A stretch of DNA of 64,000 nt from Pseudodesulfovibrio portus (GTDB taxonomy: Bacteria > Desulfobacterota > Desulfovibrionia > Desulfovibrionales > Desulfovibrionaceae). The DNA is taken from contig NZ_AP026708.1 in NCBI RefSeq assembly GCF_026000375.1, positions 1,242,501 to 1,306,500 of the forward strand, written 5' to 3'. The notes under the pieces were generated by a model. That model saw nothing but the letters and a program-made list of their open reading frames with translations. It had not been told where the DNA came from and ran no database searches. Both the position numbers and the translations under genes were made by a program. Below, piece by piece: positions 1 through 64,000 of the stretch; position 1 is the first letter of the stretch; every line of letters begins with the position of its first letter.

Positions 1-954
1 AAGCTCGATCCGTGGCTGAACAAGGGCATGAACTCGGATAACGAGCGCAAGACCGGCTGCTACTACTGCCACGGCACCATCCTCAAGATGAAGGACGGCA
101 AGCTCGATCCGGACACCTGGCCCAACGTGGGCGTGGGCCGCCTGAACATGGACGGCTCCCTCGGCTCCTGCACCAGCTGCCACACCCGCCACCGGTTCGC
201 GGTCATGGAAGCGCGCAAGCCCGAGACCTGCGGCCAGTGCCACCTCGGCCCGGACCATCCGCAGATCGAGATCTACAACGAGTCCAAGCACGGCGACATC
301 TACCAGGCCTTCAAGCACGAATACAACTTCGACTCCGCGCCCGGCGCCTGGACTCCCGGCGTGGACTACCGCGCCCCGACCTGCGCCTCCTGCCACATGT
401 CCGGCTCGGGCAACCAGGCCACCACCCACGACGTGACCGAGCGGTTGTCCTGGGAAACCCAGGCCCCGCTGACCGTCCGCCCGCAGGACTTCAAGCCGTT
501 CCCGTCCGGCACCGACTGGCAGGTGGAACGCGACAAGATGAAGGACGTCTGCAAGCAGTGCCACGGACAGGCCTGGATCGACTCCTTCTACGGCCAGCTG
601 GACAAGGCGGTCGAGGAATACAACGAGGTCTACTTCAAGCCCGCCAAGAAGATGCTCGACGAGCTGTACGAAAAGGGCAACCTCGACAACACCACGTTCT
701 TTGACGAGAACCTGGAGGTCCAGTTCTACGAACTGTGGCACCACGAGGGCCGCCGGGCCCGCATGGGCTCGGCCATGATGGCCCCGGACTACGCATGGTG
801 GCACGGCTTCTACGAATGCAAGCACCGCTACAACCACTTCATGGAAGAGGCGCGGCACCTGCTCGAAACCAACACCAAGGCTTACAAGTACCCCGACTTC
901 CCGAACACCGGCGGCGACACCACCCGTCCGCCCGCCATCTTCGGCAACCAGTAG
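1..954 (+). CDS. Octahaem cytochrome c, hydroxylamine oxidoreductase-like (3' part)
   Basis: The reading frame is open from base 1, so the gene starts upstream of the window; 317 codons are visible. Five c-type haem sites can be read (CYYCH, CTSCH, CGQCH, CASCH, CKQCH). The signature GPDHPQIEIYNESKHG after the third is typical of the HAO/octahaem family. These are periplasmic proteins. In non-nitrifiers they usually reduce nitrite or hydroxylamine, taking electrons from a NapC/NrfH-type quinol cytochrome that would lie upstream and out of view. The C-terminal end has no obvious membrane anchor. The family call is firm. The direction of the reaction is not determined here, because the remaining haems and the cross-linking tyrosine question cannot be settled from this fragment. 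A strong hairpin terminator follows. Confidence 0.85.
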   Translation, partial: KLDPWLNKGMNSDNERKTGCYYCHGTILKMKDGKLDPDTWPNVGVGRLNMDGSLGSCTSCHTRHRFAVMEARKPETCGQCHLGPDHPQIEIYNESKHGDIYQAFKHEYNFDSAPGAWTPGVDYRAPTCASCHMSGSGNQATTHDVTERLSWETQAPLTVRPQDFKPFPSGTDWQVERDKMKDVCKQCHGQAWIDSFYGQLDKAVEEYNEVYFKPAKKMLDELYEKGNLDNTTFFDENLEVQFYELWHHEGRRARMGSAMMAPDYAWWHGFYECKHRYNHFMEEARHLLETNTKAYKYPDFPNTGGDTTRPPAIFGNQ

Positions 955-969
955 GCTCCTGCGAACAAT

Positions 970-997
970 AAAAAGGGGCGCTTCGGCGCCCCTTTTT
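970..997 (+). terminator. Rho-independent terminator of the cytochrome gene
   Basis: Stem GGGGCGC / GCGCCCC around a TTCG tetraloop, flanked by A5 and T5. It lies 15 bases after the stop codon. Confidence 0.93.
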
Positions 998-1121
998 CAT
1001 CCTCCCCACCCTCATCGAGCCATGTCAACTCCAAGAGATCATTGACCTGAGCCGTAATTGTCGTAATAGTCATTCATACTGGAAGTGTTGAGCAAACCCA
1101 AACCTATCCGAGAGGATGCAC

Positions 1122-2261
1122 ATGCAGACAACGGGACACGACCTGCCCACACGCTTCGCCTCGCCGGAGAGGCTGCCCGTAGCCGCCGTGAAGGCGGAGG
1201 CCCGGCACTTGCGAAACGAACCTCTCATCAACTGGTTCGACGCCATGCCCATCCCCATGGTGGTGATCAACGACCACAGGCAGATCCTCTTCAGCAACGA
1301 GGCCTTCTGCGCCGTCTCCCTCAAAACGGAGTGCACCGACGTGCTGGGACTCAGGCCGGGGGAAGCCCTGGACTGCATACACGCCCACGTGATGGAGGCA
1401 GGCTGCGGCTGTTCCGATTTTTGCTCGGCCTGCGGCGCGGCCATCGCCATAATCAAGAGCCTTGAAGGCACTGCCGACTGCAAGGAGTGCCGCATGATGC
1501 GCCTGGAACAGGGCGCGGAGGTGCCCCTGGATCTCCAGATCTTTACCCGCCCGGTGGACCTCAACGGTTCCTCCCTGACCGCTATCTTCGCCCTGGACGT
1601 CAGCCACGAGAAACGGCTCGCCTACCTGAACAGGACCTTTTATCACACCCTTGTCAACGGGGTCGGCGGCATCAGCGCACTGGTCGACCTCATGGATCCC
1701 GACGCGGACAACGGCTCCCTCCTCGAACTACTGGAGGACGCCTCCCTGCGGACCCTCAGAAAAATCCTGTATCACCGGGACATCGAGACCGCGGAACAAG
1801 GCCGCCTGGCCGTGGACATGGAAGCCATCGACAGCGACGAATTTCTCCGCTCCATGGTCAAGGAGGAATGCCGCCTCAGGAACACCCAGCACAGCTGTGC
1901 CGAGGTAGACGTTTCCTGCGGGGAAATGTGGGCGGACAGACGCATACTGGGACACGTCCTGGGCAACATGCTCGAAAACGCCCTGGAGGCCCGCGAGGAA
2001 AGCCCCGGCAGGATCACATTGGCCTGCACCCGCCTGGACGACGGTCGGGTGGTCATTTCCATGCGCAATCCCGGGGCCGTGCCGCCGAACATCCGAAAGC
2101 AGATGTTCAAGCGTTACGTGTCCACCAAGTCGCAGGACCGGGGCCTGGGCACCTATGTAATGAAACTCTTCACCGAACGATACCTGGGCGGGGAAGTGGC
2201 CTTCTCCTCGGAAAACGGCGAGACCACCTTCACGGTAACACTCCCCGCACCCCCCAAGTGA
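1122..2261 (+). CDS. PAS-domain sensor histidine kinase with cysteine-rich PAS
   Basis: Soluble kinase of about 379 residues with no membrane segment. An N-terminal PAS domain (about 30-160) carries an unusual cluster of cysteines: CIHAH, GCGCSDFCSACG and DCKECRM. An H-box (FYHTLVNGVGG, His about 175) follows, then an N-box (NMLENALEA, about 280) and a C-terminal G-box (RGLGTY). The start at 1122 is preferred over an in-frame ATG at 1116 because AGAGG lies six bases upstream. The gene is followed after six bases by a diguanylate cyclase, so the two are probably co-transcribed. The cysteines could hold a metal or FeS cofactor or act as thiol sensors; that is inference. No response regulator with an output domain is adjacent. 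Confidence 0.85.
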   Translation: MQTTGHDLPTRFASPERLPVAAVKAEARHLRNEPLINWFDAMPIPMVVINDHRQILFSNEAFCAVSLKTECTDVLGLRPGEALDCIHAHVMEAGCGCSDFCSACGAAIAIIKSLEGTADCKECRMMRLEQGAEVPLDLQIFTRPVDLNGSSLTAIFALDVSHEKRLAYLNRTFYHTLVNGVGGISALVDLMDPDADNGSLLELLEDASLRTLRKILYHRDIETAEQGRLAVDMEAIDSDEFLRSMVKEECRLRNTQHSCAEVDVSCGEMWADRRILGHVLGNMLENALEAREESPGRITLACTRLDDGRVVISMRNPGAVPPNIRKQMFKRYVSTKSQDRGLGTYVMKLFTERYLGGEVAFSSENGETTFTVTLPAPPK

Positions 2262-2267
2262 GATTCC

Positions 2268-3650
2268 ATGGCAGACAAGACAACACAGCAGGAACTTCAG
2301 GAGGCGCTCGAACGCATCGAGGAGCTGGAATCCGACCTGGCCTCTCTGGACCAGCAATGCTTCCTCCAGGATATCGAGCAGGACAAGGCGCGCGCCAAGC
2401 TTATTCGATACGAACGGATCATCTCCTCGACCCCGGACCTCATCGCACTCGTGAACAAGCATCACCGATTCCGGATGGCCAACGACGCCTTTGCGGCCAG
2501 CTTCGAGATCAGCCAGGAAAACGTCATCGACCTCCACATCTCCGACGTCCTGGGCAAGGATCTATATGAATCCGTCATCAGGGCACGGCTGGACCGGGCC
2601 CTTGAAGGGGAAACGGTCGTGGTCGAAAACTGGATAGACCTGCCCAAACAGGGCAAGCGTTTTCTCGCCACCACCTACCACCCCGTGATTGTGGAAGGCA
2701 CGGATATCGATTACGTGGCCGTGGACTCCCGGGACATGACCGAGCTCAAGATCAAGGAAGAGGACCTCCAGGCCACGGCCCGGCGGCTGGACCTGGCCAC
2801 CGATGCGGGCAACATCGGCATCTGGGAACGGGATTTCCTGACGAACCGGAATTACTGGGACAAGAAGATGTACGAGCTCTACCGGGTCAAGCCGGGGGAA
2901 TTCGACTCCATCTACGAAGGCTGGCGTTCCCGCATCCACCAGGATGACCTCCCGGAAGTGGAACGGAAGATGGCGGAAAGCGTCGAGACAAAACAGCGGT
3001 ACGAGATGGAATACCAGCTGACCTGGCCCGACGGCGACGTCCGCATCATCAGGTCGGCCTGGACCGTCCAGGCGGGCGAGGACGGCTCGCCCGTGCGCAT
3101 GACCGGGGTCAACTGGGACGTCACCGTGCACCGGCGGATGGAAAACGAGCTGCGTCTGCTCGCATCCACCGACCCCCTGACAGGCGCAAGCAACCGCCGC
3201 CACTTCATGAGCCGGCTGGAGGACGAGCTGGAACGGTGCAAACGGTACGGGACGCGCATGGTCCTGCTCTCCCTGGACATCGACCACTTCAAGGACATCA
3301 ACGACACGTTCGGCCACCCGGCGGGCGACGTGGTGCTCAAGGACATGGTCGCGCTGTGCACCCGGACCCTGCGCACCACGGATGTATTCGGCCGCGTGGG
3401 CGGCGAGGAATTCCTGGCCGCGCTCACCCTGACCGGCCTCGCTGCAGGTCAAAGAACGGCCGAAAGGCTCCGCAAGGGCATCGAGGACCTCGTGGTGAAT
3501 GTTGACGGCAAGTCCATCACCTTCACCATCTCCATCGGCATGACCGAGTTGCTGAGCACGGATCAAACCATCGACCCCCTGCTCCACCGGGCCGACGAAG
3601 CGCTTTACAAGGCAAAGAACAACGGCCGCAACAGGATCGAGACAGTCTGA
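2268..3650 (+). CDS. PAS-PAS-GGDEF diguanylate cyclase
   Basis: 460 residues, cytoplasmic. A short coiled N-terminus (TTQQELQEALERIEELE) is followed by two PAS domains (about 45-165 and 170-290, the second of the PAS_3/PAC type) and a GGDEF domain (about 300-460). The active-site loop reads GGEEF (about 378-382), so the domain should make cyclic di-GMP. RTTD five residues upstream matches the RxxD product-inhibition site. No EAL domain is present. The gene starts six bases after the kinase gene and is probably translationally coupled to it, so sensing and c-di-GMP output may be linked. Confidence 0.92.
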   Translation: MADKTTQQELQEALERIEELESDLASLDQQCFLQDIEQDKARAKLIRYERIISSTPDLIALVNKHHRFRMANDAFAASFEISQENVIDLHISDVLGKDLYESVIRARLDRALEGETVVVENWIDLPKQGKRFLATTYHPVIVEGTDIDYVAVDSRDMTELKIKEEDLQATARRLDLATDAGNIGIWERDFLTNRNYWDKKMYELYRVKPGEFDSIYEGWRSRIHQDDLPEVERKMAESVETKQRYEMEYQLTWPDGDVRIIRSAWTVQAGEDGSPVRMTGVNWDVTVHRRMENELRLLASTDPLTGASNRRHFMSRLEDELERCKRYGTRMVLLSLDIDHFKDINDTFGHPAGDVVLKDMVALCTRTLRTTDVFGRVGGEEFLAALTLTGLAAGQRTAERLRKGIEDLVVNVDGKSITFTISIGMTELLSTDQTIDPLLHRADEALYKAKNNGRNRIETV

Positions 3651-3688
3651 TCCGCGCACACCCCTGAAAACAGAGTGAGGTTGTATCC

Positions 3689-5377
3689 ATGGCTCCCCTT
3701 TTCCAGAAAGACCAACCCGACGACTGGTTCCTGCCCAAGGATGTCCGCACCCAGCTGGCAGAGACCTTCAAAAATCTTGACGGCGACGTTGTCCTGGAGA
3801 CCTTCACCCAGACCGGAGTCAACGACGAGTTCGCGGACTACACGCTCAAGTTCTGCGCGGACCTGGCCCGGTTGTCCGACAGGATCAGCACGCGGAACTT
3901 TGCCATCCCGTCCGACCGCGCGAAAAAGCTGGGCGTCACTGCCGCCCCCACCCTGTGCCTCAACCCCGACGACTGCCACATCCGCTTCCTGGGCGCGCCG
4001 GTGGGCGAAGAAGGCAAATCCCTGATCACGGCCATACTGCTCCTTTCCCTTGGCAAATCCGCCCTGTCGGAACTTTCCGTCCAACTCCTCGACGGACTGA
4101 AAGAGGAGCGCCTGGCCCAGGTGTTCGTCTCCCCCACCTGACCGTATTGTCCCGGACAGGTCATGTCCGCCATCAAATGCGCCATCGCCAAGCCCGAGCT
4201 GGTCAGGGCCGAATGCATAGAGAAGAACGAGAACCCGGAACTGGCCGAGCGATTCGAGGTCGGCTCCGTGCCCCACACCGTGTTCAACGAGGGCGCGCAC
4301 CAGGGCCTCGGCCTGATGCCGGAGGAGCGGTTCGTTGCCGAACTCATCTACCTGAAATCCGCAGAGGAACTCCTGGACCAGGGCCTCCTGCCCGGCCAGG
4401 AGGAAGGCAAGGCCCCGTCCGGATTCGGCACCATCGAGCCGGGCGAGGTGGACCTGGTCATCATCGGGGCAGGCCCCGCCGGGTTGACCGCGGGCATCTA
4501 CGCCGTCCGCGCCGGGCTCAAGGCCGTGGTCCTCGAGAAGCACATCGTGGGCGGCCAGGTGGCCCTCACCCCGGTGGTCGAGAACTATCCGGGCTTCACC
4601 TCCGTGCCCGGCAAGCAGCTCATGGACATCATGAGCGAGCACGCGCGCGAATACGTGCCCGTGCACGAGGGCGAGGGAGTGGAATCCATCGAGATGGGCG
4701 ACCTGGCCAAAGGCGAATCCATCATCGTGACCACCAACCGCGGCACCTATTCGGCCAAGGCGGTCATCCTGACCATGGGCGCGGCCTACCGCAAACTCGG
4801 CGTGACCGGCGAGGACAAGTACTTCGGACACGGCATCAACTACTGCGCTTCCTGCGACGGCTACCTGTACAAGGGCAAATCCGTGGCCATCATCGGCGGC
4901 GGAAACACCGCCCTGACCGACGCCCTGCACCTCAAGAACCTCGGCGTGGACGTGACCATCATCCACCGCCGCGACAGCTTCCGTGCCCAGAAACCGCTTC
5001 AGGATTCCCTTGAGCGCGAGGGCATCCCGGTCCTCTGGAACACCGTGATCGACGAATTCCAGGGCGACGGCAAGCGGGTGAACAACCTCAGAATCCGCAA
5101 TCTCATGACCCGGGCCGTGTCCGACCTGCCCGTGGACGGGGCCTTCGTGGCCATCGGCCAGGTGCCGGCCACCGAACTGGCCAAGTCCCTCGGCGTGGAA
5201 CTCAAACCCGATGGTTTCATCAAGGTCGGCCCGGACATGCGCACCAGCGTGCCCCGCGTCTACGCCGCAGGCGACCTGACCGGCGGCCTGCAGCAGATCG
5301 TCACCGCCATCGGCGAAGGCTCCATAGCCGCCATGTCCGCTTTCGAGGATGTCAGCCACCCGTATTGGAAGGAGTAG
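3689..5377 (+). CDS. AhpF-like thioredoxin reductase, probable selenoprotein (in-frame TGA = Sec151)
   Basis: Read through one TGA (4139-4141), the frame encodes 562 residues. Domains are a thioredoxin-like fold (about 1-115), a second thioredoxin/glutaredoxin-like fold (about 140-235) whose redox motif reads SPT-U-PYC, and an FAD/NAD(P)H thioredoxin-reductase module. That module has IIGAGPAG near 255, the active-site CASC at 386-389, GGGNTA near 407 and a C-terminal YAAGD. This is the architecture of AhpF, the NADH reductase of peroxiredoxin AhpC. The second cysteine (Cys154) is kept and the TGA sits exactly at the first. A SECIS-like hairpin follows the TGA. Without readthrough, annotation would split it into a 150-residue protein and a reductase from 4163. 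No ahpC or sel genes lie nearby. Start: GTGAGG upstream of ATG 3689. Confidence 0.88.
4139..4169 (+). other. Selenocysteine UGA codon with bacterial SECIS-like hairpin
   Basis: TGA at 4139-4141 is followed by a stem CGGACA (4153-4158) / TGTCCG (4164-4169) closing a five-base loop GGTCA. The loop begins 17 bases after the TGA. Known family features: bacterial SECIS elements lie immediately 3' of the UGA, inside the coding region, with a G(G)U in the apical loop recognised by SelB; E. coli fdhF uses a GGUCU loop at nearly the same distance. The fit here is close. Readthrough itself is inferred. Confidence 0.85.
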
Positions 5378-5540
5378 TGACCGGACCTATTTCGGGAAGG
5401 GGAACGGGGAGTCCATTTCGACTCTTCCGATTTTTCAGGACTGTTGCGCGGCACGAACGGCTTGACGGGTCAACATCATGAAATAAAACAATAGGAACAA
5501 ATCTTGCTGAAGCAATTCCCACTAAAAAAGGAAGGAATCT

Positions 5541-6104
5541 ATGCTCGCATTTGTCCGTTGCTCAATGATCATGGCCCTCGCCCTGCTTGCCTTTGGAACG
5601 CATTCAGCCCTTGCCGCGTATGTCACGGATTTCACCGTCGGCGCAAGAACCGGATCGGATCTGAATACTCTCTCCGCCCATGCCTACGATACCGGCGTCT
5701 CCGTGCAGGCGGGGCAGACGCTGTCCGTCACGGTCGATCCGGACTCGAGATGGAGCATCAGGACCAAGACCAGCGGGTGGAAAATCACCGCCGACGGCGT
5801 CGAAGATCCGGTAACGATCACCGGGGACATGGGCACCGGCTCGTTCAAACGCGGAACCCTTGTCGGCTATTTCCTCGGTAACGACGGCACGACCACCACC
5901 GGCTATCTCGGCATCGGAACGGCGGGCCTTGACTGGACGGCGACCTTTGACGGGACCCTGTTCATGGTTTGCTGGGACACCTATTTCGCGGACAACTTTC
6001 ACTCCCTTGACACGTCCATTTCCGTCACCCCCATCCCCGGCGCCGCATGGCTGCTCGGGTCTGGCCTGATCGGGCTGATCGGGTTGAGAAGAAAAAAGGC
6101 ATAG
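5541..6104 (+). CDS. Secreted protein with VPLPA/PEP-CTERM-like sorting tail
   Basis: 187 residues. An N-terminal signal peptide (cleavage about HSALA-AY) leads into a Ser/Thr/Gly-rich extracellular region with no recognised domain. The C-terminus has the tripartite exosortase signal: a short motif TPIPGAAW, a hydrophobic segment LLGSGLIGLIGL, and a basic end RRKKA. Such proteins are processed by an exosortase and exported to the surface or extracellular matrix. A second protein with almost the same tail is at 63024. No exosortase gene is in the window. AAGGAA lies a few bases before ATG 5541. The mature protein's role is unknown. Confidence 0.8.
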   Translation: MLAFVRCSMIMALALLAFGTHSALAAYVTDFTVGARTGSDLNTLSAHAYDTGVSVQAGQTLSVTVDPDSRWSIRTKTSGWKITADGVEDPVTITGDMGTGSFKRGTLVGYFLGNDGTTTTGYLGIGTAGLDWTATFDGTLFMVCWDTYFADNFHSLDTSISVTPIPGAAWLLGSGLIGLIGLRRKKA

Positions 6105-6129
6105 CCCAGCCATTAGACAAAACACAAAT

Positions 6130-6161
6130 AGCCCTTGGTAAGGTCTTCCAAGGGCTTTTTT
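6130..6161 (+). terminator. Rho-independent terminator
   Basis: Stem AGCCCTTGG / CCAAGGGCT with a nine-base loop followed by T5, directly downstream of the PEP-CTERM-like gene. Confidence 0.92.
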
Positions 6162-6271
6162 GTGCCCACCGACCATGTGACCTGAACGGACAATCGGCCT
6201 CCCCGGCAAGAGGTGGCCGCGCGGTCTGGGGAAACGCCTTATACCCCTTGACACCGGGTGGTTCCCCTGCT

Positions 6272-6326
6272 ACTCGAAATGACCAGCGGTCACTTTTTGA
6301 CCAAAGGTCACAACCTGACTTCGAGT
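6272..6326. promoter_or_regulatory. Nested palindromic operator upstream of tetR-type gene
   Basis: Two perfect palindromes, TGACCAGCGGTCA (6280-6292) and TGACCAAAGGTCA (6298-6310), have centres 18 bp apart. An outer inverted repeat, ACTCGAA (6272-6278) / TTCGAGT (6320-6326), flanks them. A TTGACA hexamer lies at 6248-6253, just upstream. The likely ligand is the TetR-family protein encoded from 6360, acting on itself and possibly on the TRAP operon; that is inferred from position. Confidence 0.75.
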
Positions 6327-6359
6327 CATTTTTAAAAGCAAGTTTTTACAGGCTGGTAC

Positions 6360-6953
6360 ATGGCAACAAAACAGCAGGAAAAATCACAACAGACCATGCA
6401 GGAACTGATGGGCGCGGCCATCAGCCTGTTCGGCTCCAAGGGATTCGCCTCCACCTCCGTGGCCGAGATCACCGACAAGGCAGGCTATGCCAAGGGCAGC
6501 TTCTATCGTCATTGGAATTCCAAGGACGAGCTGTTCCTGCAGATCATCGAGCAGAAGTTCAAACGCTACCGCGCCACGCGCCACGACAAGATCCGCGAAG
6601 CCCACGATCTCGATGAGGCCATGAACATCATCTGGGATTTCCTTGAAACCATCCTGGGCGACAAGGACTGGTCCTCCATCTTCCTGGAATTCACGGTCTA
6701 CTCCGCCACCAGCGAACCGTTGCGGAAACTGATGAACAAGTCCGACTACCGCCTCTCCAACCGGGTCTTCGCCGACCTGGTGCGCGAGCACGTGGAAACG
6801 GATTTCCCGCCGGAAAAGATCGGCGCCCTGAACACGGCCATGTTCGAAGGCTACCTCATCCACCGGGCGCTCGGCACGCAGGTCCTGGACCTGGCCGACG
6901 TGCGCAGGGCCGCCATCGACATGGCGCTGAAGAACGGAACGAAGCAGGGTTGA
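6360..6953 (+). CDS. TetR/AcrR-family transcriptional regulator
   Basis: 197 residues. The N-terminal helix-turn-helix (about 12-58) has the family pattern: GAAISLFGSKGFASTSVAEI, then AGYAKGSFYRHW and KDELF. The C-terminal ligand-binding helical domain is variable, as usual. Palindromic operators lie 35-90 bases upstream, suggesting autorepression. The TRAP operon begins 55 bases downstream on the same strand, so the substrate or a metabolite of the TRAP system may be the effector. The effector cannot be read from sequence. Confidence 0.92.
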   Translation: MATKQQEKSQQTMQELMGAAISLFGSKGFASTSVAEITDKAGYAKGSFYRHWNSKDELFLQIIEQKFKRYRATRHDKIREAHDLDEAMNIIWDFLETILGDKDWSSIFLEFTVYSATSEPLRKLMNKSDYRLSNRVFADLVREHVETDFPPEKIGALNTAMFEGYLIHRALGTQVLDLADVRRAAIDMALKNGTKQG

Positions 6954-7008
6954 CGCCGGATTGTCGCCCTGCTCCAACAATACATTCCCCCAACAAGCGA
7001 GATACCCC

Positions 7009-8019
7009 ATGAAGAAACCATTTCTCACCCTGACGGCCCTTTTCCTGATGACCTTCGGGCTCGCCTCACTGGCCTGCGCGGACGGAGTCCGCCTGACCTA
7101 TTCCAATTTCTTCCCGCCCACCCATATCCAGTCCAAGCTCGCCGAACAGTGGTGCCGTGAAGTGGAAAAACGCACCGACGGCAAGGTGATCATCGACTAC
7201 TACCCCGGCGGCACCCTGACCAAGGCCAAGCAGTGCTACGACGGCGTGGTCGAGTCCATCTCCGACATCGGCATGTCCTGCCTGGCATACTCCCGCGGCC
7301 GCTTCCCGGTCATGGCCGCCGTGGACCTGCCCCTGGGCTACACGTCCGGCACCCAGGCCACCTTCATCGCCAACGCCGTGGCCACCAAGTTCACGCCCGC
7401 CGAGTTCGACGACGTGAAGCCCCTGTACTTCCACGCCCACGGCCCGGGCCTCCTGTTCACCTCGGAAAAACCCGTCAGGACCCTGGCCGACCTCAAGGGC
7501 CAGAAAATCCGCGCCACCGGCAACTCCGCCAAGCTGGTCAAGGCGCTGGGCGGCAGCCCCGTGGCCCAGCCCATGCCCACCACCTACCAGTCCCTGCAAA
7601 AGGGCGTGGTGGACGGCTCCATGCATCCCATCGAATCCAACAAGGGCTGGAAGCTCGGCGAAGTGGTCAAGTTCTGCACCGAGTCCGTCCCCGTGGCCTA
7701 CACCACCACCTTCTTCGTGGTCATGAACAAGAACAAGTGGGCCTCCATCGACCCGCAGTCCCAGGCGGTCATCACCAAGATCAACGAGGAATGGGCGGCC
7801 AAGCACGGTGCGGCCTGGGATGATGCCGACGCCGCCGGACGCCAGTTCTTCCTGGACAAGGGCGGCAAGGTCCTGGCCCTGGAAACCGGCGAAGCCGCTC
7901 TCTGGGTCCAGACGGCCCAGCCGGTCATGGACGAATACACGGACTCCCCGGAAGGCCGGAAAGTGAATGCCGGCGAGGTGGTGGAGTTCATCAAGGCTGA
8001 AATGGCGAAAAGTCCATAG
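7009..8019 (+). CDS. TRAP transporter solute-binding protein (DctP family), copy 1
   Basis: 336 residues from ATG 7009; the frame extends further upstream, but the signal peptide MKKPFLTLTALFLMTFGLAS fixes the start. It is a periplasmic DctP-type receptor: YPGGTLTKAKQCYDGV, the GQKIRATG segment carrying the arginine that usually binds a substrate carboxylate, and VVDGSMHPIESNK. The following gene encodes a close paralogue, by eye about two thirds identical, and a single DctQ/DctM permease pair follows. The ligand is probably an organic acid but is not determinable. A perfect ten-base-pair hairpin follows the stop codon. Confidence 0.93.
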   Translation: MKKPFLTLTALFLMTFGLASLACADGVRLTYSNFFPPTHIQSKLAEQWCREVEKRTDGKVIIDYYPGGTLTKAKQCYDGVVESISDIGMSCLAYSRGRFPVMAAVDLPLGYTSGTQATFIANAVATKFTPAEFDDVKPLYFHAHGPGLLFTSEKPVRTLADLKGQKIRATGNSAKLVKALGGSPVAQPMPTTYQSLQKGVVDGSMHPIESNKGWKLGEVVKFCTESVPVAYTTTFFVVMNKNKWASIDPQSQAVITKINEEWAAKHGAAWDDADAAGRQFFLDKGGKVLALETGEAALWVQTAQPVMDEYTDSPEGRKVNAGEVVEFIKAEMAKSP

Positions 8020-8030
8020 GGGACTTCCAG

Positions 8031-8054
8031 CCCGGACGCCGCAAGGCGTCCGGG
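8031..8054 (+). other. Intercistronic hairpin between the two TRAP binding-protein genes
   Basis: Perfect stem CCCGGACGCC / GGCGTCCGGG with a GCAA tetraloop and no T-run. More likely an mRNA 3'-end stabiliser or processing site than a terminator. Confidence 0.7.
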
Positions 8055-8114
8055 TCATGATACAAGGGGGGAGCCGACGCTCCTCCTCGGAACCTGTGAG
8101 AAGGAGAGAGACAC

Positions 8115-9113
8115 ATGAAAAAGCTTCTGGCGACGGTGCTGGCATTGGCGGTGATCGGCCTTGCCCTGCCCTCCACCGGGCAGGCCGAGGTCAAACTGAC
8201 CTACTCCAACTTTTTCCCGCCCACCAACCACCAGTCCATACTGGCCGAGGCGTGGTGCAAGGAAGTGGAAAAGCGTACCGGCGGCAAGGTGGTCGTGGAC
8301 TACTACCCCGGCGGCACCCTGACCAAGGCCAAGCAGTGCTATGACGGCGTGGTCGAGGGCATGTCCGACATCGGCCTGTCCTGTCTGGCCTACTCCCGAG
8401 GCCGCTTCCCGGTCATGGCCGCAGTGGATCTGCCGCTGGGCTACCAGAACGCCGCCCAGGCCACGGCCACGGCAAACGCGGTCTACGAGAAGTTCAAGCC
8501 CGAGGAACTGGCCGACGTTGAACCCATGTATTTCAACGGCCACGGTCCCGGCCTGCTGTTCACCGTGGGCAAGCCGGTACAGGCTCTGGCCGACATGGAA
8601 GGCCAGAAGATCCGGGCCACCGGCAACTCCGCAAAACTGGTCAAGGCGCTGGGCGGCACCCCCGTGGCCAAGCCCATGCCCGAGAATTACCAGCTCCTGC
8701 AAAAAGGCGTTGTCGACGGCTCCATGCATCCCATCGAGTCCAACAAGTCCTTCAAGCTGGGCGAAGTCTGCAAGTACGGCACCGACTCCTTCGACGTGGC
8801 CTACACCACGGTCTTCTTCATCGTCATGAACAAGGCCAAGTGGGCCTCCATCGATCCGGAATCACAGAAGATCATTCGCGAAATCAACAAGGAATGGGCC
8901 GACAAGCACGCCGCAGCCTGGGACGAGGCCGACGCTGAAGGCCGCCAGTTCTTCATGGACCAGGGCGGCAAGATCGTCACCCTGTCCGCCGAGGAATCCG
9001 CCGCCTGGGCCAAGGCCGCACGGCCGGTCCTCGACGACTACATTGCGGAAACCGACGCCAAGGGCCTTGACGGCAAGGCCATCCTGGAGTTCACTCAGTC
9101 CACGCTTAAATAG
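8115..9113 (+). CDS. TRAP transporter solute-binding protein (DctP family), copy 2
   Basis: 332 residues with signal peptide MKKLLATVLALAVIGLALPS (cleavage after GQA). It aligns with the preceding protein over its full length without large gaps: the same YPGGTLTKAKQCYDGV, GQKIRATGNSAKLVKALGG and VDGSMHPIESNK blocks, including the ligand-binding arginine. The tandem arrangement points to gene duplication, giving two receptors for one permease with perhaps different affinity or substrate. AGGAGAG lies eight bases before ATG. A hairpin that could attenuate transcription separates it from the permease genes. Confidence 0.93.
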   Translation: MKKLLATVLALAVIGLALPSTGQAEVKLTYSNFFPPTNHQSILAEAWCKEVEKRTGGKVVVDYYPGGTLTKAKQCYDGVVEGMSDIGLSCLAYSRGRFPVMAAVDLPLGYQNAAQATATANAVYEKFKPEELADVEPMYFNGHGPGLLFTVGKPVQALADMEGQKIRATGNSAKLVKALGGTPVAKPMPENYQLLQKGVVDGSMHPIESNKSFKLGEVCKYGTDSFDVAYTTVFFIVMNKAKWASIDPESQKIIREINKEWADKHAAAWDEADAEGRQFFMDQGGKIVTLSAEESAAWAKAARPVLDDYIAETDAKGLDGKAILEFTQSTLK

Positions 9114-9129
9114 TTTCGACGGCAACCCC

Positions 9130-9162
9130 ACAGGGCGGGCTTTGCGGCCCGCCCTGTCTTTT
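9130..9162 (+). terminator. Attenuator/terminator hairpin between binding-protein and permease genes
   Basis: Stem ACAGGGCGGGC / GCCCGCCCTGT with a six-base loop, followed by the short T-rich tail CTTTTG. Partial termination here would give the usual excess of binding protein over permease. Confidence 0.8.
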
Positions 9163-9189
9163 GTCCAACCGTTCAAAGGAATCAGAGAA

Positions 9190-9675
9190 ATGGAAGAAAC
9201 AAGCGGACCGCTCGGCGTGACGGAAAAGGCCATGCGCATCATCGCGGCCATCTGCCTGGCGGCCATGGCCGCCATGACCGGCGCGGACGTGTTCATGCGG
9301 GGGGCCTTCAACATGCCCATCTTCGGCTGCGAGGAGATCGTCTCCATCCTCGGCGTCATCGCCGTGGGATTCGCCCTGCCCTACACCCACTACCAGAAGA
9401 GCCACATCGGCGTGGAGATCCTGGTCCGCCGCCTGCCCCAGCGCACCCGCAACGTGGTCAAGCTGGCGACCAACATCGCCACCCTGGCGCTGATCGCCGT
9501 CATCACCTGGCGCATGTTCCTCTATGCCGGAACCCTCGCGGAATCGGGCGAGGTGTCCATGAACCTGGAACTGCCCGAATACATGGTGGTCTACGTCCTG
9601 TCCTTCGGCTTTTTCGTCTATTCCATCTGCCTGGTGATGGACATCGTCAAATTCTTCAAGGTCAAGGGAGACTAG
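9190..9675 (+). CDS. TRAP transporter small permease (DctQ)
   Basis: 161 residues from ATG 9190 (MEETSGPLGV); earlier in-frame codons are rejected because they overlap the terminator hairpin. Four predicted membrane helices (about 20-40, 50-70, 90-115, 130-155) match the DctQ family, as does the CEEIVSILGVIAVG segment. It forms the membrane complex with DctM encoded immediately downstream and works with the two periplasmic receptors. AAGGAATCAGAGAA precedes the start. Confidence 0.92.
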   Translation: MEETSGPLGVTEKAMRIIAAICLAAMAAMTGADVFMRGAFNMPIFGCEEIVSILGVIAVGFALPYTHYQKSHIGVEILVRRLPQRTRNVVKLATNIATLALIAVITWRMFLYAGTLAESGEVSMNLELPEYMVVYVLSFGFFVYSICLVMDIVKFFKVKGD

Positions 9676-9676
9676 T

Positions 9677-10990
9677 ATGGACCCGACCACCGCCGGAATC
9701 ATCGGCATCGTCATCATGGTCTTCCTGTTCATGACCCGGATGCCCGTGGCGTTCGTCATGATGCTCGTGGGCTTCATCGGCTTCTCCCTCCTGACCTCAT
9801 GGAAGGGCGGGCTGAACCTGATGAGCCGCAACGTGTACGACGCGTTCGCCTCCTATGAGCTGTCCACCATCCCGCTGTTCATCCTCATGGGGCAGATAGC
9901 CTTCAACTGCGGCATCTCGAAGCGGCTCTACGAGACCGCCTACCGCTTCCTGGGCAACACGCGCGGCGGGTTGGCCATGGCCACGGTCTCGGCCTGCACC
10001 GCCTTCGGCGCGGTCTGCGGCTCCAGCCCGGCCACGGCGGCGACCATGTCCACCGTGGGCATCCCGGAAATGAAACGCTACGGCTACGCCAACTCCCTGG
10101 CCACGGCCTCGGTGGCGTCCGGCGGCGGGCTTGGCATGATCATGCCCCCGTCCGTGGTGCTCATCATCTACGGCGTGCTCACCGAGCAATCCATCGGCGC
10201 GCTGTTCGTGTCCGGCATCTTCCCGGCCCTCCTGCTGACCATGCTGTTCATCGTCGGCATCGACATCCAGTGTCGCATGAACCCCGCCCTCGGGCCCAAG
10301 GGCGACGAATTCACCTGGGCGGAGCGGTTCCGGTCCCTGGCCAACCTCATCGACACCATCCTGATCTTCATGCTGGTCATCGGCGGGCTCTTCTGGGGGC
10401 TCTTCACTCCCACCGAGGCGGCCTCCATCGGCGTCATCGGCGTCCTCACCCTGGCCGTTGTCAAACGGCAGCTTTCCTGGCAGGCGTTCGTCAACTCGCT
10501 CTTCGAGACCCTGCGCACCTCCTGCATGGTGCTGGTGCTCATCGCGGGCGCGGTGGTCTTCGGCAAGTTCCTGGCCGTGACCCGCATCCCGTTCGACATC
10601 GCCAACTGGGTGTCCGCCTTTGACATGCCGCCCTTCGCCATCATGGGCGCCATCATCCTGATCTACTTCATCGGCGGCTGTTTCATGGACTCCCTGGCCC
10701 TGATCATGCTGACCATCCCGGTATTCTTCCCGGTGGTCACGGGCATGGGCTACGACCCCATCTGGTTCGGCATCATCATCGTGCTGGTCACGGAGATGGG
10801 CGTGATCACGCCCCCGGTGGGCATCAACGTCTACGTGGTCTACGGCATGTGCCAGAAGATCGCGCCAGACGTGACCCTGGAGGACGTGTTCAAGGGCATC
10901 CTGCCGTTCATGCTGTCCATCATCATCGGCATTGCGCTGCTGTTCATCTTCCCGCAGATCATCCTGTTCCTGCCGGGGTTGATGTATTAG
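9677..10990 (+). CDS. TRAP transporter large permease (DctM)
   Basis: 437 residues with about 12 hydrophobic segments; full length for DctM. Family blocks are MTRMPVAFVMMLVG at the N-terminus, CGSSPATAATMSTVG, ASGGGLGMIMPPSVVLIIYG and the C-terminal VLVTEMGVITPPVGINVYV. It forms the Na+-coupled translocation channel together with DctQ. It starts one base after the dctQ stop, so the two are translationally coupled. A strong terminator follows and closes the operon. Confidence 0.95.
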   Translation: MDPTTAGIIGIVIMVFLFMTRMPVAFVMMLVGFIGFSLLTSWKGGLNLMSRNVYDAFASYELSTIPLFILMGQIAFNCGISKRLYETAYRFLGNTRGGLAMATVSACTAFGAVCGSSPATAATMSTVGIPEMKRYGYANSLATASVASGGGLGMIMPPSVVLIIYGVLTEQSIGALFVSGIFPALLLTMLFIVGIDIQCRMNPALGPKGDEFTWAERFRSLANLIDTILIFMLVIGGLFWGLFTPTEAASIGVIGVLTLAVVKRQLSWQAFVNSLFETLRTSCMVLVLIAGAVVFGKFLAVTRIPFDIANWVSAFDMPPFAIMGAIILIYFIGGCFMDSLALIMLTIPVFFPVVTGMGYDPIWFGIIIVLVTEMGVITPPVGINVYVVYGMCQKIAPDVTLEDVFKGILPFMLSIIIGIALLFIFPQIILFLPGLMY

Positions 10991-11019
10991 CGATTCGGGC
11001 AGCGCGCCTGAAAAGACAA

Positions 11020-11057
11020 AAAAGAAGGCCGTCCCGGTTGGGGCGGCCTTCTTTTTT
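11020..11057 (+). terminator. Rho-independent terminator of the TRAP operon
   Basis: Stem AGAAGGCCG / CGGCCTTCT with an inner CCC/GGG helix, followed by T6. Confidence 0.93.
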
Positions 11058-11094
11058 GGGCGAAGAAAGAGGAAGAAGAGAAAGGCTCTGGGTT

Positions 11095-12150
11095 CTCAAA
11101 CAAATGGCCGCGCTCCGCGAACGGGCTACATCTGTTCTCGGAAAATCGTGTTTCGCCTTTACGGCGACTTGCTTTTTGCAAAGCAGCAAAAAGGAAGCAA
11201 AAAGCGCTTTTGCCCACTCTTACCCGCCTCCAAAACGGCTGAGAATCTGATCCAAACAGCACGCTCCCGGATCGCAATGTCTTCGCTGCGCCACGACACG
11301 ATCCGAAAGATCCGCTTTCGCTGTTTGGTCAGCTTCTAGGCCTTGTTTGGTTTAATGGCTACGCTGGTGAAGCGCGGGAGGATGTTGAAAGGCAAGTGCG
11401 TCGGCATCTTTGTTTTCATGCTCCTACATCGGCAATAAAAATTCATCCCCCTTATACCCCTTCCCTGCCCGAAGACATGCACCAGCCCCGTTTTGGGGGC
11501 CTAGAAGCTGACCGCCTATCAAGGGCTGGTGCGTTCGAGGCATGACCAAGCGGGGAAGAGCCGGGGAGCTTGCTTCGAGAAAGAACGCCCGTTCGATTCG
11601 GTGCGCGGTGAAGTAGAGACGCTGCCGGATCGCTTCGCTCTCCGGAACGCTCCAGCAAGAAAGAAGAAGGAAGAGGGGCGGTTGTCTTGGCGTGGTGGTT
11701 AGCGCCACCAGTTTGAGGCGGTCGCTCGATTACTGGAGGGAAAGCAAGGCGTCATGGATTATTCTTCCGCATACTTCCCCGCGATGGTGCACGAGTACAC
11801 ACGAAGACCCGCAATCGATGGCAGGCCTTAGAGCCTGTCGAGGGCGACGCCGCGCAGCCCGTCTGAACCTGCTCAGCAGGCTATCTTGACGGGCAGCAGA
11901 GTCGCCTACAGGCTCTTTGGTCTGTCATCGGGAGCCAGCCCGCCAAAGCGCCCTTTTTCCCCTATTTTTGGGGCGCCAGCCAAAAATAGGGCCGCCGTAA
12001 GGGCGGAACACAGAGTAGGAAGGACGAATGCTGTCGAACGCGAATGCGCCGACGCCCCAAAAGACAACTTTCGCTTACTTTTCCGAGCACCAACCACAAA
12101 TCGCAGGACAGCGGATTTGGGCCGCGCCTCAAAGACAAGGCCCTTTTCTT
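11095..12150 (+). repeat. Non-coding composite repeat, copy 1 (about 1 kb intergenic region)
   Basis: This gene-free stretch is a diverged copy of the elements at 54810-55705 and 57940-58645. An arm in reverse orientation at about 11095-11280 includes AAAAAGGAAGCAAAAAGCGC and GAGAATCTGATCC. A forward arm from 11838 has GAGCCTGT...GTCGCCTACAGGCTCTT, a perfect 12-bp hairpin CCCTATTTTTGG / CCAAAAATAGGG (from 11962), GGGCGGAACACA, and AACGCGAATGCGCC near 12040. It is followed by a truncated unit of the other arm type (GCTTACTTTT...CGCAGGACAGCGGATTTGGG, 12060-12130). The middle (11340-11838) shares only short blocks such as TCAAGGGCTGGTGC. Open frames inside are short and not conserved, so I see no gene. 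Confidence 0.7.
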
Positions 12151-12151
12151 C

Positions 12152-12394
12152 TCAAATCAATTCCCATATTCCTTTTGGGCAGTCATCGACTGACTTCATT
12201 ACTCCCTTCTCTCTTAACATTTTAGCTGCCCACCTCACGTCATATTGCCACTTAAAAAAAGTCTCCTCGAATCTCCGCAACTCTCGCTCGTAATTTTCCC
12301 AAATATATTTAGACACCTGTAGTATTGTAGCCCTTCCATTATAAACCAAAAGGGCTTCCTCAACCCACTCCGAAAACTGCTGGCGAGAAATCAT
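12152..12394 (-). CDS. Small hypothetical protein, winged-helix-like
   Basis: 80 residues. The second half (VRWAAKMLREKGVMKSVDDC, then PKGIWEL) resembles the winged-helix N-terminal module found in Mrr-type and related proteins, where a helix is followed by a Gly-X-Trp-X-Leu wing. No catalytic domain is attached. The gene lies 20 bases downstream of the acyl-CoA synthetase on the same strand, and the DNA is clearly AT-richer than its neighbours. It abuts the composite repeat, which hints at acquired or remnant DNA. Function unknown; it could be a truncated restriction-type gene. Confidence 0.55.
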   Translation of the reverse strand: MISRQQFSEWVEEALLVYNGRATILQVSKYIWENYERELRRFEETFFKWQYDVRWAAKMLREKGVMKSVDDCPKGIWELI

Positions 12395-12414
12395 GAATAG
12401 TGCCTCCGTTCTGA

Positions 12415-14832
12415 CTATTTAATGCTGCGTATCCGCTCCGCATTCAACCGGCCCTCGATGTATTGGGCGATGGCCGCCACGGCCTGATCCGAGGTGCGGA
12501 ACACACACAGCCCCGCCTCCTTGAGGCGGTCGACCAGCGGGTCGTACTGCCTCCCCCCGTCCACCACGCCGATGACCGGGGTTTCCAGCGTGGGCAGCAG
12601 CGCCCTCAACAGGGCCACGATGGACCGCTCGTCGTCCATGTTCAGCGGGGTGTCCGGATCGGCCAGGGTGCGCATGACCGGCGACATGGGGTCGAGCCCG
12701 GCCACCACGGCGTCCACGCCGGGCTCCCCGGCCAGGATGCGGATGACGTCCGCGTGGACCTGGTCGTCGGCTCCGGGCGTGATGTCCAGCGGGTTGGTCA
12801 CCGTGACCAGCCTGTCCAGCCCCTTGGCCGCCAGCAGATCGCCGAGGGCCGCCCGCGTCGCTTCCGAGAGCGGGGCCAGCTCCATGCGGTAGTCGTCGGA
12901 CTGGATGGAGTCGGCCATGCCCACGGCCTCGAACCCGGCGCCCGACATGGCGGCCAGCCGGTTCCCCCGGATGACCTTGCCGTGCAGCCGCTCGGCCAGC
13001 ATGAACAGGTTCTCGAACTGGGTGAAGGACTGGGCCACCACTGCCCCGGCCTGGCGCACGCAGGACTCGCAGACCGCATAGTCCCCGGCCAGGGACGCGG
13101 TATGGCCGCTGGTGGCGGACTTGCCCTCGGGCGTGCGGCCCGCCTTGTAGAAGACCACTTCCTTGCCCGCCAGCACGGCCCGCCGGACCCCGCGGCAGAA
13201 ATTCAGGCCGTCCACGTCGTTGAACCCCTCGGCATAGACGGCGATGACGTCCACGTCGTCGGAATCCGCGAAGTGGGAGACCATGTCGCCCAGGGTCAGG
13301 TCTGTCTGGTTGCCCATGGAGACCATGTAGGCCGGGTCCAGGATGGGGCACTGGGACAGCCTGGTGAGCATGAACGCGCCGGACTGGGAGATGAAGGCCG
13401 CCCTGTGGTGCCCGCCGGGGGTGAACGCGGGCAGCTTCTCCTCGGGGATGAACCAGGTGTCGTAGCGACCGGGGCGGGACACCACACCCATGCAGTTGCC
13501 GCCCAGGAAGACCGGGCCGGTCCCGGCTGCGTGGGCGGCCTTGATCTTCTCGATGACCCGCGACGCGCGTTCCCGGCTCTCCTCGGTCTCGCCCATGCCG
13601 CCGGGGATGAGCATGACGGACCGGGCCGCGTCCCGCTCGACCAGCTCGTCCACCAGCCCGGGGACCTGCGGCGACCCCACGGCCACCACGAACAGGTCGA
13701 GCGTGCAGTCGAGGGAAGCCAGGTCGGGCACGCAGGCCGCCCCGTCGATGGTCGTCTCGCCGGGCTTGACGATACGGACCCTGTCCGCAGGGAACCCGGC
13801 GTCGAGCACGTTCCTCAGGATGATGCGCCCGAAGTTCTCCCGCGTGGCGGACACGCCGATGATGCCGATGGATTCGGGATGCAGCAGGCTGGTGATCTTT
13901 TCCACCGGCCTGGGCGGGGGGACCGTGCCGGGAACGGAAAAGCGGCACATGCCGTCAAGGGGCACCATGAGATAATCGGCGTAGGCGAACGGGTTGATCT
14001 CCAGCTCCTCGATGTGAAACGGCGCGTCCGGGTTCTCCGGGGAGTAGTGATTGGCCATGTCGATGAACGAGGAAAAACACTCGATGAGCTGCTCGTCGGT
14101 GACGATGCGCCGCTGGCCGCGTGTCAGTCCGGCCAGCTTGCGGTAGGAAATGGTGTCGCGGAACAACTCGAAAAAGGACGGGCCGTCGGTCATGGCCGTG
14201 GAGGACAGGGTCACGGCCTGGCCCTTGCGAAACCGCTCGGCATACAGTTCGGTGTCCGTGCCGCCCAGCCCGGAGCCGATGATCATGCCGAACTCGCGGG
14301 TCTTGCGGATGCCCACGATCAACTCGTTGCCGAACTCCCTGGAATCCGGCTCCATGTACTGGACCAGCAGCACGCCCCGGATGTCCCCGGCGATGGCGGC
14401 GGCGAGGGCTTCGTCCGCAAGGCCTGCATAGGCTTCCGGCGTGGCCTCCGGCTGGCGCTCCAGGTAGGCCGCGTAGCGCTCCGGCACCTCGCTGAGCATG
14501 CGCCGCCAGGCGGACCGGATGGCGTCCGGGGAGTTGCGCACCACGCGCACGCCGCCGACCTCGGTCTTGTGGACGATGGTCGGGGAGACGATCTTGAGGA
14601 CCGCCCTGTCGCCGGTCAACCCGGCAAGCTGCTCGTCCTCCAGTCGCTCACCCCGTTTCAGGAGGATACTGCGCGGCGGCGTTTCCGCGCCCGAATCGCG
14701 CAGCAGGTCGTAGACCTCGTATTCGAAAAGCGTGTTCCGTCCCTCGCCGTGGGCGCGGCGAAAAAGCCGGGTAATGGCGTCGTAGTCGATGCATACCTCG
14801 ACACTGCCGAAAGCATGATGGGGCACGGGCAC
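12415..14832 (-). CDS. NDP-forming acyl-CoA synthetase (acetate-CoA ligase family), ATP-grasp first
   Basis: 805 residues starting at GTG 14832, with AAGGAG nine bases upstream. The N-terminal ATP-grasp domain (about 20-270) has KIVSPTIVHKTEVGGV and ELEINPFAY. It is followed by a CoA-binding Rossmann domain (about 305-400; SIGIIGVSATRENFGRIILRN) and the succinyl-CoA-ligase-like domains with AFISQSGAF and SATSGHTASLAGDYAV. That last block holds the family's conserved histidine. Such enzymes interconvert acyl-CoA + ADP + Pi and acid + ATP, often in acetate or aryl-acid formation. The beta-then-alpha order is the reverse of the common fusion. The substrate is not readable. It lies alone with a small gene downstream. 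Confidence 0.87.
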   Translation of the reverse strand: MPVPHHAFGSVEVCIDYDAITRLFRRAHGEGRNTLFEYEVYDLLRDSGAETPPRSILLKRGERLEDEQLAGLTGDRAVLKIVSPTIVHKTEVGGVRVVRNSPDAIRSAWRRMLSEVPERYAAYLERQPEATPEAYAGLADEALAAAIAGDIRGVLLVQYMEPDSREFGNELIVGIRKTREFGMIIGSGLGGTDTELYAERFRKGQAVTLSSTAMTDGPSFFELFRDTISYRKLAGLTRGQRRIVTDEQLIECFSSFIDMANHYSPENPDAPFHIEELEINPFAYADYLMVPLDGMCRFSVPGTVPPPRPVEKITSLLHPESIGIIGVSATRENFGRIILRNVLDAGFPADRVRIVKPGETTIDGAACVPDLASLDCTLDLFVVAVGSPQVPGLVDELVERDAARSVMLIPGGMGETEESRERASRVIEKIKAAHAAGTGPVFLGGNCMGVVSRPGRYDTWFIPEEKLPAFTPGGHHRAAFISQSGAFMLTRLSQCPILDPAYMVSMGNQTDLTLGDMVSHFADSDDVDVIAVYAEGFNDVDGLNFCRGVRRAVLAGKEVVFYKAGRTPEGKSATSGHTASLAGDYAVCESCVRQAGAVVAQSFTQFENLFMLAERLHGKVIRGNRLAAMSGAGFEAVGMADSIQSDDYRMELAPLSEATRAALGDLLAAKGLDRLVTVTNPLDITPGADDQVHADVIRILAGEPGVDAVVAGLDPMSPVMRTLADPDTPLNMDDERSIVALLRALLPTLETPVIGVVDGGRQYDPLVDRLKEAGLCVFRTSDQAVAAIAQYIEGRLNAERIRSIK

Positions 14833-14877
14833 CTCAAGCAGCTCCTTGTGTTGACTGTTTCCATCCGATCGAGCCGA

Positions 14878-15687
14878 TCACTCTTCCTCGACGCCGGCAT
14901 ACCGTTCTTCGATGACCTTGATGCCCCCCTCGGAATTGAGCAGGCCAAGCCCCTGGTCAAAACGGGTGCGCAGGTCTTCGTCCCTGAAGGCCACCCGCCT
15001 CGGTGCCGGCGGGAAAATGGAATGAAATGCAAGCCGGCTCTCCCCGGGTTTGATCCCGAGCCCCGAGTACCGATTGTTTTTCTTCATCCAGTACAGAAAA
15101 ATGCGCTTGTCCGATATGACCACGTCCACCCGGCCAGAAAGAAGCATCCTGACCTGCAGGGCCTGATCGGCCAACTCCGAATAACGCGCGTTGGAAGCGG
15201 CCATGGCGGCGAAGTCCCGCCCCAGATACTTGGCCGCATTGTTGAACGCGAGCACCCGCTTGTCGGCAAGATCCTCGATGGACATGATGCTGAACCCGTT
15301 TTTTTCCAGGCTCACCGCATAGTTGTGAAATATCACCGTGATGGTGGAATAGTAGGCCGGTACGCCGCTGTCCGCAGCCAGATCATACCCGGCATTGGCG
15401 GCCACGCAGTCCACGCTGCCCTCGGCAAAGGCCACCGGCAGCCTGAGGTTCGGCAGGTAGATGAACTCCGCCTCGACTCCGACCCGCCCCAGGGCCTCGC
15501 GAATGATGTCCACTTCCACCCCGGCGTCTTCACTCCGGATGACGTAGGGAGGAATGGCGAATCCGATCCCCACCCGGATCGACTCGGCCAGGCCGGAAAC
15601 CGGCGCCGCAAGCGCCCACAGGCAAGCCGCCAGCAGGAACCAGGCACAACGTCTGCAGATCAACACCGAACACCTCCGCACGCCCAT
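14878..15687 (-). CDS. Periplasmic substrate-binding protein, family 3 type
   Basis: 269 residues. The ATG at 15687 overlaps the stop of the upstream nitroreductase gene (TGATG), so that start is preferred over a GTG four codons earlier. A signal peptide (basic MGVRRC, hydrophobic WFLLAACLWALAAP) is followed by a bacterial extracellular solute-binding fold: IRVGIGFAIPPYVI, VDIIREAL, GSVDCVAANAGYD, DLADKRVLAFNNA, and VVISDKRIF. No permease or ATPase gene is adjacent. It may be an orphan receptor for a sensor protein or for a transporter elsewhere. The coupling to a redox enzyme is odd. Confidence 0.8.
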   Translation of the reverse strand: MGVRRCSVLICRRCAWFLLAACLWALAAPVSGLAESIRVGIGFAIPPYVIRSEDAGVEVDIIREALGRVGVEAEFIYLPNLRLPVAFAEGSVDCVAANAGYDLAADSGVPAYYSTITVIFHNYAVSLEKNGFSIMSIEDLADKRVLAFNNAAKYLGRDFAAMAASNARYSELADQALQVRMLLSGRVDVVISDKRIFLYWMKKNNRYSGLGIKPGESRLAFHSIFPPAPRRVAFRDEDLRTRFDQGLGLLNSEGGIKVIEERYAGVEEE

Positions 15688-16508
15688 CAATACAACCACT
15701 GGATGTCCGGCTCCGGGCGGGGCGGAATGGCCCGATAGCGCCGCGCAGGCTTCCCGAGCATGATCGCGCCGTAGACGGCCCCGTCGTCGGGCACGCCAAG
15801 GACGGACCGGAGCCCCGAATCATGAGCCGCTGCGGCCATCAGGTAGCCGCACCAGCAACCTCCCAGGCCCACGGCGTTGGCGGCCAGGTCCAGATAGGTG
15901 ACCGCGATGATCCCGTCCTCCCGGGGGGTGACGCCTGCTTCCGGGCCGTAGGCCACGGCCAGGGCCGGGGCGTTCCGGCAGACCAGGTCCAGTCCGTTGT
16001 CCCAGGCGCGGACAATGCCTGCCAGATGGAGCCGGGCGGCCACAGGGCTCTCCCGGTCCACTTCAAACCGCATCCAATTGACAACGGCTCCGGCCAGCTC
16101 GGCCACCTTGTCGCGGCTCGTGGCCACCGACCACCGGGTGGGCCGGGCATTGTGCCCTGACGGCGCGTACTCGGTGACGGCCAGGATGCGGGCCAGAACC
16201 ACTTCGGGCACCGGCTCGTCCTTGAAAAACCGAACGGAACGGCGTCCCTTGAGATACTGCTCGGCCTGCTCCCAGGAGATATTCAGGGACCTGTCCAGGC
16301 GCACGCTCTTTGCGGGAAGGCGTTCAAGGGTTATGGCGTCCGAAGGACAGACGGCCACGCAATGCCCGCAGTTCAGGCAATAGGACTGCTTTTTCTCGTG
16401 GGGGCCGGGGAGCTCGCCTTCAATGAATTCGATGCACCCGACCGGGCACTCCGCGGCACAGAGGCCGTCACGATTGCATTTGTTCGGATCAATTGTAAAA
16501 AGCGGCAT
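15687..16508 (-). CDS. Ferredoxin-nitroreductase fusion protein
   Basis: 273 residues. The N-terminal 2[4Fe-4S] ferredoxin module (about 1-60) has CNRDGLCAAECPVGC and CLNCGHCVAVCPSDAI. A nitroreductase domain (about 85-265) follows, with GRRSVRFFKDEPVP and the FMN-binding region EYAPSGHNARPTRW. The ferredoxin clusters would pass electrons to FMN in the cytoplasm. Such proteins are common in anaerobes, and their real substrates are mostly unknown. The stop codon overlaps the start of the binding-protein gene, so the two are translated together. glnS diverges on the other side across about 225 bases. Confidence 0.9.
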   Translation of the reverse strand: MPLFTIDPNKCNRDGLCAAECPVGCIEFIEGELPGPHEKKQSYCLNCGHCVAVCPSDAITLERLPAKSVRLDRSLNISWEQAEQYLKGRRSVRFFKDEPVPEVVLARILAVTEYAPSGHNARPTRWSVATSRDKVAELAGAVVNWMRFEVDRESPVAARLHLAGIVRAWDNGLDLVCRNAPALAVAYGPEAGVTPREDGIIAVTYLDLAANAVGLGGCWCGYLMAAAAHDSGLRSVLGVPDDGAVYGAIMLGKPARRYRAIPPRPEPDIQWLY

Positions 16509-16734
16509 GGCACCATTCCGGATAATGGTTTATAATATCAATCAATGTAGCTGATTACGCTTTACAGGTTTTCGGGTCAATGATTTGTGCCGCTCGCGTG
16601 CACCGGATACGGGGCCGTTGACCGCCCTGCGGAATTCCCGTATTTCCTGAATCCGTCGGCACTGTCGAATACAAACCGGCCCCATTGCGCCCCTTAGACC
16701 ATATGTGGTTCGGAAATATAAACGAGGATTTTTC

Positions 16735-18507
16735 ATGAGCACCAAAGGTGACACCCCGGAAAAAGGCAAGGATTTCATCCGCCAGATCATCGACAAGGAC
16801 ATGGCGTCCGGCAAATATGGCGACCGCGTGCACACCAGGTTCCCGCCCGAGCCGAACGGGTACCTGCACATCGGGCACGCCAAATCCATCTGCCTGAATT
16901 TCGGTATCGCCCGCGACTATGCGGGCAAGTGCAACCTGCGGTTTGACGACACCAACCCGGTCAAGGAAGAGGTGGAGTACGTGGACTCCATTCGCGAAGA
17001 CGTCACGTGGCTCGGCTTTGACTGGGACGCCAACCCATTTGCCTCGGACTACTTCGAGAAGCTCTATTTCATCGCCGAGTTGTTCATCAAGATGGGCAAG
17101 GCCTACGTGGACCACCAGACCGCCGAGGAAATCCGCCAGACGCGCGGGACCCTGACCGAACCGGGCACCGCCTCCCCCTACCGCGACCGGACCGTCGAGG
17201 AGAACCTCTCCCTGTTCCGGGACATGCGGGCGGGCAGGATGAAGGACGGCGAGTGCATCCTGCGCGGCAAGATCGACATGGGTGCGCCCAACGTCATGCT
17301 GCGCGACCCGGCCCTGTACCGCATCAAGCACGCCGACCATCACCGCACCGGCGACGCATGGTGCATCTACCCCATGTACGACTTCACCCACGGGCTGTCC
17401 GACGCCATCGAAGGCATCACCCACTCCATCTGCACCCTGGAGTTCGAGAACAACCGACCGCTCTACGACTGGTGCGTGGACACGCTCATGCACGGCCTCA
17501 AGCAGCCCGAGCTCTTCGGAAGCCATGCGGCCATATATAATGAATTGGCCGGACTGCCCGGCTTCAACCAGCGTCCCTACCAGTACGAATTCGCCCGGCT
17601 GAACATCACCGGCACCGTGCTCTCCAAGCGCAAGCTCATCCAGCTGGTGCAGGAGGGGCACGTCTCGGGCTGGGACGATCCGCGCATGCCCACCATCTCC
17701 GGCTTCCGCCGCCGGGGCTTCACCCCGGAATCCATCCGCGACTTCTGCGACCGCATCGGCGTCGCCAAGTCGGATTCCACCGTCGAGTACGCCCTGCTCG
17801 AGCACTGCGTGCGCCAGGACCTCAACGAACGCGCCCCGCGCTACATGGGCGTCGTGGACCCGGTCAAGCTGGTCATCGAGAACTATCCCGAGAACCAGGT
17901 GGACGAATTCGAAGTGACCCTCAATCCCGAGGACGAATCCTACGGCACGCGCACGGTTCCCTTCACCCGGGAGCTGTGGATCGAGCGGGCCGACTTCATG
18001 GAGGAGCCGCCCAAGAAGTTCTTCCGCATGGGACCGGGCCGCGAAGTCCGGCTGCGGGCCGCCTACTACGTGACCTGCACCGGCTACGACAAGGACGAGA
18101 GCGGTGCCATCACGGAAATCAGGGCCACCTACGACCCGGAATCCAAGGGCGGCTGGATCGAGGGCGGGCGCAAGGTCAAGGGCACCATGCACTGGGTTTC
18201 CGCATCCAAGGGGCTCAAGGCCGAGGTGCGCAATTACGAATCCCTGTTCACGGTGGACAACCCCAACGCGGCCGAAGCGGGCAAGACCTTCATCGACTAC
18301 CTCAACCCCGATTCCCTGGAAGTCCTGCCCGAATGCTTTGTGGAGCCCGCCATGGCCGACCTGGGGCCCGGCGCCAACATCCAGTTCGAGCGCACCGGAT
18401 ATTTCTGCGCCGACCTGCGCGACCACGTGCCCGGCGGAAAGCTCGTCTTCAACCGCACGGCCACCCTTCGCGACTCCTGGGCCAAGATTCAGAAACAAAT
18501 GAAATAA
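16735..18507 (+). CDS. glnS: Glutaminyl-tRNA synthetase
   Basis: 590 residues from ATG 16735; ACGAGGA upstream supports this over an in-frame ATG at 16705. It is a class I synthetase with RFPPEPNGYLHIGHAKS (HIGH motif) and VLSKRKL (KMSKS-type loop). The catalytic core runs to about residue 340, followed by the two beta-barrel anticodon-binding domains. GlnRS-specific features, such as IRDFCDRIGVAKSDSTVEY, set it apart from GluRS. It charges tRNA-Gln directly. It stands alone, followed by a terminator and preceded by the divergent nitroreductase gene. Confidence 0.96.
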   Translation: MSTKGDTPEKGKDFIRQIIDKDMASGKYGDRVHTRFPPEPNGYLHIGHAKSICLNFGIARDYAGKCNLRFDDTNPVKEEVEYVDSIREDVTWLGFDWDANPFASDYFEKLYFIAELFIKMGKAYVDHQTAEEIRQTRGTLTEPGTASPYRDRTVEENLSLFRDMRAGRMKDGECILRGKIDMGAPNVMLRDPALYRIKHADHHRTGDAWCIYPMYDFTHGLSDAIEGITHSICTLEFENNRPLYDWCVDTLMHGLKQPELFGSHAAIYNELAGLPGFNQRPYQYEFARLNITGTVLSKRKLIQLVQEGHVSGWDDPRMPTISGFRRRGFTPESIRDFCDRIGVAKSDSTVEYALLEHCVRQDLNERAPRYMGVVDPVKLVIENYPENQVDEFEVTLNPEDESYGTRTVPFTRELWIERADFMEEPPKKFFRMGPGREVRLRAAYYVTCTGYDKDESGAITEIRATYDPESKGGWIEGGRKVKGTMHWVSASKGLKAEVRNYESLFTVDNPNAAEAGKTFIDYLNPDSLEVLPECFVEPAMADLGPGANIQFERTGYFCADLRDHVPGGKLVFNRTATLRDSWAKIQKQMK

Positions 18508-18531
18508 CAGGCCGTACCCATCCTGAAAAAG

Positions 18532-18553
18532 AAAGCCCCGCAAGGGGCTTTTT
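18532..18553 (+). terminator. Rho-independent terminator of glnS
   Basis: Stem AAAGCCCC / GGGGCTTT with a GCAA loop and a continuing T-run. Confidence 0.93.
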
Positions 18554-18605
18554 CGTTGCAGGACAACGGTTGAAGGTCGAGGCGTTATTTTTTCCGCATC
18601 AGCGC

Positions 18606-18662
18606 TTGACACTGATTGCACAATCAATCTATACAGAAACCAACAGGCTGATTGTTCAATCA
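18606..18662 (+). promoter_or_regulatory. Promoter with two palindromic operators for the tetR-type gene at 18686
   Basis: TTGACA (18606-18611) and TATACA (18630-18635) are separated by 18 bases, a good sigma-70 promoter. The palindrome TGATTGCACAATCA (18613-18626) lies inside the spacer. A second, TGATTGTTCAATCA (18649-18662), lies downstream of the likely start. Binding by the adjacent TetR-family protein would block transcription; autorepression is inferred. Confidence 0.82.
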
Positions 18663-18685
18663 ATCGACACCAAGGGAACACCGAA

Positions 18686-19276
18686 ATGACCAAGAAGGAA
18701 ACCATACTGAGAGCCGCCCAGGAAGCCTTTGGCGAACTGGGTTTCACCGCCGCCACGGTCAAGGACGTGGCCGGTCGCGCCCAGGTCTCCTTCGGTCTGG
18801 TTTCCCACTACTTCGGCTCCAAGCAGGAACTCTACCTGGCAGCCGGGTTCGACATGGCGGACAGGCTCATCGACTGCCTGACCGAGGCGACCAGGGGTGA
18901 CTACACCGGGCTGGAAGCCGTCGAACGATACATGACCGCATATTTCGATTTTACCGAAGAACACAGGAGACGGTTTCCGATCCTGCTCCGGTGTTCCCCC
19001 TTCAGCCACGTCGAGGCTGGGGTGGACGCGGCCAAGGTGGCCGAGAAGTTCACCATCTTCATCGACGAGTTGAAGCGCTGCGTCAGCAACGGCATAGAAG
19101 ACGGAACGATCCGCCCCCTCTCCGTGGAGGAGACCGCGTTGATCATCTACGGCAACATCGTCGGTTCCGTCCGTACCAATCTCCTCACGCCGTACGAAAC
19201 AAGCGGCATTTTCAAGGAGACCATCAAGCACGTTGTGCGCAGCCTGAAAAACAGCCCAGGCCAGGAAGGCTGTTGA
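18686..19276 (+). CDS. TetR/AcrR-family transcriptional regulator
   Basis: 196 residues. The N-terminal helix-turn-helix (about 5-52) reads ILRAAQEAFGELGFTAATVK then VSFGLVSHYFGSKQELY. The C-terminal domain resembles CerR/YttP-like C-terminal regions in its helix pattern, but no ligand is assignable. Two TGATTG-type palindromes in its own promoter indicate autoregulation. A 40-residue reading frame with a good ribosome-binding site follows after 70 bases and may be co-transcribed; no other structural gene is attached to the operon. Confidence 0.92.
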   Translation: MTKKETILRAAQEAFGELGFTAATVKDVAGRAQVSFGLVSHYFGSKQELYLAAGFDMADRLIDCLTEATRGDYTGLEAVERYMTAYFDFTEEHRRRFPILLRCSPFSHVEAGVDAAKVAEKFTIFIDELKRCVSNGIEDGTIRPLSVEETALIIYGNIVGSVRTNLLTPYETSGIFKETIKHVVRSLKNSPGQEGC

Positions 19277-19346
19277 TACAACACCTGGCACTTGACGGCA
19301 GGAACCATCACTGACCGACAACATCGAGAGACAAGAGGATAGCGAT

Positions 19347-19469
19347 ATGTTCAAGAACCTTACAGCATCCAGAATCATGGAGATCGTCCTGGGCAGCCGC
19401 GCATGGCTGAACTACATCGACTCCTTCAAGACCTGGTCGAAGGACTGGGCAAAGCATCAAGACTCATAG
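19347..19469 (+). CDS. Possible 40-residue small protein
   Basis: Open frame ATG to TAG with AAGAGGA eight bases upstream. It encodes a 40-residue amphipathic, Trp-containing peptide (begins MFKNLTASRIMEIVLG, later AWLNYIDSFKTWSKDWAKH). It follows the TetR-family gene and precedes a strong terminator, so it lies within the transcript. No homologue is recognised. The ribosome-binding site and position support a real gene; the short length argues for caution. Confidence 0.5.
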   Translation: MFKNLTASRIMEIVLGSRAWLNYIDSFKTWSKDWAKHQDS

Positions 19470-19573
19470 CCCGATCGGATCACCTCCTGAAGGCATCGGA
19501 ATGGACCGCAACCCACACCTGAACGCCTGACGATACGATTCGGACAGACCTCCCCCGGCGATGCCGGGAAAAC

Positions 19574-19605
19574 GGGGAGCCGCTCACGCGGCTCCCCTTC
19601 TTTTT
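19574..19605 (+). terminator. Rho-independent terminator
   Basis: Stem GGGGAGCCGC / GCGGCTCCCC, TCAC loop, tail TTCTTTTT. It ends the tetR-small protein transcript. Confidence 0.94.
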
Positions 19606-19614
19606 GCGAGCCTG

Positions 19615-19680
19615 TGTCGCATTGCGACAATAATGTCGCATATGCGACATAGCTACTGTCGCATGCGACACATTGCGACA
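19615..19680. promoter_or_regulatory. Array of TGTCGCA palindromes upstream of a CII-like gene
   Basis: Three perfect palindromes built from the same half-site occur in 66 bases: TGTCGCATTGCGACA (19615-19629), TGTCGCATATGCGACA (19634-19649) and TGTCGCATGCGACA (19657-19670). A lone half-site TTGCGACA (19673-19680) follows. Centre lengths are 1, 2 and 0 bases. A TATAAC -10-like hexamer lies near 19718, and the CII-like gene starts at 19837. Apart from this array and the terminator, I see nothing else in the 19470-19836 gap. The regulator that binds is unknown. Confidence 0.8.
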
Positions 19681-19836
19681 CTCTACAAAAACAGTTGCCC
19701 AGGTTTATGGATTGTATAACCGTTAGAAATAACGAATAATAATCACAATAAGCCCTCGCTGGCACGCCAGTTGCTTTATTGGTCCCACGCACTTCGGTGC
19801 AGCGGCGACAACTTCAACACATGCGGGAGGGCAACG

Positions 19837-20085
19837 ATGTTTGAAAAGAACGTGACCAAGGTGGTTCAGGACTGCATCCTCGACAGCGGCATCCAGGCAA
19901 AGGACGTGGCCGCAAAGATCAAGAAGCCGTATTCGACCCTGATGCGCGAAATCAATCCCTTCGACGTCAGCGCAAAGCTGGGCGCGGAAACCCTGCTGGA
20001 AATCATGAAGGTGACCCACGACATCCGCCCCCTGAAGTTCATGGCTTCCGAAATGGGCTTCTCCCTGAACAAGGGCAACGCCTAG
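19837..20085 (+). CDS. CII-like small regulatory protein, paralogue 1
   Basis: 82 residues from ATG 19837 (MFEKNVTKVVQDC), with GGGAGGG upstream. The block KKPYSTLMREINPFD followed by AKLGAETLLEIMKVTHDI is the signature of the phage regulatory CII (CP76-type) family, a short helical DNA-binding fold. No other phage gene is nearby, so it looks like a domesticated regulator. A paralogue about half identical by eye is at 22997. Its promoter region contains the TGTCGCA palindrome array; whether this protein or another binds there is unknown. It is monocistronic, closed by a terminator. Confidence 0.75.
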   Translation: MFEKNVTKVVQDCILDSGIQAKDVAAKIKKPYSTLMREINPFDVSAKLGAETLLEIMKVTHDIRPLKFMASEMGFSLNKGNA

Positions 20086-20109
20086 TCCCGACGACGACAC
20101 ATTTTTCCA

Positions 20110-20142
20110 GGCCGGACCCGCCACGGGTCCGGCCTTTTTTTT
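20110..20142 (+). terminator. Rho-independent terminator
   Basis: Stem GGCCGGACCCG / CGGGTCCGGCC with a three-base loop, followed by T8. Confidence 0.95.
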
Positions 20143-20252
20143 CGCCCGCCGGAGTGAAAGACGTACAGCGTTGCCTTGCCAAATCGCCACCGGCAACGTA
20201 CCGTGTATAGCGTGGCGAAGCATGAACCGATGCCGAGGACTGAGATTCGACG

Positions 20253-22247
20253 ATGCTATCCGATTCCGACAAGAAACTGGCCAGAGCCCACTCCCTCAGC
20301 CGCCGGGCGGCCATTGCGCAGATGGGTATTATCGGCGTCATCGTCTTGTGCTTCACCGCAGCCATCATTTTCTTCACGGGCTACCTGCTCAAGGTGCGCC
20401 TGACCGAGGAAGCCCGGTCCATCTCGCACCTTGCCAAGACCAGCCTGGCGTCCGCAGTCTGGCAGGTGGACCACTCCTCGGCCCGCGATTTCATCGAGGC
20501 GGTGCTTCAGAACGACGACGTGGTCTTCGCCGAGGTGGTCACGGGCCGCGAGGTCATGGCCCTCAAGACCCGGCCCCGCTATGCCGGGAAAGACTTCGAC
20601 TATTTCCGCAACAACGACGCCTTCCTGGCCAGCACGGTGGAAATCCGCAAGTACGGCGATTGGATCGGCTCTTTCAACCTGGTCCTGGCGACCAACAGCT
20701 ACTTCCACGACCTGACCCTGTATGCGGGCAGCATCCTCGGCATGGCGCTCCTGCTCATCGCGGCCATCTTCCTGACCTCCACACATTTCAACAGGAAAAA
20801 CATCTTCGCACCGCTGAAGCGGCTGGAGGAATCCGCGATCACCATCGCCGACGGCGACCTGAACGGGCACATCGACACCTCCGCCCCCGGTGAACTGGGC
20901 AACCTGGCCAGGGCCATCGACGACATGCGCGAATCGGTGCTCATGCTCATCGGCGACCTCAGGGACGCCAACGACAAGCTGAAGAACCAGCACGACATGC
21001 TGGAGACCAAGGTCACCGAGAGGACGGACGAGCTCAACCGCAAGAACAGTTCGCTCAACGCCGCCATCAAGGAGCTCCAGAACGCCAAGCGCGAAGCCGA
21101 GGTGGCCAACATCGCCAAGTCGAACTTCCTGGCCAGCATGAGCCACGAAATCCGCACCCCCATGAACGCCATCCTCGGCATGGCCGACATCCTCTGGGAA
21201 ACGCAACTGACCGAGGAGCAGTCCAAGTACGTGGACGTATTCCGTACCGCCGGCGAAAATCTCCTGGAAATCCTCGACGACATCCTGGACCTGTCCAAGA
21301 TCGAGGCCGGGCACATGGAACTGGAAAACCGCTGGTTCTCCCTGAACGAATGCATGGACAAGACCTGCTCCATCATCCATCCCAAGGCAGACCAACGGGG
21401 ACTCGCCCTCTCCTGCAACATTTCCCCGGAGATTCCGGACCGGCTGATGGGCGATTCCAACCGGCTCAAGCAGATCCTCATCAACCTGCTGGGCAACGCC
21501 ATCAAGTTCACGGAATCGGGCTCCATCGACCTGTCCATCGAGACCATGCAGAACAGGGACGGGCGGGTCGCCCTGCAGTTCTCGGTCAGGGACACCGGAG
21601 TGGGCGTGCCCGGCGACAAGCTCTCCGCCATATTCGAGGCCTTCACCCAGGCCGACAGCTCCACCACCCGCCAATTCGGCGGCACGGGCCTGGGCCTGTC
21701 CATCAGCCGGGAACTGGTCCAGATGATGGGCGGCAGGATATGGGCCGAAAGCACGCCGGGACAGGGCAGCGTCTTCCACTTCACGGCCACGTTCGGCATC
21801 TCCCAGACCGACGAGTCCCGGCTGGAACCGGAAAAGGTCCCCACCCGGGAAGACGACCTGCCCGCCTCGAACATCCTCATGCTCGAAGACTCCAAATACA
21901 ACGCCTTCGTCATCCAGACCTACCTGAGCGGGACGTCCTGCGACCTGACCATTCGCGAGGACGGGCGCGAGGGACTCGAGGTGTTCAAGAAAGGCGGCTG
22001 GGACCTGGTGCTCATGGACATCCAGATGCCCGTCATGGACGGCTTCGAAACCACCCGCGCCATGCGGGCATGGGAAAAGGAGACCGGGAGCGAACCGGTG
22101 ACCATCATCGCCATGACCGCCTATGCCCTGAACGAGGACGCCCTGCGCTGCCTGGAGGCCGGAGCCGACTACCACCTGCCCAAGCCGGTAAAGAAAAGCG
22201 CGCTCTTCGAGGCCATCCGCATGCTGGCGGGCAAGCGAACGGCATAA
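20253..22247 (+). CDS. Membrane-bound hybrid sensor histidine kinase with receiver domain
   Basis: 664 residues. Transmembrane segments at about 25-45 and 162-182 enclose a periplasmic sensor domain of about 115 residues. A HAMP domain (about 185-235) and coiled coil (about 238-290) follow, then HisKA (FLASMSHEIRTPMNAIL, His298), HATPase_c (ILINLLGNAIKFTESG, GTGLGLSISREL) and a C-terminal receiver (LVLMDIQMPVMDGFETT, phospho-acceptor Asp589; Lys in KPVKKS). There is no Hpt domain, so a separate phosphotransfer protein is likely. The next gene starts 13 bases downstream. The signal is unknown. Confidence 0.93.
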   Translation: MLSDSDKKLARAHSLSRRAAIAQMGIIGVIVLCFTAAIIFFTGYLLKVRLTEEARSISHLAKTSLASAVWQVDHSSARDFIEAVLQNDDVVFAEVVTGREVMALKTRPRYAGKDFDYFRNNDAFLASTVEIRKYGDWIGSFNLVLATNSYFHDLTLYAGSILGMALLLIAAIFLTSTHFNRKNIFAPLKRLEESAITIADGDLNGHIDTSAPGELGNLARAIDDMRESVLMLIGDLRDANDKLKNQHDMLETKVTERTDELNRKNSSLNAAIKELQNAKREAEVANIAKSNFLASMSHEIRTPMNAILGMADILWETQLTEEQSKYVDVFRTAGENLLEILDDILDLSKIEAGHMELENRWFSLNECMDKTCSIIHPKADQRGLALSCNISPEIPDRLMGDSNRLKQILINLLGNAIKFTESGSIDLSIETMQNRDGRVALQFSVRDTGVGVPGDKLSAIFEAFTQADSSTTRQFGGTGLGLSISRELVQMMGGRIWAESTPGQGSVFHFTATFGISQTDESRLEPEKVPTREDDLPASNILMLEDSKYNAFVIQTYLSGTSCDLTIREDGREGLEVFKKGGWDLVLMDIQMPVMDGFETTRAMRAWEKETGSEPVTIIAMTAYALNEDALRCLEAGADYHLPKPVKKSALFEAIRMLAGKRTA

Positions 22248-22260
22248 CCGGGGAGGAGCC

Positions 22261-22773
22261 ATGTCCGACTTTTCGCTCATCTGGTGCCACGGCTCACTGG
22301 GCCGCCCCTGGGGGACCAAGAGCACCGCCCTGGCCGAGGTCGCCGCAGAACTGGGATTGACCATGGAAGCCCCCGACTTCCGCGAAACCGAAGACCCTGA
22401 CAAGCGCGTGGCCAAGCTGGTCGACCTGCTTGAAAAGGCGGGCAGGCCAGCCATCCTCGCCGGATCGAGCATGGGGGGATACGTGGCCGCCGCCGCTGCC
22501 GCGAAATTCGACGTCCCGGGGCTCTTCCTGCTCGCCCCGGCCTTCTATTTTCCGGGTTACGCCGTCCACGTCTTTTCCGACCTCCCGGCCGCAGTGACCG
22601 TGGTCCACGGCTGGGTCGACGACGTGGTTCCAGTGGACAACTCCATCCGCTTCGCCCGGACCCACCGGGCCGACCTGCACGTCTTTGACGACGGCCACCG
22701 GCTCCAGGGGAGCACCCACCGGCTCCGCACCCTGTTCGCCGGATTCCTCCAGGGCCTGATCACGGCCTCTTGA
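22261..22773 (+). CDS. Small alpha/beta hydrolase (esterase-like)
   Basis: 170 residues, cytoplasmic. The nucleophile elbow GSSMGGY (Ser70), the oxyanion-region CHGSLG near residue 10, an acidic position in HGWVDDVVPVD and a final His in DDGHRL form a plausible catalytic triad. Length and layout match the small UPF0227/YqiA-like hydrolases. The substrate is unknown. GGGGAGG lies just before ATG 22261. It is probably co-transcribed with the hybrid kinase, though no functional link is evident. Confidence 0.82.
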   Translation: MSDFSLIWCHGSLGRPWGTKSTALAEVAAELGLTMEAPDFRETEDPDKRVAKLVDLLEKAGRPAILAGSSMGGYVAAAAAAKFDVPGLFLLAPAFYFPGYAVHVFSDLPAAVTVVHGWVDDVVPVDNSIRFARTHRADLHVFDDGHRLQGSTHRLRTLFAGFLQGLITAS

Positions 22774-22996
22774 CCCGTTCACGAACCGCCCCCGCCTCCG
22801 CTCCCCTTGATCAAATTACCTCCTTTGCGGAGGTATATTTTGAACAACTCCCCTTATCCCCTGACAAATTCAGGAATCGTCATTCCCGGCCCCTCCAAAA
22901 AGAACCGCTGTTTAATCAATTTTCGTTGACGCAAAATTGAAAATAAAGGTAACTTCCAATTACATGGCAGAAAATCCAACATGTGGGGGGTAAAGC

Positions 22997-23302
22997 ATGT
23001 TCGAGAAGAATCTGACCAAGAAAATGCAGGATGTCGTCCTCGAAGGACGCATCCCGGCCAAAGAGGTGTCCCGCGTCATCAGGAAGCCCTATTCCACGCT
23101 TCTGCGCGAGCTCAATCCGTTCGACTCGCACGCCAAGCTCGGGGCCGAGACCATGTTCGAAATCGTCAAGGCCACGCACAACATCACCGTACTGGAGTTC
23201 ATGGCGAGCGAGCTGGGCTACACACTCATGCCAAGGGAAGCGGTGAACGCCGCCAAACGCCAGGCTGTCAGCGAGGAACGCGGCGGCGAAGTCACCATGT
23301 AA
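22997..23302 (+). CDS. CII-like small regulatory protein, paralogue 2
   Basis: 101 residues. It starts MFEKNLTKKMQDVV and carries RKPYSTLLRELNPFD and AKLGAETMFEIVKATHNI, clearly homologous to the protein at 19837, with an added basic tail (about 80-101). It belongs to the phage CII/CP76 family without phage neighbours. The 223-base leader is AT-rich, holds a small ACCTCC / GGAGGT hairpin (22817-22833) and lacks the TGTCGCA palindromes of its paralogue, so the two are likely controlled differently. The aldolase gene follows after 163 bases that contain two G+C-rich hairpins without T-runs. Confidence 0.73.
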   Translation: MFEKNLTKKMQDVVLEGRIPAKEVSRVIRKPYSTLLRELNPFDSHAKLGAETMFEIVKATHNITVLEFMASELGYTLMPREAVNAAKRQAVSEERGGEVTM

Positions 23303-23465
23303 CTGCCCGCGCGGCGGCTTTCCGCCGTAACCCGGACAGGGTTGTTTGTCCGGGCACTCTGGACGTGCGCGCCCTCCCGTTATATCTTGCCGTTTCGTTT
23401 TGACTTCCGGAAACGATTGGTTTCTACTGGTACGAGCAATCAAACTCTTTTCAAGGAGGAAGGGC

Positions 23466-24731
23466 ATGTCCCAAGATACATTCAACAAAGCACTCGCGGT
23501 GGGCCGTCCGCCGAACGTAGTCCAGAACTTCCCCAACTCCCGCGCGCTGATCGTCAGCGGCAAGGTCATCGACCGCGCCATGACGGCCAAGGGCGGAGCC
23601 ATGACCATCGCCGCCAACGGACGCAACCTCTTCGTCATCGAAGGGGCGCTCAAGGCTGCCCAGAAGGCCAACGCGGCCATCATCATCGAGATCGCGCGCA
23701 GCGAGGCAACCTACTGCCCGACCACCCTGTGGAACATCGCCCGCCGGGTCGACTACGTCTGCAACAAGTACAACATCACCATCCCGGTGGCCGTGCACGC
23801 CGACCACTATTTCATCAAGTCCTGGGACGGCCTGGCCGAAGCCAAGGCCGAGATCCCCTCGGTGTTCGCCTCCGGCGTCACCTCCATCGCCATCGACGCC
23901 TCGCACATGACCGACGACCTCAACCTGCTGGCCAACCTGGCCGTGGCGCCCGTCATCCCCTCCTGGGCGGGGTACGAGACCGAAATCGGCGAGATCAAGG
24001 GCGAATTCGGCCTGTCCAGCCCGGTGGAGGCAAAATTCCTGGTCCAGGGCCTCAACGCCCACGGCCTGTGTCCCGACTGGATCGCCCTGAACAACGGCAC
24101 CACCCACGGCATCGAAGCCTCGGGCGAAGGCATCCAGGTGGAGCTGACCGCAGACATCCACAAGGCGCTCAAGCCCTACGGCACCTCCGGCGCACAGCAC
24201 GGCACCTCGGGCAACGACTCCGCCCGCCTGCGCGAGATCGCCGCACAGACCTCCACCACCAAGGCCAACGTGGCCACCGCCCTGCAGATGATCAGCTGGG
24301 GCGTCAAGGTCAACGACTTCGGCAACGCCATCATGGACGGCGACCACTTCGCCAAGGTCCCCGGCCAGGGCGTGAACGACGCCCTCTGGGAAGAGATGGT
24401 GGCCTACGCCGACAAGAACGGCATCAAGGGCGGCAACTACAAGAAGCTCAACCTCGTCTTCGAGCGTCGCTGGCAGGGCCAGGACGAGGCCGCGCGCGAG
24501 CGCATGGTCCAGGGCGTGGAAGATTTCGTCTACGACCTGCTGGTCAACGTGTTCAACGCCAAGGACACCGCGCCCATCGCCTATGACCTGATCCTTGCGG
24601 CCGGTTCCTACGACCTCGGCCTCAAGGTTGAACAATTCGAAGACCCGGCCCAGTGGACCGAGGAAAAGATCAAGGCCCGCGCCGCTGAAATCGACACGGA
24701 CAAGGGACCCCATGGCGACTTTGACGACTAG
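23466..24731 (+). CDS. Class II fructose-bisphosphate aldolase
   Basis: 421 residues from ATG 23466, with AAGGAGGAAGGGC just upstream. The zinc/catalytic motif VAVHADHYFIKS, the phosphate-binding GTSGAQHGTSGND and the C-terminal ISWGVKVNDFGNAIMDGDHF block fit a class II ketose-bisphosphate aldolase of the longer type. It cleaves or forms fructose 1,6-bisphosphate in glycolysis/gluconeogenesis and needs a divalent metal. It is monocistronic, far from other glycolytic genes. A sugar-phosphorylase operon converges from the other side, which would feed the same pathway. Confidence 0.85.
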   Translation: MSQDTFNKALAVGRPPNVVQNFPNSRALIVSGKVIDRAMTAKGGAMTIAANGRNLFVIEGALKAAQKANAAIIIEIARSEATYCPTTLWNIARRVDYVCNKYNITIPVAVHADHYFIKSWDGLAEAKAEIPSVFASGVTSIAIDASHMTDDLNLLANLAVAPVIPSWAGYETEIGEIKGEFGLSSPVEAKFLVQGLNAHGLCPDWIALNNGTTHGIEASGEGIQVELTADIHKALKPYGTSGAQHGTSGNDSARLREIAAQTSTTKANVATALQMISWGVKVNDFGNAIMDGDHFAKVPGQGVNDALWEEMVAYADKNGIKGGNYKKLNLVFERRWQGQDEAARERMVQGVEDFVYDLLVNVFNAKDTAPIAYDLILAAGSYDLGLKVEQFEDPAQWTEEKIKARAAEIDTDKGPHGDFDD

Positions 24732-24952
24732 CGGCTTGCGATAGCGGCGCATCTGCACATTTTTCGGGTTTGCCGCTGTCCTCGCCGTACGGGGGTACGG
24801 CTGCACCCGAGCGCCCATACGGGCATTAGATTTTGTACGGCTCGAAGACTCGCCTGCAATTCACTATAAATGCACAGCTGCACCACTCTCCCAAGCCTTA
24901 CGGCGCGGGGCGGTCTTCTGCTCCTCTTTACGATTTGCGAACTTGGACACTG

Positions 24953-24985
24953 AAAATGCCCGCCGGAGGAACCGGCGGGCATTTT
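24953..24985. terminator. Bidirectional terminator
   Basis: Perfect 14-bp stem AAAATGCCCGCCGG / CCGGCGGGCATTTT around AGGAA; T4 on both strands. Confidence 0.9.
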
Positions 24986-25081
24986 AGCGTTGGGATGTTT
25001 TGTTACGAGGGAAGAGCGCCTGAAAGGACAGACCTCGCCGAAGGCGATACAAAAAGTTTAGGGAAAGGAGGGGGTGGGGGT

Positions 25082-25138
25082 CCGGGGGAAGGGGAGGAAA
25101 GAACCCTTTTCAAAGGGTTTTTCCTCCCCTTCCCCCGG
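25082..25138. repeat. Long palindromic terminator-like repeat
   Basis: The two arms pair over about 27 bp with one bulged base: CCGGGGGAAGGGGAGGAAA and AACCCTTT on one side, AAAGGGTT and TTTCCTCCCCTTCCCCCGG on the other. It lies 19 bases beyond the stop of the minus-strand phosphorylase gene and is bounded by CCGCCGGAGG-type sequence. Similar purine/pyrimidine-arm palindromes recur after genes in Desulfovibrio genomes, from memory. Confidence 0.75.
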
Positions 25139-25157
25139 CCGCCGGAGGCAGGCCCGC

Positions 25158-28100
25158 CTAGCGGCGGGCTTCAACCGTCATGCCGGGCTTGAGATCGTAC
25201 TGCTTGCCGAATATTTCCACGGGCACGACCTTGTCGCCCTTGTGGTAGGCGGTCATGTAGACGCGGTCGGATTCGATGCGCAGGTCGTACCAGATGGACG
25301 AGCGGATGAAGGACAGGTGCATCTCGCCCCAGTGGGCCGGGAGGTCGGGTTCGACCTTCATGGGTTCCGAGGACAGGTTCAGCCCGGCAAAGTCCTGCTT
25401 GACCACTTCGAGCGTTCCGGCCATGACGCCGGTGTGGATGCCCTCGATGGTGGTGCCGCCCTGGGTGTCCCGGATATCCGAGGCCATGGCCTCCATGAAC
25501 CAGTCCCAGGAGACGTCGCTGGGGTAGATATACTTGGAAATGACCGCGTGCACGACCTTGGAGAGCGTGGAGCCATGGCTGGTACGCTGCTCGTAGAAGT
25601 CGTAGTTGGCCTTGAGCAGCTTGATGGGATCAGCCACCTTGTGGCCGAGCTGGGTCAGGATGCGGACCACCTCTTCGGGTTCGAGGATGTACCAGGTCAT
25701 GAGCGTGTCGGCCTGCTTGGCCACCTTGTAGTGGTCCGGGCTGTCGCCCTCGGCCTTGAGGATGCGGTCCATGCGGTGGATGGAGTAGAACCGCTTGCGG
25801 TAGCCTTCCCAATCCAGCTCGTCCAGGTCCATGTACCCGTCGAACTGACTGATGATGCCGTCCTCGGTCATGATCACGTTGAGCTTGGTGGTCATATCCT
25901 GCCACTTTGCGATCTCCTCGCTGGTGAGTCCGATCTTTTCGACCACCTGCTCCCGCGACTTGGGCGGCAGCTGTTCCAGGATTTCCAGGGATCTTTCCAG
26001 CAGCCAGACGACCATGATGTTGGTGTAGGCGTTGTCGCGGATGCCCGGTTCGTCCGACCCGGGCAGGGCCTCGTGGAACTCGTCCGGGCCCATGACGCCT
26101 TCGATGTGGTACTTGCCCGACGTCTCGTCGAAGGTGGCGATGCCGCCCCAGAACCGGGCGATGTCCAGCATCATTTCCGCGCCGTGATCGCGCAGGAACG
26201 TCTTGTCCTCGGTCCAGGACACGTATCTCCAGGCGTTGACGAACACGGCGATGGAGACATGCCTCTGGCGGCGGGACAGGTCCGGCCCCCAGTTGTCGGC
26301 CTCGGGGTTGTAATGCACCTCCTGGGTCTCCTCGCTGCCGTCGTCCGCAGTCTGCCAGGGGAACATGGCCCCGGTGTACCCGTTCTCACGGGCGTACTCG
26401 CGGGCCGCGTCGAGCCGGTTGTAGCGGTACATGAGCAGCGCCTTGGATATCTCCGGGAAGTTGGAGTCGAAGAACGGCTGGATATAGACCTCGTCCCAGA
26501 AAATATGGCCGCGATAGGCCTCGCCCGACAGGCCGCGCGCAGGCATGCCGGCGTCCCGGTTGGAGTTGTGCGGGCTGGCCGTGACCAGCAGATGGTAGAT
26601 GTGCAGCCGGAGCACGCGCTGGACGAACCGGTCTCCGGTGACGCGGATGTCCGCCTTCTGCCACAGTCCCTTCCAGCTCTTGGCGTGCGGGCCGTACACG
26701 CCCTTGAACGTCTTGACCCCCTTGAGGCCGTCCAGGCAAAGGTCCTGAAGATTGCCGGGCCGCCGATCGAGCGAGGTCCGCACGTAGACGAACTTCTCGA
26801 TGGAATAGCTGTGGTTCTCCCGGGCATTGACCTGCATGACCTCGGAGACCTTGGCCTTGTCGCGGACCACTTCCTTGCGGGTGACGACCTCCTTGCCGTC
26901 CTCCATGACCCTGGACTTGGACGCCATGAGAATCTGGTAGCGGGAATGGGAGGTCTCCACGTGCAGGTACACGCCGTCACCGGCCTTGCCGCTGGAGACG
27001 CGGTTCAGGTGCTGGGTGTTGAGGCTCGAATACCGGGCCACCCCGTCGTTCTTGACGTTCCCGTCCAGCGAGGAGCGTATGGTCAGCTTGGCCGTGTAGT
27101 TGAGCGGCGTGAAGTCGAACTTGAGCGCAAGGAGATGGGGGTCGGACATGGAAGCCAGGCGGCAGGAGGAGACCCTGGTGATGCGTCCCACCTTGTCCTT
27201 GACCACCATGTGCCGCTCCATGACTCCCTCGCGCATGTTCAGGCTGTGGCAGTAGCTCAGGACTTCCATGGACAGCGGGCTGGTGTAGTCGCCGGCCCCG
27301 ATCTTGTATTCCACGGGCAGCCAGTTGGGGCAGTTGACGAAATCGTTGTTCCAGATTTCGCGGCCCTGCACCATGCTGGGAGTCTTGTTGAACACGCCGG
27401 AGATGTAGGTGCCGGGATAGAAATAATAGGAGGAGCATTCACACTCGTAGGCTCCCCGCGTGCCGAGATAGCCGTTGCCCACGGTGGTCATGGTCTCGCG
27501 CAGCTTCTCGTCGCCAGGCTCGAAGCCGTGGTAGGAGAGTGACCATTCGTCCGTGGCCATGCCGGACTCGAACCACTCGTTGATCTCGTCCACGGTGATC
27601 TCGCCGAGGTCGGAGACCACCCGGTCCGCGCCGAAACGCATGAGCAGCTCGCCGGGCACGTTGCGGGCCACGCCCAGCGTCATGCCGAAGTTGCCCGCGC
27701 AACCGGCCTGGACGCCGGAGATGGCGTCCTCGACCACCACGCACTCGCCCGGCTTGAGGCCGAGCCGCTCGGCGGCAGTGATGAAGATGTCGGGCTCGGG
27801 CTTGCCCTTGAGGTCCAGTTCGGCGGACACCAGGCCGTCCACCTGGGTGTCGAAGTACTCCTGCAGCCCGCCCAGTTCGACCACCATGGAGCAGTTGCGG
27901 CTGGAAGTCGCCAGGCCGATGCGGACGCCCTGGTCCCTGAGCTCCCTGATCAGGTCCACGGACGTCTGGAAGACCTCCGGCCCTTCCTGCTCGAGGACCT
28001 CCCGGAACAGCTCGTTTTTCCGGTTGCCCACGGCGCAGATGGTCTCGAAGCCGGGCGCGTCTTCCGGGGTTCCCGGGTCCAGGCGGATGTTCCGTGACTT

Positions 28101-28319
28101 GAGAAAACTCAGCACGCCTTCGAATCGGGGCTTGCCGTCGACGTACTGCTGGTAATCCGCCCGTGGGTCAAAGGGCTCGAACTGGGTGCCCGTCGTCTCC
28201 GCGTGGTGCTTGAGGAACTCGTTGAAAGAGGTCTCCCAGGCCTGCGCGTGCACGCGGGCTGTCCGGGTGATGACACCATCCAGGTCGAAAATGACGCCTT
28301 TGAGAGTGATGTTCGTCAC
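25158..28319 (-). CDS. Beta-phosphoglucomutase / family 65 glycoside phosphorylase fusion
   Basis: 1053 residues, starting at GTG 28319 with AAGGAG upstream. The N-terminal HAD domain (about 1-245) is of the beta-phosphoglucomutase type: FDLDGVITR (Asp12, Asp14), later EDAISGVQAG. Residues about 265-1050 form a GH65 phosphorylase with (alpha/alpha)6 barrel signatures and the catalytic acid in VMGPDEFHE (Glu747). GH65 enzymes phosphorolyse trehalose, maltose or kojibiose to beta-glucose 1-phosphate, which the fused mutase turns into glucose 6-phosphate, so both steps sit in one polypeptide. The disaccharide is most likely trehalose because the next gene upstream is a trehalose-phosphatase-like protein. 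Cytoplasmic. Confidence 0.9.
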   Translation of the reverse strand: MTNITLKGVIFDLDGVITRTARVHAQAWETSFNEFLKHHAETTGTQFEPFDPRADYQQYVDGKPRFEGVLSFLKSRNIRLDPGTPEDAPGFETICAVGNRKNELFREVLEQEGPEVFQTSVDLIRELRDQGVRIGLATSSRNCSMVVELGGLQEYFDTQVDGLVSAELDLKGKPEPDIFITAAERLGLKPGECVVVEDAISGVQAGCAGNFGMTLGVARNVPGELLMRFGADRVVSDLGEITVDEINEWFESGMATDEWSLSYHGFEPGDEKLRETMTTVGNGYLGTRGAYECECSSYYFYPGTYISGVFNKTPSMVQGREIWNNDFVNCPNWLPVEYKIGAGDYTSPLSMEVLSYCHSLNMREGVMERHMVVKDKVGRITRVSSCRLASMSDPHLLALKFDFTPLNYTAKLTIRSSLDGNVKNDGVARYSSLNTQHLNRVSSGKAGDGVYLHVETSHSRYQILMASKSRVMEDGKEVVTRKEVVRDKAKVSEVMQVNARENHSYSIEKFVYVRTSLDRRPGNLQDLCLDGLKGVKTFKGVYGPHAKSWKGLWQKADIRVTGDRFVQRVLRLHIYHLLVTASPHNSNRDAGMPARGLSGEAYRGHIFWDEVYIQPFFDSNFPEISKALLMYRYNRLDAAREYARENGYTGAMFPWQTADDGSEETQEVHYNPEADNWGPDLSRRQRHVSIAVFVNAWRYVSWTEDKTFLRDHGAEMMLDIARFWGGIATFDETSGKYHIEGVMGPDEFHEALPGSDEPGIRDNAYTNIMVVWLLERSLEILEQLPPKSREQVVEKIGLTSEEIAKWQDMTTKLNVIMTEDGIISQFDGYMDLDELDWEGYRKRFYSIHRMDRILKAEGDSPDHYKVAKQADTLMTWYILEPEEVVRILTQLGHKVADPIKLLKANYDFYEQRTSHGSTLSKVVHAVISKYIYPSDVSWDWFMEAMASDIRDTQGGTTIEGIHTGVMAGTLEVVKQDFAGLNLSSEPMKVEPDLPAHWGEMHLSFIRSSIWYDLRIESDRVYMTAYHKGDKVVPVEIFGKQYDLKPGMTVEARR

Positions 28320-28343
28320 AGATCGCTCCTTGTTGCCTGAAAA

Positions 28344-29549
28344 CTATGGGCAGGACTGCATCGTGCCCAGTATGGCCACCAGCATGTCGGGTTCCGGGAC
28401 AATTTCCACGTTGGCCGAAAGCCCCCTGACCCGTTTGGCCAGGTCCTCGTTTTGCGTGACGTATATGGCCCGCGTGTCCGGGGCCAGCTCCAGGGCGGCC
28501 TCGAGCATGGGCACGTCCGACCCGGTGTCGCCGCATATCAGGTGCGGCCCGCGGAACATCTGGATATCCAGTTCCGCGTTGAGGAATTTCACGCCGTCCC
28601 CCTTGTCGAAGTCCTTGAGCCCGTCGTTCGAGGTCTCCACCGTGAGAATGATCTCCACGTCCAGGCCGGTGTCCTCGATGCGGAAGTTCATGGCCTCGGG
28701 GTCGATTTCCGCCACCAGTTCCCGCAGCACGGTCATGAACCGGCCCGACTCCGCCTCGTCAACGGACCGGCCGATATCCTGCCGGGCCACGGTGGTCTGG
28801 CCGAACTTGAACTGCAGGCCGGACCCGATGAGGGTGAACTTTTCAAATTCGGGCCGCGAGGTCAGCTCCGACAGCCGGACGTTGAGGGTGTCGATGGCCA
28901 CCTGCTTCTCCGGGGAGATCGCCAGCCGCCTGACGCGGCCTTCCAGGTCCAGGCACTCCCGTCCCTTGGACGCGGCGTAGTAGATCTTCCCCTCCGGGTT
29001 CACGCTGATCTCGATGAGCCCCTCCAGCGGGGCCGAAGTCAGGATGACCGGAGTGGTCGCCTTGTTCAGGGCGAACCGCGAGAAGAACACGGCATTGTAA
29101 ATGGACTGGATGGAGGTCAGGTAGCGGGCGCAGTAGTTGTTGATGGTCCCGTCCCGGTCGGTGATGAAGGCGTTGATGTCCAGCCCGGCCAACAGGTCCC
29201 GCCCGGCCGCCACCCGCTCGGTAAAACCGGGATGAAGGTCGGACAGGAATTCCAGGAAGGCCGCCTCGCCCCGCCGTATGAACAGCAGGTCCTTGCGCAG
29301 CTCGTTGATCTCGTAGTCCATGTCCAGGCCGATGGTCCTGTCTCCGGACAGGATGAGCGCCTTGCGCCCGTCCGCCTCGGGTACGGCCTCAAGGTCGGCC
29401 AGGGCGTTTGCCAGGGAATCCGCTGCCCCGGCCCCGTCGCCTCCGGCAAGGATGTCGGCCACCGAAGCGAAGCGCACCTGCCGGGTCTCGCCCATGAGCG
29501 TGTAGAAGTCCTTGAGCGTCTTCAGTTCCCTGCGTTCGATTGCCGGCAT
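28344..29549 (-). CDS. HAD-family trehalose-phosphatase-like protein
   Basis: 401 residues; AGGAGG is four bases before ATG 29549. HAD motif I is ITDRDGTINNY (about 140), and motif IV is CGDTGSDVPMLEAA (about 350), with a cap domain between, as in trehalose-6-phosphate phosphatases. The N-terminal 130 residues are not recognised. It lies 24 bases ahead of the GH65/beta-PGM fusion in one operon, so a role in trehalose or a related disaccharide is likely. No trehalose-phosphate synthase glycosyltransferase is visible. Confidence 0.72.
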   Translation of the reverse strand: MPAIERRELKTLKDFYTLMGETRQVRFASVADILAGGDGAGAADSLANALADLEAVPEADGRKALILSGDRTIGLDMDYEINELRKDLLFIRRGEAAFLEFLSDLHPGFTERVAAGRDLLAGLDINAFITDRDGTINNYCARYLTSIQSIYNAVFFSRFALNKATTPVILTSAPLEGLIEISVNPEGKIYYAASKGRECLDLEGRVRRLAISPEKQVAIDTLNVRLSELTSRPEFEKFTLIGSGLQFKFGQTTVARQDIGRSVDEAESGRFMTVLRELVAEIDPEAMNFRIEDTGLDVEIILTVETSNDGLKDFDKGDGVKFLNAELDIQMFRGPHLICGDTGSDVPMLEAALELAPDTRAIYVTQNEDLAKRVRGLSANVEIVPEPDMLVAILGTMQSCP

Positions 29550-29560
29550 GGTTCCCCTCC

Positions 29561-30970
29561 TCAGTATTCTATCCGCACCGTGTAGTTGATGACCAAACCG
29601 TCCGTTCCAGCCGACGGCGGCAACCCCTTGAGATCGAATTCAATGGTGGCGGCGTCCGCCACGGCGTAACTGGCGTCGGAGGAAAGCACTTTCCACTGCC
29701 CGGGGAAGGAGTCCGCGAGCTTGAGGTCGGCGGGCACCTTCTTGCCGTTTTTCACGGTGACGGCCCAGCCGATCTCGTAGGCGCTCTTGCCCACCTTCTC
29801 GAAGGAGGTCTGCCTGCGTTCCACGCTCACGTCAAAGGAGCGGCCCAGGACCAGGCGCACCGCATCCCCCTCGGCCACATGGCCCAGCCGCGTCTCGCCT
29901 GCCAGGAGGTGATGGCCGTCAGTGGTGGGCATGTATACCCGGACGGTCCCGGCGGGCAGCGGACGGCCGAGCTTGTTGACCGCGAGGTTGTCGAAGGTCA
30001 GCGCGGATTCCACGGACTGGTCGATCTTCCCGGCGCGTTGGCCGGTGCCAGCATGGTAGCGGCTGACCAACTCCTGCCGCACAGGAACCCCGGCGGCCGA
30101 GAACAGGCTGGCCTGGCGGGCGCCCTGGGGCGGCAGGGTGACGGCCGTGGGCAGGGTGTAGACGTGGTATTCGGAAAATGACTCCTCGGAAGCTCCCGCA
30201 GCATTGTCGGGCATGGCCGCCTCCATGGCCAGCACGGGCTCGCCGCGCCGGGCCATCTTGTAGGAGGCCGGAGCGCGCTGCACGTCGCCCGCCACCAGAC
30301 GGACGTCCGCCCCCTTGAAGGCGTAATCCGAGGCGTTGGTCACCGTGGCCCAGGCCTCCAGGTCGGCGGTGGCGCCGTCGGCGCTCACGGCCATGGTATA
30401 GTCGGCCTGCCAATTGAGGCCGCCCATGAGGTAGTGCAGGGCCACGCTCTTGCGGCCCTCGGACTCATTGTCGGTGGTCAGGGTCAGCGTGGGTTTCTCG
30501 TTGAAGCCCTTGGGCATTTCCGGGAGGAGAACGGCCTCGTACCCGCCCACATAGACTTCCTTGCCCATGGAAAAGACCGGCCCCTCGGCGTTGGACAAAA
30601 GCCTGGCCTTGCGCAGGATGCGCGCGTTGGCGTCCGCCGGGTCGGGCAGGATGACGCTCAACTCCTTGCCCACGTAGAGGTCGAGCAGGTTCCGGGGCGT
30701 GATGGGACGGTAGCTGTATTCGATGCCCTCGACCCCCATGCCGGGGGCCACCGCCCGGATGGACGTGGCGTCCAGGGTGGCCGGGACATCGGTGAACACC
30801 ACCACGGCGGGCCCTGCGGGCAGGGTGACGGCGCGGGTTTCACGGACCTGTGCACGTCCGGAATTGTACACGGCCACGAAGGCGCCGGTCGCCCCGGCGG
30901 ATGAAACAGCGGGAGCGAGCAGGAGGAGGGAAGCAAGAACAAGTGCGGGGAAAAGCATGGGGCGGGTCAT
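29561..30970 (-). CDS. Exported DUF4139 domain protein
   Basis: 469 residues; GGAGG four bases upstream selects ATG 30970 over one five codons earlier. It has a signal peptide MTRPMLFPALVLASLLLLAP. The region VAVYNSGRAQVRETRAVTLP and the beta-rich C-terminal part (ALHYLMGGLNWQADYTMAVS, NKLGRPLPAGTVRVY) match DUF4139/MuiA-type proteins of unknown function. No TonB or lipobox motif is seen. It is first in an operon with the trehalose-phosphatase-like and GH65 genes (11-base gap), which suggests an envelope or carbohydrate stress context, by inference only. Confidence 0.83.
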   Translation of the reverse strand: MTRPMLFPALVLASLLLLAPAVSSAGATGAFVAVYNSGRAQVRETRAVTLPAGPAVVVFTDVPATLDATSIRAVAPGMGVEGIEYSYRPITPRNLLDLYVGKELSVILPDPADANARILRKARLLSNAEGPVFSMGKEVYVGGYEAVLLPEMPKGFNEKPTLTLTTDNESEGRKSVALHYLMGGLNWQADYTMAVSADGATADLEAWATVTNASDYAFKGADVRLVAGDVQRAPASYKMARRGEPVLAMEAAMPDNAAGASEESFSEYHVYTLPTAVTLPPQGARQASLFSAAGVPVRQELVSRYHAGTGQRAGKIDQSVESALTFDNLAVNKLGRPLPAGTVRVYMPTTDGHHLLAGETRLGHVAEGDAVRLVLGRSFDVSVERRQTSFEKVGKSAYEIGWAVTVKNGKKVPADLKLADSFPGQWKVLSSDASYAVADAATIEFDLKGLPPSAGTDGLVINYTVRIEY

Positions 30971-31230
30971 CGGGCCTCCGTTCAATGGGTGACGATTGGA
31001 CTGGATATCCTTACCGGATATTGTTCAACAAGATACACGGCCATGATCGTTTTTGCAAAAAAATAACAAAGATTCTGTCCAGAAGACCGCCCCCGGGTTC
31101 ACGGGCAAAGGCCTCCCGCCCCAACGCCTTCCCAAAGCGCGGCAGTCCCCGACCGGAGGGCGGAAGAGCCTGCCCGGCGGGCAATTACCCACTCGCCAAA
31201 ATATCTCTTTCCTGATAGGAACAACCTGTC

Positions 31231-32211
31231 ATGAAGATTCTGATCGTCACCGACTCCGCATCAACGGTCGCCCAATTGACGGTGATCCTCAATGGTGCCA
31301 ACTACATGGACGTCAGAGCGGTCATTACCCTCGACGAAGCCATGATCGCCATGAAGCGTGCGGCGCTGGCCGACACACCGGTCGACCTGGTGCTCATCGA
31401 TCTCGACAACGCCGCCGCCGACGGCCTCGTTGCCACCCTGACCATCAAGTCCCACCGCGAGTTCGAGGACGTGCCCATCATTTCCATCACTGCGGACGAT
31501 TCCGCCAAGGTTCTCGACCGCGCCTTTGCCGCCGGGGCCTCGGACTATCTGGTCCAGCCCGTGGGCAAGACAGAATTGCGGGCCAGGGTCCGCTCCGCGC
31601 TCCAGCTGCGCCGGGAAATGATCAAGAGAATGCTCCGCGAACGGGAGCTGGAACGGCTGGCCAGGAAACTTGAACGGATGTCCAACCTGGACGGCCTGAC
31701 CGGATTGGCCAATCGCCGATGCTTCGACGACACACTGGTCCGGGAATGGGTCCGCAACGGCCGCGAGGATCATCCGCTCGGGCTGCTCATGATCGACATA
31801 GATCACTTCAAGCTCTACAACGACGCCCTCGGCCACGTGGACGGCGACACCTGCCTGCGCAAGGTCGCCGACGCCCTCACCCAGGCCACTCGCCGCCCCG
31901 CCGACCTGGTGGCCCGATACGGCGGCGAGGAATTCGCCATCATCCTGCCCAACACCGACTTCGAGGGAGCCCAGTCAGTGGCCGACAACATCCACGACAA
32001 CCTGGCCTCCCAGAACATCCGCCACCCGGACTCCACCGTGGGTGGCTGCGTGACCGTATCCATCGGCGTCGCCTCCGGCGTCCCCACCTGCGGCACCACC
32101 CCGGAACACCTGGTCCACGCCGCCGACCGCGCCCTCTACCAGGCCAAGCAGTCCGGACGGAACCGGACCGAAGGCGTCTCCCTGTCCGGCCCCGACGAAC
32201 TCCGGCAGTAG
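31231..32211 (+). CDS. Response regulator with GGDEF output (PleD-like diguanylate cyclase)
   Basis: 326 residues. A receiver domain (about 1-122) has its phospho-acceptor in VLIDLD (Asp57) and is joined by a charged coiled linker (about 125-160) to a GGDEF domain (about 162-320) with YGGEEF (about 231). RPAD upstream is an RxxD inhibition site. Phosphorylation should stimulate dimerisation and c-di-GMP synthesis. No kinase gene is adjacent; the orphan kinases at 1122 or 20253 are possible partners. Monocistronic. Confidence 0.92.
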   Translation: MKILIVTDSASTVAQLTVILNGANYMDVRAVITLDEAMIAMKRAALADTPVDLVLIDLDNAAADGLVATLTIKSHREFEDVPIISITADDSAKVLDRAFAAGASDYLVQPVGKTELRARVRSALQLRREMIKRMLRERELERLARKLERMSNLDGLTGLANRRCFDDTLVREWVRNGREDHPLGLLMIDIDHFKLYNDALGHVDGDTCLRKVADALTQATRRPADLVARYGGEEFAIILPNTDFEGAQSVADNIHDNLASQNIRHPDSTVGGCVTVSIGVASGVPTCGTTPEHLVHAADRALYQAKQSGRNRTEGVSLSGPDELRQ

Positions 32212-32370
32212 CCGTCCCGCCCCCCGAATCGGCACAAACCAGGATCACGACCCCCCGCAAGGACAGGGCGAGGGCCGCGCGCTCCGGGGAGTTGCGCACG
32301 GCCCTCATCAAACAGGGATGGGCAAGCAGGGGTCCGCAAGGATGGGACCCCCGACTTGAACAATGGAAAA

Positions 32371-32535
32371 TTATCTCAGGAAATGGATGGAGAGGTAGGC
32401 CCCGCAGCAGGGGCAGACCTTGACCGGGGACACGATCTCGGCCTCATCGACGATGACCGCTTCCCAGGGAAGAAAGCCATCCAGAGTGTACTGGACCATC
32501 AGCCTGTGACCACACTTGCAAAACCGTTCCTGCAT
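32371..32535 (-). CDS. Small zinc-ribbon protein
   Basis: 54 residues, ATG 32535 with AAAGGAGA six bases upstream. Two metal-binding knuckles, FCKCGH near the N-terminus and CPCCG near residue 41-45, make a rubredoxin/zinc-ribbon-like fold likely. The middle is acidic and hydrophobic (AVIVDEAEIV). It lies alone on the minus strand with an AT-rich upstream region (32570-32680) that may hold its promoter. Function unknown. Confidence 0.7.
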   Translation of the reverse strand: MQERFCKCGHRLMVQYTLDGFLPWEAVIVDEAEIVSPVKVCPCCGAYLSIHFLR

Positions 32536-32697
32536 GACGCTCTCCTTTCCTCAACGCCGAAGCGCTGTTGTTCTTTATGAGTCAACGTGATTTTTTAATA
32601 AACAACCTCTCTTCGTTTTGTCAATTAATTTTTTACATTTTGTTGTGTTTTTTTCTACAATTTCCCACGACCAAAAAAGTGCCAATTATCCCGAACA

Positions 32698-32736
32698 GAA
32701 AGCCCCCTCGCAACACACCGTTGCCAGGGGGCTTTC
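32698..32736 (-). terminator. Hairpin terminator of the S24 repressor gene
   Basis: Arms GAAAGCCCCCT and AGGGGGCTTTC with an inner GCAAC/GTTGC helix, 22 bases past the stop. The T-tract is weak on the minus strand. Confidence 0.7.
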
Positions 32737-32757
32737 CGATTCCTTACGGGAAAAATG

Positions 32758-33417
32758 CTACCGATATTCGCGGGAAGCCCACAGGACCTGGCCGATGACC
32801 CGGACGTTGTCCAGTTCGTCACCCGACAGGTGGATGGGCGAATAGTCCATGTTGTCGCTGCGCAGGACCAGGGTGCCGGGCAGCCGCTCCACGCGCTTGA
32901 CCATGACCGTGTCCTCCACGCCAACCGCATAGATGCCGCCGGAGAGCACGTCGGACCGGGACTGATCGATGAGCACCATGTCCCCCTCCTTGATCTCCGG
33001 CTCCATGGAATTGCCGATGACCTCCATGAGCACCATGTTGGCCGGATTGCCCCGGCTGTGCAGCCATTCCGAGCGGAAGGAGTAGTACCCTTCCACCTGG
33101 CCCTCCGTCTCGAACGAGCCGCCGCCCGCACAGAGGCGGGCGCGCACCTTGGGCACCTGCTCGTAATAGGGCCCCTCGTCCTCGACGGCCACCGCCGCCT
33201 CGGGCCTCGGCAGCCCCTTGCCCTGCTCCAGCCAGAGCGGATTCAATCCGAACCGGGCCGACAGGTCCAGAATCCAGCGGGCGGGCACGGCGTCCTTGCG
33301 CTTGGCAAGCGACACCGCCGCCCTGCCCACGTCCAGCTCTCGCGCGAGCTGGGACTGATTCTTTATGTCCGTCTCCGAACACAGCCTCCTGAAAAAGGGT
33401 TCAAATCCGTTACTCAT
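32758..33417 (-). CDS. CI/LexA-like repressor with S24 peptidase domain
   Basis: 219 residues. The N-terminal helix-turn-helix (about 1-70; NQSQLARELDVGRAAVSLAK) is of the phage CI type. The C-terminal S24 domain (about 95-215) has the catalytic serine in GNSMEPEI and the lysine in VMVKRVE, so RecA-stimulated self-cleavage is possible, although the exact cleavage site cannot be named. No phage structural genes are nearby, so it looks like a chromosomal stress regulator. Its own promoter carries an inverted repeat overlapping the -10 hexamer. Targets are unknown. Confidence 0.85.
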   Translation of the reverse strand: MSNGFEPFFRRLCSETDIKNQSQLARELDVGRAAVSLAKRKDAVPARWILDLSARFGLNPLWLEQGKGLPRPEAAVAVEDEGPYYEQVPKVRARLCAGGGSFETEGQVEGYYSFRSEWLHSRGNPANMVLMEVIGNSMEPEIKEGDMVLIDQSRSDVLSGGIYAVGVEDTVMVKRVERLPGTLVLRSDNMDYSPIHLSGDELDNVRVIGQVLWASREYR

Positions 33418-33441
33418 TGTTGCGCCTTGGTTAATAGATGT

Positions 33442-33488
33442 GTTGCTCTATGGTCAAAATGTTTAGCAACAATTGACTTTCACGTCAA
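33442..33488 (-). promoter_or_regulatory. Promoter and inverted repeat of the S24 repressor gene
   Basis: On the minus strand TTGACG (33488-33483) and TAAACA (33465-33460) are 17 bases apart. An inverted repeat GTTGCT / AGCAAC (33470-33465 and 33447-33442, 17 bases apart) overlaps the -10. Autorepression is inferred. Confidence 0.6.
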
Positions 33489-33569
33489 CCACAATTTGCT
33501 TTTTTATCAACTGCTCCCCTTCCGGCTGTCGGAAGAGCCGATCGTGCGCAAGGCCACCGACGGGTGCCG

Positions 33570-35760
<2,191 letters not shown>

Positions 35761-35777
<17 letters not shown>

Positions 35778-36858
35778 GCCCCGCCGTCCGGCCCCGGATT
35801 GCGTCAAACCGGGTTTCCCACCACGATTCGAAGGTCACATGCTTGCCCAGGGTGGAAGGGCCGAACACCACCCGCAAGTCGAATTGCCAAAATGCCTCGG
35901 TACAGAGCGGCCCCAGCTTTACCGCGTCCTTGGGCGTGCACAGGATCGCCCCGCAGCCCGCCATGTCGGCGGCCCGGGTGATCGTCAGCACGTCTTTCTT
36001 GGTGTACCCGTGGTGGTCCTTGAAGACCTTGTGCTGGGCGGGCGGATAGCCGAAATAGGCCGTGGCCGTGGCCGCCACCTGGGCCGGTTGACCGACCCCC
36101 GAGACCAGCAGGTAGGGAGCCCCGCCGAAATCGATGGCCGCGCCCTCGCCCACCACCTGCCTCAGGCCCGTGGGCGCGATGGAAAAGGAAAACACCGGCT
36201 TGAACAGCAGGCCGAGCCGCTTGTCCAGGACCGGCCTGAGTTCCTTGAACCGCTTGGGGGAAATCTTGATCATGAACGCGTCGGCCCTGTGGAGGGCGCT
36301 GCTCGGCTCCCGCCACGACCCGGCCGGAATAACCCGGTCCCACTCCTCCCCCAGGTCCTCGGGCCGGAGCAGGGCGAGGTTCACGTGCCGCCTGACCGCC
36401 ATGTGCTGGAATCCGTCGTCCAGTATGAACAAGCCCGGCTTGAACGCCTCCTCGGCCATGCGGCCCGCGCGGCCCCGGTCGGGATCGACGACGATACGGG
36501 CGTTCTCGTGGTTGCGGGCGAGCATCAACGGCTCGTCACCGGCCTCTTCGGCCATGGCTCCGGGCTGGACCACGTAGGGAAGCGTCTTGGGTTTGGCGCG
36601 ATACCCGCGGGAGAGCAGAACCGGCTTGAGCCCCTTCTTTCCGGCCCAGCCGAGAAGCCAGTCGGCCACCGGGGTCTTGCCCGTGCCGCCCCAGCCAATG
36701 TTGCCCACGGAGACCGTGGGCACGGAGGGGGTCCAGCTGCGCATGACTCCGGCCCGATAAAGCTTCTCGCGCACGCGCATGATCCGCCCGTAAAGCCAGC
36801 CGCAGGGCTTGAGCACGGCAGAGAGCGAGCGCTGCACTGTGGTCACGGTATCAGACAT
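35761..36858 (-). CDS. lpxK: Tetraacyldisaccharide 4'-kinase
   Basis: 365 residues from ATG 36858, with GGAG five bases upstream. The Walker A region VSVGNIGWGGTGKTPVADWL and the downstream LLSRGYR and ILDDGFQHMAVRR motifs are diagnostic of LpxK, which phosphorylates the lipid A disaccharide at the inner membrane. The N-terminal hydrophobic helix expected for membrane association is short. It overlaps rnr downstream by 17 bases. The organism therefore makes a lipid A-bearing outer membrane. Confidence 0.95.
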
Positions 36859-37017
36859 GGTACTCCAGGGTATGCTCCATCTGAAAATCATACCCGGCAC
36901 GGACTGCCGAGGCAAGGGGAAGTGGCCCGCAACAAGATTATACTGTCTCCATTGCTGAAAAAACTGTATGGTCCCTCCCATACCGATAACCAGACGGGAC
37001 GACGGAGGTACCGTTCC

Positions 37018-38025
37018 ATGCGCACGACGACCATACTCACGACCGCCCTGCTCCTGGTCACGTTGTGGGCAATCCCCTCTTCCGCCGCCGCTGACCGGCC
37101 CGTGGTGCTGGTCGTCAACAGCTACCACGCGGGCTACCCGTGGGTCATGTCCCACAACGAGGCGTTGCGGCGGAACCTGTCGGATATCGCGGACCTGGTC
37201 TTCCATGACATGGACACCAAGCGCCTGAACCCGGCCCACCACCTGGACCGGGCGGCCCTGGCCCTGGACAAATACCGGGAGGTGCAGCCCGACCTGGTCA
37301 TCCTGGCCGATGACAACGCCCTGGCCTTCCTGGGCCCCGACATCACCCGCGCGGGCACGCCCGTGGTCTACCTCGGCATCAACGCCAACCCCCGCATCTA
37401 CGCCTGCGAAAACGACCTGCTCACCGGGGTGCTGGAACGCCCGCTGCTCAAACGCTCCATCATCTTCATCCACGACATTCTCGGCCCGTCCATGAACAAG
37501 TGCATGGTCCTGTTCGACAACGGGACCACGGCCAGGGTCACCATGGACACCATCTTCAAGGGAAACAACCGCATCATGGTGGGAACGGTTCAGACGGACA
37601 TCGTCCTGGCGACCACCATGGAACAATGGAAGCAGCACGTCCTGACCGCCGGGGAACTCGGCTACGGGGCCATCATCCTCGGCCTGTACCAGACCCTGAC
37701 GGACAACGAGGGCAAGCATGTGCCGGACGACGTCGTGGCCCGGTGGACCGGGGCCAACTCGCCTGTGCCCGTTTTCGCCTTCTGGGACTTCGCCGTGGGC
37801 AGGGACAAGGCCGTGGGAGGCCTCGTCCTGGCCGGTCGGCCGCAGGGCGAGGAGGCAGCCGGGCTGGCCCGGCGCATCCTGGACGGGGAGGACCCCAAGC
37901 AAATCCAGCCCGTGACCGCCGAACACGGCCGGTTCCTCTTCAGCCGATCCGGGCTCGAGCGGTGGCATATCGACCTGCCGCCCTCCCTGACGCAACCCGG
38001 CGAGGTCCTGGAATTCGTCGAATGA
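37018..38025 (+). CDS. Periplasmic ABC-type substrate-binding-like protein
   Basis: 335 residues with signal peptide MRTTTILTTALLLVTLWAIP (cleavage about SSAAA-DR). The two-lobed fold pattern (VVLVVNSYHAGYPWV, QPDLVILADDNALAFLG, TPVVYLGINANP, YGAIILGLYQTL, PVPVFAFWDFAVG) matches the ABC_sub_bind family. These domains often occur as N-terminal sensors of kinases; here the protein is free-standing. GGAGG is eight bases before ATG 37018. No transporter partner is adjacent. It converges on the BI-1 gene through a shared terminator. Confidence 0.78.
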   Translation: MRTTTILTTALLLVTLWAIPSSAAADRPVVLVVNSYHAGYPWVMSHNEALRRNLSDIADLVFHDMDTKRLNPAHHLDRAALALDKYREVQPDLVILADDNALAFLGPDITRAGTPVVYLGINANPRIYACENDLLTGVLERPLLKRSIIFIHDILGPSMNKCMVLFDNGTTARVTMDTIFKGNNRIMVGTVQTDIVLATTMEQWKQHVLTAGELGYGAIILGLYQTLTDNEGKHVPDDVVARWTGANSPVPVFAFWDFAVGRDKAVGGLVLAGRPQGEEAAGLARRILDGEDPKQIQPVTAEHGRFLFSRSGLERWHIDLPPSLTQPGEVLEFVE

Positions 38026-38036
38026 CCCGACCAGTA

Positions 38037-38071
38037 AAAAGGCCGCATCCGGTTATCGGATGCGGCCTTTT
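38037..38071. terminator. Bidirectional terminator
   Basis: Perfect 15-bp stem AAAAGGCCGCATCCG / CGGATGCGGCCTTTT with a GTTAT loop between convergent genes. Confidence 0.94.
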
Positions 38072-38091
38072 GCTTGTCGGTAAATCCAAAG

Positions 38092-38826
38092 CTACCTGCG
38101 GTCGCCCATGAGCCTGAGCAGCATCAGGAAGAGGTTGTAGAAGTCGAGGTACAGGGTCAACGCGCCCAGGATGGTGCCGCGCCGGATGGCCGCCGCGTCG
38201 TTCATGGGGACGTTTTCGCCCATGGTCTTGAGCTTCTGGGTATCGTAGGCGGTCAGGCCCAGGAAGATGATCACGCCGATGACCGAAATAGCGAACGACA
38301 TGGCCGAGCTTTGCAGGAAGAAGTTCACGATCATGGCGATGATGATGCCGATGAGTCCCATGAACAACAGACTGCCCCAGCCTGTCAGGTCCTTCTTGGT
38401 AATCATGCCGTAAATGGACATGGTGCCGAACATGCCTGCCGTGGTCAGGAACGTGGCGAACACCGAGGACTCGGTGTAGACCATGAGGATCGGGGCCAGG
38501 GAAAAGCCGGTCAGCCCGCTGAAGACCATGAACAGGGTCGTGGCCGTGGACGGATTCATGGTGGAAATTTTGAAGCTCAGGAAAAAGACCATGCCGAAGC
38601 TGGCGAAGAGCGCGATCATGGGCAGCATGGTGGGCTGCAGCAGGCCGGTTTCCGCATTGTAGGCGAAGGCCAGCCGGGACAGGGCCGGGACGTACAGGGT
38701 TGCATACGCCACCAGGGCGGTCAGGCCGAGGCCTGCACTCATCCAGCCGTACACGCCGCGCATGAAGGCGTTGACGAGTTCCGCTTTGGCCGCTTTGGCC
38801 TGAGGCATGCTGGGATACTGAGACAT
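38092..38826 (-). CDS. Bax inhibitor-1/YccA family membrane protein
   Basis: 244 residues with seven hydrophobic segments. After a polar N-terminus of about 30 residues come GVYGWMSAGLGLTALVAYAT, a long helical core and the C-terminal signature (IFLGLTAYDTQKLK, then LYLDFYNLFLMLLRLMG) containing the conserved Asp. The family forms pH-sensitive Ca2+ leak channels or modulates membrane proteases in bacteria. Inner-membrane. It is the most distal of a series of minus-strand membrane-protein genes, but gaps of more than 50 bases suggest separate transcripts. Confidence 0.92.
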   Translation of the reverse strand: MSQYPSMPQAKAAKAELVNAFMRGVYGWMSAGLGLTALVAYATLYVPALSRLAFAYNAETGLLQPTMLPMIALFASFGMVFFLSFKISTMNPSTATTLFMVFSGLTGFSLAPILMVYTESSVFATFLTTAGMFGTMSIYGMITKKDLTGWGSLLFMGLIGIIIAMIVNFFLQSSAMSFAISVIGVIIFLGLTAYDTQKLKTMGENVPMNDAAAIRRGTILGALTLYLDFYNLFLMLLRLMGDRR

Positions 38827-38958
38827 ATTTATTCCTCCGATTGGTTGTCCGATAAAAGCCGGTCCTTACCGGCGTCAACGTCTAGATAATCAGTCTTCCG
38901 CAAGCTGGCAAGGGGGTGCACGAGTTTGCACATCCCGCCGATGGACACGGGCCGGGGG

Positions 38959-39390
38959 CTAGCTCCTGACCCCGTGCAGCCGCTCGGCCTCTTCCACGCT
39001 GACCACGGTCAGGCCGATGGGCGCAAGCGTGATGGCCGCCAGCTTGAGGTGCTGCCACCCCCACGGGATGCCGATGATGGTGATGAAGCAGCCGAGCGCA
39101 GCCATGATGTGGCCCAGGCAGAGCCACCAGCCCGCGAACACGAACCAGAGGATGTTGCCGATGATGCCCCAGTCCGAGGTGCCTGCGTCCTTCTGGCCGG
39201 TGACCACGTCGCGGCGGACCAGGGTGCGCCCGAAGGGCATAAGGGCGAACCCGGCGATGACGAAGGCGCTGCGCGCCCAGGGGATCCCGATGATGGAAAT
39301 GAGCAGCAGGCAGCCCGACAAGAACCAGCCGAAGGCCATGAGCAGGCCGCCGATGATCCACCAGATCAGATTTCCTATCAGTGACAGCAT
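38959..39390 (-). CDS. YccF-family inner-membrane protein
   Basis: 143 residues. Two copies of the YccF unit are present: IGNLIWWIIGGLLMAFGWFL with IIGIPWARSAF, then IGNILWFVFAGWWLCLGH with IIGIPWGWQHLKLA. Each holds two hydrophobic helices. The function of the family is unknown. AAGGAG precedes ATG 39390. Neighbours upstream (YibE/F protein, alkaline phosphatase) lie on the same strand. Confidence 0.9.
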   Translation of the reverse strand: MLSLIGNLIWWIIGGLLMAFGWFLSGCLLLISIIGIPWARSAFVIAGFALMPFGRTLVRRDVVTGQKDAGTSDWGIIGNILWFVFAGWWLCLGHIMAALGCFITIIGIPWGWQHLKLAAITLAPIGLTVVSVEEAERLHGVRS

Positions 39391-39447
39391 GGAGGGCTCC
39401 TTGTGATTGAACGACCTGCCATGTGTTCGCCCATCCGGGCCTTTTCG

Positions 39448-40599
39448 TCAATGGTGAAGCGCGTCCGGGCGCACCTTCCGGCCGACCAGGAAAACACCGC
39501 CCACCACGGCCGTGAACGGGGCCACCGCGACCAGCCCGAAGCTGCCCACCAGCGTCTTGAGGACCTCGGCGGCCACGTAGATGAAATTGAAGGTGGACGT
39601 CAGCGGGATGCCCTGGGCCATGAAGGCCATGAGCAGGGTCACGTACCCGCCGGAATAGGCCAGCAGCAGCGTGGTGGTCATGGTCCCGACCACGGCCCGG
39701 CCCACGCGGATGCCGGACCAGACCGCCTCGGTCCTCGATATGCCCGGATTCTTGGCCACCACCTCGCCCATGCTCGCGGCCACGTCCATGGCCAGGTCCA
39801 TGACCGCGCCGGACGACGCCAGGAAAACCCCGGCCATGTAGATGCGGGTCAGGTTGAGGTGCCCGTACCCGGCGTAGAGCAATGTCTCGGCAAAGGGCAT
39901 GACCGCGCCGTGCACGTGGAACTCGCCCGTGAAATAGGCGGCCAGCGCGCAGCTCGACACCACGCCCAGGAACGCGCCGAGGAAGGCGGTCATGCCGGTG
40001 CGGTTGATCCCGGCCACCAGGAAGATGATCGCCGCCGACAGCAGGGCCACCACGCCGAGCGCCAGCCAGACCGGGTCCACCCCCTTGAGCAAAAGCGGCA
40101 CCAGCACCTTCCACAGGACCATGCCGGTGAAGGCGAAGGAGAGCAGCGCCTTGAACCCCGTCAGGCCGCCGAACAGGAGCAGCAGCCCGGCGAACAGCCC
40201 GAGCAGGAGCAGCTCGAGCCCCAGCCGGTAATGGGCCTGGGGATTGACGAAAAGCACTTCGCCGTCCGCGCCCACGGTGATGACCACGTAGGCCACGTCC
40301 CCCGGCTTGAACCGCTTGTCGCGATCCATTTGGCCCAGGAGCTGGTTGTGGGCGTCGAATTTCCGTCCCTCGAACGGGCCGTCCAGGATTCTCAGGGTCA
40401 CGGACTGCTCGCCGGTCAGGACCAGGCCGAGGTGGCGGATCCGGTCGTCGTCAACGGCCGTCACCTCGGCGGTGCAGCGGACAGCGTCCTCGCCGGAGTC
40501 CTTCTCGAACCCCGTGGGCACGAAGTAGAGGCCCGTCGCCAGGCAGGTGAAGACGACGATGAGCAGCCAGTCGCGGTAGTTCTTGCGGGATGAAGGCAT
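39448..40599 (-). CDS. YibE/F-family membrane protein
   Basis: 383 residues. An N-terminal membrane segment (about 10-28) is followed by a periplasmic domain (about 30-125) and about seven further helices. The core ASSGAVMDLAMDVAASMGEV and the FGGLTGFKALLSFAFTG segment are typical of YibE/F. These proteins are of unknown transport function. It lies 68 bases downstream of alkaline phosphatase on the same strand. Confidence 0.88.
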   Translation of the reverse strand: MPSSRKNYRDWLLIVVFTCLATGLYFVPTGFEKDSGEDAVRCTAEVTAVDDDRIRHLGLVLTGEQSVTLRILDGPFEGRKFDAHNQLLGQMDRDKRFKPGDVAYVVITVGADGEVLFVNPQAHYRLGLELLLLGLFAGLLLLFGGLTGFKALLSFAFTGMVLWKVLVPLLLKGVDPVWLALGVVALLSAAIIFLVAGINRTGMTAFLGAFLGVVSSCALAAYFTGEFHVHGAVMPFAETLLYAGYGHLNLTRIYMAGVFLASSGAVMDLAMDVAASMGEVVAKNPGISRTEAVWSGIRVGRAVVGTMTTTLLLAYSGGYVTLLMAFMAQGIPLTSTFNFIYVAAEVLKTLVGSFGLVAVAPFTAVVGGVFLVGRKVRPDALHH

Positions 40600-40667
40600 G
40601 GTATCCTTGAAAGAGATGCGGGCGGACCGGCGATACCGGCCCGCCCGTGGATATCGGGTATCCTCGG

Positions 40668-42128
40668 TTAGTTGGAGGCCAGGTGCTGGGGCTTGGGAGC
40701 GATGCCCATGATGGACATGATCTTGGTGGCGATGTCCTTGTTGTCGTAGCTGCCGTTGAACAGCTCCGCGCGCACGCCCATGGCCGAGGTGGAGACCGGC
40801 ACGCCGGTGTGCTTGTAGGAGGTCCAGCCCAGGCCCGCCTTGCCGTTGAGCAGGTGGGTGATGGTCACGGACAACGGGTCGTACTCGCCGTAGAGCAGGT
40901 ACTCGGCGCTGTTGACCTTCTCGCCGGCCATGGACCGGGCAAAGGCTTCTTCCAGGTCCTTCTGCTCGAAGTCGGCCAGGACCAGGGCGTCCTTCTTGGC
41001 GTCGCCTGCGAACTTGAGGCCAAAGTTTTTGGTGATGATCGGCTTCATGGCCGAGAAATCACCGCCCTTCTTCCTGAAGCCCGCCATGATTTCGTCGGTG
41101 AACTTCTGGAAGGAGACCTTCTGGTGGGACAGGATGTCGTAGTGGGAGCCGTATTTGGTGCCCGCGAAGCCTAGGGTCAGGCCGCCGCACTCGTGGTCGC
41201 CGGTGACCACGATGGCGGTGTCGTCGGGGTGCTTCTTGTAGAAGTCGATGGCCTTTTTCACGGCGTCGTCAAAGGCGATGGTGTTCAGGATGGACGCGGC
41301 CGCGTCGTTGGCGTGGCAGGCCCAGTCGATCTTGCCGCCCTCGACCATGAGAAAGAAGCCCTTGTCGTTGTCGAGCATCTCGATGGCCTTTTGCGTGAAC
41401 TCGGGCAGGGTGATGTCGTCGCCGGTCATGTCCATGGCATAGGGCAGGGCCTGGCCGTCCTGAAGCCACTTATTCCATGCCAGGACCTTGCCGTCACCGG
41501 GCTTCAGGGCCATGAAGGCCTTCCTGTCGGCGACCACCTTGTAGCCGTTGGCCCTGGCCTTTTCCACGGCGTCGCCCCTGGGCGCATCGGACTTCTTGCC
41601 CAGCGGGTCCACCAGGCCGCCGCCGGCAAAGAAATCGAACCCGGACTCGGCCAGGGCGTGCGCGATCTCGTGGTACATCTTGCGGGTCTTGACGTGGGCG
41701 TAAAAGGCCGCCGGGGTGGCGTGGTCGATGGACACGGACGAGACGATGCCGACCTTTTTGCCCTGCTCCCTGGCCATCTCGGCCACGGTCTTGACCGGCT
41801 TGAAGTCGGGGTCCACGCCGATGTAGTTGATGTTGGTCTTGATGCCGGACGCCAGGGCCGTGGCCGAGGCTGCGGAGCCGGTGATGAACCGGTCGTTGGC
41901 AAAGGTAGTGGTGATGCCCTGGGCGGGCATGGAGTCGATGGCCAGCTCCTTGCCCGTGTAGGCGCTGGTGGCGGCACGCTGGGGCAGCCCCATGCCGTCG
42001 CCGATGAACAGGAACACGTACTTGGCGGTTTTGGCCTCGGCGCGCTGAACCTGCCCGGTTGCCATGAACGCCACGGCAAGGAACAGCACAAGCGCACATT
42101 TCACGAAAGCTTTCTCAATCCTCAACAT
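40668..42128 (-). CDS. phoA: Alkaline phosphatase
   Basis: 486 residues with signal peptide (LVLFLAVAFMATGQVQRAEA). Metal and active-site motifs: FIGDGMG (Asp44), ITGSAASATAL with nucleophile Ser85, SIDHATPAAFYAHV, EGGKIDWACHANDAA and VTGDHECGG. It is a periplasmic phosphomonoesterase using two Zn and one Mg. The residue before the serine is Gly, where E. coli PhoA has Asp. GAGGAGG lies upstream. It would be expected under Pho control, but I could not make out a convincing Pho box in the upstream region. Confidence 0.93.
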   Translation of the reverse strand: MLRIEKAFVKCALVLFLAVAFMATGQVQRAEAKTAKYVFLFIGDGMGLPQRAATSAYTGKELAIDSMPAQGITTTFANDRFITGSAASATALASGIKTNINYIGVDPDFKPVKTVAEMAREQGKKVGIVSSVSIDHATPAAFYAHVKTRKMYHEIAHALAESGFDFFAGGGLVDPLGKKSDAPRGDAVEKARANGYKVVADRKAFMALKPGDGKVLAWNKWLQDGQALPYAMDMTGDDITLPEFTQKAIEMLDNDKGFFLMVEGGKIDWACHANDAAASILNTIAFDDAVKKAIDFYKKHPDDTAIVVTGDHECGGLTLGFAGTKYGSHYDILSHQKVSFQKFTDEIMAGFRKKGGDFSAMKPIITKNFGLKFAGDAKKDALVLADFEQKDLEEAFARSMAGEKVNSAEYLLYGEYDPLSVTITHLLNGKAGLGWTSYKHTGVPVSTSAMGVRAELFNGSYDNKDIATKIMSIMGIAPKPQHLASN

Positions 42129-42434
42129 TATTCGGCCTCCTCAGGTCGCATGATTATTCGATGAAATCATAGCTACCCCCGGAAGGTTACGAACAGGCGG
42201 TGGAACGTGAAAGCCGCGTGTCCCACATATGACGAATGGGTCACATATTGCCGGGGCCGCCATGCCCGGCCGGGGGCGGATGCCGTCGCCCCGGACCGTC
42301 GCCGCCCGGTTTTTTGGTGAATACCCCTTGTTTTTCATTTCCGATGATTCTACATAGCCCCATATTTCGTGTTACTATTTTAGTATTTTTATGCATCGGT
42401 ACAATACTCCGCAAACAGTCGGGAGCTGACAGCA
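42129..42434. other. Divergent promoter region, phoA / methyltransferase
   Basis: 306 bases without a gene. The half next to the methyltransferase is AT-rich and holds a small palindrome TACTATTTTAGTA (42373-42385) and a TACAAT hexamer (42400-42405) that could be a -10. The phoA-proximal half shows no clear motif. Confidence 0.45.
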
Positions 42435-43211
42435 ATGGAAACGGAAACTTCACAGGGATCGAAGAAAAAGGACTTCTGGGACAGAAAGGCCCGGACCTTC
42501 CCCCGCTTCGAAGAGGGGGAAGACACCTACGAGGCGGGCATGCTGAACAGGATACGGGAGCACGGGGTGGACTTTCGCGACGCCACCGTGCTGGACGTGG
42601 GTTGCGGCAGCGGCATGTACACCATCCGCCTGGCCCGCGAGGCGAAACAGGTCACGGCCGTGGACATCTCGGACACCATGCTCGACATCCTCAGGCAGGA
42701 CGCCGAGGAACAGGGGCTTGGCAACATCGACTACGTACGCTCCGAGTGGATGGATTTCGACTCCGACGCCACCTTTGACATCGTGTTCTGCTCCATGACT
42801 CCGGCCATCCAGGACGACGAGTCCCGGTTCAAGCTCCTGAGCCACGCGGGCCGCTGGACCGTGTTCATGGGGTTCGACGGCGTCATGAACTCCGACATCA
42901 TGACCGGCCTGTACGCCCACTACGGGGTCACCCCCAGGAAATTCGTCAACGGCACCGAGATGCGCCACTGGCTGGACAGCCACGCCATCCCCTACACCCG
43001 CTACCCCATCGAGGGCACCTGGGTGACCCCCAAGAACCTGGAGATGCGGATGGACGGTGCCGCGACCTTCCTTTCCCAATACGGCGTCACCGCCGACCAG
43101 GACCACCTCGAACGGTACATGGCGCGATTCGAGGAGGAACCCGGCGTGTACGTCGAACACACGGATTACAAGATAGACCTGCTGATCTGGGAGAACCGGG
43201 CCGATGCTTGA
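42435..43211 (+). CDS. Class I SAM-dependent methyltransferase
   Basis: 258 residues, cytoplasmic. The SAM-binding motif I is VLDVGCGSGMYTIRLA, motif II VTAVDISDTML, and motif III/IV the FDIVFCSMTPAI segment (about 115-125). The N-terminal KKDFWDRKARTFPRFEEGED resembles small-molecule methyltransferases of the UbiE type. The acceptor is unknown. GGGAG is nine bases upstream of ATG 42435. Single-gene transcript with a hairpin terminator. Confidence 0.9.
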   Translation: METETSQGSKKKDFWDRKARTFPRFEEGEDTYEAGMLNRIREHGVDFRDATVLDVGCGSGMYTIRLAREAKQVTAVDISDTMLDILRQDAEEQGLGNIDYVRSEWMDFDSDATFDIVFCSMTPAIQDDESRFKLLSHAGRWTVFMGFDGVMNSDIMTGLYAHYGVTPRKFVNGTEMRHWLDSHAIPYTRYPIEGTWVTPKNLEMRMDGAATFLSQYGVTADQDHLERYMARFEEEPGVYVEHTDYKIDLLIWENRADA

Positions 43212-43243
43212 GCGGTCGAAAGCCGCAGCCTCAAAAACGAGAA

Positions 43244-43270
43244 AGGCCTCCTTGCGGAGGCCTGGATTTT
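43244..43270 (+). terminator. Terminator hairpin of the methyltransferase gene
   Basis: Stem AGGCCTCC / GGAGGCCT with TTGC loop; the T-run (GGATTTTC) starts three bases late. Confidence 0.75.
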
Positions 43271-43535
43271 CTCGGTGCAAATAAAAGGAAGATGCTTTCT
43301 ATAGAGCACCTTCCGTGCCAACCGATCGGACGATTTGCATTTAATTATTTTATACTGCTATTTCAAATCGTTGGAATAGCAATTTCCACCCTGCGCCCGT
43401 ATGCCCATAGAGCCCGGACGGTTCAACTTTTTATACTTTTCCCGGAACCCCGGCCACAGGGGCCAAATTCTTTGACCAAGACATGGACGCAGGATGCCCC
43501 CCCTCTACAACGCCGTGAGGCTTGCAAAAGAGGGT
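43271..43535. other. Intergenic region without recognisable content
   Basis: AT-richer stretch between convergent genes (methyltransferase and antiporter). I see no conserved hairpin with a T-run, repeat or credible reading frame. Confidence 0.4.
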
Positions 43536-44465
43536 CTATCCCATGAAGTCGTTCGCCCAGCGGACCAGATTGATCCCGATGAGCAGGGCGCCTTCCCAGC
43601 GGCTGACCTTCCAGCCCGTGCGCAGGAAGATGAGGACGAGAAAGACCATCCCGACCAGCGCGATCAGACCCGAAGAGGCGGCCTCGGACACGGGCAGCGG
43701 CTTGAGCAGGCAGGTCAGGCCGAGCACGCCCGCGAAGTTGAAGAAGTCCGAACCGATGAGATTGCCGAGAAGCATCTCGTTCTTGCCCTTGATGGACGCG
43801 GCCAGGCAGGTGACCAGTTCGGGCAGGGAGGTGCCCGCAGCCACGATGGTCACGCCGATGACCCAGGAGGACACGCCGAGGGTCGAGGCGATGGACGTGG
43901 CGGCCGTGACCATTAGGTGCCCGCCTGCGGTAATGGCCGCGAACCCGCCCACGAGCAGCGCACCGTCCATCCAGGACGCGACCCTGTCCCCGATCTCCTC
44001 CAGTTCGCCGTCGCCCACGTTCTCGCGCTTGACGCCGAGGTAGACCAGGTAGCCTGTGAGCAGCACCAGGAGGCAGCCGCCGAACACCCGGCCCAGTTCG
44101 CCGGTGAAGGACACGGCCAGGATGCCCGCCGTGGTCAGGAACAGGAGCAGCCCGTCGCGGTAGACGATGGTCCGGTTGGAGACAAGCGGCTTGATCAGGG
44201 CCATGAGCCCGAGGATGAAGCCGAGATTGAATATGTTGGACCCGACCACGTTGGACAGGGAGATGTCGTTATGCCCCCGGAGCGCGGCGTCCACCGTGAC
44301 CAGGAACTCGGGAGCCGAGGTGCCCAGGGCCACGATGGTCAGGCCGATGACCAGCTCGGACACGTTGAATTTCCGGGCGATGAGCGCCGCCGAGGTCACG
44401 ATCCAGTTGGCCCCGAACCAGAGCAGCAGGGCGGACGCGCAAAAAATCAGGATATCAAGAAACAT
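43536..44465 (-). CDS. Calcium/sodium antiporter, CaCA family
   Basis: 309 residues, ten hydrophobic helices in two inverted halves. The alpha repeats are visible: VALGTSAPEFLVTVDAALRG with SNVVGSNIFNLG in the first half, and VAAGTSLPELVTCLAASIKG with GNLIGSDFFNFAG in the second. The Glu residues within them coordinate the exchanged cation. It is YrbG-like and located in the inner membrane. The upstream thiolation-type gene ends 36 bases away on the same strand, so co-transcription is likely. Confidence 0.95.
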   Translation of the reverse strand: MFLDILIFCASALLLWFGANWIVTSAALIARKFNVSELVIGLTIVALGTSAPEFLVTVDAALRGHNDISLSNVVGSNIFNLGFILGLMALIKPLVSNRTIVYRDGLLLFLTTAGILAVSFTGELGRVFGGCLLVLLTGYLVYLGVKRENVGDGELEEIGDRVASWMDGALLVGGFAAITAGGHLMVTAATSIASTLGVSSWVIGVTIVAAGTSLPELVTCLAASIKGKNEMLLGNLIGSDFFNFAGVLGLTCLLKPLPVSEAASSGLIALVGMVFLVLIFLRTGWKVSRWEGALLIGINLVRWANDFMG

Positions 44466-44501
44466 GGGTACTCCTTACGTCAAGGGCAGGGCGGGCACAA
44501 C

Positions 44502-45569
44502 CTAGGCGTCGGCGGCGGCGCGCGCCTTCTTCCACTCGGATACGATGGCCGGTTTCGGTTCGGCCCAGGGAAGCGCGGTGTCGCGGGACGGGACGACCTC
44601 CACGGTCTCCACGGCGTCGCCCCTGCGCACGGCGACCTTGACCGTGACGCCCGTCGACTCGAAGTGCTTGCGCGCCTTGCCCGAATAGGAAGCGATCAAA
44701 CCGGCGGCGTCCATGACGGCCTCGGGGGACCAGTCGCCGTCCACCGGACGGGCAACGGCCAGGGGACCGGGAAAATCGACCAGCTTGAGCACGTAGTCGC
44801 CGGGTTCCGCGCAGGCCGCGATCCGGTCGTTGTCCGCAGCGGTCCGGCCAAAGGTCAGCCAGTGGGCCCCGGCCCACAGCTGGCGGCCCGAACGGGCCAG
44901 GGAGAAATCGTTTGGCGTCGGCACGGGCCGATGGGTGAGCAGCTTGACGAACCGGGCCGCGCCCTGGGCCTCGGTCAGGCAGCAGCCGCCCGCCGGGGTG
45001 GGCACCTCGGTGAACCCGTAGTGCTCGGCCAGGGCCATCTGGGGCTTTCGACCGCGCCCGGACCAGTCGTGCAGCCTGTCGCGGTCCACCAGCCCGGATT
45101 CCTCCATGGGCGTGACCGGCTGGAGCTTGGCGCACAGGGGCCGGAGCAGCAGATCGCGCACCACGGCCCGCTTGGTGATCAGGTTGAGGGTGTCCTCGCG
45201 CTGGCTCATGGGCCGCTGGCCCACCACCTCGCCGGAGATGAGAAATTTCGCGCCGTATTCGGGCAGAAGGCCCACGGCATGGGAGAGCATGGTGATCTTG
45301 CAGTCGATGCACGGGTTGAGCCACTTGCCGTACCCCTGGGACGGGTCGAGCAGCATGTCCACGTACTTCTGCCGGATGTCCACGGCCGTGACCTCGACGC
45401 CGTAGAGTTCCCGCCACCTGTCGAATTCCGGCTCCTTGCCGAAAAAGGGCGTGACAAAATGCAGCCCCAGGACCTTCAATCCCTGGTCCATAACCGTGCG
45501 CATGGCCAGGATGGAGTCCAGGCCGCCGGACAAGAGCGCCAGCGCGTCGTATGTTTTTCTTTCCGCCAT
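44502..45569 (-). CDS. tRNA thiouridylase-like (MnmA/ThiI-type PP-loop) protein
   Basis: 355 residues. The N-terminal PP-loop pyrophosphatase motif LLSGGLDSILAM binds ATP and adenylates a substrate uridine or similar. Cysteines in NPCIDCKI and GGCCLTEAQG are placed like the catalytic pair of thiolating enzymes. SGEVVGQRPMSQ matches a family of MnmA-like proteins in delta-proteobacteria that are annotated as tRNA modification enzymes. The C-terminal 130 residues are a separate domain. The exact nucleoside is unknown. Cytoplasmic; first gene of a pair with the antiporter. Confidence 0.8.
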   Translation of the reverse strand: MAERKTYDALALLSGGLDSILAMRTVMDQGLKVLGLHFVTPFFGKEPEFDRWRELYGVEVTAVDIRQKYVDMLLDPSQGYGKWLNPCIDCKITMLSHAVGLLPEYGAKFLISGEVVGQRPMSQREDTLNLITKRAVVRDLLLRPLCAKLQPVTPMEESGLVDRDRLHDWSGRGRKPQMALAEHYGFTEVPTPAGGCCLTEAQGAARFVKLLTHRPVPTPNDFSLARSGRQLWAGAHWLTFGRTAADNDRIAACAEPGDYVLKLVDFPGPLAVARPVDGDWSPEAVMDAAGLIASYSGKARKHFESTGVTVKVAVRRGDAVETVEVVPSRDTALPWAEPKPAIVSEWKKARAAADA

Positions 45570-45620
45570 GGGAGGGTCAATTAAGGGAGATCGGTGCTTA
45601 GGGCAAGCCTTATGCCCGGA

Positions 45621-46430
45621 TCAGCCGCCCTGCCAAGGCGGCAACGCCCTCAAAACGGAATTGAAGCGTTTCAGGAATTCATCCGCAGAAAGCCCCTTGT
45701 CCTCGAAATATTTGCGGGATATGGGCGCGCCGAAAGGCCTCTCCGCTCCGATGACCTTGGGACAGGGATAGATATCGTCAAATTCCGGCGCGTGCCGGTT
45801 CTTGAGGAAACGGCCCACGTTCACGTCGCTGATGAACATGTCGATGCGCCCTGCGGCCGCCATCTGGAAATGCGTCAATTCGGGACTCTTGCCCCCTGAA
45901 GAATCCAGGGTGAACGCCCCGGACGCCACGGCCTCGTCCCACTTCGCCCCGTAGGAATACCCCAGGCCGACCCCGATCCGAAGCCCGGCCAGGTCTTGGT
46001 AGTCCCGCCAGCAGGAAGACATGTCGCTGCCTTTCTTCCACATCACGGTGGTGATGTGGAAGACCGGGTCGGAATACTGCATGTACGCCCGCCGCTCTTC
46101 GCTGGTGGCGCAGGGGAGCATGATCGCCATATGCCCGTCCTGCATGTTCGCCAGACAGCGCTTGAACGGCATGAGTACCATCTTGGGCGTATACCCCATG
46201 GCCGCGAGCGCCCTTTTGACGGTCTCCACGGCCCGGCCCTGAAGTTCGCCCGAATCGTCGACGTACGCAAAAGGCGGGAACACCCACGCCGCCACTTCGA
46301 GAGTCGGCCCCTGAGCCCTAACCGGGACAACGCACAACCACGCGGCGACCGCTGCAAGCACCGCCGCCTTCGCACCCCGGGACATCCTGTCCGACAACGC
46401 CTTCATCAGCTTACAGAAATTCATGCTCAA
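45621..46430 (-). CDS. Periplasmic substrate-binding protein, PBP type 2
   Basis: 269 residues. A basic N-terminus and the hydrophobic segment AAVLAAVAAWLCVVPVRA form a signal peptide. The body has the usual family 3 layout: LEVAAWVFPPFAYVDDSGEL, RAVETVKRALAAMG, LAGLRIGVGLGYSYG and the hinge region RIDMFISDVN. No lipobox, permease or ATPase is nearby. It could serve as a receptor for polar compounds or a sensor component. The start is the first of several Met codons and not certain. Confidence 0.78.
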   Translation of the reverse strand: MSMNFCKLMKALSDRMSRGAKAAVLAAVAAWLCVVPVRAQGPTLEVAAWVFPPFAYVDDSGELQGRAVETVKRALAAMGYTPKMVLMPFKRCLANMQDGHMAIMLPCATSEERRAYMQYSDPVFHITTVMWKKGSDMSSCWRDYQDLAGLRIGVGLGYSYGAKWDEAVASGAFTLDSSGGKSPELTHFQMAAAGRIDMFISDVNVGRFLKNRHAPEFDDIYPCPKVIGAERPFGAPISRKYFEDKGLSADEFLKRFNSVLRALPPWQGG

Positions 46431-46612
46431 TCATATATTGAATTGCGGCGTCCCGGTCAATCCGAAGTCCCGAGGGGGGGCCGTCGTCACCCGCCCCCCC
46501 CTGCGCAGGAGCCCGAATTCACAGGCGTCCTGCATTGAACCTAAAAGTAATTTTGTGCTATCATCCGACCGATCCCGAATCGAACCCGAACCAGCCCACC
46601 GCAGGAGCCGCC

Positions 46613-47074
46613 ATGCCGTTAATCAAATGGACCCCCGAAATCAGCGTGGAAGTCCCCCTCATCGACGATCAGCACAAGCGGCTCATCGCCATTGCCAACG
46701 GCCTGATCAAGGCGGTGGGCCGGGGCCTCGACGAACGGGTCGTCAACAACGTCATCCGCAGGTTGCGGGAATACACGGTCTTTCATTTCAGTTCCGAGGA
46801 AAAGCTCATGGAGGAGGCCCACTACCCCAAGCGGGGAGAGCATGCCCTTGAACACCGCCGTCTCAAGGAGCAGGTCAAGCAGTACCAGCGGACCATCTAC
46901 TACAAGGAAAACCCGAACCCCGAAGCAGTCACCAACTTCATCAGGACCTGGCTGCTCAAGCACATCATGGAGTCGGACCGAAGGTTGGCCGATTTCATCC
47001 ACGAACAGGAAAAGAAAAAAATGGAAAAGAAAAAGGCGCAAGCCCAGCCGAACCCGACTGAAGATCCGGCGTAA
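46613..47074 (+). CDS. Bacteriohaemerythrin
   Basis: 153 residues from ATG 46613 (CAGGAG upstream). The four-helix di-iron signature is complete: IPLIDDQHK-type helix (VPLIDDQHKRLI), HFSSEEKLM, HALEHRRLKEQ and HIMESDRRLADF, giving five His and two carboxylates that bind two irons and reversibly O2. The C-terminal tail is strongly Lys/Glu-rich (EQEKKKMEKKKAQA) and unusual. In a strict anaerobe it would bind or deliver O2 or protect iron enzymes. Free-standing, cytoplasmic. Confidence 0.94.
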   Translation: MPLIKWTPEISVEVPLIDDQHKRLIAIANGLIKAVGRGLDERVVNNVIRRLREYTVFHFSSEEKLMEEAHYPKRGEHALEHRRLKEQVKQYQRTIYYKENPNPEAVTNFIRTWLLKHIMESDRRLADFIHEQEKKKMEKKKAQAQPNPTEDPA

Positions 47075-47236
47075 ACCACCCGCTGCCAACCGCGAGCTGG
47101 CCACGGCTCCGCCTGTGGCCGTGTCCGGCCCGCCCGTATTTCCCCTCTACATGTGGTTGTTGCCCACCACGAAGCTATCTGGTATCGAAACGTGTTGCTC
47201 GATTGTTGCCGCCTGTAAATCCCGGAGGATACCTAC

Positions 47237-48286
<1,050 letters not shown>

Positions 48287-48304
48287 TTTTTTCAGCCCGA
48301 CACG

Positions 48305-48336
48305 AACGCCCCGGGTCCGTAACCCGGGGCGTTTTT
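48305..48336 (+). terminator. Rho-independent terminator of recA
   Basis: Stem AACGCCCCGGGT / ACCCGGGGCGTT with a five-base loop and T3-5. Confidence 0.93.
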
Positions 48337-48373
48337 CTGTCGGAGACCAACCCGTTTTGGAGATTTTTTACAG

Positions 48374-51013
48374 ATGAAAGCCAATGAAATCCGTCAGCGC
48401 TTCCTCGAATATTTCGAGAAGAACGGCCACACCCAGGTGGAGTCCGCGCCCCTGATCCCCAAGGACGACCCGACCCTGCTCTTCACCAACGCGGGCATGG
48501 TCCAATTCAAGAAGCTCTTCCTGGGCCAGGAAAAACGCGGCTACAACCGCGCCACCACCTCCCAGAAATGTCTGCGCGTGGGCGGCAAGCACAACGACCT
48601 GGAAAACGTGGGCCGCACCGCCCGCCACCACACCTTCTTCGAGATGCTCGGCAACTTCTCCTTCGGCGACTACTTCAAGGAAGACGCCATCAAGTTCTGC
48701 TGGGAGTTCCTGACGGAAGAGCTGGGGCTGGACAAGGACCGTTTGTACATCACCATATACAAGGATGACGACGAGGCCGGCGAGCTGTGGCAGAAGGTGA
48801 CAGGCGTGCCTGCCGAACGAATTTACCGCCTCGGCGAGAAGGACAACTTCTGGTCCATGGGAGACACCGGCCCCTGCGGTCCCTGCTCCGAGGTCCACTT
48901 CGACCAGGGCGAGCACGTGGGCTGCGGCCCGGACTGCGGCATCGGCAAGTGCGACTGCGACCGGTATCTCGAAATCTGGAACCTGGTGTTCATGCAGTAC
49001 GACCAGGCCGAGGACGGCACCCGCACCGACCTGCCCCGCCCCTCCATCGACACCGGCATGGGCCTTGAGCGCATCGCCGCCGTGGCCCAGGGCGTGGCCT
49101 CCAACTACGAGACCGACCTGTTTCAAAGCATCATCCAATACACCGCCGACCTGGCGGGCGTGAAATACCGTGAATCCGAGGAGATCGACACCGCGCTCCA
49201 GGTCATCGCCGACCACTCCCGGGCCATCGCCTTCCTCATCCCGGACCAGGTGCTGCCGTCCAACGAGGGCCGCGGCTACATCCTGCGCCGCCTGATCCGC
49301 CGCGCCTACCGCTTCGGCAAGCTCATGGGTCTTGAAGGCAGCTTCCTGTGGAAGACCGCGTCCAAGGTCATCGACGACATGGGCGGCCACTACAAGGAGC
49401 TGGAAGAGACCCGCGACTTCATGGTCGAGGTCGTCAGGGGCGAGGAGGAATCCTTTGCCAACACGCTGGACAAGGGCCTCGACATGCTCGAAGCCGAACT
49501 GGCCGAGCTGAAGCAGGCCAAGGCCGCCATCGTGCCCGGCGAGACCACTTTCAAGCTGTACGACACCTACGGCTTCCCCATCGACATCGTGCGCGACATC
49601 GCCGAACAACACGGCCTGGGCGTGGACGAGGCCGAGTTCGACAAATTCATGCAGGAGCAGAAGAACCGCTCCAAGGCCGCCTGGAAGGGGTCCGGCGAAA
49701 AGGACGTGGCCTCCATCTTCCAGACCCTCCTGGAACAGGACGTGACCTCCGAATTCTCCGGCTACGAGACCATGGCCGACCAGTCCGGGATCGCCTACGT
49801 GCTGACCCCGGACGGCGAGGTCGTGGACTCCCTCAAGGCCGGCGAATCCGGCTGGATGGTGGCCAAGGTCACCCCGTTCTACGGCGAATCCGGCGGCCAG
49901 ACCGGCGACACCGGGGCCGTTGCCGCCACAGGCGGCAAGGCGGACGTGCTCGACACGGTCAAGCCGTCCCAGTCCCTGACCGCCCACAAGATCACCGTCA
50001 CCGACGGCGAGATCGGGACCGGCGACACCGCGTTCCTGAACGTGGACCGCACCCGGCGCATGGCCACCATGCGCAACCATACCGTGACCCACCTGCTCCA
50101 CGCCGCCCTGCAAAAAGTGCTCGGCGACCACGTCAAGCAGGCGGGCTCCCTGGTGGGCCCGGACCGGCTGCGCTTCGACTTCACCCACATCAAGCGCCTC
50201 TCCCCCGAGGAGATCGCCGAGGTCGAATCCATCGTCAACCGGAACATCTTCGACGCCCTGCCCGTGACCCGCGAGGTCATGGACATCAAGGCCGCCCAGG
50301 CCAAGGGCGCCACCGCCCTGTTCGGCGAAAAGTACGGCGACACCGTGTCCGTCATCGAGGTGCCGGGCGTGTCCATGGAATTCTGCGGCGGCACCCACCT
50401 GGACAACACCGGCATTGCCGGAACCTTTGTCATCACGTCCGAAGCGGGCGTGGCCGCAGGCATCCGCCGCATCGAGGCCGCCACCGGCCACAACGCCGTG
50501 GCCTGGCTCAACGAACGCCGCGCCGCCGCGACCGAGGCCGGGGCCATGCTCAAGGCCCAGCCCGCCGACCTGCCCGGCAAGGTCAAGGACCTCCAGCAGC
50601 AGGTCAAGGACATGGCCAGGGAGATGAAGACCCTCCAGGCCAAGCTGGCGTCCGGCGCGGGCCGCGACATGATGAGCGAGATGGAAGAGATCAACGGGGT
50701 CAAGGTCCTGGCCGTGGAGCTGGAGGCCCCGAACATGGGCGTCATGCTCGAACAGATGGACGCCCTGCGCTCCAAGATCGATTCCGGCATCATCTGCCTG
50801 GTGGCCGGGCACGGCGACGACAAGGTGTCCGTGGCCCTGGCCGTGACCAAGGACCTGCACGGCCGGTTCAAGGCGGGCGACCTGATCAAGCCCGTTGCCG
50901 GTGAAGTCGGCGGTGGCGGCGGCGGCCGTCCCGACCTGGCCCGCGCAGGCGGCTCCGACCCGGCGGGCATCAAGAACGCCATCGCCAAGCTCAAGGAGCT
51001 GGTGGCTGCGTAA
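48374..51013 (+). CDS. alaS: Alanyl-tRNA synthetase
   Basis: 879 residues. The N-terminal class II core ([50 protein letters not shown]) is followed by the editing domain with its zinc ligands in [12 protein letters not shown] and [12 protein letters not shown] coiled segment and the DHHA1/C-Ala domain ([28 protein letters not shown]) end the protein. Full length. It charges tRNA-Ala and clears mis-acylated Ser/Gly. It follows recA as in many bacteria, but a strong terminator between them indicates partly separate transcription. The next terminator closes the unit. Confidence 0.97.
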
Positions 51014-51046
51014 ACCGGCTCCCGCCGTTCATCCGCAAGAAAGATC

Positions 51047-51080
51047 AAGGCCCCGCATCGAACCGATGCGGGGCCTTTCA
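51047..51080 (+). terminator. Rho-independent terminator of alaS
   Basis: Perfect 14-bp stem AAGGCCCCGCATCG / CGATGCGGGGCCTT with an AAC loop. Confidence 0.93.
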
Positions 51081-51132
51081 TTGCATTCGGCCATGGGGAA
51101 TCCCGGGGGCCAGGGAACCTGCCCGGCCTATA

Positions 51133-52179
51133 TCAATCCAGAATCCTTCCCTCGCCCAGGGGGAGCCGTCCGGCCCAGATTCCGGCCAGCCGCCACAGAA
51201 TCAGGGTGAGGATGATGGCGACGTAGCCGTCCACCGCGTAATGCCATCCCAGATGCACCGATCCGACCAGGATGAAGACGAAGAAGATGCTCAGGGCCAC
51301 GCCCGGCACCCAATGGGTGCGCACCCCGACCAGGGCGAACAGCAGGGCCGAGGACACGTGCATGCTCGGCAAGGCCGAGATGCCGCTGCCCAGCGCCAGC
51401 TTGTGCAACTCGTAGAGCTTCCACAGCATGTCCTGGGCGGACAGCGCCCAGACCGGGTGCTGCTCGTCGACCGACTGGAGGTACTGCATGAGCCCCTGGT
51501 AGGCGTCCAGGCCGAGGAGCCGCTCGTAGAAGCACGGCCCCGCCGACGAGAATATAGTGGCCATGCCGCTGCCCAACAGGGACCAGCACAGGACAAAGGA
51601 CAGGAAGAACTGCATGCGCAGGACGGGATTGCTCAGGCTGAACGCCTGCCAGTACACGACCATGAACATGGTGAACAACCATGCGGCGTATATGAAATTG
51701 ATGGTCAGGGTGACGGCGGGATAACCCAGCAGCGGCATGAGCAGTTCCCACGGCTGATATCCGCCGTGCAGGAGTTCCTCCAGGCGGTACAACGCGGGGT
51801 CCCATGTGTAGGGATTCATGACCGGGATAAGGCTCTTGAAGGCGGTGAACGCGGACATGAACACCGGCAGCAGCAACAGAATGGGCAGCCCGGTGAGGAA
51901 CCGCTCCTCGAACAGGACTTTGAAGTCCGCCCGCATGTGGGACAGAAGCGGCCTGGGCCGGGTGACAAGCGCCATGTTCAGGTATCGGCCGAGGAGAACG
52001 GCCGCAAAGAAAAGCACTGCGGTCAGCGGCAGGACCTCATACATGTCGAACGAGATCATGTGGTAGGTGCCCAGCCATGCACAGACCGCGATCAGGGCGA
52101 TCATGTAGGCCAACACATATATTATGAAATGACGGTGCTGACGAATCCGCTCCAAAATGATGGTCGCCAGCCTCTTCAT
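51133..52179 (-). CDS. PAP2-superfamily membrane phosphatase
   Basis: 348 residues from ATG 52179 (MKRLATIILER); an earlier ATG at 52215 is possible. About eight hydrophobic helices. The PAP2-type catalytic motifs lie in the C-terminal part: ALPSMHVSSAL (C2, His) and SVHLGWHYAVDGYV (C3, His-Asp). The first motif is weak. The layout resembles the PAP2_3/inositolphosphorylceramide-synthase-like group acting on lipid phosphates at the outer face of the inner membrane. Substrate unknown. It converges on alaS. Confidence 0.83.
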   Translation of the reverse strand: MKRLATIILERIRQHRHFIIYVLAYMIALIAVCAWLGTYHMISFDMYEVLPLTAVLFFAAVLLGRYLNMALVTRPRPLLSHMRADFKVLFEERFLTGLPILLLLPVFMSAFTAFKSLIPVMNPYTWDPALYRLEELLHGGYQPWELLMPLLGYPAVTLTINFIYAAWLFTMFMVVYWQAFSLSNPVLRMQFFLSFVLCWSLLGSGMATIFSSAGPCFYERLLGLDAYQGLMQYLQSVDEQHPVWALSAQDMLWKLYELHKLALGSGISALPSMHVSSALLFALVGVRTHWVPGVALSIFFVFILVGSVHLGWHYAVDGYVAIILTLILWRLAGIWAGRLPLGEGRILD

Positions 52180-52319
52180 ACTGTTCTCCACCGCTCCAGC
52201 TCCACTCGCAAACAATGAACGTCCCTGACCGCGCCATGGCGGCCGACAATAACGGCTTGCCTTTCAAAAATCCTTGATTCCATATTTTGCAGGAACAAGT
52301 CAAACCCGTCAACAGTCCG

Positions 52320-53588
52320 CTATTGCTGAACTATATTTCCCTGATCCTCCGGGGGCTCATATCCGTGCAGCAGCACGGCGACCACGACGGACCCGATGAA
52401 GAGAAGGGCCGCCCCCAAGGTGAAGACGTGGGCGACGCCGAGGGTGTCCATGATCAGCCCGGACAGGATGGGGGAAATGATCAGCCCGAAGGTCCAGGCC
52501 GCGTCCGTGACGCTCATGAGCGAGGCCATGCCCATGGTCCGCCCCAGGTGGCCGGAGATGACCAGGCTGCCCGGGAAGGTCAGCCCGCTGGCCAGCCCCA
52601 TGAGCACGTTCAGGCCGAGGAGGGGACCGAATCCCTCCACGAAGGGCATGGGCAGGATGGACACGGCGCAGGCGAACATGCCGACCAGAACGGCGGACTT
52701 GGGGTTGCCCCGGTCCATCCACCGCCCCACGGGCTGCTGCATGAGGGCCACTATGAAGATGTTCACGGACAGCAGGACGCCCACCTGGAGCGAGGACAGG
52801 GACGCCCCCATGGCGTAGATGGGCAGGAAGGTGTAGACCGCGCCCTGGCCCGTGGCCGCGAAAAATCGCATCAGCACGAGGGCCACTGCAGTGCGGTCGG
52901 AAAAAATCTCGCGCAGGGAGGCCGTGCCCTGTGCGCGCACCACTGCCCCGCTCTCCCGGTCCGGGGGCAGCAGGAACAGCACCAGCCCGCCCGCGAAGAT
53001 GGACAACGCGCCCATGCCGTAAAAAGCCGAGTGCATGCCGAAGTGCTCGAACAGGACGCCGCCCAGGGACGGACCGAGGCCGAGACCGGCCATCAGGGCC
53101 ATGTTCACGGTGCCCAGGTAGGAGCCGAGCTGCCCCCTGGGCGCGATGTCGCCCGCCAGCGCCATGCAGATGGGCACCACCAGGAGCGAGGCCAGCCCGT
53201 GGGCCAGGCGGACCGCGATCAGCATCTCCGAGCTGTCGGCCATGACGTAGGCAAAGGACACCACGGAATACAGGGCCAACCCCATGAGGATGAAATTCTT
53301 CCGCCCCAGCCGGTCCGAGAACCGGCCCACCCAGGTCGAAAGCAGGGTCCGGGAGATGTTGTAGCTGGCGATGATCAGGCCGACGACCAGGCCGCCCGCC
53401 CCGAACTGCACGGCCAGGACCGGCAGCAGCGGCCAGATGATGCCCAGCCCCACCATGACGGAACAGGTGGCGGCGGACAGGGTGAAGAGGACGGCGAGCG
53501 GGGTATTCTGCATCACGGGGGCGACCCTTTGCCGATTGCCGGATTCGGGTTCGGCAGAGAAACTAGGCCCATACCGCCCCAGTATCAA
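52320..53588 (-). CDS. Major facilitator superfamily transporter
   Basis: 422 residues, twelve hydrophobic helices. The loop 2-3 signature is WVGRFSDRLGRKNFILMG and the loop 8-9 equivalent is PVGRWMDRGNPKSAVLVG. It is similar in outline to drug-efflux or sugar-efflux carriers (DHA1-like). The substrate is not readable. Single gene on the minus strand, divergent from the ribosomal protein operon across 250 bases. Confidence 0.9.
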   Translation of the reverse strand: MILGRYGPSFSAEPESGNRQRVAPVMQNTPLAVLFTLSAATCSVMVGLGIIWPLLPVLAVQFGAGGLVVGLIIASYNISRTLLSTWVGRFSDRLGRKNFILMGLALYSVVSFAYVMADSSEMLIAVRLAHGLASLLVVPICMALAGDIAPRGQLGSYLGTVNMALMAGLGLGPSLGGVLFEHFGMHSAFYGMGALSIFAGGLVLFLLPPDRESGAVVRAQGTASLREIFSDRTAVALVLMRFFAATGQGAVYTFLPIYAMGASLSSLQVGVLLSVNIFIVALMQQPVGRWMDRGNPKSAVLVGMFACAVSILPMPFVEGFGPLLGLNVLMGLASGLTFPGSLVISGHLGRTMGMASLMSVTDAAWTFGLIISPILSGLIMDTLGVAHVFTLGAALLFIGSVVVAVLLHGYEPPEDQGNIVQQ

Positions 53589-53839
53589 GAGGGTTTTTTC
53601 ATCTACGCGAAACCGTTATTTTCCGGCAACAAAAGGCTTGAGTACCCATCGGTTTTCATGTAAGTACCTGTTCCCGGTCGTGACCACCGGCGTTGCCTGT
53701 GCTTTCCCCGTTACACCCGCGTGGGCGCGTTATGTTGCTGGAATACCGACTGAATTTACAAGAATCCGAAGGGATGGCACCCTGGCTTACGGACAGGCTG
53801 CAGTGCCTTCCCACCTGTTTGCTTTAAGGAGCGATTATT

Positions 53840-54268
53840 ATGAAGACATATAGCCCGAAGCCGGAAGACGTGAGCCGCGAATGGTTCATCGTCGACGCAA
53901 CGGACAAGATTCTGGGCCGCCTGGCAACCGAGATCACCACTCGTCTGCGTGGCAAGCACAAACCCGAATTCGCCCCCCACATGGACATGGGCGACTTCGT
54001 GATCGTCATCAACGCCGACAAGATCAAGGTCACCGGCCAGAAGCTGGATGCCAAGATGTACTACAAGCACACCAACCATCCCGGCGGCCTCAAGGAAAAG
54101 AGCCTGCGCCAGATGCTGGACATCAAGCCTGAGAACGTCATCACCGCCGCGGTCAAGGGCATGCTGCCCAAGAACAAGTTGGCTGCCAAGCAGATCAAGA
54201 AGCTGAAGGTCTACGCCGGCAGCGAGCACCCGCACGCCGCCCAGGCACCCAAACCTCTGGATATTTAA
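53840..54268 (+). CDS. rplM: 50S ribosomal protein L13
   Basis: 142 residues; [52 protein letters not shown] and [15 protein letters not shown] identify L13. AAGGAG is eight bases upstream of ATG. First gene of the two-gene rplM-rpsI operon. The 250-base leader may hold the promoter, but no classic L13 autoregulatory structure is claimed. Confidence 0.98.
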
Positions 54269-54280
54269 TCGGGGATTATC

Positions 54281-54670
54281 ATGAGCGATTTCACTTACGC
54301 CACTGGCAAACGTAAAAATGCGATCTCCCGTACCCGTCTGTACGCCGGTACCGGCCAGATCACCGTCAACGGTCGTCCCTTCGAGGACTACTTTCCCCGC
54401 AAGACCCTGCAGATGGTCGTGCAGCAGCCGCTGAAGCTGGTCAAGATGCTCGACAAGTTCGACATCAAGGCCAACTGCACCGGCGGCGGCGTGTCCGGCC
54501 AGGCAGAAGCCCTGCGCCACGGCATCTCACGCGCCCTGTGCGAGATCGATCCCGAACTGCGCGCCGTTCTGAAGCCCGCCGGTCTCCTGACCCGCGATGC
54601 TCGTAAGAAAGAGCGCAAAAAGTACGGTCTGCGCGGTGCCCGCGCATCCTTCCAGTTCTCCAAGCGTTAA
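54281..54670 (+). CDS. rpsI: 30S ribosomal protein S9
   Basis: 129 residues; [39 protein letters not shown] and the C-terminal [14 protein letters not shown] tail reaching the ribosomal P site are diagnostic. It starts 12 bases after rplM. A terminator follows. Confidence 0.98.
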
Positions 54671-54698
54671 GCCGAAGACTGGAAACCACGACACTCAA

Positions 54699-54730
54699 AA
54701 GGTCGGTACCTGTTGGTACCGGCCTTTTTT
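54699..54730 (+). terminator. Rho-independent terminator of rplM-rpsI
   Basis: Stem AGGTCGGTACC / GGTACCGGCCT with a TGTT loop and T6. Confidence 0.95.
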
Positions 54731-54809
54731 GCGTGTGGCGTGGTTCCCGCGATTGGGGGGGTGCCTTTTTTATCACTGGAAGGCGCTTGTGCGCCTTTGG
54801 GGTGGGTAG

Positions 54810-55705
54810 GCTGCAAACCCGCTTTGCGGGTTTGATCGCCTCGATGGGGGGGCTTGTGCGCATTCGCGTTTTACGGTGCGCGTTCTCCTTTTAATGTGCT
54901 CCGCTCTTACAGCGGCTGACTTTTTGATTCGGGCCGTCCGTGGCCCTCACCCCTCCGGGGTCGCGCCTTTCAGGCGCGCTCCAAATCCGCTGTCCTGCGG
55001 ATTTGTGGCTGGCGCACCAAAAAGTAAGCAAAAAGTGCGCTTTCCCAGCTTGACCGCCCCAAGATCGCGGGGAGAATCCGATCAGCTCGGGACAGCTCCC
55101 ATCCTTGGGGGATGGCTGGCGTTGCTTGTGCGGGGGAGGTGATGGTCCATGGTAAGGTGTACGTATTGCGTTTTGGGAGCCGCCGTCCCTCGCTGTCGGC
55201 TTCTAACCTCGCGATCAAGGCGGGGTTGTCCGACGATTGAATGGGAAGGCGTACTTCTTAGGGTGCACCTGGCGGAGGAGGTGGGAGGATTTCACGAACG
55301 AGCACTTTTAAAGGGTGTACCTTGCAGTGATGGCAGCGACTAGTGATCGGGCTGTCGTCTGCAAAAGGTGCGTCTATTGGAGGCAGCAGAGACTGACGGT
55401 CTCCGTAGACAATCGCTGTCAGGCCCTAGAGCCTGTTCCGGGCGACTTGCGCAGCCCGTCGACCTTGCCGCAGGCCAGTTTGCAGACGGGCAGCAAAGTC
55501 GCCTACAGGCTCTTGGGCCTGACAGCGCGAGCTAACCCAAAAGCGCCCTTTTTCCCCTATTTTTGGGGCGCCAGCCAAAAATAGGGCCGCCGAGGGGCGG
55601 AACACATTGTAGGGAGGACGAAGAGCGTACAACGCGAATGCGCGCATACTTTAAAAAGAAGGCCCCCTACCCGCAGCGCGGGTTTGGAGCCGTCCCAACA
55701 AAAGC
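54810..55705 (+). repeat. Non-coding composite repeat, copy 2 (forward)
   Basis: About 0.9 kb between rpsI and the SIMPL gene. The left arm runs in reverse: CGCATTCGCGTT near 54860, AGCGGCTGACTTTTTGATTC, a chain of hairpins and AAAAAGTAAGCAAAAAGTGCGC near 55018. The middle part (about 55080-55425) is shared in blocks (CTGTCGGCTTCTAACC, GGTGCACCTGGCGGAG) with copy 3. The right arm (from 55425) repeats GAGCCTGT...GTCGCCTACAGGCTCTT, the perfect hairpin CCCTATTTTTGG / CCAAAAATAGGG, GGGCGGAACACA and AACGCGAATGCGCGC, ending in a CCCGC/GCGGG hairpin and TTGGAG. The same order occurs reversed at 57940-58645 and diverged at 11095-12150. Open frames inside are overlapping and arm-derived; I treat the region as non-coding. 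Confidence 0.8.
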
Positions 55706-55755
55706 ACTTGCCTCTGCTTAAGAGGCCGTCTGCTCGAAGACCCCGCCGTCGGAGG

Positions 55756-56466
55756 CTAGTCTTCCAGGAAGTAATCCACCGTCGTCACCACACGGACCTT
55801 CTTGATTTCCGGGGTGTAGCGGTCTCGATCCTGGAGGCTGAAATAGCCCTGGGTGGCGCGGCGGATGGCACCCACGCGGGAGCCGGAATCCTCGGCGAAC
55901 TGCTTGGCCGCAGCCCGGGCGTTGCGGGTGGCCTCGGCGATCATGTCCGGCTTGATCCCGTTCAGGCCGGTAAAGGCGAAAGTGGGCTGGTATTCCCAGT
56001 TCTGGACGAGCATGACGCCGCGCGACACGAGATCCCCGGCCGACGACATGGCCTTTTTCACGGTGGCGATATCCGGGGACCTGACGGTCAGGATGACGCT
56101 GGCCGTGAACCGCTCGGCCACCGTGCGGCCCGGGTTCATAGCCTGGTTGTCCTGAATGCGCGGGATGGTGTCCAGAATCTCGGCCTCACCGAGGCCCTTT
56201 TCCCGAAGAAAGGCCATGATCCGGGAACGCGACTCCTTGAGGGCCGCGTCCACGCCTTCCAGCGTGTTGCCGCCCGCGCCGTAGCTGATGGGCCACATGG
56301 CCAGATCGGCCGGGACCTCGCGCTCGGCCAGTCCCTTGACCGTGACATACCGGTCCAACTCCTTGAAATCGATGAGGGCCTTCCCCAGAACCCAGCAGCC
56401 GCCCACCAACCCGAGGGCCAGGATGATGGCCGCCGGAACCGTCCATATGGCATTTTTCCTCTCCAT
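55756..56466 (-). CDS. SIMPL-domain (DUF541) periplasmic protein
   Basis: 236 residues from ATG 56466, with AGGAGG six bases upstream. One N-terminal membrane anchor (AIWTVPAAIILALGLVGGCWV) precedes the SIMPL domain: YVTVKGLAEREVPADLA, a central LDTIPRIQD and the C-terminal AAAKQFAEDSGSRVGAIRRA. The family is periplasmic and of uncertain role, with links to oxidative stress. It diverges from the radical SAM gene over about 150 bases. The composite repeat lies just beyond its 3' end. Confidence 0.88.
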   Translation of the reverse strand: MERKNAIWTVPAAIILALGLVGGCWVLGKALIDFKELDRYVTVKGLAEREVPADLAMWPISYGAGGNTLEGVDAALKESRSRIMAFLREKGLGEAEILDTIPRIQDNQAMNPGRTVAERFTASVILTVRSPDIATVKKAMSSAGDLVSRGVMLVQNWEYQPTFAFTGLNGIKPDMIAEATRNARAAAKQFAEDSGSRVGAIRRATQGYFSLQDRDRYTPEIKKVRVVTTVDYFLED

Positions 56467-56619
56467 GATATTCCTCCTGCGCGCCGGCGCGATATCCACC
56501 CCCGCAAACTCGCACAGCAAGTTTTTTTTGGCAAACCCGAATGCGCCCGCACACCCCAAAGACCACAACAATCATTCAAATCTTGCGAAATTGCCGTTTT
56601 TCATTATGATCGCACCATC

Positions 56620-57882
56620 ATGCCATCGAAAAAGAAACCCCAGCCGAGGATGCTGTTCGCCTCCCCGGACGGCGAAATATTCGACCACCCGGACCTGCTG
56701 CTCATGGTCCGCCGGGGCGATGAATTCGGCCTGCCCCGACCGGACGAGATCTCGGTCCTGCCGGACGAATCCGAATTCTTCATGCTGCCCGGTCGCCACG
56801 CCATGGGCTACAACCCCGAAACCGGCGAGACCGAGGTCATGGAGGAGCTTGCCGTGGCCGCCTTTGCCTGCCCCGGCAACACGGTCACCGGCATCGCCGC
56901 CTACGAATCCGACGACGACGCACCGATCCTGCCCCTGCTTTCCTACGGAGCCATCGGCTATGCGGAAGGCAAGTTCTGGGTCTGCGCCAAGAAGGTGGAC
57001 GAGGACAACCGGCAGGTGTTCAAGCACATCCCGCCGGACCGCGTCGAGGCCGGCGCCCACGAGCTGATCACCGAGATGCCCGACAACCGGCTGGTCAACC
57101 ACCTGGCGGGCTGCGCCCTGGCCAGCGGCTGCCCGGCGGCCAAGAACCTGGCGCTCGGACGGTTCGAATGTCCCCTGCCCACGGCCCGGACCTGCAACGC
57201 CAACTGCGTGGGCTGCATCTCCTACCAGCCCGAGGATTCCGGGTTCCCGTCGCCGCAGTGCCGCATCTCCTTCACGCCCACGGCCCAGGAGATCGTGGAC
57301 ATCATGCGCCGCCACGAATCGCGCGAACGCCGCCCCATATTCTCCTTCGGCCAGGGATGTGAGGGCGAGCCCCTGACCGAGGCCGAACTGATCTGCGAGG
57401 CCGTCAAGCGATACCGCTCCGACGGCGGCATGGGCACGGTCAACGTCAACACCAACGGTTCGCGCACCCAGGTCATGCCCGCCCTCAAGGTGGCCGGGGT
57501 CAACTCCATCCGGGTCAGCCTCAACTCCGCCCGCAAGGGACCGTACGAGGCATACTACCGGCCCAAGGGGTATTCCTTCGAGGACGTCAAGGCGACCATA
57601 GCCAAGGCCCACGACGTGGGGCTCTACGTTTCGCTCAACCTGCTCTACTTCCCGGGCATCACGGACACGGAAGAGGAATTCGACGCCCTGGTCGAGCTGG
57701 GCGAATGCTGCAAGTACGACTTCATCCAGCTGCGCAACCTGAACCTCGACCCCGAGCTGTACCTCGAGCTCATGGCCCCCTTCGGGCACTCCCCGTCCAT
57801 GGGATTCATGAATTTCAAGAAGCGCCTCAAAAAGGCCCTGCCCTGGATCAAGTACGGATACTTCAACCCGTACCTGGGGTAG
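56620..57882 (+). CDS. Radical SAM protein
   Basis: 420 residues from ATG 56620. The iron-sulfur site is CNANCVGC (CxxxCxxC), about residue 190, preceded by an unusual N-terminal domain of about 180 residues containing a LAGCALASGCPAAKNLALG segment. After the cluster come GQGCEGEPLTEAELI (GGE-type SAM contact), NVNTNGS and VSLNSARKGPYEAYYRP, typical of the radical SAM barrel. The C-terminus lacks a SPASM-type cysteine cluster. Substrate unknown. Monocistronic; terminator follows. The composite repeats lie on both outer sides of this gene and the SIMPL gene. Confidence 0.88.
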   Translation: MPSKKKPQPRMLFASPDGEIFDHPDLLLMVRRGDEFGLPRPDEISVLPDESEFFMLPGRHAMGYNPETGETEVMEELAVAAFACPGNTVTGIAAYESDDDAPILPLLSYGAIGYAEGKFWVCAKKVDEDNRQVFKHIPPDRVEAGAHELITEMPDNRLVNHLAGCALASGCPAAKNLALGRFECPLPTARTCNANCVGCISYQPEDSGFPSPQCRISFTPTAQEIVDIMRRHESRERRPIFSFGQGCEGEPLTEAELICEAVKRYRSDGGMGTVNVNTNGSRTQVMPALKVAGVNSIRVSLNSARKGPYEAYYRPKGYSFEDVKATIAKAHDVGLYVSLNLLYFPGITDTEEEFDALVELGECCKYDFIQLRNLNLDPELYLELMAPFGHSPSMGFMNFKKRLKKALPWIKYGYFNPYLG

Positions 57883-57900
57883 AGACACGCCAGTAATAAC

Positions 57901-57932
57901 GCCGCCTTCCTTGATAGGAAGGCGGCTTTTTT
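57901..57932 (+). terminator. Rho-independent terminator of the radical SAM gene
   Basis: Stem GCCGCCTTCC / GGAAGGCGGC, loop TTGATA, tail T6. Confidence 0.96.
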
Positions 57933-57939
57933 GGGGGTG

Positions 57940-58645
57940 GGCGCGCATTCGCGTTAAGCGGTGTCCGTTCTCCCTACTTTGTGTTCCGCCACTCGGCGGC
58001 CCTATTTTTGGGGCGCTTTCGGGGTAGCTCGCGCTGCCAGGCCCAAGAGCCTGTAGGCGACTTTGCTGCCCGTCTGCAGACTTGCCTGCGGCAAGGTCGA
58101 CGGGCTGCGCAAGTCGCCCGAAACAGGCCCTAGGGTCTGCCAACGGATTGTCCATCTCTGCCGTTTGGGACCGGTAACTCCAATAGGTGCACCATTGGAA
58201 CGCCATCTGCCCAGACAATTGTGGTTTGCACCAGCCCTTGATGGAGGCTCAGAAGCCGACGGCGAGGGGTGACGGCTCTGTTTTTGGAAAGCGACGATTT
58301 GCCAGGGACTTCACCCTCAGGAAACACGAAGCGCGTTCCATCCCCCAAGGGACAGGAGCCGCCCCGAGTGCATCGGATTCTTGCCGAGATCTTGGGGGCG
58401 GCCAAGCTTGAAAAGCGCACTTTTTGCTTACTTTTTGGTGCGCCAGCCACAAATCCGCAGGACAGCGGATTTGGAGCGCGCCTGAAAGGCGCGACCCCGG
58501 AGGGGTGAGGGCCACGGACGGCCCGAATCAAAAAGTCAGCCGCTGTAAAAGCGGAACACAACGTAAGGAAAACGAGTGCAGCCAAACGCGAATGCGCGCC
58601 CACCCCAAAAAACAAGCGATCAAGCCCGCACCACGGGCTTGGAGA
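57940..58645 (-). repeat. Non-coding composite repeat, copy 3 (reverse)
   Basis: Reverse-complement counterpart of 54810-55705. It begins with CGCATTCGCGTT (57948) and CCCTATTTTTGGGGCGC; AAGAGCCTGTAGGCGAC and CGACGGGCTGCGCAAGTCGCC follow. The middle part contains blocks of copy 2 (for example the complement of GTCGGCTTCTGAGCC). The second arm has GCGCACTTTTTGCTTACTTT near 58417, a run of four to five hairpins (AAATCCGC/GCGGATTT, CGCGCCT/AGGCGCG, ACCCC/GGGGT, GGGCC/GGCCC, CCGCT/AGCGG), GCGGAACACAACGTAAGGAA and AACGCGAATGCGCGCCC. It ends in a CCCGC/CGGGC hairpin and TTGGAG at about 58642. A minus-strand frame of 178 codons (58130-58666) reads straight through arm and middle and is not believed to be a gene. 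Confidence 0.8.
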
Positions 58646-58651
58646 CCAAAC

Positions 58652-58676
58652 AAAAAGGCCGCCCACAAGGGCGGCC
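58652..58676 (-). terminator. Rho-independent terminator of purM
   Basis: Stem GGCCGCCC / GGGCGGCC with a four-base loop; on the minus strand T5 follows. Confidence 0.92.
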
Positions 58677-58722
58677 CTGACATTCTTTTAAGGCACGCTG
58701 CCGAAGCGCCCCACCAATGGGG

Positions 58723-59784
58723 CTAGGGGAATATGACCTCCACCTGCTCGGACGCGCCCTCGCGCTTCACGATCTCGCCGATGCGATAGGCATCGACATC
58801 GTCGCGTGCGTCGAGCATCTCCATGGCCCTGTCCGCGCTGTCCGCGTCGAGGATGAGGATGTAGCCGATGGAACAGTTGAAAATCTGGAGCATCTCGGGC
58901 CAGGACAGGTCGCCCTCGGTCTTGAGCCAGTCGAAGACGGGCAGCATGGGCCAGGAGCCGAACTCGATGCGGGCGGTGACGTTTTCGGGCAGGATGCGCG
59001 GCACGTTGTCGTAGAAGCCGCCGCCCGTGACGTGGACCATGCCCTTGATGGTCATGGCGTCCATGAGCTCCAGCACCGGCTTGACGTAAATCCTGGTCGG
59101 CTCGATGAGCACCTCGGCTGCGGTCCGGTCCGTCCCGGGGAAGGTGTCGGTCGCCTTGAGGCCGGAGGCGTCGAAAACCTTGCGGATGAGCGACCAGCCG
59201 TTGGAGTGCGCCCCCGAGGAGCCGAGTCCGATGATCACGTCGCCGGACGCCACTTCCTTGCCCGTGACGAGTCGGGGCGTGTCCACCATGCCCACGGCGA
59301 ATCCGGACAGGTCGTACTCGCCGTCCGGGTAGAACCCGGGCATCTCGGCGGTTTCGCCGCCCAGCAGGGCGCAGGCGGATTGTCGGCACCCTTCGCAGAC
59401 GCCGGAAACCACCTGCTCGGCCACGCCGGACTCGAGCTTGCCGGTGGCGAAATAGTCGAGAAAGAAAAGCGGGGTCGCGCCCTGGACCAGCACGTCGTTG
59501 ACGGACATGGCCACCAGGTCGATGCCCACGGTGTCGTGCTTGTCGAACATGAAGGCGAGCTTCAGCTTGGTGCCCACGCCGTCGGCGCCGGCCACCAGCA
59601 TGGGAGCCTCCATGCCCGCGATCTCGGGCTTGAACAGGCCGCCGAAGCCGCCGATGTCGGTTGCCACGCCGGGGGTGAAGGTGGACTTGACCATATCCTT
59701 GATACGGCTGACGAACAGGTTGCCCGCCTCGATGTCCACGCCCGCTGCGGTATATGCCTGGGAACGCTTGGCGCTTTCGCTCAT
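58723..59784 (-). CDS. purM: Phosphoribosylformylglycinamidine cyclo-ligase (AIR synthetase)
   Basis: 353 residues from ATG 59784; GAGGAG lies upstream. MSESAKRSQAYTAAGVDIEA, PMLVAGADGVGTKLKLA, VNDVLVQGATPLFFLDYFA, LGGETAEMPGFY and GLGSSGAHSNGWSLIRK are the PurM motifs. It closes the imidazole ring in purine biosynthesis (step 5), using ATP. Cytoplasmic. Single gene; terminator just downstream. Two close methionine starts are absent, so the start is secure. Confidence 0.96.
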   Translation of the reverse strand: MSESAKRSQAYTAAGVDIEAGNLFVSRIKDMVKSTFTPGVATDIGGFGGLFKPEIAGMEAPMLVAGADGVGTKLKLAFMFDKHDTVGIDLVAMSVNDVLVQGATPLFFLDYFATGKLESGVAEQVVSGVCEGCRQSACALLGGETAEMPGFYPDGEYDLSGFAVGMVDTPRLVTGKEVASGDVIIGLGSSGAHSNGWSLIRKVFDASGLKATDTFPGTDRTAAEVLIEPTRIYVKPVLELMDAMTIKGMVHVTGGGFYDNVPRILPENVTARIEFGSWPMLPVFDWLKTEGDLSWPEMLQIFNCSIGYILILDADSADRAMEMLDARDDVDAYRIGEIVKREGASEQVEVIFP

Positions 59785-59940
59785 TGAAGTCTCCTCGGAT
59801 TCGGGTTGGTACGGGTTATAGATTGTTGCCGGACCAAGTTCAAGAGGCAATATGCGCGGCCCGCCAATTGCATTGATTTTTCCCCTGAGAGCACCTATGT
59901 AGGAAATAGGGAAAACATCGTTTTCACTGCGGAGGAAACC

Positions 59941-60321
59941 ATGCGTCATTTCAACACCATAGTCCTGGCCGTCCTGACCGTTTTCTTTTTGACGATCCCC
60001 ACGGCCTCGGCCCAAAACAAATTCAAGAATGAGGACACGGCCAAAAACCGGCAGGACAACACGTTCGGCACAGGCTACCGCGAAGAAGGCACGGACATCT
60101 CCGTGGGCAAGGACGAGCGCGGGAGCTCGGTCATCAGGAGCACGGCCACGCCCAAGAAAGAGGTAGACTGGTACGACAAGATCGACATCGAGGTCGAACC
60201 CCAGGTCAACTGGCCCACGGACTCCACCACCACCTCGACCACCACCCAGGAGACCGTCGACCCGGCGGGCGACACGACCACCCCCACGACCACCACCGAA
60301 ACCAAGACCGAAACGCCATGA
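59941..60321 (+). CDS. Secreted Thr-rich hypothetical protein
   Basis: 126 residues; GGAGGAAACC lies just before ATG 59941. Signal peptide HFNTIVLAVLTVFFLTIPTA (cleavage about ASA-QN), a polar middle region, and a C-terminal Thr/Pro-rich low-complexity tail (DSTTTSTTTQETV, TTTPTTTTETKTETP). No domain is recognised. The stop codon overlaps the start of the amrS-type gene (ATGA), so the two are translationally coupled. The tail could span the periplasm or be a glycosylation region; both are guesses. Confidence 0.72.
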   Translation: MRHFNTIVLAVLTVFFLTIPTASAQNKFKNEDTAKNRQDNTFGTGYREEGTDISVGKDERGSSVIRSTATPKKEVDWYDKIDIEVEPQVNWPTDSTTTSTTTQETVDPAGDTTTPTTTTETKTETP

Positions 60322-61337
60322 CTGAAGCGCGTCTGTGGAAACCCCTCAAGGACGGCCTGGTCCAGTGCCGACTGTGCAACCACTACTGCCTGATCAAGCC
60401 GGGCAGCCGCGGGGAGTGCGGGGTGCGTGAAAACCGCAGCGGCACCCTGTACGCATTGAACTACGGCAAGATCGCGGCCCGGAACCTCGACCCGGTGGAA
60501 AAGAAGCCGCTCTACCACTTCCAGCCGGGCACCCGGACCTTTTCCTTCGCCACCATGGGATGCAACCTGACCTGCTCCTTCTGCCAGAACTGGTCGCTGT
60601 CCCAGCCGCCGCGCGAGGAAGGCACCATCCTCGGTCGGGACGCCACCCCCGAGGAGCTGGTCGACGAGGCGGTCCGCCTCAAGGCCGCGTCCATCTCCTA
60701 TACCTATTCCGAACCGACCATCTTCTTCGAGCTGATGCAGGACACGGCCCGGCTGGCCCGCGAGAAGGGGCTGAAAAACATCATGGTCTCCAACGGGTAC
60801 ATGAGCCGCGAATGCCTTGAGGAACTCGCCCCGCTCATCGACGCCATCAACGTGGACCTCAAGTGCTTCACCGACGAATTCTACCGGGACATCTCCGGGG
60901 CACGCCTCCAGCCCGTGCTCGACAACCTGCAACGCATCAAGCACGAGCTCAAGTGGTGGCTGGAAGTGACCACCCTGCTCATTCCCGGCCACAACGACTC
61001 GGACGGGGAACTGGACCGGCTCACGGACTTCCTGGCGGACAAGATCGGCACGGACACGCCGTGGCACATCTCCCGCTTCCACCCGGACTACCGGCTGACC
61101 GATGCGGGCCCGACCGACGGGGATTCCCTGCAGCGCGCCTACGCCATGGGCAAGGCCAAGGGGCTCAAATTCGTCTACATCGGCAACATGCCCGGCCTGA
61201 ACCGACAGAACACCGCCTGCCCCTCCTGCGACGCCGAACTGATCAACCGGACCGGCTTCACCCTGCACGCCTCGGGCATCATAAACGGCCGATGCGCCCA
61301 CTGCGGCGAACCCATCCCCGGAGTGGACCTCGGCTGA
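60318..61337 (+). CDS. amrS: AmmeMemoRadiSam-system radical SAM enzyme (AmrS)
   Basis: 339 residues. The N-terminal zinc-binding segment CRLCNHYCLIKPGSRGECGV precedes the radical SAM cluster CNLTCSFC (about residue 78) in the TMGCNLTCSFCQNW context, then TYSEPTIFFELM and NVDLKCFTDEFYR, as in the AmrS/PflA-like family. The C-terminus adds another zinc ribbon (CPSCDAEL, CAHCGEPIPG). The AMMECR1 and Memo partners usually linked to it are not in this window. The reaction is unknown. It overlaps the preceding secreted-protein gene by four bases. Confidence 0.92.
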   Translation: MTEARLWKPLKDGLVQCRLCNHYCLIKPGSRGECGVRENRSGTLYALNYGKIAARNLDPVEKKPLYHFQPGTRTFSFATMGCNLTCSFCQNWSLSQPPREEGTILGRDATPEELVDEAVRLKAASISYTYSEPTIFFELMQDTARLAREKGLKNIMVSNGYMSRECLEELAPLIDAINVDLKCFTDEFYRDISGARLQPVLDNLQRIKHELKWWLEVTTLLIPGHNDSDGELDRLTDFLADKIGTDTPWHISRFHPDYRLTDAGPTDGDSLQRAYAMGKAKGLKFVYIGNMPGLNRQNTACPSCDAELINRTGFTLHASGIINGRCAHCGEPIPGVDLG

Positions 61338-61380
61338 CCCGGCTTGCCAACGACTCCCATTTCCAGTAGGTATTCACACC

Positions 61381-61410
61381 CCGCTTCTTGCGCAGCCGCG
61401 CAAGCAGCGG
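61381..61410. other. Hairpin immediately upstream of tRNA-Pro
   Basis: CCGCTTCTTGCGC pairs with GCGCAAGCAGCGG (one mismatch) around AGCC, seven bases before the tRNA. There is no T-run, so it may be a processing or transcript-end structure of amrS. Confidence 0.6.
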
Positions 61411-61416
61411 GTCAGT

Positions 61417-61493
61417 CGGAGTGTGGCGCAGACCGGTAGCGCGCCTGCTTTGGGAGCAGGATGTCGGGGGTTCAAATCCCTCCACTCCGACCA
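61417..61493 (+). tRNA. tRNA-Pro (anticodon UGG)
   Basis: 77 bases including an encoded CCA. Acceptor stem CGGAGTG / CACTCCG, D-arm GCGC...GCGC, anticodon arm CCTGC-TTTGGGA-GCAGG with anticodon TGG (61451-61453), T-arm GGGGG-TTCAAAT-CCCTC. All four helices close. A terminator follows. Confidence 0.97.
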
Positions 61494-61503
61494 TGACAGC
61501 CGG

Positions 61504-61536
61504 AAAGGCTTCGAACAACGGTTCGGAGCCTTTTTT
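61504..61536 (+). terminator. Rho-independent terminator of tRNA-Pro
   Basis: Stem AGGCTTCGAAC / GTTCGGAGCCT (one G-T wobble) followed by T6. Confidence 0.92.
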
Positions 61537-61736
61537 CGTTGAAGACGTCCTGCGCCCCTCTCACGGCAATACTGTTTCGATGCATGCCGTGCCTTCCACT
61601 TGATCGCCAATAGTGATATTCACATGTTCAAGTATCAAAAAAATCTGATGACGCCCCTGCCTCCCGAACCGTCAAGGACCGAGCGTCGCCGGATTCACGG
61701 CAGCAAGTCGAATCATTTCAAATGGAGGTTTTTATC

Positions 61737-62252
61737 ATGAGCAGACCTGAAAAACCCTGGAACCCTTATCTTGCAGGAGCCCTGAGTGGGGTGCTGGCTG
61801 TGGCCTCGGTGCTTGTTGCGGGCAGCTACCTTGGGGCCTCCACCACGTTTGTCACCTCGGCGGGCATGGCGGAAAAAGCGCTTTCCCCCTCCCTGGTGGA
61901 CACGGCGTATTATCTCAAATACGACCTGGCCGTTGACTGGCAGTTCATGTTCGTGGTCGGCATCGTCATCGGGGCCTTCATAGCTTCGCGCACGGACGGC
62001 TCCTTCCGCGTGCAGATGGTGCCGGACATGTGGTCCGGGCGATTCGGCAACGCCCCCATGGTGCGCGGCATCGCGGCCTTTGTCGGCGGCGTCGTGGCCA
62101 TATACGGCGCGCGGCTGGCGGGCGGCTGCCCAAGCGGGCACGGGTTGTCCGGGTTGGCCCAGATGTCCATGAGCGGGTTCATCGCCGCCGGGTGCTTTTT
62201 CATCGGCGGCATCGTCATGGCCCGGCTGGTATACGGGAGGGCGGCGCAATGA
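61737..62252 (+). CDS. YeeE/YedE-family sulfur transporter, first half-protein
   Basis: 171 residues from ATG 61737, with GGAGG eight bases upstream. Four to five hydrophobic segments; the conserved loop RLAGGCPSGHGLSGLAQM contains the Cys that handles thiosulfate or sulfide in YeeE. The protein is about half the length of full YeeE, and its partner follows with a four-base overlap (ATGA). Together they should form the inner-membrane channel. Thiosulfate uptake is the known role in E. coli; a role in selenium metabolism has been suggested for YedE. The substrate here is unproven. Confidence 0.9.
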   Translation: MSRPEKPWNPYLAGALSGVLAVASVLVAGSYLGASTTFVTSAGMAEKALSPSLVDTAYYLKYDLAVDWQFMFVVGIVIGAFIASRTDGSFRVQMVPDMWSGRFGNAPMVRGIAAFVGGVVAIYGARLAGGCPSGHGLSGLAQMSMSGFIAAGCFFIGGIVMARLVYGRAAQ

Positions 62253-62773
62253 CACTCGTATACGGACTGATCACCGGCGTCATCTTCGGCTTCCTGCTCC
62301 AGAAGGGGCGGGTACTTCGCTACGACAAGCAGCTGGGCGCCCTGCGCCTCATTGACATGACCATCGTCAAGTTCATGCTGTCCAACATCATCGTGGCCAT
62401 GGTCGGCCTCTACCTGCTGCGCGACCTCGGGCTGGTCAAGCTCTCGCTCAAGGCCACGACCCTGGGACCCAACATCGTCGGCGGGCTCCTGTTCGGCCTG
62501 GGCTGGGGCGTGGTCGGCTACTGCCCCGGCACCTCGGCCGGAGCATTGGGCGAGGGCCGCTTCGACGCCCTCTGGGCCATCCTCGGCATGCTGGTGGGCG
62601 CGTCCATCTTCGCCCATACCTTTCCCATGCTCAAGTCCACGGTCTACACCTGGGGCGAGCTGGGCAAGATCACCCTGCCCGACGTGCTGGGCATGAACCA
62701 CTGGGTCGTCATCGGCGCGCTGGTCGTGATCTACGCCCTGGTCCTGCGGCTCATAGAGCGAAAGGGGCTCTAG
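62249..62773 (+). CDS. YeeE/YedE-family sulfur transporter, second half-protein
   Basis: 174 residues from ATG 62249, overlapping the preceding stop. Four to five membrane segments and the second conserved loop LGWGVVGYCPGTSAGALGEG, with the transport Cys. Helices at both ends (GLITGVIFGFLLQ, VVIGALVVIYALVL). It complements the first half, so the pair reconstructs a whole YeeE. A terminator closes the two-gene operon. No TusA/YeeD-like gene follows. Confidence 0.9.
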   Translation: MTLVYGLITGVIFGFLLQKGRVLRYDKQLGALRLIDMTIVKFMLSNIIVAMVGLYLLRDLGLVKLSLKATTLGPNIVGGLLFGLGWGVVGYCPGTSAGALGEGRFDALWAILGMLVGASIFAHTFPMLKSTVYTWGELGKITLPDVLGMNHWVVIGALVVIYALVLRLIERKGL

Positions 62774-62805
62774 ACAGGGGCCCAGCCCCACTCACTCGAA
62801 CACGA

Positions 62806-62838
62806 AGCGGGGCCCGGCAGCGGGCCTCGCTTTTTTTT
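62806..62838 (+). terminator. Rho-independent terminator of the YeeE pair
   Basis: Stem AGCGGGGCCCG / CGGGCCTCGCT (one G-T wobble), loop GCAG, tail T8. Confidence 0.94.
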
Positions 62839-63023
62839 GCGTCCGTATGCCCGAAAGCCTGAGGCCCGCGTCCACTTTTTCCGGATTTTTGCGCTTCTTT
62901 ATTTTATAAACAAAATATTAAACGCAATTTCAGTCAATTGCGTAAAAGGTACAGAAAATGCATTATACCAAATGAAACATAATTCATAACCACTAAGGTT
63001 CGTTTTTAACGGAGGATATCGGG

Positions 63024-63695
63024 GTGAAATCATTCAAAACCATTTTTATGGGCGCAATCATCGCGGGGATGCTGCTTGTCGCCGCAAACAGCGCCATGGC
63101 GGCCTACACCGGGTTGTATGAAAACGAAAACGACAGTTCGTTATTCGTTAATCTCGGTACCGGATACTTCGACGTCAACGGCATCGATCATTACGATGTC
63201 ACCTACGTCAATCCTGAGCAAACTCTCTGGTATGCGGAAAAAAACAGTGGTGGTTACATCTACGGCGCAAGCCAGGGCAGCCGGTTTGCCTTCATCCAAT
63301 CGGGCACACTGCTGGACCCCAGCCTTTTCGACGGGCTTGCGGCCAAGATCGACGGCTTTGTTACGGCTGTTGAAACGAATTCCATCATCAACAGCACTTC
63401 GCCGCTTATAACCAACGAGGTAAAGTTTGCCGTTCTCGTAGGCCTGGCCGGTTCGTATTTCGGCGACCTCTCCGTACCCATCCTTACCAGCGATTGGTTC
63501 GGATTCGGTGAATTCGCCGCCGACGGCAGCAGCTTTGACGTCACCGTGGGTGATCTTTCCCTGGAAGGACTGCAAGCCATGCTCTGCGACGACTGCACCG
63601 AGACCTACAGGGCCACGCCCATTCCGGGCGCAGTCTGGCTCCTCGGCTCCGGCCTGGTCGGCCTGGTCGGCCTGAGGCGGCGCATGCGCGGCTGA
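63024..63695 (+). CDS. Secreted protein with VPLPA/PEP-CTERM-like sorting tail
   Basis: 223 residues, GTG start at 63024 with GGAGG ten bases upstream. Signal peptide (FMGAIIAGMLLVAANSAMA). The mature part is acidic and Gly/Ser/aromatic-rich with no recognised fold. The tail TPIPGAVW, LLGSGLVGLVGL, RRRMRG matches that of the protein at 5541 almost residue for residue and marks an exosortase substrate. The 250-base upstream region is strongly AT-rich and likely contains its promoter. Function unknown. Confidence 0.8.
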   Translation: MKSFKTIFMGAIIAGMLLVAANSAMAAYTGLYENENDSSLFVNLGTGYFDVNGIDHYDVTYVNPEQTLWYAEKNSGGYIYGASQGSRFAFIQSGTLLDPSLFDGLAAKIDGFVTAVETNSIINSTSPLITNEVKFAVLVGLAGSYFGDLSVPILTSDWFGFGEFAADGSSFDVTVGDLSLEGLQAMLCDDCTETYRATPIPGAVWLLGSGLVGLVGLRRRMRG

Positions 63696-63719
63696 GCACC
63701 AACCACACACGCTACAAGA

Positions 63720-63749
63720 AAGGCCCCGGGAGACATCCCGGGGCCTTTT
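63720..63749 (+). terminator. Rho-independent terminator
   Basis: Stem AAGGCCCCGGGA / TCCCGGGGCCTT with a GACA loop and T4. Confidence 0.94.
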
Positions 63750-63808
63750 CATTCATGGGAGCATTCCGGCACAATCCCGCATCTTCCCCCAAAAAACCCT
63801 TTGCATGA

Positions 63809-63851
63809 ATGTAAATAGTTAGTATTATCATTTACATAGATTTTATCTATG
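63809..63851. promoter_or_regulatory. Overlapping inverted repeats upstream of the last gene
   Basis: ATGTAAAT (63809-63816) / ATTTACAT (63830-63837) and CATAGAT (63835-63841) / ATCTATG (63845-63851) overlap in an AT-rich stretch ahead of the gene at 63888. Probably an operator; the regulator is unknown. Confidence 0.55.
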
Positions 63852-63887
63852 CCTGTGTATTCATATTTTCAATCAATGGAGACTGCC

Positions 63888-64000
63888 ATGCCCACTGAGC
63901 AAAATCCCGCATGCGAGCGCCCGGCCCCCAAGGTCGCAAAAGTTCCGCAGCCCGAAGCGGAAGCCCAGTCCCAAACCCCGGAAAAACAAGGAGGCCCCAT
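63888..64000 (+). CDS. Start of a hypothetical protein (truncated by window end)
   Basis: 37 codons are open to the window end from ATG 63888, with TGGAG six bases upstream; an ATG four codons earlier is also in frame. The visible N-terminus is rich in Pro, Glu, Gln and Ala (VAKVPQPEAEAQSQTPEKQ), a low-complexity linker-like start. No domain can be named. Confidence 0.5.
   Translation, partial: MPTEQNPACERPAPKVAKVPQPEAEAQSQTPEKQGGP

Follow-up and report, generated by a model that had tools for sequence, protein, structure and literature searches.

An in-frame TGA in an AhpF-like thioredoxin-reductase fusion of Pseudodesulfovibrio portus is probably read as selenocysteine

Does a lone TGA within the reading frame of a predicted flavoenzyme end a protein, or does it encode selenocysteine (Sec)? 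This question is raised by a locus in the window, by which we mean the whole 64,000-nucleotide stretch of Pseudodesulfovibrio portus DNA analyzed here, where an open reading frame (ORF) that starts at the ATG at position 3689 ends at a TGA at 4139 to 4141 and the same frame is then open to a TAG at 5375 to 5377. The initial annotation had described two same-frame ORFs split by a single TGA that, once bridged, give a 562-residue protein with a U-P-Y-C motif, and translation of the frame bears this out, coordinates included: both halves are in frame, and the TGA, the only one, is residue 151 in the context PTUPYCPGQV. On the comparative evidence set out below, we put the probability that this codon is read as Sec, with the domain anatomy given in Table 1, at roughly 0.9.

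Table 1. Features of the AhpF-like gene, in window coordinates (PDO, protein disulfide oxidoreductase; TrxR, thioredoxin reductase)
Feature	Position	Strand	Basis
Whole gene, 562 residues, predicted Sec at 151, AhpF-like PDO-TrxR fusion	3689..5377	+	Homologues align end to end
N-terminal domain, residues about 12-224: two thioredoxin folds, first without CxxC, second with UPYC	3722..4360	+	
In-frame TGA, codon 151, first residue of U-P-Y-C redox motif	4139..4141	+	Same codon in 14 distinct genes, including the window's
C154, second residue of redox pair	4148..4150	+	Cys in homologues whose main match covers the site
SECIS-like hairpin: stem CGGACA 4153-4158, loop GGTCA 4159-4163, stem TGTCCG 4164-4169	4153..4169	+	Hairpin test; GGTC and same loop start in the genome's Sec-peroxiredoxin
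TrxR-like FAD/NAD(P) core, residues 253-560	4445..5368	+	
C386-A-S-C389, flavin-proximal redox pair	4844..4855	+	Both Cys in full-length homologues read

The N-terminal part of the read-through product has a fold resembling that of PDOs, and the remainder is a TrxR core. This is the domain order of AhpF, a double thioredoxin fold followed by a TrxR core with one redox pair in each, with UxxC in place of CxxC. Scores against the curated models lie below their cut-offs, with 288.3 bits against 502.9 for AhpF (TIGR03140), 157.6 (whole protein) or 160.3 bits (domain) against 185 for PDO_seleno_TRX (TIGR02187), and 325.3 bits against 343.45 for thioredoxin-disulfide reductase (TIGR01292). The earlier label "AhpF-type" calls for caution, given the TIGR03140 score, the PDO-like N-terminal half, and the lack of an adjoining ahpC. 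In an AlphaFold model, U151 lies just ahead of the helix of the second thioredoxin fold; placement of the domains relative to each other is weak in this model (pTM 0.62; rmsd to AhpF of 17 to 25 Å), so we make no claim about their arrangement.

Comparison with proteins of known structure shows both likenesses and differences. The protein shares the N-terminal double thioredoxin fold, linker, and TrxR core of AhpF (E. coli 4o5q; 1hyu) at 26 to 27% identity over ~550 columns, but unlike AhpF it scores below the family cut-off, has Sec for the attacking Cys, and has no neighboring ahpC that we could find. Residues 250 to 559 resemble low-molecular-weight TrxB (3cty), including its CxxC, at 37 to 40% identity, but unlike TrxB the window's protein carries its own N-terminal acceptor domain. 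It differs from PDOs (2ayt, 1a8l) in that its first thioredoxin unit lacks CxxC and in that the domain is fused to a reductase.

The biochemistry of AhpF and TrxR provides the order of an electron relay, and in AhpF the Cys equivalent to U151 is the attacking residue. SelB and tRNA-Sec would decode the TGA as Sec, directed by the hairpin, and in the resulting chain, by analogy with AhpF and TrxR, NAD(P)H would reduce FAD, from which electrons would pass to the C386/C389 disulfide of the TrxR core and then to the selenylsulfide that U151 and C154 form in the N-terminal domain's second thioredoxin fold; the U151 selenolate would finally attack a disulfide (or selenylsulfide) of a separate acceptor. 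We consider this one-chain relay likely as drawn.

The genome encodes two candidate acceptors, a 2-Cys AhpC-like peroxiredoxin elsewhere (L102), with the motifs TFVCPTE and EACPAKW, and a PrxU Sec-peroxiredoxin (NF040737, 406.9 bits; L101 1342-2103), which starts within the window (63849 to 64000), runs past its end, and has no Cys after its Sec; the chance that any single one is the acceptor falls well short of even. PrxU resembles the AhpF-like protein in being a predicted selenoprotein whose hairpin has a GGTC loop and the same spacing; it differs in being a peroxidase rather than a reductase. A Sec-peroxiredoxin (TGA, at least 55% identity) is found in 6 of 9 genomes with TGA in the AhpF-like gene versus 18 of 91 other matching genomes (hand count, uncorrected for kinship). 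This co-occurrence is no more than suggestive, given that the Sec-peroxiredoxin is also carried by the Cys sisters G156 and G045. It is unlikely that the enzyme acts as a dedicated reductase for the PrxU of the same genome, in a selenium-to-selenium peroxide pathway in which the reductase selenolate reduces the oxidized selenium of the peroxidase, within a lineage whose repeated Sec/Cys flips leave fossil SECIS hairpins. An alternative, to which we give appreciable weight although not an even chance, keeps the recoding and has the enzyme serve general, PDO-like protein disulfide reduction or a thioredoxin-like partner instead of a peroxiredoxin; the AhpF-like domain order and the 2-Cys peroxiredoxin elsewhere in the genome argue against it.

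We also looked to genomic context for a pointer to the partner but rejected this approach. Upstream of the gene in the window is a PAS-GGDEF gene, and downstream are an unassigned ORF, a TetR gene, and TRAP-transporter genes. We compared 37 loci by the ORF clusters common to at least four of them (first 25 clusters, with small clusters and shadow ORFs unannotated), and the recurrent annotated neighbors were sensor kinase, PAS-GGDEF, TetR, TRAP-transporter, LytTR response-regulator, and CheW genes. Neither the window nor these recurrent annotated neighbors include ahpC or another redox partner beside the gene. The PAS-GGDEF gene directly upstream (2268 to 3650) has a counterpart in 12 of the 37 loci and no evident redox link. 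The window also holds a multihaem c-type cytochrome gene at positions 1 to 954 (PF13447 on 28 to 951), whose open frame begins before the window.

A whole-protein search returned nine named records, of which seven are full length (Pseudodesulfovibrio, Desulfovibrio, or Desulfovibrionaceae) and two cover the reductase core only. With the first 240 residues as the query, 100 of 199 family genomes had a match, and codon 151 was TGA in 9 of these, TGC or TGT in 90, and not reached in 1 (G142); the named records L003 and L004 also have TGA there. A profile search of the phylum, with matches read down to about 118 bits, gave hits in 72 of 395 genomes, many of them weak, and among the genomes of another family G215, G252, and G315 have fused genes of ~550 residues in which this codon is likewise TGA. 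There are thus 14 distinct TGA genes, the window's included, of which 13 were seen to be fused and 1 (G014) is cut by a contig end; they span several genera and two families. Every homologue whose codon was read has either Cys or TGA at site 151, the pattern that the initial annotation had named as support for its reading; homologues with neither Cys nor Sec there, which it had said would refute it, did not turn up. One further PDO-type gene (G481, L151 3460-4573) has TGA at the equivalent site, with PR for PG after the motif and a TrxR piece alongside in another frame; it looks broken or misassembled and is left out of the 14. On the reverse strand of G230 (L156), a TrxR gene and a Cys PDO-type gene lie in separate overlapping frames, an unfused counterpart of the enzyme.

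This recurrence bears on the possibility that the locus is a pseudogene, a cysteine gene in which a nonsense mutation or an assembly error has produced the TGA, which we regard as very improbable. The same codon is TGA in 14 distinct genes from several genera, two families, and the assemblies of other species, among them the single-contig genomes G000, G104, and G198, and the extracted TGA genes contain no other stop. In addition, in OB3/G198, a close pair in which both genes have TGA, dN is much smaller than dS before the TGA (dN/dS of 0.036/0.498) and after it (0.015/0.55), showing purifying selection on both sides; in deeper pairs, dS is near or past saturation. The observation in favor of a pseudogene is that two TGA genes, L004 and G171, lack a clear hairpin. 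It is similarly improbable, at a few chances in a hundred, that the TGA is a true stop, giving two products, a protein of 150 residues and a reductase of 404. The ORF from 4163 to 5377 does open with an ATG, but termination would break the second thioredoxin fold at the active site, neither product would have the UPYC motif, residues 151 to 157 are invariant in a 12-row alignment (A1) and in a second alignment (A2), and the Cys homologues are one chain.

If the TGA is read as Sec, a SECIS-like element is expected just downstream, and the initial annotation had proposed a CGGACA/TGTCCG stem with a GGTCA loop 17 bases past the TGA. The loop does start 17 bases after the TGA, and the hairpin has a G in the first two loop bases, as SECIS elements do. 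Our hairpin test called for a stem of at least 4 pairs and a loop of 3 to 8 bases that starts 16 to 26 bases from the codon's first base and has G in its first two bases, with a hairpin counted as present at a score of at least 12. When the same residues were recoded at random with synonymous codons, a hairpin as good as the window's arose in only 2.8% of cases (p_syn 0.028), and this, together with the recurrence of TGA at codon 151 across 14 distinct genes, makes the pattern more than chance.

Hairpins 16 to 19 bases after the codon were found in 12 of 14 TGA genes (12 of 15 with the non-fused G481) versus 14 of 123 Cys genes (8/72 in one batch and 6/51 further rows), where the 123 include at least two, G230 and G502, not seen as fused chains. 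These counts leave out G368 (frame broken), G308 and G025 (TGC, unscored), L099 (a stand-alone domain in G099), G142 (match short of the site), and duplicates where one genome appears under two locus ids. Hairpin scores differed between the 15 TGA rows, G481 included, and 72 Cys rows (Mann-Whitney P = 3e-6, uncorrected for kinship), and 11 of 15 TGA rows versus 2 of 72 Cys rows (L002 and L070) beat 95% of synonymous recodings. The stems vary by lineage (CGGACA, CCTGGCCA, AGGCCAGA, CCGGGGC, and CCACAGC), and in family f18 a G-C pair is substituted for one A-T pair. Several points count against recoding or weaken the tally: the loop CAG-GTN overlaps conserved Gln-Val codons, the hairpin of G034 is nonsignificant against synonymous recodings (p 0.117), and 5 of the 12 hairpins are not independent, being near-identical sequences from one clade. 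By the test, there is no convincing hairpin in L004 (3093) and G171 (L063 5451), which have TGA at the same codon and sit in one part of the tree; by eye, G171 has at best a bulged one. These two genes may be losing Sec or may use an unrecognized element.

The initial annotation had also tied its reading to the presence of selA, selB, selC, and selD, and the genome, a single contig of 3,403,863 bases (3.40 Mb) that is 99.99% complete, encodes all four above cut-off: SelA at 539 bits (cut-off, 22.8), SelB at 399.8 (242.25), tRNA-Sec at 83.6 (gathering threshold, 47), and SelD at 339 (125). The SelD gene itself has an in-frame TGA, as does that for PrxU, whose TGA would fall at window coordinate 64137 and is followed by the hairpin TCTCTGC-GGTC-GCAGAGA. 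The GGTC loop of this hairpin, with the same start as in the AhpF-like gene, is found in the window's genome and nine relatives, and close relatives of PrxU with TGA occur in ~30 of 199 family genomes (hand count). Given the machinery and the TGA in both SelD and PrxU, the organism very probably uses Sec. Across the genomes compared, selB was over cut-off in 17 of 17 tested from the same genus and in 28 of 30 overall, the misses being G014 (TGA) and G099 (Cys), and tRNA-Sec was over cut-off in 11 of 12 tested, barely so in G099 (47.3 against 47). The draft genome G014 has no selB over cut-off, yet its tRNA-Sec scores 84.7 bits; G135 (TGA, 62% complete) has selB and no tRNA-Sec over cut-off. 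The gaps in both genomes count against recoding. Decoding of the TGA by a route other than SelB, as a Trp or Cys misreading, would cover the two hairpinless genes but is scarcely credible, with Cys in the non-TGA homologues, Trp in none read, hairpins enriched in TGA genes, and selABCD present.

With the TGA taken as Sec, we also found Sec and Cys forms intermingled on the protein tree. In trees made by a quick method with SH-aLRT support only, and with G014 in neither, the label changes 6 times among 57 proteins and 7 times among 79, of which 5 and 6 changes, respectively, are forced by well-supported branches. In the trees, the window's gene forms a pair with a Cys gene, L002 of genome G156. 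Both L002 (5451) and G164 (L070 6264, minus strand) keep the exact hairpin of the Sec genes with TGC at the codon, and these are probable fossil SECIS elements. Since two Cys genes keep the hairpin, the simplest reading suggested is recent reversion from Sec to Cys with the element left behind; the tree alone is blind to gain versus loss. Loss of the Sec machinery was considered as the cause of the Cys forms and is ruled out within the genus, where selB exceeds the cut-off in 10 of 10 Cys genomes tested; G099, a Cys genome with no selB over cut-off, may be a case of it.

A Sec "homolog of AhpF, amino-terminal domain" has been listed since 2006, with two sequences, from Carboxydothermus and Symbiobacterium (PMC1794560); it corresponds to TIGR02187, with UxxC (PMC9312934), and an AhpF N-terminal-type Sec domain is reported in Asgard archaea (PMC11227280). 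Table 1 of a 2026 review of 119 selenoprotein families and subfamilies keeps the AhpF-domain entry, and the remaining reductases listed there, ferredoxin-thioredoxin reductase, CoA-disulfide reductase, and type III sulfide quinone reductase, are proteins of other kinds (PMC13188914). The NCBIfam name PDO_seleno_TRX suggests that curators know of Sec members of the domain family. Like these homologues, the window's protein has a double-thioredoxin-fold domain with Sec first in UxxC; whereas they are listed as a domain protein under a 209-position model (example, ABB15282.1), its domain is fused to a TrxR core and scores 160 bits against the cut-off of 185 for that model. We found no description of a fused Sec flavoenzyme in the portions consulted of the open literature, as distinct from subscription journals and database annotations, on AhpF, alkyl hydroperoxide reductase, thioredoxin reductase, or Pseudodesulfovibrio with selenocysteine, and the sections consulted of PMC10880999 and PMC5627308 contain nothing on Sec in an AhpF-like fused enzyme; PMC8318568 had no occurrence of any of five terms looked for. 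The known domain entry may silently cover fused members, and the fused Sec form may already stand unremarked in annotated genomes. What would be new here is the fusion of the Sec domain to a TrxR core, Sec homologues of the AhpF N-terminal domain being already known.

Read in this way, the gene would extend the selenoproteome by a full-length flavoenzyme architecture whose internal electron relay has Sec at its output end. Annotation of the TGA as a stop would split such genes in two. The family also offers matched Sec/Cys sister pairs, the window's gene with L002/G156 (84% identical) and G002 with G045, and these natural pairs, with two of the Cys genes still bearing the hairpin, would provide a handle on why selenium is kept or lost and on what selenium adds.
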